Shown here piece by piece: positions 1 through 25,945 of a stretch of 25,945 nt of DNA. The position numbers were made by a program, and so were the translations under genes. Position 1 is the stretch's first letter; every line of letters starts with the position of its first letter. This DNA is from a virus. The notes under the pieces were generated by a model. The model was not told the origin of the DNA. It worked only from the letters and a program-made list of their open reading frames with translations, and made no database searches. The stretch is taken from positions 1-25,945 of IMG/VR virus record IMGVR_UViG_3300009104_000112. One strand, 5' to 3'.

Positions 1-1
1 A

Positions 2-829
2 GGTATGACTGAAATATTACAAGGTGATTTAATGTTTACAGATGATGTTTCAACAATGGATATAGATGGAGAATCATATTATACATTTCAACCAAATACA
101 ATTTTATATGCTGTAGCTAAAGATAGTAAATTAGGTAAAGAGATCAACTCAGCCAAGATAGGTGTTGTTTGGCACACGACATATAAAGGCAATTCAATAG
201 AAAATTTAAGGGCTTCTTTTGGAGCTAGGATACCTGGTAAATCAACTGCAGTATGGCAAGATGATGCTAAATATAAAGATGTCTCTGGTAAAGCTAACTT
301 CACAGCATCAGATACAGTACAAGTAACTAATTTATTATCACAAGCAGGTAAACAATTTCAAAGAATTGATTCAGCCAGTTTCAATAAGTTTTTAAGATGG
401 CAAAGTACAGTTCCACCAGGAGCTGGGTTTAAAAGTTATCTAAATACTTATACAAGAGCAGGAAAACCTTTACCAGCTTCTGGAAAAGCCGTTCAAATGT
501 ATTTTAAACATTTTAACGATTGGTGGATCAAAAATAAAGGTGAAAAGAATTTAAAAATGCATTTAGCAGAAATTAGAAAAGCTACAACAACATTAAAGAA
601 TGTAGTAGATTTTATGAGATTTCTATTACAAGCTAAAATGATGATTGTTAAAAAACTAAATGAAGCTAAAGGTATAGCAAGAACTTTTGTTAAAACTCCA
701 ACAGGATTAAAAGTTGTCAACCCAGAAGGGTATGTTGCAATTGACAAAACAGGTGGAGCTGTTAAAATAGTAGATAAATTAGAGTTTAGTTTTAATAACT
801 TTACAGTAGCAAAGAATTGGGACAAATAA
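2..829 (+). CDS. Conserved T4-like phage protein, 5'-truncated by the window edge
   Basis: The reading frame is open to the window edge, so the gene very likely starts upstream and only its C-terminal 270 or so residues are visible; the ATG at position 5 is probably internal. The visible part opens with a LQGDLMFT segment, then FQPNTILYAV, AKIGVVWHT and, near the end, EGYVAIDK and VDKLEFSF. From memory these belong to a conserved marine T4-like phage family (I associate it with DUF6267) whose N-terminal half carries a KxDG-like motif resembling ATP-dependent RNA/DNA ligases; that half lies outside the window, so a ligase-like role is only an inference. Its stop codon abuts the ATG of the nucleotidyltransferase gene (TAAATG), which suggests co-translation. 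Confidence 0.75.
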   Translation, partial: GMTEILQGDLMFTDDVSTMDIDGESYYTFQPNTILYAVAKDSKLGKEINSAKIGVVWHTTYKGNSIENLRASFGARIPGKSTAVWQDDAKYKDVSGKANFTASDTVQVTNLLSQAGKQFQRIDSASFNKFLRWQSTVPPGAGFKSYLNTYTRAGKPLPASGKAVQMYFKHFNDWWIKNKGEKNLKMHLAEIRKATTTLKNVVDFMRFLLQAKMMIVKKLNEAKGIARTFVKTPTGLKVVNPEGYVAIDKTGGAVKIVDKLEFSFNNFTVAKNWDK

Positions 830-2020
830 ATGAGTGCACAAAGAGATTTTGTAAAATTAGCACATAAGGCATTAGAGAATATGGTTAAAACCCGTGGATT
901 CCCTAATGATGTACAACAAATAGCTAAAGAAGCTGAAAAACAAGCAAAGAGAGGTTATTTGTACTTTTTAAAATACTTTAGAGAACTGGCACCAGAAGAT
1001 AAAGAAGTAATAGCCGGAGAGATTCAACATTATACTAGACAGAAAAAAGACACAATAGAAAAGATGTTGAAGTTCAAATTTGAAGAATTAGACCCTATGG
1101 ATGAAAATAAAAAAAAATTTAAAGACATAACAGAATTTTCTGTTCCTGTTAAAGGAGTTACATTCACATTTGGTAGATTTAATCCACCAACAGTTGGCCA
1201 CATGAAGTTAGCAGCTAAGATGAAAAGTGTATCTGGAACTGACCCTGTAATGATATTTACTACTCATACAACAGATAAGAAAAAGAATCCATTAACAAAT
1301 GCACAGATAAGAAAGTTTATGAATCCTATGTTACCTAGAGGTATTAATGTAATGTCATCAACTGCAAAAACAGTCTTTGAAGTTGTTGTAGATTTATATA
1401 ATAAAGGATATAGAAAAATTAAGATGGTAGTTGGGTCAGATAGAATAAAAGAATTTGAAACATTACTAAATAAATATAATGGAGTTAAATCAAGACACGG
1501 ACATTACAATTTCGCAAAGATTGAAGTAGTATCTGCAGGAGATAGAGATCCAGATGCAGACAATGTATCAGGTATGTCAGCATCTAAAATGAGACATTTA
1601 GCATATTCAGATCAGGAAGATGAATTTATTAAGGCGTTGCCTAGAGGCTATAGACTAGGGCGACAACTATATACGGCGGTGCGGAAGGGTATGGGCATTA
1701 ATGAAGATTTTCCTGATTTTATGTTGAGTGAAGTATATACTGATACTCATGTTCCACAAGTCCATGAATGGGGTTCTCAAGAAGGTAGAGAGTATGCACA
1801 AGACTTTACACCACATGAACCTGTTGTTGATTGGAGAAAAATATCAACATGGAGAGAACAAGAGGATTTACCCAAAAAAGTATTATTATATAAGGAAAAG
1901 ATGTATAAAGAATTAAAATCAGAGAGAGATGATTTTGTAAAACGATATGGTGATAGGGCTGATGAAGTAATGCACGCAACAGCAATGACAATGGCTAAGA
2001 GAAAGTATGGATATACTTAA
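830..2020 (+). CDS. HIGH-superfamily nucleotidyltransferase (cytidylyltransferase-like) with helical flanks
   Basis: The centre is a Rossmann nucleotidyltransferase of the NMN/pantetheine-phosphate adenylyltransferase and CTP-transferase superfamily. FGRFNPPTVGH (residues 114-124) is the T/HxGH nucleotide-binding motif, VVGSDR (200-205) is the central strand and SGMSASKMR (247-255) is the ISSTxxR-type motif. Such enzymes join a nucleoside monophosphate to a phosphorylated small molecule; the substrate cannot be told from sequence. Residues 1-105 are charged and helical, and 290-396 form an extra C-terminal region that includes FPDFMLSE, similar to segments in other proteins here. It starts directly after the previous stop and overlaps the P-loop kinase gene by 14 nt, so the three probably work or are expressed together. 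Confidence 0.85.
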   Translation: MSAQRDFVKLAHKALENMVKTRGFPNDVQQIAKEAEKQAKRGYLYFLKYFRELAPEDKEVIAGEIQHYTRQKKDTIEKMLKFKFEELDPMDENKKKFKDITEFSVPVKGVTFTFGRFNPPTVGHMKLAAKMKSVSGTDPVMIFTTHTTDKKKNPLTNAQIRKFMNPMLPRGINVMSSTAKTVFEVVVDLYNKGYRKIKMVVGSDRIKEFETLLNKYNGVKSRHGHYNFAKIEVVSAGDRDPDADNVSGMSASKMRHLAYSDQEDEFIKALPRGYRLGRQLYTAVRKGMGINEDFPDFMLSEVYTDTHVPQVHEWGSQEGREYAQDFTPHEPVVDWRKISTWREQEDLPKKVLLYKEKMYKELKSERDDFVKRYGDRADEVMHATAMTMAKRKYGYT

Positions 2021-3074
2021 TTACAAAGAAGAAGATTTAGTTTTAGATGAAGGTGTCAATGATCCTGGTATCTTCAAGGCAATTATATTAGCAGGTGGAC
2101 CTGGTAGTGGTAAGTCTTATGTAGCAAAGAAGTTAGGATTGTCTACTATGGGATTAAAAGTTGTTAATTCAGATGCATTTTTTACTATATTGATGAAAAA
2201 GAAAGGTCTCTCATTAAAGATGCCCTCTGATGAATTTGAAGAAAGAGAAGCAGCTAGAATGGCAGCTAAAGCGTTAACAAGTAAACAATTAAATAATGTA
2301 GTTGACGCCAGATTGGGTATAATAGTTGATTCAACATCAGGTGATGTTGGTAAATCTCAAAAAATAATTACGAAATTACAAAAAGTAGGATATGATGTTA
2401 AAGTAATATTCATAGAAACAAGTTTAGACACAGCCCAAAAAAGAAATCAACAGAGATCAAGAACAATACCACCAGATGTTGTAGATTTTGCCTGGAAGGG
2501 AGCTCAAAAAGTAAAACCTATATTAAAAAGAATAGTAGGTTCAAGAAATTTTCACGAAATAAAAAACGAGTTTGATGGAAAAGTAGATTTATCTCTTGCA
2601 GGAAAATTAACGACATGGGCAGCTCAAATACCAACAAAAGGACAAGAATGGGTGGCAGCTGTTAAAAGAGGACAAGATTCTATGACTACAGAAGATATAA
2701 ATAATAGTATAATAGAAAAATTTGAAGAATTTTTAAGAATACGAGAAGCTTTAACAGTCTCACAAAGATTGGCCAGAGGTAGAGTGGCCAAAAGAACAGC
2801 CAAAAAAAGAGCAATGAAGGCCAAAATTAAAGCTAAGAGAATGAAGTCACCTGCAGATATGTTAAAGAAAGCAGGAATGATGGCCAGAGGAAAGATGGCT
2901 ATGAAATTGTCAGGTGGTATACCATTAAGTCAAATGAACATACAACAAAAAACAGTTATAGCAAAAAAATTAGAGAAAAGAAAAGCAAAATTAGCAAAAT
3001 TAACAAAAAAACTTTTACCAAAAGCTAGAGCAGCAGAAAGAGAAAGAATAGCGAAAATTAGAGGAGCTAAGTAA
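2007..3074 (+). CDS. P-loop kinase-like protein with a highly basic C-terminal domain
   Basis: Residues 25-180 look like a small P-loop kinase of the polynucleotide kinase / zeta-toxin / AAA_33 type. The Walker A motif GGPGSGKS is at 30-37, a Walker B-like hydrophobic strand with Asp (GIIVDST) at 104-110, and an Arg-rich lid (KRNQQRSR) at 145-152. Residues 248-355 are a second, extremely Lys/Arg-rich domain starting with ALTVSQRLARGR; I recall similar basic tails attached to unrelated proteins in marine T4-like phages, possibly for nucleic-acid binding or packaging (inference). The gene overlaps the nucleotidyltransferase by 14 nt. Kinase substrate unknown: RNA 5' ends, a nucleotide sugar or a protein are all possible. 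Confidence 0.8.
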   Translation: MDILNYKEEDLVLDEGVNDPGIFKAIILAGGPGSGKSYVAKKLGLSTMGLKVVNSDAFFTILMKKKGLSLKMPSDEFEEREAARMAAKALTSKQLNNVVDARLGIIVDSTSGDVGKSQKIITKLQKVGYDVKVIFIETSLDTAQKRNQQRSRTIPPDVVDFAWKGAQKVKPILKRIVGSRNFHEIKNEFDGKVDLSLAGKLTTWAAQIPTKGQEWVAAVKRGQDSMTTEDINNSIIEKFEEFLRIREALTVSQRLARGRVAKRTAKKRAMKAKIKAKRMKSPADMLKKAGMMARGKMAMKLSGGIPLSQMNIQQKTVIAKKLEKRKAKLAKLTKKLLPKARAAERERIAKIRGAK

Positions 3075-3077
3075 TTA

Positions 3078-3923
3078 ATGGCAGTCGGGACATCAAGTGT
3101 ATCAATAAGAGATATATATAACGAGATTAATTCTACAACTCATGGTGCCAATGTACAAATTGGTAGTGGTGTATCTATGTCAAGTCTTAGAACATCTTCA
3201 AATGCATATACTAGTGGGACATATTCAGGTGGAACACCAGATGTAGAAGCTGCACCAGATAGAATAAGTGAGTGGTTCAATTATACTCATGCAATAAGTA
3301 TGGGTAGTATAACTTATGCTGTTAGAATTGCAGCTGCACAAGCTAGTTGGGGTTTAAATCAAGAAGCAACTGATGATGTAGGACCTGGTGAAAATGGAAA
3401 CGCTGATGGTGGTATAGTATTATGGAGAACATATGATGGCTCTAACACATATATTAGAGCGAAAGGTCTTTCTTTAGGACAAAATGCAACAACAAATACA
3501 AGATCAATTTATGATACTAGTAGTTCAGCTTTAACTCTTGCAAACGCTGGTCAGGTAGTTATTACAATACCTGTGTCTAATGTTGCAATTACAGTTACCA
3601 ACCAACATAATTTTAGTGGTTCTGGATTATCTACACCTGTTACTAAAGCTGGTGGTACTCTTGGGGGAGGAGCTGGTGAAACTGTTCCTTCTCAAACTCC
3701 ACTTATTTCTTTGGGTGCTACAGCAGCAGAAACTGAATCACAACCTAACGGAGAAGGTTCTGATGATGATGAACACCAAGCTATTTTTAGAATTGAATTA
3801 CAAGCATCAAAATCAGGATATATAACTACTGCATTAAATGAAGGTGTTACTAATGGTGGTATTGTAATTGATTGTCATAATTCATCACAAGCAGATGAAG
3901 AAGAAGGCGGAGGAGGTGAATAA
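3078..3923 (+). CDS. Probable virion/tail structural protein, Gly/Ser/Thr-rich
   Basis: A 281-aa protein rich in Gly, Ser, Thr and Asn. Its N-terminal layout (MAVGTSSVSIRDIYNEIN, later an AAPDRISEWFNYTH segment) recalls tail-associated or fibre-like proteins of marine myophages. The middle is beta-rich and the end is acidic then glycine-rich (DEEEGGGGE). There is no signal peptide or membrane segment. A GAGGAG ribosome site lies about 11 nt upstream (3061-3066), inside the end of the kinase gene. It begins the run of structural-looking genes that continues to 9161. The exact virion role is not identifiable from the sequence alone. Confidence 0.7.
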   Translation: MAVGTSSVSIRDIYNEINSTTHGANVQIGSGVSMSSLRTSSNAYTSGTYSGGTPDVEAAPDRISEWFNYTHAISMGSITYAVRIAAAQASWGLNQEATDDVGPGENGNADGGIVLWRTYDGSNTYIRAKGLSLGQNATTNTRSIYDTSSSALTLANAGQVVITIPVSNVAITVTNQHNFSGSGLSTPVTKAGGTLGGGAGETVPSQTPLISLGATAAETESQPNGEGSDDDEHQAIFRIELQASKSGYITTALNEGVTNGGIVIDCHNSSQADEEEGGGGE

Positions 3924-3924
3924 T

Positions 3925-4362
3925 ATGGTAGATATAGTTAATCCTGTAGCCCATAATGATAATATGTTAGTTAAACAATTTGTCAAAGATAATAGAGTTG
4001 GTGGTGAAGTTCAAACATTAACTGTTAAAGTTAAAGTTTATAAAAGAAATGCAATACCAACATTATCTGGTAATAATAGTATACATACATATACTGATCA
4101 ATCTATAACAAAATATATTAAAACAGGTAAAAATTACCTAGATTTTAATAATGCGACACCTTTAGTAGAAAAAAGTTTTACATATACAGTTCCAAATTCA
4201 GAAAGAACATCTGCAACACAAACTCATGCTACTAAAAGTGTTAGAGATGAATATATTGCAAAAAAGAGAGCATGGAACTTATCAATGCAGGCAACAGATG
4301 ATTATGCAAATTGTTATAATGCACTTTGGACAGACTTAGATGCATTAGATGTTACATGGTAA
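3925..4362 (+). CDS. Hypothetical phage protein, probably structural
   Basis: I place the start at the ATG at 3925 (MVDIVNPVAHNDN), giving 145 aa. The frame is open further upstream, but the strong GGAGGAGGTG ribosome site at about 3908-3917 sits a proper distance before this ATG and is provided by the Gly-Gly-Gly codons at the end of the previous gene. The protein is soluble with no recognised domain: a beta-like first half (TLTVKVKVYKR), a Ser/Thr-rich middle and an aromatic C-terminus (CYNALWTDLDALDVTW). The position between structural-looking genes suggests a virion or assembly role, but this is inferred from context only. Confidence 0.7.
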   Translation: MVDIVNPVAHNDNMLVKQFVKDNRVGGEVQTLTVKVKVYKRNAIPTLSGNNSIHTYTDQSITKYIKTGKNYLDFNNATPLVEKSFTYTVPNSERTSATQTHATKSVRDEYIAKKRAWNLSMQATDDYANCYNALWTDLDALDVTW

Positions 4363-4367
4363 AGAAT

Positions 4368-4375
4368 TATAAATA
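4368..4375 (+). promoter_or_regulatory. T4-type late promoter TATAAATA
   Basis: This is an exact copy of the T4 late-promoter -10 octamer, recognised in T4 by the gp55 late sigma with gp33 and the sliding clamp. It lies just after the stop of the preceding gene and 29 nt before the ATG at 4405, leaving a leader of about 20 nt with an AAAGGAG ribosome site. It should drive the 4405 gene and the large 986-aa gene. Confidence 0.8.
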
Positions 4376-4404
4376 CATAAATAGAATTAAAGGAGACAAA
4401 AACA

Positions 4405-4680
4405 ATGGGACCTTGGAAACCAATCACAACTGAAGCAGCTTTAGGGACTAATACAGGTGCAGCATCTAATGTAGGTAGTAGTCGTTATGTACGATTATTT
4501 AATACAGCAGCTGTTGGCACAGAACATTTAGTTACTTTAGAAGAATCAGGTGGAACAGATATTGGCACTTTTACATTGGATGGACAACAAGAAGCCATCA
4601 TTCAGAAAGACCCTTCCGACAAACTATTTGCAGCCAATGCTGCTATAATGGCTGTTGGAGTAGCAATCAATTCAAACTAA
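4405..4680 (+). CDS. Small conserved phage protein, probably virion-associated
   Basis: A 91-aa protein that starts MGPWKPITTEAALGTNTG. It has an RYVRLFNTA segment, a TLEESGGTDIGTFTLDGQQEAIIQK beta-rich centre (shown in part) and a small-residue-rich end (AANAAIMAVGVAINSN). The pattern suggests a compact beta-sandwich such as a capsid decoration or tail accessory protein, but no family is certain. It has its own late promoter (TATAAATA at 4368) and an AAAGGAG ribosome site, consistent with high late expression expected of a virion component. Five nucleotides separate it from the next gene. Confidence 0.7.
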   Translation: MGPWKPITTEAALGTNTGAASNVGSSRYVRLFNTAAVGTEHLVTLEESGGTDIGTFTLDGQQEAIIQKDPSDKLFAANAAIMAVGVAINSN

Positions 4681-4684
4681 TACT

Positions 4685-7645
4685 ATGTCAGGACACATAA
4701 TCAACGATTTTAAAGATTTGCGTAGTCTAATAGGTGAGATTACTAAAGCTAATCCAGCTAAAACTACCCGTCAAAAAAATGAGAAAAAAATGGGTGTTTA
4801 TAAAGAAGCACCTGAAGCACAACCTGTAGATGATAAGAAACCAAAAGATAAAAAGTATCATGCTGGTGAGGAAGAAATAAAAAGAGCATATCTAAACTTA
4901 GGTAGAGCCGCTCAAGGTTCTCTTGAATATCAACGAAAATTACTTCAAAAAGAATTAGCTAAAATGGGTTTCAAAACTTATTCTCAGTTTGCATTTGATG
5001 CAATCTTTAAGTTTGAAACTGTACAACAATGGAAGAAAAATTCAGAACTAGTCGAAGCTATAGAACAATTTAAATTAGATGAAAATAAGCTGAAGGATCT
5101 TCTCATTGATATACAAATGGGCGCCACAGCTAAAGAGTTAGCTAGAGATCATAATATATCTATAGCATCAGCTAAGAACTTTCTTTCAGATTATTATGGA
5201 AATAAAAGAACAAGAAAAGCACCAGGTCTAAAGAAAGAAGAAAATATTCAAGAAGTACAGCTCGGTCCAAATATGTTAAGAAAAGATTTTCCTAATGTAT
5301 GGGCAACAAAAGATTCAAAACTATACAGGATTCTTAATACATTAATTATCAGAGATGGGTTTACTACTCTTTTAAAATCATACAAAAAAGATAAGAAAAA
5401 GTTTGTTGATGATTTAAAGGGAATGGCCAAGAGTATGGCATTACAAAAGAGAGCTGGGTTTGGACCTAAAGACATGCAATACATCAATAAACCTAAAAAA
5501 GGTCAAAGTTTCTGGAGTCAATTTGATGAAGATGTTCAAGAAAGATTCAATCAAAAAATTCCAGCTGGTAGAAAACTTAAAGACTTTGAAGTATTTTTAG
5601 GTCGATCTGGAAAGGGTTTAATAGATAAAAAAGAAATTGAAGAAGCTTTAAAAATTATAACTATACAATTAAAAAAAGATAAATTAGATTATAACAGGAA
5701 TATGATGAATCTAAAAGCAGGAGCTAAAGGTGGTAAAGATGTAACTATTAATGCTATTGATGAAGAAGATCGTTGGAGATTAATAGTAGTAGGTGAAGAA
5801 AAAAGTGACAAATTTGAAGATATAGATTTGTCAGCATCTTTTGAAAAAATTCAAAAACTTCCCTCGGCACAATTTAAATCCATGTGGGCAGAAGCATTCA
5901 ATTATACTCCAAAAGAATTCGAAGGACAAATCAAAGCATACAAATATAAGAATGGTGTTAAATTCAGTCAAGTAATGAAAGACTTTGATGATGATTGGGA
6001 CAGTGCATTTGGTAATAGAGGATATGACCATGATGAAGTAGAGAATGGTCTTAAACAAGCATTGAAAAAGTTTAGAGTTAAATTTGTTGAAGGTGTTGAT
6101 GAAGGTAAATATCTAAAATATTCAGATTATTTGTTGAAACAGGGTAGATTATATGATAAACTAGAGAAAATAACTGGAAAACAATCTACAGATGAATTTT
6201 TAAAAGATAAGAAGAATGATTTTAAACAAAAAAGTGAAGTTGTAAAAATTGGTAGAGAAATTAAGAAACTGTCAAGACAAATTGATTTAGAAAAGAAAGC
6301 ACTTGGTATTCAAGAAGATGTTCAAGAAGGTAAAATGAAAGACATTATTATTGATTTTGAAGATGGTGTTTCAGATGCAAAGATTGCTAAGTCGCATGGT
6401 GTTTCAATACAAGTTATCAAGGGATTGAGAAAAGATTGGAAGTCTATGGGTGAAGAAAATCTTAAAGAAAGAGTTGGTTTTAAGAAACTTAGACAGATTA
6501 AATCTAAATGGAAAAAACAAATTGCAGATTTCCAAAGAGGTAAAGACTTAGATTATGATGCAGAAGTAGATTTATTAGCTTATGCATATGATAAAGGTCT
6601 AGTTAGATCAGATGATCCAGATGAAGTTGATGATTGGTTAATGAAGAATGTTGCTGACAAGAGAGCATTCAATAAATTAAAAGAAGAAAGTAAAGAAGAT
6701 AAACTCAAAGAACAAAGAGAACATGCTCAACAATCTCCATTCAAATTAAAATCACAAGCATATCCAAGAGCCATAGCAATTAATACTGATGGATTTGGAA
6801 ATAGACACGCAACAGTTGAAGATATCATAACAGCATGTGACACTTTTGGAATGATATTAGACAAAGAATTACAAGTAGAACAAGTTCAAAAAGAACTTGG
6901 TAAGAGAGGATTTATATCCTTTAAACAATCAGATTTAGATGATGTGTTTGATGAAAGAGAAACACAAAGAGTTATATTAGCATTAGAATCTGCAGTTGAA
7001 AAACAAGAACCTATTGATTATACAAAGGATGAAGTAGAAGATGCTTATATAATGGGTGAAGAAATAGAATTTGTAAAACCAGATGGATTAAAAACAGCTG
7101 GGAAAGTATTAAAATTAAGTGGAAATACTTATAATGTAAAAGATAAGTTTACAGGAAAGTCATTCACTTACAAATATATAGGGGAAACAGAAGTGAAAAC
7201 ATTTAAAGAAGTACTAAATGAAGGACGCTTTCCTAAGAAGTTGGTTAAACAAGCCATGGGTATTGTTTGGGACAAACGATATGCAGGTGGTAATATGACT
7301 GGAGCTGTAAAAGCCATAGAAAAACTAAAGAAAGGTCTATCAGATGATCCAGATGTATCGAATGCATTGCGATTAGCTAACGAAGGTATTGATAAATGGA
7401 TACCAGAAGGTGGTGATAAAGAAGCTTATACTAAATTTTTCAACAAAGCATTAAAGAAATTCGGTGTTAATTCACCAGACGAATTAGAAGGTGAAAAGAA
7501 GAAAGAATTCTTTGATTATGTTGACAAAAATTGGAAAGGTGATCACGAGGAAAAAGAAGCAAATCCTTCAGACCATAAAATAGATGGTCGTAGAAAGAAT
7601 TTTAGAGAGAAGATGAGAAAACTCGGATACATCAAGGGAAACTAA
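4685..7645 (+). CDS. 986-aa lysine-rich phage protein with two helix-turn-helix-like segments
   Basis: A very long, Lys/Asp/Glu-rich, mainly helical protein with no enzyme motif I recognise. Two segments resemble each other and DNA-binding helix-turn-helix units: residues about 137-171 (GATAKELARDHNISIASAK) and about 551-586 (GVSDAKIAKSHGVSIQVIK). Residues about 800-835 look like a small beta-barrel (EEIEFVKPDG then YNVKDKFTGKSFTYKY). At 839-846 a TFKEVLNE motif resembles the capsid-targeting segment seen at the start of the gene at 8748, followed by a charged C-terminal domain ending RRKNFREKMRKLGYIKGN. It is next to late structural genes; an internal head or injected DNA-binding protein is possible (inference). 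Weak ribosome site, 4-nt gap from the previous gene, 1-nt gap to the next. Confidence 0.75.
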   Translation: MSGHIINDFKDLRSLIGEITKANPAKTTRQKNEKKMGVYKEAPEAQPVDDKKPKDKKYHAGEEEIKRAYLNLGRAAQGSLEYQRKLLQKELAKMGFKTYSQFAFDAIFKFETVQQWKKNSELVEAIEQFKLDENKLKDLLIDIQMGATAKELARDHNISIASAKNFLSDYYGNKRTRKAPGLKKEENIQEVQLGPNMLRKDFPNVWATKDSKLYRILNTLIIRDGFTTLLKSYKKDKKKFVDDLKGMAKSMALQKRAGFGPKDMQYINKPKKGQSFWSQFDEDVQERFNQKIPAGRKLKDFEVFLGRSGKGLIDKKEIEEALKIITIQLKKDKLDYNRNMMNLKAGAKGGKDVTINAIDEEDRWRLIVVGEEKSDKFEDIDLSASFEKIQKLPSAQFKSMWAEAFNYTPKEFEGQIKAYKYKNGVKFSQVMKDFDDDWDSAFGNRGYDHDEVENGLKQALKKFRVKFVEGVDEGKYLKYSDYLLKQGRLYDKLEKITGKQSTDEFLKDKKNDFKQKSEVVKIGREIKKLSRQIDLEKKALGIQEDVQEGKMKDIIIDFEDGVSDAKIAKSHGVSIQVIKGLRKDWKSMGEENLKERVGFKKLRQIKSKWKKQIADFQRGKDLDYDAEVDLLAYAYDKGLVRSDDPDEVDDWLMKNVADKRAFNKLKEESKEDKLKEQREHAQQSPFKLKSQAYPRAIAINTDGFGNRHATVEDIITACDTFGMILDKELQVEQVQKELGKRGFISFKQSDLDDVFDERETQRVILALESAVEKQEPIDYTKDEVEDAYIMGEEIEFVKPDGLKTAGKVLKLSGNTYNVKDKFTGKSFTYKYIGETEVKTFKEVLNEGRFPKKLVKQAMGIVWDKRYAGGNMTGAVKAIEKLKKGLSDDPDVSNALRLANEGIDKWIPEGGDKEAYTKFFNKALKKFGVNSPDELEGEKKKEFFDYVDKNWKGDHEEKEANPSDHKIDGRRKNFREKMRKLGYIKGN

Positions 7646-7646
7646 G

Positions 7647-8102
7647 ATGATCAATGAGGGCAGAAGAGCACCAGATTTGGGAATGCCCACACAAGCGGGT
7701 AACAATCTTCTCTATGGATTAGTTCAAAAAGCTAATTCAGAAAGAGAATTACTTAGTATGATTGATAAATTAGCACTCAAGTTGGGTGGTAAATACAAAG
7801 ATGCTAAGGATGAACTTATAACGAGAGCTGCAGTAGATGCATTTGATCAAAAAGGAAACAAAGGTCAACAATCAACTACTGATAGACAAGTTCAAGTTCA
7901 AATAGCTAGTGCAGCTGACCTATCGGGAGGTGGCACTATTAAATTAGATGATAAGAGTTCAGTTAAGATTACTCAAGCAACAGCTAAGAAAGTCTTAAAG
8001 AACTTGATGAACTTAAAACCTGCTCAGCGTGGTGAAGTAACAAAGGCTATGCAGAAGAATAGAACAGGGTTTAATAAGTTTTTAAAATTACTAAATAACT
8101 AG
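7647..8102 (+). CDS. Hypothetical phage protein
   Basis: A 151-aa protein starting MINEGRRAPDLGMPTQAG. It has a helical N-terminal half, a Gln/Ser-rich linker (QVQVQIASAADLSGGG) and a basic helical C-terminus (ITQATAKKVLKNLMNLKPAQRGEV). An AAGGGA ribosome site in the end of the 986-aa gene and a 1-nt gap suggest translation from the same late mRNA. Its first residues resemble the stretch after a capsid-targeting cut, which may hint that it is packaged, but this is weak. No domain recognised. Confidence 0.65.
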   Translation: MINEGRRAPDLGMPTQAGNNLLYGLVQKANSERELLSMIDKLALKLGGKYKDAKDELITRAAVDAFDQKGNKGQQSTTDRQVQVQIASAADLSGGGTIKLDDKSSVKITQATAKKVLKNLMNLKPAQRGEVTKAMQKNRTGFNKFLKLLNN

Positions 8103-8111
8103 TAATAAATA
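8103..8111 (+). promoter_or_regulatory. Late-type promoter TAATAAATA
   Basis: ATAAATA core of the T4-like late promoter, one base off TATAAATA in the first position of the octamer. It starts right after the stop of the previous gene and 28 nt precede the ATG at 8140, including a TTGGGAG ribosome site. This spacing matches that at 4368, supporting a late promoter for a virion protein. Confidence 0.6.
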
Positions 8112-8139
8112 AATTAAATTTTATTGGGAGATAAAGAAA

Positions 8140-8733
8140 ATGCCATTATGGGGAGCAACAGACAGCGACGAGTCTAAGCCAAAGCATTTGACAACAGCGC
8201 GAAAGAAAGAAGTATATGCCAACGCAAGTGGTTGGGTAGTAGAATCAGGTTCTACAATGTCTGGTAATGACAATACAAGTGCAACACCAGAAATATTAGT
8301 AGCAATCGGTTCACTAACAACTTCATTGGGAACAGCAGACATTACTGAAATCGAATGGATCACTACAGCAGCAGATAAATCTGATGGATTTACTCTTTCT
8401 GTTAGAGCTAGATTTAACGAAGCAGTAGATGTCAGTACATCAGGTGGAACACCTTACTTAGCCATTACTAACGGAAACGAAGGTTCTGGATCAGGTCGTG
8501 GACCACACAACTTAGCATACGCAAGTGGAACAGGTACTAATGAATTAGTATTCTCACTAGCAATAGCAGCAGGTAATGCCGCAACTAATGCAAATGATGT
8601 ATTAACAGTTGGAACTAACGCTATGAATTTGAATTCAGGTACAATCAAAGATGCTGGAACATCAAGTAATGCAACAATTACTAATAGTTCAGCAATCGGA
8701 ACTGCGGCTGGATCAATTACAGTATCAGCGTAA
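8140..8733 (+). CDS. Virion surface-type protein with one Ig-like adhesin repeat
   Basis: Residues 1-36 (MPLWGATDSDESKPK, then LTTARKKEVYANASGWVVE) match my memory of a marine T4-like structural protein family. Residues about 85-190 resemble one unit of the Ig-like repeats found in large bacterial adhesins: RFNEAVDVSTSGGTPYLAI, then LAYASGTGTNELVFSLAIAAGN and NAMNLNSGTIKDAGTSSNA. In adhesins the consensus has an E-V substrand, a YxSGSGT turn and a NGGTIxDAxGN end, so the match is in several places. A decoration or host-adhesion role on the particle is likely but inferred. It has its own late promoter and a good ribosome site. Confidence 0.75.
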   Translation: MPLWGATDSDESKPKHLTTARKKEVYANASGWVVESGSTMSGNDNTSATPEILVAIGSLTTSLGTADITEIEWITTAADKSDGFTLSVRARFNEAVDVSTSGGTPYLAITNGNEGSGSGRGPHNLAYASGTGTNELVFSLAIAAGNAATNANDVLTVGTNAMNLNSGTIKDAGTSSNATITNSSAIGTAAGSITVSA

Positions 8734-8747
8734 TATAGGACAATATA

Positions 8748-9161
8748 ATGAAAAGCTTTAAGACTTATTTAAATGAAGTAGCTTTAGGTACCGGTACAGC
8801 TGGAATTACAGCTGACGGTGACTTTGATTTTCATAGAATGGACCAAGAAGATGTAAGAGCCAGAGTTAATACCTGGCTCTCAGCTAATATGCAAATGGAG
8901 TTCGCGACAGTTAATGCAGCTCTAATTCAATTAGCTAAGAAAGTACAACAGATTGGTGTTTCTTTTGATGTACAAGTAGAAGCAGCCGGAGATAGTGGAT
9001 CACTTAGAATACCTTTATCGGTATTTGGTGAGAAAGCTGATCCTACAGGAAACTATGTATCTAATTATGGTGCAGCTATTCCTGAGAATCTTGTATTAGA
9101 TATTCAATACGAGAAAATGCCTACTGGTGGATTTAGAGTATCAGGTAATATACAGCAGTAA
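8748..9161 (+). CDS. Hypothetical protein with a capsid-targeting-like N-terminus
   Basis: A 137-aa protein whose first ten residues, MKSFKTYLNE, closely resemble the capsid-targeting sequence MKTYQEFIAEA of T4 internal proteins, and LNE fits the (L/I)xE cut preference of the T4 gp21 prohead protease. The rest, with a QVEAAGDSGSLRIPLSVFGE stretch and YEKMPTGGFRVSG, appears a soluble alpha/beta domain. I infer that it may be packed inside the prohead and trimmed, but these N-termini are common in marine T4-like phages and the function is not proven. An AGGACA ribosome-like site precedes it and the gap from the previous gene is 14 nt. Confidence 0.7.
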   Translation: MKSFKTYLNEVALGTGTAGITADGDFDFHRMDQEDVRARVNTWLSANMQMEFATVNAALIQLAKKVQQIGVSFDVQVEAAGDSGSLRIPLSVFGEKADPTGNYVSNYGAAIPENLVLDIQYEKMPTGGFRVSGNIQQ

Positions 9162-9169
9162 TTTTCCGT

Positions 9170-9177
9170 TATAAGTA
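9170..9177 (+). promoter_or_regulatory. Weak late-type promoter TATAAGTA
   Basis: One base differs from TATAAATA. It lies in the 24-nt gap before the ATG at 9186, with 8 nt between motif and ATG and no ribosome site. It follows the layout of the other near-leaderless late promoters in this window, but the mismatch makes it less certain. Confidence 0.3.
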
Positions 9178-9185
9178 ATTATATA

Positions 9186-9554
9186 ATGGATATTTTTGAA
9201 GAACTCAACGAGGAGAATTTTACCTTATTCGCGATTCGTCATTACGATAATCCACAATGTACTTCAACAGAAGAATTTTATGAGGACATTAGAAGATTTA
9301 GATACCTAAAAAGACTTCTAAAACGATATCACAAAAACGGCGAATTAAGGGAAAGATTAATTCTCAATCATCTTATAGTACTAAACAATTTGTTTGGCGT
9401 AGAACATGCCATACGAATGTTAAACTATAAGATTGAAGAAGAATACTGGCCTGTCATCAAGACATGCCTTTTGTATTTAGGTTATATTGAAGAAGGTTGG
9501 CGGCAAGAAATACCGTTAGATCAAGAAGTAATAAATAAACTAAGAGAATTATAA
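9186..9554 (+). CDS. Conserved small T4-like phage protein, all-helical
   Basis: A 122-aa, all-helical, charged protein starting MDIFEELNEENFTLFAIRHY, with LKRLLKRYHKNGELRERLILNHLIVLNNLFG in the middle (shown in part here: ERLILNHLIVLNN) and YWPVIKTCLLYLGYIEEG near the end. I recognise the pattern as a widely conserved protein of T4-like cyanophages and pelagiphages, without a known function; I am not sure of its DUF number. No signal peptide or membrane span. It is 3 nt upstream of the next gene and probably co-transcribed with it. Confidence 0.7.
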   Translation: MDIFEELNEENFTLFAIRHYDNPQCTSTEEFYEDIRRFRYLKRLLKRYHKNGELRERLILNHLIVLNNLFGVEHAIRMLNYKIEEEYWPVIKTCLLYLGYIEEGWRQEIPLDQEVINKLREL

Positions 9555-9557
9555 TAC

Positions 9558-10121
9558 ATGGGAAGAGGAATAGACACCGTAATAGTATTCAGAGTTTTAA
9601 AACTTTTAACTACTCCATGGAAAGAACAGGCCGCATTCGAACATGGCCTAATAGATGAGAAGGGTAAACGAACTAAAAAGAAACCTTCTTCATCAAAAGA
9701 AAAAGATGCATACTCACTTTTGCATCGTCTAGTATTCAATTTAAAAAGAATTATGGAGATGATTCCATTTGGAAAATCGAGAATCGCTTCATACGCTGCC
9801 GCACTATTTCTTATCAAAGAACATGCTGGTTTAAAAGGCACACAATTAGATAAAGAAGTTTTTAAATATTTGAAAGAAACTGGACAACTTGAAGATGAAC
9901 TCTTAGAGGAATTCGTCCCAATAAACAAATTACAAAATGAAAGAACATACACTTTGACTAGAAAAATGATGATTGATGAAGAAAATGAAGCTGAACGAGG
10001 TGATACTATAATTCATTCAGGTGCAAAGCCTGCAGCTAAAATATATGGTGTTTCTGTATTCAAGATGTATAATGTTGATAAAGAAATGATGATGCATTGT
10101 ACAGGACATGATTTAAGATGA
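9558..10121 (+). CDS. Conserved T4-like phage protein of unknown function
   Basis: A 187-aa basic protein with VFRVLKLLTTPWKEQAAF near the start, a lysine/serine linker (KKPSSSKEKDAY), a LLHRLVFNLKRIMEMIPFGKSRIASYAAALFLIKEHAG helical core (only parts given: LHRLVFNLKRIMEMIP) and a C-terminal small domain (AAKIYGVSVFKMYNVDKEMMM). The same architecture recurs, from memory, in marine T4-like phages beside the preceding gene; no activity is known to me. It ends with an ATGA overlap to the cysteine-peptidase gene, indicating translational coupling. Confidence 0.7.
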   Translation: MGRGIDTVIVFRVLKLLTTPWKEQAAFEHGLIDEKGKRTKKKPSSSKEKDAYSLLHRLVFNLKRIMEMIPFGKSRIASYAAALFLIKEHAGLKGTQLDKEVFKYLKETGQLEDELLEEFVPINKLQNERTYTLTRKMMIDEENEAERGDTIIHSGAKPAAKIYGVSVFKMYNVDKEMMMHCTGHDLR

Positions 10122-10513
10122 GTTTTTTACTAGAATTAAACAAACAATTCAAATATCGTAAAGATTCAGATCAATACGGTTCTAGAGATGCATGGTTTAT
10201 CATGAAACACCCACCTTATGTTGGTGATTGTGAAGATTATTCATTAACACTATTATATAATCTAAAAGGTAGAAGTCATTTAAAGATGTTTTTAAGTCTA
10301 CTCATTAGAGAAAGTAAAATATTACGATGCACTGTAAAAGGGAACGGCCATGCTGTTCTTAGATATAGGGGTAAATATATTGATAATAACTTTAAAGAGT
10401 GGACAACTAAGAAAGACATGAAAGAAAGAGGTGGATATGTATTCTCCCCATGGTTGTATATCCCATATCAAGTATATGTGAAGATAATAAGTGGGTTTAT
10501 CAAAACAAGATAA
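10118..10513 (+). CDS. Transglutaminase-like cysteine peptidase (BTLCP-type)
   Basis: Short 131-aa protein with the triad layout of bacterial transglutaminase-like cysteine peptidases. Cys38 is in VGDCEDYSL, His78 in GNGHAVLRY and Asp89 in KYIDNN, in the right order and spacing. Family members cleave or modify peptide bonds; the phage target is unknown (host protein, virion maturation or wall). There is no signal peptide. The start overlaps the previous gene by ATGA. A C-terminal hydrophobic segment (YIPYQVYVKIISGFI) is too polar to be a sure membrane anchor. Assignment rests on the motifs only. Confidence 0.65.
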   Translation: MSFLLELNKQFKYRKDSDQYGSRDAWFIMKHPPYVGDCEDYSLTLLYNLKGRSHLKMFLSLLIRESKILRCTVKGNGHAVLRYRGKYIDNNFKEWTTKKDMKERGGYVFSPWLYIPYQVYVKIISGFIKTR

Positions 10514-10522
10514 TAATAAATA
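10514..10522 (+). promoter_or_regulatory. Late-type promoter TAATAAATA, nearly leaderless
   Basis: ATAAATA core right after the previous stop, with only 6 nt to the ATG at 10529. Late transcripts start about 6 nt past this element in T4, so the mRNA would begin at or next to the ATG. The following bases (GTTATTATGAG) resemble those after the promoters at 19950, 20808 and 22824. Confidence 0.55.
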
Positions 10523-10528
10523 GTTATT

Positions 10529-11101
10529 ATGAGAAACTATAAGAAAGAAAGAGAAAATTATCATTCAAGACCAGAACAAATGCTACGAAACGCAGCTCGT
10601 AAAAGAGCTCGTAGGGCATTGGAAAGAGAAGGCAAAGCTGAAAGATTTGATGGTAAAGATGTTCATCATAAAGACGGAAATCCACTAAATAATGATCCAA
10701 AAAACCTTTCTGTAGTTACTCAACATTATAATAGAAAGGAACCCAGATTAAGAGAAAAAAAACTAAAGGCAATAAAGGCAATAATTGATAAAGCTTTAAA
10801 GAGTGAAGCTTCATCATTTGCACAGGCTGCAGCTATAGCTATCTCAAAACAAAAATCGGGTGATTACCATAAATCAGGTAAAAAGAAGGGACTAAGAAAA
10901 ACAAAACATAAAAATCCTGATCACCCAAAAGCAAAAACAAATAAGCAGAGAAAGAAAGAGAAGCAGTGGAAAGAAGATATGGGAAGTGTGACTGGACCAC
11001 ATATTGCTGGAACAGGTGATGATAATACAGTTCACACAAAACCCAAAAGAAAAGTTAAAAGACGAGTTTCTTTAATTAAAGGAATGACAAGAAAGAGATA
11101 A
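10529..11101 (+). CDS. HNH-endonuclease-like basic protein
   Basis: Residues about 40-70 have an HNH-like signature: KDVHHKDGNPLNNDPKNLSV, then QHYNRK, in which the HHxDxNxxNN and NL positions match the phage HNH family. A basic N-terminal helix (RNAARKRARRALEREGK) precedes it. The C-terminal 110 residues are Lys-rich and disordered, with a repeated KSG/KTKHKNPDHPK pattern and GPHIAGTGDDNTVHTK. It may bind or nick DNA, for example during packaging, or be a non-cutting structural relative. The first ATG after the late promoter is taken as the start although no ribosome site precedes it. Confidence 0.65.
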   Translation: MRNYKKERENYHSRPEQMLRNAARKRARRALEREGKAERFDGKDVHHKDGNPLNNDPKNLSVVTQHYNRKEPRLREKKLKAIKAIIDKALKSEASSFAQAAAIAISKQKSGDYHKSGKKKGLRKTKHKNPDHPKAKTNKQRKKEKQWKEDMGSVTGPHIAGTGDDNTVHTKPKRKVKRRVSLIKGMTRKR

Positions 11102-11106
11102 TCATT

Positions 11107-11340
11107 ATGGCTAGATTATGGAATAAATTTTTATCATTATTCATCAAACCAAAGTATGAATTATGGATTACTTATAAGCCAACTGATTGGGAAGGCAAAA
11201 AAGAAACACATAAATTCATAGTCAGAAAAAAGATCAAAATTACTCCAAAACACATAGTTTTTAAAGATAATGATGAACGGATAGTTGAGATTAAATCTCA
11301 AGAACCAATAGACTACATGATTAGGGAGTTGTATGAGTAA
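11107..11340 (+). CDS. Small hypothetical phage protein
   Basis: A 77-aa basic protein. The N-terminus (MARLWNKFLSLFIKPK) is amphipathic and could touch a membrane. It is followed by alternating beta-strand-like segments (YELWITYKPTDW, HKFIVRKKIKITPKHIVFK) and an acidic end. No family recognised. Its last 8 nt overlap the start of the spanin-like gene, so it may be part of the lysis cluster (inference from position). Confidence 0.6.
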   Translation: MARLWNKFLSLFIKPKYELWITYKPTDWEGKKETHKFIVRKKIKITPKHIVFKDNDERIVEIKSQEPIDYMIRELYE

Positions 11341-11716
11341 AGCATTAATAGGAGTTATTCTAATATTAGGTATAGGAAGTTATTTTCTATATCAAGAGAA
11401 TATCACACTAAAAGAAAATAATTTTAAATTAGAGTCAGCTGTTGAAGAACAGAAAGAAACTATGGCTGTTATGAAAGAACAGTATGAGAAACAAGGGCAG
11501 GCTTTACAAAATATGTCAAGAGTGAATGCTGAGATAGAAGCTGAGAAAGCTGAGTATTTAGCAATATTCTCAAGACATAATTTAGATATGTTAGCATTGA
11601 AAAAACCTGGTCTTATAGAGATTAGATTTAGAAATGCTAGTGATGCAGTAATGGAGGGACTAGAGGATGATACAAAAGAACTTTATAATCTTGACAATCC
11701 TGACACTAGCAATTAG
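11333..11716 (+). CDS. Probable inner-membrane spanin (Rz-like)
   Basis: A 127-aa protein with one N-terminal membrane span (residues about 3-20, LIGVILILGIGSYFLY) followed by a long charged coiled-coil stretch (about 22-80: ENITLKENNFKLESAVEEQ onward) and a short periplasmic C-terminal part. This is the architecture of i-spanins such as lambda Rz, which bridge to an outer-membrane lipoprotein to fuse the membranes in lysis. A lipoprotein gene begins inside its 3' end in another frame, as in Rz/Rz1 pairs. It shows no sequence similarity I can name; the call depends on topology plus context. A phage membrane coiled-coil of other function is the alternative. Confidence 0.55.
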   Translation: MSKALIGVILILGIGSYFLYQENITLKENNFKLESAVEEQKETMAVMKEQYEKQGQALQNMSRVNAEIEAEKAEYLAIFSRHNLDMLALKKPGLIEIRFRNASDAVMEGLEDDTKELYNLDNPDTSN

Positions 11717-12257
11717 TGGGTGTGCAGGATTAGGTGGCTCAAAGAAAGTTGAGATAGTCTCTAAACCTATAGAAATTGACATCATTCAACCACAACTACC
11801 AAGACCTGTTAAATTAACAGCACCCAAATGGTATGTTGTCTCAACTGCCAAAATAACTAATCCATGTAAAGCTACTATTTCTTATGAACCCAAAAAGTTT
11901 GACGATAAAGGCGTCGAACAATTCAAAAGACCTAAGGCATGTGCTAAAGAAGATACTGAAAATCCAGATTGGCCAGAAGGCTATACTTATCTAGACAGAT
12001 TTCTAGATGAAATGAAAGAACTAAACAATGGCGAAATTCTATTCGTCGCAACTACTATTGGTGATTATGAAGTGATGGCAGAAGATATGCAAGAGATTAA
12101 ACGATACATCAAACAATTAGGTGAAGTAGTTGTTTATTATCGAAGTGTTACTATTAGGAATCCAGATGGCACAACAGAAAAAGGTGTTGGCGTTTCTAAT
12201 ACTAATGATGATTCAAGAAGGCCAAGTATCGGCCTATTTCCAAGAGAAAAAGATTGA
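11667..12257 (+). CDS. Lipoprotein, probable outer-membrane spanin (Rz1-like)
   Basis: Begins inside the preceding gene (50-nt overlap, different frame) and has a clear lipoprotein signal: a hydrophobic stretch IILTILTLAISGC with Cys19 as the lipidation site, followed by GlyGlySer. A proline-containing segment (IDIIQPQLPRPVKLTAPKW) comes next, as in o-spanins. At 196 aa it is longer than classical Rz1 and has a further soluble domain (about 95-196: DWPEGYTYLDRFLDEM, EILFVATTIGDYEV, VVVYYRSVTIRNPDG). The pairing with an i-spanin-like gene makes membrane disruption in lysis a good guess; a different outer-membrane role is possible. Confidence 0.6.
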   Translation: MIQKNFIILTILTLAISGCAGLGGSKKVEIVSKPIEIDIIQPQLPRPVKLTAPKWYVVSTAKITNPCKATISYEPKKFDDKGVEQFKRPKACAKEDTENPDWPEGYTYLDRFLDEMKELNNGEILFVATTIGDYEVMAEDMQEIKRYIKQLGEVVVYYRSVTIRNPDGTTEKGVGVSNTNDDSRRPSIGLFPREKD

Positions 12258-12281
12258 CAAATTGGCGTTTCGTAGTATAAT
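12254..12281 (+). promoter_or_regulatory. Sigma70-like promoter (TTGACA-16-TATAAT), family A
   Basis: Perfect -35 TTGACA at 12254-12259 and perfect -10 TATAAT at 12276-12281 with a 16-bp spacer. The spacer (AATTGGCGTTTCGTAG) is nearly identical to that of the promoter at 14355. It overlaps the stop codon of the lipoprotein gene. The transcript would start at about 12288, at the A of an ATG opening a six-codon ORF that precedes the 41-aa membrane protein. Confidence 0.85.
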
Positions 12282-12304
12282 AGATATATGAATAGATTTT
12301 TATT

Positions 12305-12430
12305 ATGAAACACATGATTAAATGGCTAAAGATTTGTGCATTTCTACTTACTTTAATGTTGTTATTACACGCAGCTGAAATAGCTTATGATATTCTTTAT
12401 CATAGTTCAGGAATATTAATAGCACATTAA
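12305..12430 (+). CDS. Tiny membrane protein, 41 aa
   Basis: ATG at 12305 to TAA at 12428-12430. The product has a single hydrophobic span (LKICAFLLTLMLLLHAAE) after a basic start (MKHMIKW), then YDILYHSSGILIAH. No ribosome site is seen. However, a six-codon ORF (12288-12308, MNRFLL) starts where the promoter should initiate transcription, and its TGA overlaps this ATG (ATGA), so coupling could allow expression. Possible role in host membrane or take-over; unknown. Confidence 0.5.
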   Translation: MKHMIKWLKICAFLLTLMLLLHAAEIAYDILYHSSGILIAH

Positions 12431-12443
12431 AGAAGTAAAAATA

Positions 12444-12451
12444 TATAAATA
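12444..12451 (+). promoter_or_regulatory. T4-type late promoter TATAAATA
   Basis: Exact late consensus, 91 nt before the lipoprotein ATG at 12543. The long leader holds an inverted repeat at 12474-12500 and a GGGAAAGG ribosome-like site. Confidence 0.7.
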
Positions 12452-12473
12452 TAAGAGTGTACAGGAAGTACGC

Positions 12474-12500
12474 CATACTAGGTTCAGATTGAATAGTATG
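12474..12500 (+). promoter_or_regulatory. Inverted repeat (hairpin) in the leader of the 12543 lipoprotein mRNA
   Basis: CATACTA at 12474-12480 pairs perfectly with TAGTATG at 12494-12500, with a further TTC/GAA pairing inside and a 2-nt bulge, giving a 10-bp stem in the 5' leader after the late promoter. It could affect stability or translation of the mRNA, or be a protein-binding site. No T-run follows, so it is not a terminator. Confidence 0.45.
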
Positions 12501-12542
12501 ATTTATTATATAGATGATTAATAACAAAAAAGGGAAAGGCAT

Positions 12543-12812
12543 ATGAAAAACTTAATTATAATGAGTTTTCTTATCATGATAGCAGGTTGTTCAACTGTTG
12601 GTGGTGTTTGGGAAGCAGGTAAAACTGTTGTCACAGGTACTGTTGATTCAGTTGTAACTGGAACTTCACAAATAGTTTCAGCAGTAACAGAAGATGTTGT
12701 TGATGCAGCCGCATTCGTAGGTGATACCACAGCAGGTGTTGTCAATGAAGCTGCAGAATATATTGACGCAGAAACTGATGCTATTCAAGAAGAAGAAAGC
12801 CCAAAAGAATAA
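12543..12812 (+). CDS. Small lipoprotein (entericidin-like size)
   Basis: An 89-aa protein with a signal MKNLIIMSFLIMIAGC, the lipidation Cys at 16. The mature part is rich in Val/Thr/Ala/Gly (VWEAGKTVVTGTVDSVV, then VTEDVVDAAAFVGD) and ends acidic (EEEESPKE-like). Such amphipathic Val/Thr/Ala helices can sit on membranes and resemble bacterial entericidin-type lipoproteins, though I do not claim homology. Late promoter TATAAATA and a leader hairpin precede it; the GGGAAAGG ribosome site is good. Role in host envelope modification or lysis is conjecture. Confidence 0.7.
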   Translation: MKNLIIMSFLIMIAGCSTVGGVWEAGKTVVTGTVDSVVTGTSQIVSAVTEDVVDAAAFVGDTTAGVVNEAAEYIDAETDAIQEEESPKE

Positions 12813-12839
12813 GCTCCTTTCGACATTTCAGAAATCGTA

Positions 12840-12982
12840 ATGAGAGCTCAGATTTACGAAGTAATTCGATAATCACAATAGAAGTCAGAAGCAGAGAAGA
12901 TTTATTATCTGCTTCTGAATTCGTTAAAAAGTTTTGTAATGAAACAGTTCAATGTGAAATAGTTGTTTCATTCAAGGACTGA
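12840..12982 (+). pseudogene. Small ORF broken by an apparent frameshift
   Basis: An ATG at 12840 opens MRAQIYEVIR and meets a stop at 12870-12872. The -1 frame continues from 12869 without a stop for 37 codons as IITIEVRSREDLLSASEF and on to VQCEIVVSFKD, ending TGA 12980-12982. Joining the two gives a coherent 48-residue protein. The downstream frame has no start codon of its own. Either a one-base indel (mutation or assembly error) or programmed slippage explains this; I see no classic slippery site. Confidence 0.4.
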
Positions 12983-12985
12983 AAC

Positions 12986-13013
12986 TTGACATAACAGGGA
13001 AGCCTGTTATAAT
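12986..13013 (+). promoter_or_regulatory. Sigma70-like promoter with a perfect inverted repeat in its spacer
   Basis: TTGACA at 12986-12991 and TATAAT at 13008-13013 with a 16-bp spacer. The spacer plus the first -10 bases form TAACAGG-GAAG-CCTGTTA (12992-13009), a perfect 7-bp inverted repeat suited to a dimeric repressor. The leader to the ATG at 13167 is about 146 nt and contains no other gene that I can support. Confidence 0.75.
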
Positions 13014-13166
13014 ATATAATATAGGGTTGAAAAATACTCAAAAGCGTAAAACGATCTAAGACGAACTTTATGTTCATTCAAAGATTTAAGAATGTTTTAC
13101 TAATTATAATAATATATTCTAGACTATATGATAGTTACATGAATATTAAAATGGAGGATTTCAGCA

Positions 13167-14351
13167 ATGAAATTAACAAAAAGGGGTGTGCCCACAAACA
13201 CAACACTTCACCTTTCGCGTGAAGCTTCAAAAAATCTATATCCAGTAAAGAAAACAGAAGAACTTCTATTGGATATTCAAGAAAGAGCCAAAAAAGAAGG
13301 TTTACTTCCGGAAGATTATGATATAAAATCAAAATACAAAGGAAGGCATAAATTGTCTTTATCAGATATCACACCAGCAAGTTTACGAAAGATGCAAACT
13401 AAAGGTGCATCAGAGTTTGATGATAGAGTAAAGGTTCTTCAAAGTTCATTAGATACAAGATATGTATATGAACTTGGAGCATTAATAGGCTCTGTGCATG
13501 GTGGTACTGAAAAGGCTCTTTTATCAGCAGGAGATCATAGATTTGCTGCGATGTCTAAATCAGATAGATATACTCATGCTTTAATAGATTTAGTACAATT
13601 AGATATTGAAGGTAGTTCAGACGATAGAATGATGCATGATCTTATCAGCACTAATAGTAATAATCACCCACCACAATGGGCAATGACAAATAAAGAAATG
13701 ATAGCCTTTTTATATAGAACTATAAAAAGACGAGATAACAAACATCTTCTTGATATGTTTACTCCAACTGGACCAGGATACAATAAAAAGAGATGTCATA
13801 ATTTAATTAAGGCATATAAAGAACCTATTACTGAGAGTTCTTTGACTTCTGTATTAAAAGGTATACATGAAAAGATGCAAGAGAATGCTCTTGTTCAAGG
13901 AATGTATAATAATCATAAGACTGAACGATCTATTGAGCAATCTAATTCTATGTTGAATATAGATCCAGCTGATATTAAAGATGTAGAGCTAGGAATGATA
14001 CACAGATATCTATTTAATGAAATGCTTGATTCGGCTAATACTGATAGAAAAACTAGAAATATTGTATTGACAGTAACTACTAGTGATTTTGAAATTAGTC
14101 TAGAAAAATTAAACAAAAAAAGAGCATTACTATATAAGACTGAGAGTTTTTATTCTGCTCAATCAACTGTTAATGGATTTAAAAAATTAGGAATTCCAAA
14201 AAGGAATATTGAACTAGCCAAAATATTAGGTTATAGACCACAACATTCATCAGAAGATGTAGATAAATTGATTAGAGTAAATGACCAAGGTGTTCCAACA
14301 TTAGTCAGTTATGAAGAAGCTGTAAAACTTCCTTCAATGGTAGTGGTTTAG
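13167..14351 (+). CDS. Hypothetical protein, 394 aa
   Basis: A soluble, mixed-charge protein starting MKLTKRGVPTNTTLHLS, without signal or membrane span. The body is largely helical (for example LQSSLDTRYVYELGALIG at about 90-110, NKEMIAFLYRTIKRRDNKHLLDMF in part at about 175-195) and the end is VDKLIRVNDQGVPTLVSYEEAVKLPSM. No catalytic motif or family recognised. It has a good GGAGG ribosome site (13151-13156 region) and its own sigma70-like promoter with a palindromic spacer, so it is probably early and regulated. It precedes the primase-nrd run, so a replication or host take-over role is possible but unproven. Confidence 0.75.
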   Translation: MKLTKRGVPTNTTLHLSREASKNLYPVKKTEELLLDIQERAKKEGLLPEDYDIKSKYKGRHKLSLSDITPASLRKMQTKGASEFDDRVKVLQSSLDTRYVYELGALIGSVHGGTEKALLSAGDHRFAAMSKSDRYTHALIDLVQLDIEGSSDDRMMHDLISTNSNNHPPQWAMTNKEMIAFLYRTIKRRDNKHLLDMFTPTGPGYNKKRCHNLIKAYKEPITESSLTSVLKGIHEKMQENALVQGMYNNHKTERSIEQSNSMLNIDPADIKDVELGMIHRYLFNEMLDSANTDRKTRNIVLTVTTSDFEISLEKLNKKRALLYKTESFYSAQSTVNGFKKLGIPKRNIELAKILGYRPQHSSEDVDKLIRVNDQGVPTLVSYEEAVKLPSMVVV

Positions 14352-14354
14352 GCA

Positions 14355-14382
14355 TTGACAAATCAGCGTTTTGTAGTATAAT
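14355..14382 (+). promoter_or_regulatory. Sigma70-like promoter (TTGACA-16-TATAAT), family A
   Basis: Perfect -35 at 14355-14360 and -10 at 14377-14382 with a 16-bp spacer AATCAGCGTTTTGTAG, a near-copy of the promoter at 12254. It lies between the stop of the 394-aa gene and the primase ATG at 14391. Predicted start about 14389 leaves almost no leader, so the primase mRNA would be leaderless. Confidence 0.85.
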
Positions 14383-14390
14383 AGTAGTAT

Positions 14391-15401
14391 ATGTTATGGG
14401 TAGATAAAAAATATCTGCGATTGATATCTTCAAGATTCAGAAACTATAAATGGAAAAATGAAGATTTGTTAAATCACGCTTGTCCTTATTGTGGTGATTC
14501 TGAAAAGAACCCACATAAGGCTCGTGGTTATCATTTCGTCTATAAAGAGACATTCATCTATAAATGCCACAACTGTGGTGAATCAAAATCTTTCGCTAAT
14601 TTTCTTAAAGAGCAAGACAATTCATTGTGGAAACAATATGCAATGGAAAAGTTCTATAAGAAGAAACCAGAATTTGCATCTCAGCCCAATATTATTCCAA
14701 AAAGTACAACTATATTCAAAGACGATCCATTAAAGAAAGTGGGTTGTTTGAAAGCAATAGATGCAAAACAAGCTACAGATTATCTCAATCATAGACATAT
14801 TCCTAAACATCATTGGGACGATTTATACTATATTAAGAACAGTCAAAGTCTAAGTAAACTAGATACTAAATATAGAGATAGAGTATTTGGAAATGATCCA
14901 AGATTGATTTTTCCTTTCTACACTAGACAAGGAAAACTCATAGGAATTTCAGGTAGGGCACTCAATAACAACAAACTAAGATACTTAACATTAAAATTTG
15001 ATGATACACATTCTCTCATCTACGGCCTTAGAAAGGTTGACTACAATAAAAGAGTTTATGTTACAGAAGGACCCATTGATAGTCTGTTTTTACCTAACTC
15101 CATCGCTGTTGCAGGAAGCGATTTTTCGAAATTAAATTCAATAGTACCACCAGAACAAGCAGTTGTGGTCTTTGATAATGAACCGAGAAATCCAGAGATT
15201 GTAAAGAAAATGAGTCAAATCATTGACGATGGATTTACTGTTACTTTTTGGCCTAAGACAATTAAACAAAAAGACATTAACGATATGGTATTAGGTGGAC
15301 TTTCTCCAAATATTATTATTGACACGATAGAAAAATGTAAATTTTCAGGGTTAAAAGCTAAAATGGCCTTGAGTGATTGGAGTAAAGTAAGTGGGAAATG
15401 A
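14391..15401 (+). CDS. 61: DNA primase (T4 gp61-like)
   Basis: Makes short RNA primers for lagging-strand synthesis with the gp41 helicase in T4. Zinc-finger cysteines are at 31/34 (CPYCGDS) and 59/62 (CHNCG), as in gp61. A TOPRIM core follows: YVTEGPIDS at about 223-231, with Glu226, and VVFDNEPRNPE at about 259-269, with the metal-binding Asp. KARGYHF at 43-49 matches the T4 spacing after the first Cys pair. 336 aa, close to T4 gp61 (about 340). I keep the ATG at 14391 because MLWVDKKY aligns with the N-terminal WIDNEF of gp61, although it leaves no room for a ribosome site. It overlaps nrdA by 11 nt. Confidence 0.9.
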   Translation: MLWVDKKYLRLISSRFRNYKWKNEDLLNHACPYCGDSEKNPHKARGYHFVYKETFIYKCHNCGESKSFANFLKEQDNSLWKQYAMEKFYKKKPEFASQPNIIPKSTTIFKDDPLKKVGCLKAIDAKQATDYLNHRHIPKHHWDDLYYIKNSQSLSKLDTKYRDRVFGNDPRLIFPFYTRQGKLIGISGRALNNNKLRYLTLKFDDTHSLIYGLRKVDYNKRVYVTEGPIDSLFLPNSIAVAGSDFSKLNSIVPPEQAVVVFDNEPRNPEIVKKMSQIIDDGFTVTFWPKTIKQKDINDMVLGGLSPNIIIDTIEKCKFSGLKAKMALSDWSKVSGK

Positions 15402-17718
15402 TGTAACAGTAGTCAAGAGAGATGGTTCAATCGAGCCTATTGATTTAGATAAAGTACATAAAATGGTAGAAGCTGCATGTAAAAATGTAGCGGGTGTGTC
15501 TGAATCATCAGTCGAAATGAATTCAGGCCTTCAATTTTATGATGGAATAACATCTAAAGAAATTCAAAGCATATTGATAAAGTCTGCCGCAGACTTGATA
15601 TCATTAGAGAGTCCAAATTATCAATATGTCGCCGCTAGACTCTTATTATTTCAAATTAGAAAAGGTGTGTTCAACACCAAGTGGAGAGATTCTAAAATCT
15701 ATCCCCCATTAAAAGACATTGTAACGCGTAATATCAATTATGGCGTTTATGATGAAAAACTAATCACATATTATAGTGATGAAGAATGGGAAAAATTAGA
15801 TAATTATATCAAACACGACAGAGATTTCAACTTTACATATGCTGGGTTAAGACAAATAGTTGACAAATATCTTGTTCAAGATAGAAGTTCAGAAAAACTA
15901 TATGAATCACCACAGTATATGTATATGTTGATATCTGCTGTTTTGTTTAAAAACTATCCAGAAGAAACGAGGCTTCAATATGTTAAAAAATATTACGACG
16001 CAACTTCAACATTTAAAATCAATATTCCAACGCCAATTATGGCCGGCATTAGAACTCCTTTACGCCAGTTTGCGTCTTGTGTTCTTGTCGATAGTGACGA
16101 TACTCTTGACAGTATTTTCAGTTCTGATATGGCTATTGGTCGTTATGTTGCTCAGCGTGCGGGAATTGGGATCAATGCTGGGAGGATACGAGGCTTGGGT
16201 TCAAAGATTCGAGGAGGAGAGGTCCAACACACAGGCGTTATTCCATTCCTTAAAAAATTTGAATCGACAGTCCGTTGCTGTACTCAAAACGGCGTTCGAG
16301 GTGGTAGTGCAACAGTTCACTTCCCTATTTGGCACCAAGAAATAGAAGATATTATTGTATTAAAGAACAATAAGGGAACAGAAGATAATAGAGTCAGAAA
16401 ACTAGATTACTCTATTCAGATATCAAAACTCTTTTATGAGAGATTTCTCAATAACGAAGATATCACACTATTCTCACCACATGATGTGCCAGGACTATAT
16501 GAAGCGTTCGGCACAGAAGAATTTGATGAAATGTATGAGAAATACGAAAGAGCTTATTCTGTCCCTAAAGAGAAAGTAAGTGCACAGAAGTTATTCATGG
16601 AGATATTGAAAGAGAGAGCTGAAACAGGTCGTATCTATATCATGAATATTGATCATGCTAATAGTCATAGTTCATTCTTTGAAGATGAAGCCAAAATCAA
16701 TATGTCAAATCTATGTCAAGAAATTACATTGCCGACAAATCCTATCAAATCTCCAAGAGATGAAGAAGGAGAGATAGCTCTATGTATATTGTCAGCTATT
16801 AATGTTGGCACAATGTCTAATGACTTTAAAGAAATGCCAGAGCTGTGTGATTTAGCAGTCAGAGCATTAGATGAAGTTATTGATTATCAGCATTATCCAA
16901 TCATTGCTGCAGAGAATTCAACAAAGAGTCGAAGAAGTTTAGGCATAGGCTATATAGGTCTAGCTCATTTCTTGGCTAAGAACAAAGTCAAATATAGTGA
17001 TAAAGAAGCATTAGAATTAGTCCACAGGTTAACTGAACACTTTCAATACAATCTACTCGCAACTAGTGTTCAGTTGGCTAAGGAAAAGGGTAGTTGTGAT
17101 GGCTGGAGTCAGACAAAGTACTTTGGTGGTCTATTACCTATTGATCATTATAAGAAAGATGTTGATGAATTAGTCAAGACAAAATATGAGTGTGATTGGG
17201 AAAGTTTACGAGAAGAACTAACAATACATGGAATTAGAAACAGTACATTATCAGCTCAGATGCCGTCTGAGAGCTCCTCAGTGGTCTCAAATGAAACGAA
17301 TGGCATAGAACCACCTCGAGACTATATGACAATTAAGAAAAGTAAGAAAGGACCACTCAAACAGATAGTTCCCGGCTATCAACACTTAAAGAATTTCTAT
17401 ACACTATTATGGGACATGCCTAACAATGATGGCTATATCAAAGTTGTGGCTATCATGCAGAAGTTCTTTGATCAAGCTATCAGTGGTAATTGGAGTTATA
17501 ATCCAGAGAACTATGAAAACGGCGAAGTGCCATTATCTGAAATGGCTAAAGATATGTTGAACTCATACAAGTATGGGTGGAAAACAGTATATTATCAGAA
17601 TACATACGATTCGAAAGTTGAAGATGAAATTTTAGAAGAAGTAACAGACATTGTAGCTAATGATAGCTATGAAGATTTTGATGATGATGGATGTGAGTCT
17701 GGAGCTTGTTCTATATGA
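15391..17718 (+). CDS. nrdA: Ribonucleoside-diphosphate reductase class Ia, large (alpha) subunit
   Basis: Reduces ribonucleotides to deoxynucleotides with NrdB, feeding phage DNA synthesis. All key residues are present: Cys230 (redox pair), Asn440, Cys442 and Glu444 in SNLCQEITLPT (radical site), Cys465 in EIALCILSAIN (redox pair), the tyrosine relay TVYYQNT at about 730 and the C-terminal CESGACSI (Cys768/Cys773). Residues 1-90 resemble the ATP-cone regulatory domain (VTVVKRDGSIEPIDLDKV). I use a GTG start at 15391: a GGAG site at 15379 is 8 nt before it, and the KRDG motif follows at the usual distance. 775 aa, near the usual 750-760. The TGA overlaps the ATG of nrdB. Confidence 0.97.
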   Translation: MGNDVTVVKRDGSIEPIDLDKVHKMVEAACKNVAGVSESSVEMNSGLQFYDGITSKEIQSILIKSAADLISLESPNYQYVAARLLLFQIRKGVFNTKWRDSKIYPPLKDIVTRNINYGVYDEKLITYYSDEEWEKLDNYIKHDRDFNFTYAGLRQIVDKYLVQDRSSEKLYESPQYMYMLISAVLFKNYPEETRLQYVKKYYDATSTFKINIPTPIMAGIRTPLRQFASCVLVDSDDTLDSIFSSDMAIGRYVAQRAGIGINAGRIRGLGSKIRGGEVQHTGVIPFLKKFESTVRCCTQNGVRGGSATVHFPIWHQEIEDIIVLKNNKGTEDNRVRKLDYSIQISKLFYERFLNNEDITLFSPHDVPGLYEAFGTEEFDEMYEKYERAYSVPKEKVSAQKLFMEILKERAETGRIYIMNIDHANSHSSFFEDEAKINMSNLCQEITLPTNPIKSPRDEEGEIALCILSAINVGTMSNDFKEMPELCDLAVRALDEVIDYQHYPIIAAENSTKSRRSLGIGYIGLAHFLAKNKVKYSDKEALELVHRLTEHFQYNLLATSVQLAKEKGSCDGWSQTKYFGGLLPIDHYKKDVDELVKTKYECDWESLREELTIHGIRNSTLSAQMPSESSSVVSNETNGIEPPRDYMTIKKSKKGPLKQIVPGYQHLKNFYTLLWDMPNNDGYIKVVAIMQKFFDQAISGNWSYNPENYENGEVPLSEMAKDMLNSYKYGWKTVYYQNTYDSKVEDEILEEVTDIVANDSYEDFDDDGCESGACSI

Positions 17719-18836
17719 GTATATTTAATAGAAACAAAGTCAATTATAGAAAACAGCCAATGTTCTTTGGCGAAGAACTGAACACACAACGATATGATGA
17801 TTTCAAATATCCCACATTCGATAAACTCACACAAAAACAGTTAGGTTATTTCTGGAGGCCAGAAGAAGTTTCATTACAGAAAGACAGAAATGATTATCAA
17901 CAGTTAGATGTCGGACAAAAACACATTTTTACAGCTAATCTCAAGTATCAGACATTATTAGATAGTGTTCAAGGTCGAGGTCCAGCTTTAGCTTTATTGC
18001 CATACTGTTCAATCCCTGAATTAGAAAGTTGTATATTAGCTTGGGACTTTATGGAAATGATTCATAGTCGTAGTTATACTTACATCATGAAGAATCTCTA
18101 TGCTGACCCAACAAAAGAGTTTGATACGATATTACAGACAGAGCCGATTATCAAGAGAGCTAATACAGTTACTAAGAATTACGATCAGTTTATAGACTAC
18201 GCAAAGAAGTGGTCATTGAGTAAACGAAAGATGAAGAAGAATTCAATAGGTAGAAACGAATACGAACTCAAGAAACGATTTTATAAGATGTTGATCAGTA
18301 TAAATATCCTTGAGGGAATTCGTTTTTATGTGTCTTTCGCATGTACATTCGGATTTGGAGAGTTGAGACTTATGGAAGGATCTGCAAAGATCATTTCTCT
18401 GATAGCTCGAGATGAGTCTCAACATCTCGCCATTACCCAACACATTATCAAGAACTATCAATCGAAAGAGAAAGATAAAGTAATGTTGAAAGTAATGATG
18501 GACTGTAAACAGGAAGTTTACGATATGTATGCTAAGGCTGTTCAAGAAGAAAAAGATTGGGCAGAATACTTAATGAAAGATGGTTCAATGATAGGACTTT
18601 CTGCAACATTGTTAGGTAATTATGTTGAATTCATAGCTAACAAACGATTAAGAGCTATAGGATTACAACCCTTATACGACATATCAAGTCGAACAAACCC
18701 CCTACCTTGGACTCAACATTGGCTCTCTAGTCGAGGACTTCAAAATGCTCCACAAGAGACTGAAATTGAGTCATATATAATAGGAGGGATTAAACAAGAT
18801 ATCAAGGATGATACCTTTGAAGAATTTAAATTATAA
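17715..18836 (+). CDS. nrdB: Ribonucleoside-diphosphate reductase class Ia, small (beta) subunit
   Basis: Carries the di-iron/tyrosyl radical for NrdA. Conserved metal and radical residues are seen: Asp83 in QTLLDS, Glu114, His117 and Tyr121 in MEMIHSRSYTY (the radical Tyr122 of E. coli is kept), a Glu in NILEGIRFYVSF and the Glu/His in RDESQHLAITQH. 373 aa from ATG 17715, which overlaps the nrdA stop (ATGA) and gives an N-terminus (MSIFNRNKVN, QPMFFGEEL) like that of T4 NrdB. A TTG at 17706 in frame is less likely. A C-terminal DDTFEEFKL matches the NrdA-binding tail. Confidence 0.97.
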   Translation: MSIFNRNKVNYRKQPMFFGEELNTQRYDDFKYPTFDKLTQKQLGYFWRPEEVSLQKDRNDYQQLDVGQKHIFTANLKYQTLLDSVQGRGPALALLPYCSIPELESCILAWDFMEMIHSRSYTYIMKNLYADPTKEFDTILQTEPIIKRANTVTKNYDQFIDYAKKWSLSKRKMKKNSIGRNEYELKKRFYKMLISINILEGIRFYVSFACTFGFGELRLMEGSAKIISLIARDESQHLAITQHIIKNYQSKEKDKVMLKVMMDCKQEVYDMYAKAVQEEKDWAEYLMKDGSMIGLSATLLGNYVEFIANKRLRAIGLQPLYDISSRTNPLPWTQHWLSSRGLQNAPQETEIESYIIGGIKQDIKDDTFEEFKL

Positions 18837-18848
18837 GGAAATAATATT

Positions 18849-18962
18849 ATGAGAGAAAAGTGGAACAAAATAATCAATTACAAATTTCATATCGGCTGGG
18901 TTTTCGGGTTTCTATTAATGTGCATATCATTATGTGTAATTGCCCTTTATAGATTAGTATAG
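18849..18962 (+). CDS. Tiny membrane protein, 37 aa
   Basis: ATG 18849 to TAG 18960-18962, with AAGGA at 18836-18840 as ribosome site. The product is basic at first (MREKWNKIINYKFHIGW) with one membrane span (VFGFLLMCISLCVIALY) and a short tail. It is too short to assign. Placed right after nrdB and likely in the same transcript. Confidence 0.5.
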   Translation: MREKWNKIINYKFHIGWVFGFLLMCISLCVIALYRLV

Positions 18963-18973
18963 GAATGTTGCCA

Positions 18974-19144
18974 ATGCACGATAACGAGAATACAGTATCA
19001 CTTTTTTGTGAAGAATGTGGAGCAGAGTTTCATGTTGAACACGAAATGGGACTACAGTATATCCCACATTACTGTCCCTTTTGTGGAGAACAACTCCCTG
19101 ATGATGATATCGTCAAAATAGAAGAAGAAGAACTATTACATTGA
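18974..19144 (+). CDS. Small zinc-ribbon protein
   Basis: ATG 18974 (preferred because AGGA at 18961-18964 is 9 nt upstream; an in-frame ATG lies at 18965). A 56-aa product with two CxxC pairs, CEECG and CPFCG, separated by about 20 residues: FCEECGAEFHVEHEMGLQY and YCPFCGEQLPDD. This is a classic zinc ribbon. The acidic end is EEEELLH. It might regulate transcription or be a nucleic-acid or protein adaptor. It ends by overlapping a TTG-start lipoprotein ORF. Confidence 0.65.
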   Translation: MHDNENTVSLFCEECGAEFHVEHEMGLQYIPHYCPFCGEQLPDDDIVKIEEEELLH

Positions 19145-19227
19145 ACAAAGCTCTTAAAATCATATTCATATTGAGTGCAATACTGTCTTTTGTATCCTGT
19201 GTAGGAGTATTGAAGATAAATTTATGA
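19141..19227 (+). CDS. Tiny lipoprotein-like ORF (TTG start), 28 aa
   Basis: Starts at TTG 19141, overlapping the stop of the zinc-ribbon gene (TTGA), and ends TGA 19225-19227. The product MNKALKIIFILSAILSFVSC then GVLKINL (with valine after the Cys) has a basic start, a hydrophobic core and Cys20 as a possible lipidation site, but only 8 residues after it. The TTG start and short length make it uncertain. Confidence 0.35.
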   Translation: MNKALKIIFILSAILSFVSCVGVLKINL

Positions 19228-19228
19228 G

Positions 19229-19948
19229 ATGAAAAATATTGGTTGTGTAGTAGCATTTTCTGGAGGAGTTGAATCCACAGCACTATTAGAATACTTAAAA
19301 GATCATTATGTAAATATAGTTGCTTTGTATAGTCATTTTCCTATAGATAAAAAAGATGGTTTTGATAAAACAACCATGCAAGCTAGTACTGTCCCTGAAC
19401 ATTTAAAAACAATATGTGATATTCTTGATGTCAATCTAGTAGTACATACACATCAAAAATATGATATAGAATATCAACAAAACAAAAATTACTTCTATTC
19501 TACTAGACATTGGTTATTAGCCATGTGTAATGCATCAATCAGATTTACTCATGTAAGTAACTTCTTTTGGGGTGCTAATAGTGGTATGTTTGAATACAAT
19601 GATGGATATGGAGATTCTTCTATTGTGGATCCAACGAAGTATGAAGTTCAAAATATATTTGAATCATTTCAAAAGATTCCAAGAACGATGGAAAATTATG
19701 GCAAACATAGAGGAACTGAAGATTTTAAGAACAGAAACTATAGAAATACTGATGGTTCATATAAAGAACAGATTTACTTCAACAGACAAACTATCTCAGC
19801 TCCACTTATTGGTCTGACAAAGAAACAACAATGGGATTCTATAAGAGGAGATGTACAAGAATTAGTACAAAGTTGTGCTACTTTCAATAGATGTGGTGTC
19901 TGTTCTAAGTGTCAGGAGTTTTACACTTTATTTACCGGGAAATATTAA
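19229..19948 (+). CDS. QueC-like PP-loop ATP-dependent enzyme (7-cyano-7-deazaguanine synthase-like)
   Basis: QueC turns 7-carboxy-7-deazaguanine into preQ0, the precursor of queuosine and of deazaguanine DNA modifications. The N-terminal PP-loop motif SGGVEST is at residues 11-17. The C-terminal zinc cluster has Cys216, 222, 225 and 228 (SCATFNRCGVCSKC), spaced 6-3-3 versus 9-3-3 in QueC. SAPLIGLTKKQQWDSI with VQELVQSC matches the QueC C-terminal helix. At 239 aa it is close to QueC's length. The substrate region between is not typical, so another PP-loop substrate is possible. No queD, queE, folE or tgt is visible in the window. Confidence 0.65.
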   Translation: MKNIGCVVAFSGGVESTALLEYLKDHYVNIVALYSHFPIDKKDGFDKTTMQASTVPEHLKTICDILDVNLVVHTHQKYDIEYQQNKNYFYSTRHWLLAMCNASIRFTHVSNFFWGANSGMFEYNDGYGDSSIVDPTKYEVQNIFESFQKIPRTMENYGKHRGTEDFKNRNYRNTDGSYKEQIYFNRQTISAPLIGLTKKQQWDSIRGDVQELVQSCATFNRCGVCSKCQEFYTLFTGKY

Positions 19949-19949
19949 A

Positions 19950-19957
19950 GATAAATA
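19950..19957 (+). promoter_or_regulatory. Late-type promoter GATAAATA, nearly leaderless
   Basis: ATAAATA core just after the QueC-like stop with 5 nt to the ATG at 19963. Same layout as 10514, 20808 and 22824 on the other strand. Confidence 0.5.
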
Positions 19958-19962
19958 GTATT

Positions 19963-20121
19963 ATGAAAGAAAAACTAATAGCAATTACACTATTCTTATT
20001 TGTGGGTATGTTGATGTATGTATCAATCAAATATCCACGATCACATCCTATCTATTTTGAAGGATACCCACCAATCTACTCACCCTACCCAACATATGGA
20101 GAACTACAATGGAAAAAATAA
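19963..20121 (+). CDS. Small membrane protein, 52 aa
   Basis: I place the start at ATG 19963 (MKEKLIAITLFLFVGML), which gives a basic start and one membrane span (residues 5-22), rather than the longer in-frame ORF from 19909 that overlaps the previous gene. The tail is Pro/Tyr-rich (YPRSHPIYFEGYPPIYSPYPTYG). It could be a holin-like or host-membrane protein, but nothing is diagnostic. A late-type promoter abuts the ATG. Overlaps the acyl carrier protein by 13 nt. Confidence 0.6.
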   Translation: MKEKLIAITLFLFVGMLMYVSIKYPRSHPIYFEGYPPIYSPYPTYGELQWKK

Positions 20122-20318
20122 TAGCAGAGATATTAGATATAGATCAAGATTCAATAAGAGATGAACATCACTTCATTAATGATCTGGGTGCTGACTCACT
20201 TAATATCGTTGAAATCGTCATGGGAATCGAAGAAGAATACGAAATCGAAATACCCGATGAAGATACAGAACAACTACAAACAGTAGGAGATTTAAGAAAT
20301 TATCTCAATGAGAACTAA
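20109..20318 (+). CDS. Acyl carrier protein
   Basis: A 69-aa acidic protein with the carrier-protein signature NDLGADSLNIVEIVM, in which Ser30 is the 4'-phosphopantetheine site. The rest aligns with bacterial AcpP: EKIIAEILDIDQDSI in helix I, EEEYEIEIPDEDTEQL in helix III, TVGDLRNYLNE in helix IV. It lacks the first 6-7 residues of E. coli AcpP's helix I. Carrier proteins hold growing fatty-acyl groups or donate them to lipids and regulators. It lies among tiny unknown genes, overlapping neighbours by 13 and 11 nt, and no fatty-acid enzyme is near. Function in infection is unknown. The host phosphopantetheinyl transferase would have to activate it. Confidence 0.9.
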   Translation: MEKIIAEILDIDQDSIRDEHHFINDLGADSLNIVEIVMGIEEEYEIEIPDEDTEQLQTVGDLRNYLNEN

Positions 20319-20496
20319 ATTCAATCAATTTCTAAGAGAAGTATCCCAAGAAGAAGGTGGGAAATACTATCACGAACTCGCACAATGTATCCGTTCAGGA
20401 CAACTAACACATTCACAAGTACAAGAACATCTCAAAGATAAAGACTTCAAAGACTATTACATGAACTTCTTTTACGACATGGGAACATTACCATGA
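20308..20496 (+). CDS. Small hypothetical protein
   Basis: A 62-aa protein, MRTKFNQFLREVSQEEGG at the start, then KYYHELAQCIRSGQLTHSQV and KDYYMNFFYDMG. Mostly helical, soluble, no cofactor motif. The start overlaps the ACP gene by 11 nt and the end overlaps the next by ATGA, which supports real translation. A TQLTHSQV-type turn resembles short helical phage regulators, but this is weak. Confidence 0.6.
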   Translation: MRTKFNQFLREVSQEEGGKYYHELAQCIRSGQLTHSQVQEHLKDKDFKDYYMNFFYDMGTLP

Positions 20497-20735
20497 GAAT
20501 AAGAAACAAAGAACATCAATCATTAGGTTATAAAGAACTACAACAGTTATGTCATGATTATCCTAATGACTCACAATTAGGTGAAGAAATAAGAAAAATG
20601 GCTCACGCGGAACAGTCAATAACCCGTAGGGCTGACGAGCTACGCGGCAAGAATCACTATCCACACGAACTCAAAAAAGAAGAAATAGAGGCTTGGGAGA
20701 GTTTCATCACCGATATAAACGAAAGAGAGTTATGA
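20493..20735 (+). CDS. Small hypothetical protein, charged helical
   Basis: An 80-aa soluble protein with ELQQLCHDYPNDSQLGEEIRKM (in part), ITRRADELRGKNHYPHELK and a tryptophan near the end. Helical and highly charged. Neighbouring ATGA overlaps at both ends and a GGGA site before the start support it. No family recognised. Confidence 0.6.
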   Translation: MRIRNKEHQSLGYKELQQLCHDYPNDSQLGEEIRKMAHAEQSITRRADELRGKNHYPHELKKEEIEAWESFITDINEREL

Positions 20736-20812
20736 ATAAGAAGAAAGAACTTGTTCTTTTCTTTATCTGTCTCATAGTTACTACTCTAATACTACTTAAA
20801 GTTTACATATAA
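20732..20812 (+). CDS. Tiny membrane protein, 26 aa
   Basis: ATG 20732 overlaps the previous TGA (ATGA); TAA 20810-20812 lies inside the late promoter for the next gene. The product MNKKKELVLFFICLIVTTLI then LLKVYI is a basic start plus one membrane span. Length and context are typical of phage micro-membrane proteins; function unknown. Confidence 0.45.
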   Translation: MNKKKELVLFFICLIVTTLILLKVYI

Positions 20813-20815
20813 ATA
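20808..20815 (+). promoter_or_regulatory. T4-type late promoter TATAAATA, nearly leaderless
   Basis: Exact late octamer with 5 nt (TAATT) to the ATG at 20821. It overlaps the stop of the previous tiny gene. The mRNA should start at or next to the A of the ATG. Confidence 0.7.
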
Positions 20816-20820
20816 TAATT

Positions 20821-21039
20821 ATGAGAAGATTTACAGAAAGTGTCAATACACGATTCGAAGTAGGTATTATACGAATGTTGGATGAAATCGTAGAATCTAG
20901 ATGGTGTAAAGAACAAGGAATGAACAGAAGTGACTTAGTAAGACATCTAGTTAGACTAGGAATCAAAAACTTTCATCAAAATCAACCCAAAAACAGAGAA
21001 TTCACCCAAGATGGTCAAACATATATCGAAAATCATTGA
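20821..21039 (+). CDS. Ribbon-helix-helix-like DNA-binding protein
   Basis: A 72-aa basic protein. Residues about 5-55 fit a ribbon-helix-helix fold: strand VNTRFEVGI, helix A MLDEIVESRW, a turn with MNRSDLVRHL and helix B VRLGIKNF. The NRSDLVRHLVRLGI segment is the usual hallmark of RHH repressors. It would act as a dimeric repressor of phage or host promoters; an operator-sized inverted repeat occurs at 12992, but a link is only a guess. A late promoter almost touches its ATG. The C-terminal tail overlaps the next gene by 29 nt. Confidence 0.65.
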   Translation: MRRFTESVNTRFEVGIIRMLDEIVESRWCKEQGMNRSDLVRHLVRLGIKNFHQNQPKNREFTQDGQTYIENH

Positions 21040-21229
21040 AGAATCAGAACTCTTTTCTATGTTGCAAGAACATCAAAAGAAAAAGTTAAAGAGTATCGAA
21101 GAATTTCTTCCAGGTATCTCCGAAAAGGATATAACGATTGGTTTTGAGGGATATCCCATTTCAAATAAGGGTATTTCAGAACAGAACACAAAAAAAGTAC
21201 TGAAAAACGACATTCCAACGAAAGAGTGA
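21011..21229 (+). CDS. Small hypothetical protein
   Basis: A 72-aa lysine-rich protein. Helical first half (SKIIEESELFSMLQEHQKKK in part) and a short second half IGFEGYPISNKG. No family recognised. The long (29-nt) overlap with the RHH-like gene suggests joint translation; the next gene starts 4 nt later. Confidence 0.55.
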   Translation: MVKHISKIIEESELFSMLQEHQKKKLKSIEEFLPGISEKDITIGFEGYPISNKGISEQNTKKVLKNDIPTKE

Positions 21230-21233
21230 TCCC

Positions 21234-21602
21234 ATGGCCAAATCACCACGCAGAAAGACACCAAACCCTTATAGAGTCTATGTTACCTACCTACCAGACG
21301 ATCGCTATTACATAGGCTTTTCCCAGAAGTCCGATAAACTTTTTGAGAAGTACTATGGGTCATCAAAGGTCATCAAAGAGTACCCAGAACAAGATCAGTT
21401 ATACAAAGAAGTCATCGCAGAGTATGCCGTTAAGTCGCATGCTAAGATACAAGAGTTTCTATTACAGTGGAAGTACAGAGATGATGAAAAATGTATCAAT
21501 GATATGATACATTTAAGATTAAGACTAAGCTATTTAAAAGACTTCCAATATGTTGAGTGGCAACCGCGGGATACTGTGTCCGGAGCGGGGGAAACCCAAT
21601 AG
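21234..21602 (+). CDS. GIY-YIG-like protein
   Basis: A 122-aa protein with an N-terminal GIY-YIG-like pattern: YRVYVTYLPDDRYYIGFS (residues 13-30) then YYGSSKVIKEY. GIY-YIG nucleases use Y/Y and a following Arg and Glu; the usual YIG is YIG here (YYIGFS), but the first strand reads VYV rather than GIY and no sure catalytic Arg is placed. It could be an endonuclease of the phage homing or recombination type. Its last 15 codons lie in the GC-rich structured segment starting at 21556, so the end may have been altered by insertion. Confidence 0.5.
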   Translation: MAKSPRRKTPNPYRVYVTYLPDDRYYIGFSQKSDKLFEKYYGSSKVIKEYPEQDQLYKEVIAEYAVKSHAKIQEFLLQWKYRDDEKCINDMIHLRLRLSYLKDFQYVEWQPRDTVSGAGETQ

Positions 21603-21880
21603 GACAAAGGGTTTCCGGTCCTCGTCTAAGAACCGGCTCGCTGCCACTAGTATCTTTTATCCAAGTCATCAAACAACTCCCTTAAACCTCCGGAAATTAC
21701 CTCAGAGATATACTTCAGGCTGCCGCGGAGCGGCATACTGTTTTGCTAGCCCGCCTCCCTACCGGCCCGCCCCTATATAGAGAGTCAGACGCCTGCGGGT
21801 GGAAACAGGGTAGATGACAATCGAGTATGTTTCAGAGAAACTAAACGCTTTTTAAAATCCCTGTTCTAAAAATTTTTTTT
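21556..21880 (+). ncRNA. Candidate structured RNA of unknown class, GC-rich with a pseudoknot
   Basis: This stretch is far more GC-rich than anything near it and folds well on the plus strand. A 7-bp stem AGTGGCA/TGCCACT (21556-21562 and 21642-21648) encloses an H-type pseudoknot: GGAAACCC (21590-21597) pairs with GGGTTTCC (21609-21616), while the loop AGGAC (21601-21605) pairs with GTCCT (21618-21622). Downstream are the hairpin TGCCGC-GGA-GCGGCA (21721-21735), CTACC/GGTAG with CCGCCC/GGGTGG (21759-21813), and a closing stem AACAGGG/CCCTGTT before T-runs. It does not match tRNA, tmRNA, RNase P or group I signatures that I know. It overlaps the end of the GIY-YIG-like ORF. Apart from this RNA there is no supported gene between 21602 and 21900. 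Confidence 0.55.
21804..21880 (+). terminator. Terminator-like end of the structured RNA
   Basis: AACAGGG (21804-21810) pairs with CCCTGTT (21859-21865), with an inner hairpin GTTTC-AGA-GAAAC (21829-21841), followed 7 nt later by eight T (21873-21880) and another eight T (21886-21893). It lies between convergent genes, where rightward transcription should stop. The large loop is unusual for a simple intrinsic terminator. Confidence 0.5.
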
Positions 21881-21899
21881 GGGTATTTTTTTTGGGGGT

Positions 21900-22448
21900 T
21901 TATCTTTTGCTACAATTTGTACTACTTCTTGCTGATGTGTACACATTATAGTTGTTGTATACAACAATGGACATGATAAAATTTAATTGATTCATAATTT
22001 TTGGTGTGAGAGTTCCTTTTCTCAAATCGTATATAATTGCAGGTGAGAGAATTAGACTCTTGGTTACAAACACTTTATCTAGTGATGGAACTTTTCCCAT
22101 GATAGGATTCATTTCGTATACACAATCCCATTGTAATCCTTTATATGTAGAGTGAATGTCTAACATTTGTAGAGTGATGAATGTCAACCACTGGCCATTA
22201 GTTATAGGTTCTGAATATTGGAGTGAAGATATTGACCTTCTTACTTTTTCCCTTGACGAGTGTTCTATCAACCTAGGAGAATTTTCCATTCGGACATTGT
22301 TTATAAGTTCCTCATGATAACAACAAGTCAATCCCATCATAATTTTTTGTTTGTCCTTCGAGGGTAAGGTTGTCGGTATCGTCCAATCGGTTATTTCAGC
22401 AAGCAGGGCTGAGGGAAGAAGTAACAACAATATTAGAAGTTTCTTCAT
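21900..22448 (-). CDS. Secreted or membrane-anchored protein with signal peptide
   Basis: Minus-strand gene of 182 aa. Signal peptide MKKLLILLLLLPSALLA with probable cleavage before EITDW. The mature part has Cys42, Cys43 (MGLTCCYHEE) and a membrane-like C-terminal half: FITLQMLDIHSTYKGLQ, NPIMGKVPSLDKVFVTKSLI, then NFIMSIVVYNNYN. The pattern LDxxxTxxxLxxG..E-NP resembles small inner-membrane families (DUF5658-like), known in phages and bacteria; this is a weak match. The ATG overlaps the TGA of the 28-aa gene (ATGA), so it is the last gene of a leftward operon. Two transmembrane spans are likely. Confidence 0.7.
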   Translation of the reverse strand: MKKLLILLLLLPSALLAEITDWTIPTTLPSKDKQKIMMGLTCCYHEELINNVRMENSPRLIEHSSREKVRRSISSLQYSEPITNGQWLTFITLQMLDIHSTYKGLQWDCVYEMNPIMGKVPSLDKVFVTKSLILSPAIIYDLRKGTLTPKIMNQLNFIMSIVVYNNYNVYTSARSSTNCSKR

Positions 22449-22531
22449 TGTAAGGCTTTATTGAATACAAGAGCTATACACATTATTAGACTAATAAGGA
22501 TTAAGAAGTATTGTATTTCTTTTTTACTCAT
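22445..22531 (-). CDS. Tiny membrane protein, 28 aa
   Basis: ATG at 22531 (minus), TGA at 22447-22445. The product MSKKEIQYFLILISLIMC then IALVFNKALQ has one membrane span. It overlaps both neighbours by ATGA, which is strong support for translation. Function unknown; it lies in the leftward small-membrane-protein operon. Confidence 0.6.
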   Translation of the reverse strand: MSKKEIQYFLILISLIMCIALVFNKALQ

Positions 22532-22623
22532 AAGAAACTATTGATTAATGACATACACAGTGCTATGAAAGCCATACAGTATATGGGTGTCACGAAGGCT
22601 AAGAATAAGATTAATCTATTCAT
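22528..22623 (-). CDS. Tiny membrane protein, 31 aa
   Basis: ATG at 22623, TGA at 22530-22528 on the minus strand. The product MNRLILFLAFVTPIYCM then AFIALCMSLINSFL is almost wholly hydrophobic. It overlaps the upstream 65-aa gene and the downstream 28-aa gene by ATGA. Its start MNR resembles the six-codon leader MNRFLL at 12288, which may be chance. Confidence 0.6.
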   Translation of the reverse strand: MNRLILFLAFVTPIYCMAFIALCMSLINSFL

Positions 22624-22817
22624 ACTTGTGTTGTGTATTCGTCTTTACCAAAATCTCTATTCTGCCATCTTTCTAATAACCACTCATACCATCGTTCTAC
22701 ATATTCATCGCGAGTCATACGATTACCTGCTGCGGGTATAGTGAGATTTTCATCTTCATGATCTAACCACATCCTTGTACAAAACGAATCAAAGTCTGGT
22801 TGATTGTATGGACTCAT
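22620..22817 (-). CDS. Conserved small T4-like phage protein
   Basis: First gene of the leftward operon, 65 aa, starting MSPYNQPDFDSFCTRMWLDH and with MTRDEYVERWYEWLLERW near the end. I recognise this from marine T4-like cyanophages as a conserved small protein of unknown function; the N-terminus MSPYNQPDFDSF is the family's usual start, so the ATG at 22817 is firm even though only 6 nt separate it from a late promoter and no ribosome site fits. Acidic with several Trp. Function unknown. Confidence 0.7.
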   Translation of the reverse strand: MSPYNQPDFDSFCTRMWLDHEDENLTIPAAGNRMTRDEYVERWYEWLLERWQNRDFGKDEYTTQV

Positions 22818-22823
22818 AATATG

Positions 22824-22831
22824 TATTTATA
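22824..22831 (-). promoter_or_regulatory. T4-type late promoter TATAAATA (minus strand), nearly leaderless
   Basis: Exact octamer read on the minus strand, 6 nt before the ATG at 22817. It ends one base from the -35 box of a rightward sigma70-like promoter (22833), so two opposite promoters share the 77-bp gap between divergent genes. Confidence 0.75.
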
Positions 22832-22832
22832 C

Positions 22833-22862
22833 TTGACTCCGCCGGTACCCTTTTGTTACAAT
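22833..22862 (+). promoter_or_regulatory. Sigma70-like promoter (TTGACT-18-TACAAT), family B
   Basis: The 18-bp spacer CCGCCGGTACCCTTTTGT and the following ATGTATAT are the same as at 24720. It drives the 22895 operon with a leader of about 26 nt containing AAAGAGGT as ribosome site. GGTACC at its centre is a 6-bp palindrome. Confidence 0.75.
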
Positions 22863-22894
22863 GTATATGTAAGATGAAAAAAGAGGTAAAATAA

Positions 22895-23113
22895 ATGAAA
22901 GGAATAACAAAAAGAAATCCACACTACATTAACTTAACACACATAGCGACCGGTTACCCTAATTGTGTACCAGTAGCTAATTGCATGTTTCGAGCACTTA
23001 GTGTTCCAGATCACTTAAAGACTGATATAACAGATCACATCTTAAATTCTACATTAACCAATGCATTGGGTCCAGATTGGGCTGATCAATACTTTTATGA
23101 TGGAGTGGTGTAA
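22895..23113 (+). CDS. Small hypothetical protein
   Basis: A 72-aa protein (MKGITKRNPHYINLTHIATG) with Cys24/Cys30 (YPNCVPVANCMFRAL) and a VPDHLKTDITDHILNS helix. No family recognised. AGAGGT at 22881-22886 is a good ribosome site. First gene after a family-B promoter, so probably early; the stop overlaps the next ATG (TAATG). Confidence 0.65.
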   Translation: MKGITKRNPHYINLTHIATGYPNCVPVANCMFRALSVPDHLKTDITDHILNSTLTNALGPDWADQYFYDGVV

Positions 23114-23496
23114 TGGAAGGAATTAAATTAAACAAACTACCGTATGACGGTGAATTCTTGAATGCTCTAGGTGAACTAGAAATGAGAATTATCGAGGACT
23201 ACGAAGCGTTCATGGACAACGAGGACATGAGAGCCAAATTCAAAGACAACATCACATATCTACCAGGTAGCAAATATCTTAAAATTGTTACTGAAAATAG
23301 TGTGTGGGGATTCATCAATCTCAAAAACAAAAATTTCAAAGAAGGCGATCTTTTGAAAGCCGCAGGTTGGAGAGCACCAGCTCTTAACAAACCAAGAGGA
23401 AACATATTCGATCACAATTATGTGATCAACTGGACAGGTCCAAAATACTTATCTGGATACTGTGCAGGTGGCGAAAGAAACGGAGGACTTTTATAA
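23113..23496 (+). CDS. Hypothetical protein upstream of a methyltransferase
   Basis: A 127-aa soluble protein. The first half is acidic helical (LPYDGEFLNALGELEMRIIEDYE in part), the second is beta-rich with aromatic residues: KYLKIVTENSVWGFINLK, LLKAAGWRAPALNKPRGNIF and NWTGPKYLSGYC. I recall similar proteins next to phage DNA methyltransferases but cannot name the family. TAATG couplings at both ends tie it to the methyltransferase. Confidence 0.65.
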   Translation: MEGIKLNKLPYDGEFLNALGELEMRIIEDYEAFMDNEDMRAKFKDNITYLPGSKYLKIVTENSVWGFINLKNKNFKEGDLLKAAGWRAPALNKPRGNIFDHNYVINWTGPKYLSGYCAGGERNGGLL

Positions 23497-24044
23497 TGGC
23501 CGGAATTAAAGGACAACAACATAATCCTCTCATTGCAGAGAAGTACGCACACATGAACCCGAATGATGTTGTGTTTACACCAGATTGGTTAGCTGAACAG
23601 ATATGTTCCATGTTCGATATAACAGGAAATGTATTAGAACCCTGTAAAGGTGAAGGTGCGTTTTTAAAACATTTACCTAAGAATACAGAATGGTGTGAAA
23701 TAACCGAGGGTAAAAACTTTTACGATTATGAAAAAGAAGTCGATTGGATTGTAACAAATCCACCTTATTCAGACTTCAACAGATTTTTAACACATGCTTT
23801 CAGTTTAGCAGAGAATGTTGTGTTACTTGTTCCAGTTGCAAAACTGTTCAAGTCAATGGGAACATTAAAACAAATATTTGAGTATGGTAATTTTGTTGAG
23901 ATACACACATTACCAGCCAGCAAAGCAGGTTTCCCTTTTGGGTTTCCATGTGCTGTTTATTATATAAAGAAAGATTATGTTGGAACAACAACAATAAAAA
24001 TGTTAGAAGAAAATATAGGAACAGTGGAGGCGTTTTTAGAATGA
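23496..24044 (+). CDS. DNA adenine-N6-type methyltransferase
   Basis: A 182-aa class I SAM methyltransferase. Motif I is LEPCKGEGAFLKHLP (residues about 45-60, SAM binding), and the catalytic motif NPPY is at about 89-92 (VTNPPYSDFNRF), preceded by the acidic strand CEITEGKNF. It ends with a domain of strands (FVEIHTLPASKAGFPF, CAVYYIKKDYVG). It is shorter than stand-alone target-recognising enzymes, so it may modify a short site or lack a recognition domain. It would protect phage DNA from restriction or mark it. Overlaps neighbours by 1 and 4 nt. Confidence 0.8.
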   Translation: MAGIKGQQHNPLIAEKYAHMNPNDVVFTPDWLAEQICSMFDITGNVLEPCKGEGAFLKHLPKNTEWCEITEGKNFYDYEKEVDWIVTNPPYSDFNRFLTHAFSLAENVVLLVPVAKLFKSMGTLKQIFEYGNFVEIHTLPASKAGFPFGFPCAVYYIKKDYVGTTTIKMLEENIGTVEAFLE

Positions 24045-24331
24045 ACACAGAATTAACATTAGGTAAATATCACTATTGGGACGATTACGAAGATGATTGT
24101 ATTAAAAGATTTCACTACTTTACAGGCAGTGATGGAGAAGATCATCACATAGATTTCAGTCCTTATCATAGACCAACTGAACCAGAACTAGAAGCAGTCA
24201 GAGAGTTTACAGAATTAATGGGTTATGTTCCCCACAGAGGTTGGAACAACAACTGTAATTTCAATGATGGACGATACACCAAAGCTGGGATCCCTGACAT
24301 CATCAGAATTGTCCTTGAGTTAAAAGAATGA
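24041..24331 (+). CDS. Small hypothetical protein
   Basis: A 96-aa protein. I use ATG 24041 (MNTELTLGKYHYWDDYEDD), where GGAGG at 24026-24030 is a good ribosome site and ATGA overlaps the methyltransferase stop; an in-frame upstream ATG at 23948 would lie inside that gene. Acidic, His-rich and aromatic (GSDGEDHHIDFSPYHRP), with a C-terminal helix (PDIIRIVLELKE). No family recognised. Confidence 0.65.
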   Translation: MNTELTLGKYHYWDDYEDDCIKRFHYFTGSDGEDHHIDFSPYHRPTEPELEAVREFTELMGYVPHRGWNNNCNFNDGRYTKAGIPDIIRIVLELKE

Positions 24332-24540
24332 TTGGTTTAAAAGAAACAACAAAATGGGATAAAGTAAATCACTTTAAAGTACCAAGCCACACATATATAT
24401 TAAATAAGAAAGGTGAATTAGTCGCCTATCTTGTAGCAGACACGAATGAGTATCGAACTTTCAATAAGCCAATCAAAGGCTTTTCAAAATCAAGACGCAC
24501 ATTCAAACAAGTAGAACTCAATAATGGAGGACCCTTCTAA
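24328..24540 (+). CDS. Small hypothetical protein
   Basis: A 70-aa basic protein: KVNHFKVPSHTYILNKKGEL, VAYLVADTNEYRTFN and KGFSKSRRTFKQVEL. A beta-hairpin-like fold is likely. Starts with an ATGA overlap and ends with TAATG. No known family. Confidence 0.6.
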   Translation: MIGLKETTKWDKVNHFKVPSHTYILNKKGELVAYLVADTNEYRTFNKPIKGFSKSRRTFKQVELNNGGPF

Positions 24541-24719
24541 TGACAGCAAACGACACCAAGTCATTTTTAGATTTTGTCCGATATATGTATTCAGAGAATT
24601 GCAAAGAGCGATTTGAATTTGGTGAAAAACCTTTTCCAACAGCTAAAGCATATCTCAGGAAAAACAGAAATTTCCTAGAATCATTATACAGGCAAAAGAA
24701 AAAAGAATATCGAATATAG
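24540..24719 (+). CDS. Small hypothetical protein, 59 aa
   Basis: ATG 24540 overlaps the previous stop (TAATG); stop TAG 24717-24719. A basic, helical product (MTANDTKSFLDFVRYMY, then KERFEFGEKPFPTAKAYL and RKNRNFLESLYRQ). Translation from the coupled stop/start is plausible. No family recognised. Confidence 0.55.
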   Translation: MTANDTKSFLDFVRYMYSENCKERFEFGEKPFPTAKAYLRKNRNFLESLYRQKKKEYRI

Positions 24720-24749
24720 TTGAAACCGCCGGTACCCTTTTGTTATAAT
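24720..24749 (+). promoter_or_regulatory. Sigma70-like promoter (TTGAAA-18-TATAAT), family B
   Basis: Perfect -10 TATAAT at 24744-24749 with a TTGAAA -35 at 24720-24725. The spacer and downstream bases are the same as at 22833 (CCGCCGGTACCCTTTTGT and ATGTATAT). The transcript would start at about 24757, right before an ATG at 24760. Confidence 0.85.
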
Positions 24750-24759
24750 GTATATAGAA

Positions 24760-25011
24760 ATGAAAAAAGTATTTAAAATTATCATGAAATTAACCAACAT
24801 AGCCCGCAATTCACTATTGCGCCACCTTAGAGTTGGAGCCGAAAACTCATTTGTGATGGGTGAGCTTGAGGATTTGATAGGCAAGAGCCTTACATCCATA
24901 AAGCCGTGGGTAGGCAAAGTTGGTTTGATAACAATTCTAGATTCGAAGTCTGCGAGATGTCCTCTCAATCTAGAATTGAATTTCCACAGTTTTTTAAAAG
25001 GAGTAATATAA
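24760..25011 (+). CDS. Doubtful small ORF within a structured segment
   Basis: An 83-aa ORF (MKKVFKIIMKLTNIARNSLL, then LRVGAENSFVMGELEDLIG and VGLITILDSKSARCPLN), starting 3 nt after the predicted transcript start and ending TAATG onto the next gene. The stop/start overlap is typical of real genes here. Against it are rarer codons (CGC Arg, CCG), no ribosome site, and a set of stable hairpins that fits an RNA gene equally well. No family recognised. A long minus-strand ORF over the same stretch is also open, which suggests that composition alone keeps frames open. Confidence 0.3.
   Translation: MKKVFKIIMKLTNIARNSLLRHLRVGAENSFVMGELEDLIGKSLTSIKPWVGKVGLITILDSKSARCPLNLELNFHSFLKGVI
24805..24978 (+). 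ncRNA. Candidate structured RNA just downstream of a strong promoter
   Basis: Successive hairpins are seen: CGCAAT-TCACT-ATTGCG (24805-24821), GAGTT/AACTC (24830-24848), GGAT/ATCC enclosing AGGC-AAGA-GCCT (24870-24897), and a perfect 12-bp stem CAATTCTAGATT/AATCTAGAATTG (24932-24943 and 24967-24978) with a 23-nt loop. A T6 run follows at 24990. The ORF at 24760 covers the same bases, so one of the two is probably wrong. Confidence 0.4.
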
Positions 25012-25412
25012 TGGCAGCAGTTTTTACAGATTATATAGCACATGAGATTAAACAAAATCTTGATGTATGTGCAAAAGATCCACAACTTGATCATCATTAC
25101 TATGCAACTCCACTTGAACCAATTATCAGTAAAGTGGGTAAAGTCAATTATGGTGAATCCAATTATGCATCGGGTCCATTAACTAAGACAATTTATTTGC
25201 AAGCTTATGGAACACGATACAAAGTTTCAGTCGAAGATTTAAAGCATGTCAAAGGACATGGTTGGATCACACATGACGAAGCAAATGAACTAGAGGTTCA
25301 TTGGGATAGGGATGAAAAAATCTATGTTGTTGATACACCTGAATACAAAGCATGGCTTGCAGGAGAAAGGGAAAAGAATTTTCCCACATCAAAACAAATG
25401 AGATTATTTTAG
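25011..25412 (+). CDS. Hypothetical phage protein, 133 aa
   Basis: Start at ATG 25011 (MAAVFTDYIAHEIKQNLD) because AAAAGGAG at 24997-25003 is 7 nt before it; the frame is open further upstream but within the structured region. Soluble; LQAYGTRYKVSVEDLKHVKG and VVDTPEYKAWLAGEREKNF are the clearest segments, helical and charged. No family recognised. It probably shares the transcript from 24720 with the next genes. Confidence 0.7.
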   Translation: MAAVFTDYIAHEIKQNLDVCAKDPQLDHHYYATPLEPIISKVGKVNYGESNYASGPLTKTIYLQAYGTRYKVSVEDLKHVKGHGWITHDEANELEVHWDRDEKIYVVDTPEYKAWLAGEREKNFPTSKQMRLF

Positions 25413-25419
25413 GAGAAAG

Positions 25420-25758
25420 ATGTTAGATTTAAATAATTACAAAAGCCCTACGAATGAGTCAAGCTTATTCAAAGGCATTCCAATATCAGAAAGACAGAAT
25501 CCCATTGTAAGGGAACTGATGAAAACAAGGTTGTTTTCTGTTAAATACAGAGGCGTATCAAAGCCTAATTATAGTAGACCGCAGAGTAATACAATAAAGG
25601 AGTTCGCAGACACATTTGCAATCTATCCTTATTCTGGTTATCCAGAATATAGAGATTTAGTAAATGACTATTCAGAAGATTATGAATGGCCAGAATTCTA
25701 TGACAAGGCTCATGAGTCTATTGCAAAAATAGCTAAAGGAATTATAAAAAGATGTTAG
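25420..25758 (+). CDS. Hypothetical phage protein, 112 aa
   Basis: Good AGGAGA ribosome site (25411) before ATG 25420. Basic N-terminal half (LDLNNYKSPTNESSLFKG, RELMKTRLFSVKYRGV) and an acidic aromatic C-terminal half (YRDLVNDYSEDYEWPEFY, HESIAKIAKGIIKRC). Soluble. No family recognised. Last 7 nt overlap a tiny membrane-protein gene. Confidence 0.65.
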   Translation: MLDLNNYKSPTNESSLFKGIPISERQNPIVRELMKTRLFSVKYRGVSKPNYSRPQSNTIKEFADTFAIYPYSGYPEYRDLVNDYSEDYEWPEFYDKAHESIAKIAKGIIKRC

Positions 25759-25847
25759 AACAGATTTATTATATGATATTAGTGATAGGAGTATTCGGAA
25801 TGGCCGGGTTATTCTGTTATGCACTATATCATTGGATTAACAGATAA
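25752..25847 (+). CDS. Tiny membrane protein, 31 aa
   Basis: ATG 25752 to TAA 25845-25847, overlapping the previous gene by 7 nt. The product MLEQIYYMILVIGVFGMAGL then FCYALYHWINR has one membrane span with a short polar end. Similar to the other micro-membrane genes here; function unknown. Confidence 0.45.
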   Translation: MLEQIYYMILVIGVFGMAGLFCYALYHWINR

Positions 25848-25869
25848 AGAATTTGAGAAGGAGTCCCGA

Positions 25870-25945
25870 GTGGTATTTCGTAAATTGGGTTTCGTAATGA
25901 TATATACTGTAGTAAGTGAAATTTCCCTAAGTGTACTGATTCCTT
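25870..25945 (+). CDS. Partial gene, 3'-truncated by the window edge (GTG start)
   Basis: The AAGGAG site at 25858-25863 is 6 nt before GTG 25870, and the frame stays open to the window edge: VFRKLGFVMIYTVVSEI then SLSVLIP. An in-frame ATG at 25897 is an alternative start but lacks a ribosome site. Too short to classify. Confidence 0.45.
   Translation, partial: MVFRKLGFVMIYTVVSEISLSVLIP

Follow-up and report, generated by a model that had tools for sequence, protein, structure and literature searches.

A GC-rich noncoding stretch at a convergent gene junction of a T4-like marine phage: a candidate structured 3′ untranslated region with a putative terminator

Results

Gene neighbourhood and composition

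A GC-rich stretch of about 310 bases lies where two operons of a phage converge. We read it, with a probability of about 0.5, as a lineage-specific structured 3′ untranslated region with a terminator, set between an operon on the plus strand and one on the minus strand that has a late-type promoter. A folded 3′ untranslated region ending in a terminator is the simplest reading, and what we describe is an uncharacterised transcript end rather than a proven RNA machine of a new kind. The window, meaning the whole DNA analysed, is a 25.9-kb IMG/VR fragment (25,945 nucleotides) whose ribonucleotide reductase is about 70% identical to counterparts in T4-like Synechococcus phages; judged by its sequence, the source is a T4-like marine phage. 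The order nrdA-nrdB-...-GIY-YIG-like ORF is common to the window and two related phage loci, L002 and L097. At the GC-rich stretch the plus-strand operon meets two convergent minus-strand ORFs:

21234–21602, plus strand: GIY-YIG-like ORF, 122 aa, its last 12 codons read from the GC-rich stretch
21566–21880, plus strand: GC-rich noncoding stretch, putative structured 3′ untranslated region or small RNA, from its composition; no Rfam match; counterpart at L097 3416–3766
21900–22448, minus strand: convergent ORF, 182 aa, with a signal-peptide-like start and a weak DUF5658 match
22620–22817, minus strand: convergent ORF, 65 aa, conserved in L096 and L097
22824–22831, minus strand: T4-type late promoter motif TATAAATA, just upstream of the 65-aa ORF
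22833–22862, plus strand: sigma-70-like early promoter TTGACT-18-TACAAT, with further copies at about 24720 and in relatives

The stretch at 21566–21880 has 50–55% GC, compared with 34% for the whole window, and its GC peak is the sharpest among the 94 loci compared, which bears out the original prediction of a GC-rich island. The two ORFs lying over it have no Pfam match, and the corresponding gap in L097 contains no ORF of at least 50 aa; on these two grounds a protein-coding reading was rejected. We found no recognisable protein frame across the region, and the stretch is noncoding in itself, with the end of the GIY-YIG-like ORF inside it.

The 3′ untranslated reading is supported by the convergent gene order together with the T-runs at the junction. 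It is also supported by the late-type motif for the opposing operon and by the early-type promoter at 22833, which opens the next plus-strand genes. The late motif occurs in the window at close to the chance number (6 versus 4.6 expected), and it is its position that makes the copy at 22824–22831 suggestive. With the 182-aa convergent ORF as bait, a direct search detected no relative.

Several other features of this neighbourhood were observed. The minus-strand late-type motif and the plus-strand early-type promoter stand back to back within 40 bases (22824–22862). The early-promoter module, TTGA..CCGCCGGTACCCTTTTGTTAYAATGTATAT, is repeated in the window at 22828–22892 and 24715–24779, the two copies being 85% identical, and it is conserved, spacer included, in relatives (L097 5531–5587 and about 5165; L095, L094 and L098). 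The phage encodes an acyl carrier protein (20109–20318; PP-binding, Pfam E 1e-14), and a short protein with an NPPYSDF motif at 23496–24044 resembles an adenine methyltransferase fragment.

The end of the GIY-YIG-like gene

The name GIY-YIG-like is a motif reading, because the Pfam match reaches only E=0.17, in one family member. IMG/VR contains over 300 relatives of this gene, and the best 80 of them were taken. Family homology ends at about residue 111 (base 21566), after ...EWQP, and the last 12 or so residues (PRDTVSGAGETQ) come from the GC-rich stretch, so that the stop at 21602 lies inside it as predicted. When C-termini were compared, the relatives stopped within about 2–15 codons of that point with other sequence; in those inspected, the gene that comes next starts at once or a short distance downstream. 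The window ORF continues for 12 codons inside the stretch, whereas in L097 a spacer of about 50 bases separates the stop codon from an ATACT motif. The junction has moved between the two, and we saw no sign of a mobile element.

The original prediction had also suggested a mobile insert. The composition jump, the replaced ORF tail and the absence of the stretch behind this gene in other lineages examined would all suit a recently acquired foreign or mobile insert (an intron, a MITE-like element or a host fragment). We nevertheless consider this very unlikely: L097 has a noncoding stretch at the same position, we found no terminal repeats around the stretch and no intron family in Rfam, and neither the rest of the fragment nor 50,697 phage records contained a copy. 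When IMG/VR and 84,980 genomes were probed with exact and gapped DNA patterns of the hairpin, 5′ and 3′ motifs, only the L097 contig, another contig from that phage and some unrelated matches came back. Searching 31 whole records with both the window and the L097 stretches gave nothing convincing. The comparison of C-termini proposed with the prediction showed an ORF tail that leaves its family.

A search of the whole window with Rfam 15 gave no match at the curated cut-off, and below it 21450–21950 gave only chance-level matches; relatives searched with both thresholds gave none. The predicted lack of a known RNA class was upheld, and the ribozyme that had been offered as one possibility found no positive support. 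Neither ARAGORN nor Rfam found a tRNA or tmRNA, and the window has no tRNA genes. A likeness to RNase P, group I introns or tmRNA, seen by eye in the 3′ part, was dropped as no model supported it. A group I or group II intron was likewise rejected: Rfam gave no core match, and the gene family stops so soon after the junction, within a few codons, that hardly any second exon is left to join.

Folding of the 5′ domain

Over its whole length the stretch has a folding energy ordinary for its composition (z −0.10; 43 of 100 shuffles as good), as has the other strand (z −0.71), and 7-bp inverted repeats are in modest excess (5 versus 1.85 expected). An ordinary fold favours a possible but less probable alternative, that the island is only a terminator and spacer, with hairpins and T-runs stopping polymerase at the convergent junction and the shape or product of the RNA being irrelevant. 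However, the 5′ domain gives a more stable fold than its shuffles do (z −2.9 for 21570–21660; z −2.2 for 21556–21649), and about 310 bases at 50–55% GC in a 34% GC fragment exceed what a spacer needs.

All stems named in the original prediction are present (AGTGGCA/TGCCACT, an 8-bp stem, AGGAC/GTCCT and AACAGGG/CCCTGTT), and the structural features are:

21556–21562/21642–21648, plus strand: predicted outer stem AGTGGCA/TGCCACT, a real 7-bp inverted repeat
21568–21576/21648–21656, plus strand: proposed closing helix GGGATACTG/TAGTATCTT, from the minimum-energy fold of 21540–21660
21590–21597/21609–21616 (21590–21622 with flank), plus strand: 8-bp hairpin GGAAACCC/GGGTTTCC, from the sequence
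21804–21880, plus strand: terminator-like end, AACAGGG (21804–21810) with CCCTGTT (21859–21865), then CTAAAAATTTTTTTT, from the sequence and similarity to L097

The hairpin loop AGGAC (21601–21605) is complementary to the 3′ flank GTCCT (21618–21622), and a hairpin with such a complement is rarer than chance: when the stretch was dinucleotide-shuffled, 3 of 2000 versions had one. Because the hairpin had been picked from 26 kb, the real surprise is smaller than this ratio. In related phage DNA the pattern turned up 26 times in 1.75 Mb, or about once per 67 kb. In an H-type pseudoknot the loops must span the grooves, and one base is too short for an 8-bp stem. Both helices exist here, but the crossing loop in the drawn pseudoknot is the single base G21617. 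Since such a linker cannot span the stem, the 8-bp stem and AGGAC/GTCCT are probably alternative pairings, and the H-type pseudoknot of the original prediction was not confirmed. No counterpart of AGGAC/GTCCT was found at the aligned place in L097 or L002, the two sequences compared.

The predicted outer stem is real as an inverted repeat. Its 5′ arm consists of the E-W-Q codons of the GIY-YIG-like ORF and it crosses a better stem, 21568–21576/21648–21656 (GATACTG/TAGTATC), which makes it a poor candidate; no counterpart was seen at the aligned place in L097. It is probably not a functional closing helix. The better stem can be lengthened by GTG/CAC with one bulge. Finding stems by eye in a GC island overstates structure.

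Comparison with related loci

Of the related phage loci that we examined, L097 alone carries a noncoding stretch of comparable length at the same position (3416–3766). The same gene lies upstream there, followed by a gap of about 500 noncoding bases and then by a gene with its own promoter. L097 shares its contig with L207 and L111, and L110 and L227 form a second contig, identical over the part compared.

Aligned at full length, the window and L097 stretches rank 1 of 20,654 segments, although similarity is low, and their global score of 57 was reached in 0 of 500 block shuffles (19.6 ± 9.2). On its own, the 5′ part is matched better by an unrelated coding segment of L097 than by its counterpart, and the 3′ part alone ranks seventh. 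As the 5′ part fails on its own, the case for homology is carried by the full-length alignment, the 3′ end and synteny, and the two stretches are probably related. L002, the closest locus by its GIY-YIG-like gene (75%), has about 75 bases that resemble L097 (score 48, against a mean of 19 and a maximum of 31 in shuffles); by these scores the L002 and L097 pieces are certainly related, and a relation between the window and L002 is unproven. The gene arrangement around the L097 gap, the rank and shuffle results for its stretch, and the L097-type bases of L002 support the 3′ untranslated reading. Against it, the middle 100 bases are not conserved between the window and L097, as might be expected of a spacer no less than of an RNA. 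The better match of the 5′ part to a coding segment, a held-out model that misses the window (below) and the unusual geometry of the terminator stem also weigh against it. The terminator-and-spacer alternative also gains from L002, where only 116 bases lie between the two genes, and from the further terminator-like hairpins in the L097 gap.

Pairing was compared across the same loci. In L097, a single relative, 7 of the 8 aligned pairs of the proposed closing helix can still form, one of them through a double change; mean retention over all 266 possible stems is 73%. For the 5′ hairpin, 81.5% of pairs are kept across three sequences with two double changes, no more than in shuffles (110 of 500). 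A first impression of a 5′ motif shared by the window with L097 and L002 was dropped, because a held-out model of the 5′ element built from L097 and L002 did not recover the window. The three-sequence model of this element finds its own members, one chance match in a coding frame and two weaker ones.

We considered whether the window, L097 and L002 could be diverged members of a new class of phage trans-acting RNA or ribozyme with a defined fold. In its favour are the lack of an Rfam match at any threshold tried, the largely kept helix in L097, and a hairpin with loop-flank complementarity in L097 (3603 ff.), rare (2 of 2000 shuffles) like that of the window. However, the L097 hairpin lies in the non-conserved middle and not at the corresponding place, the helix counts stay within shuffles and the held-out model fails, so we regard this class as unlikely. 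Similarly doubtful is a new class of structured noncoding RNA at operon 3′ ends in this T4-like marine lineage, in which the hairpin and the loop-to-flank pairings would be mutually exclusive and act as a switch. Little evidence points to a new functional RNA class.

At L097 3590–3650 lies an A/T-rich hairpin of 13 bp (AAAAAGTTAACCA/TGGTTAACTTTTT), its loop CTGAAG complementary to CTTCAG just 3′; folding of 3597–3637 gives z −5.4.

The 3′ end

The predicted terminator-like end is present in the sequence, with the AACAGGG/CCCTGTT stem and two T8 runs (21873–21880 and 21886–21893). This stem encloses 48 bases, because of which a terminator consensus scan makes no call at 21804–21880, and 7 bases separate it from the T-run. 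The last conserved part of the L097 gap is the same terminator-like end: the 42 bases at 21839–21880 are 83% identical to L097 3726–3766 (E=2e-4 in about 1 Mb), a similarity that is in part a product of A/T runs. A transcription terminator at the end of the stretch is probable.

Discussion

We propose that the stretch would form the 3′ untranslated end of the plus-strand operon closed by the GIY-YIG-like gene. Having passed the ORF, polymerase would transcribe about 310 bases of hairpin-forming, GC-rich sequence and would stop at the AACAGGG/CCCTGTT stem and T-runs, before meeting transcription of the minus-strand operon (21900–22817) from its late-type promoter. The folded 5′ domain would probably protect the 3′ end, and a stable small RNA, which might conceivably act in trans, may remain after processing. 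Operon 3′ junctions are lineage-specific and fast-changing, as seen here. As an operon 3′ end the stretch is ordinary; if it were to give a stable phage RNA, it would be a further entry among the few noncoding RNAs of marine T4-like phages, most of which have been reported from Rfam searches.

GOLLD and ROOL RNAs are phage-linked. They are large, ornate, many-helix noncoding RNAs (PMC12286853), whereas the stretch has no Rfam match and its window has no tRNA genes. Reported cyanophage RNAs are wcaG, manA, PhotoRC-II, glnA, abiF and CfrI (PMC9964418, PMC2864571). Like the stretch, the first five are structured elements in T4-like marine phages; unlike it, they have Rfam models, which it does not match (PMC2864571, PMC9964418). 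In addition, manA and wcaG are described as 5′ untranslated elements or are tied to regulated genes (PMC2864571, PMC9964418), whereas the stretch is a 3′ end. Compared with intrinsic-terminator 3′ untranslated regions and 3′-UTR-derived small RNAs of bacteria and phages, the stretch is unusually long (about 310 bases) and GC-rich for its genome, and its terminal stem departs from a textbook intrinsic terminator by enclosing 48 bases and standing apart from the T-run. It is like them in its position behind the last gene of an operon, in its fold, and in its stem followed by T-runs.
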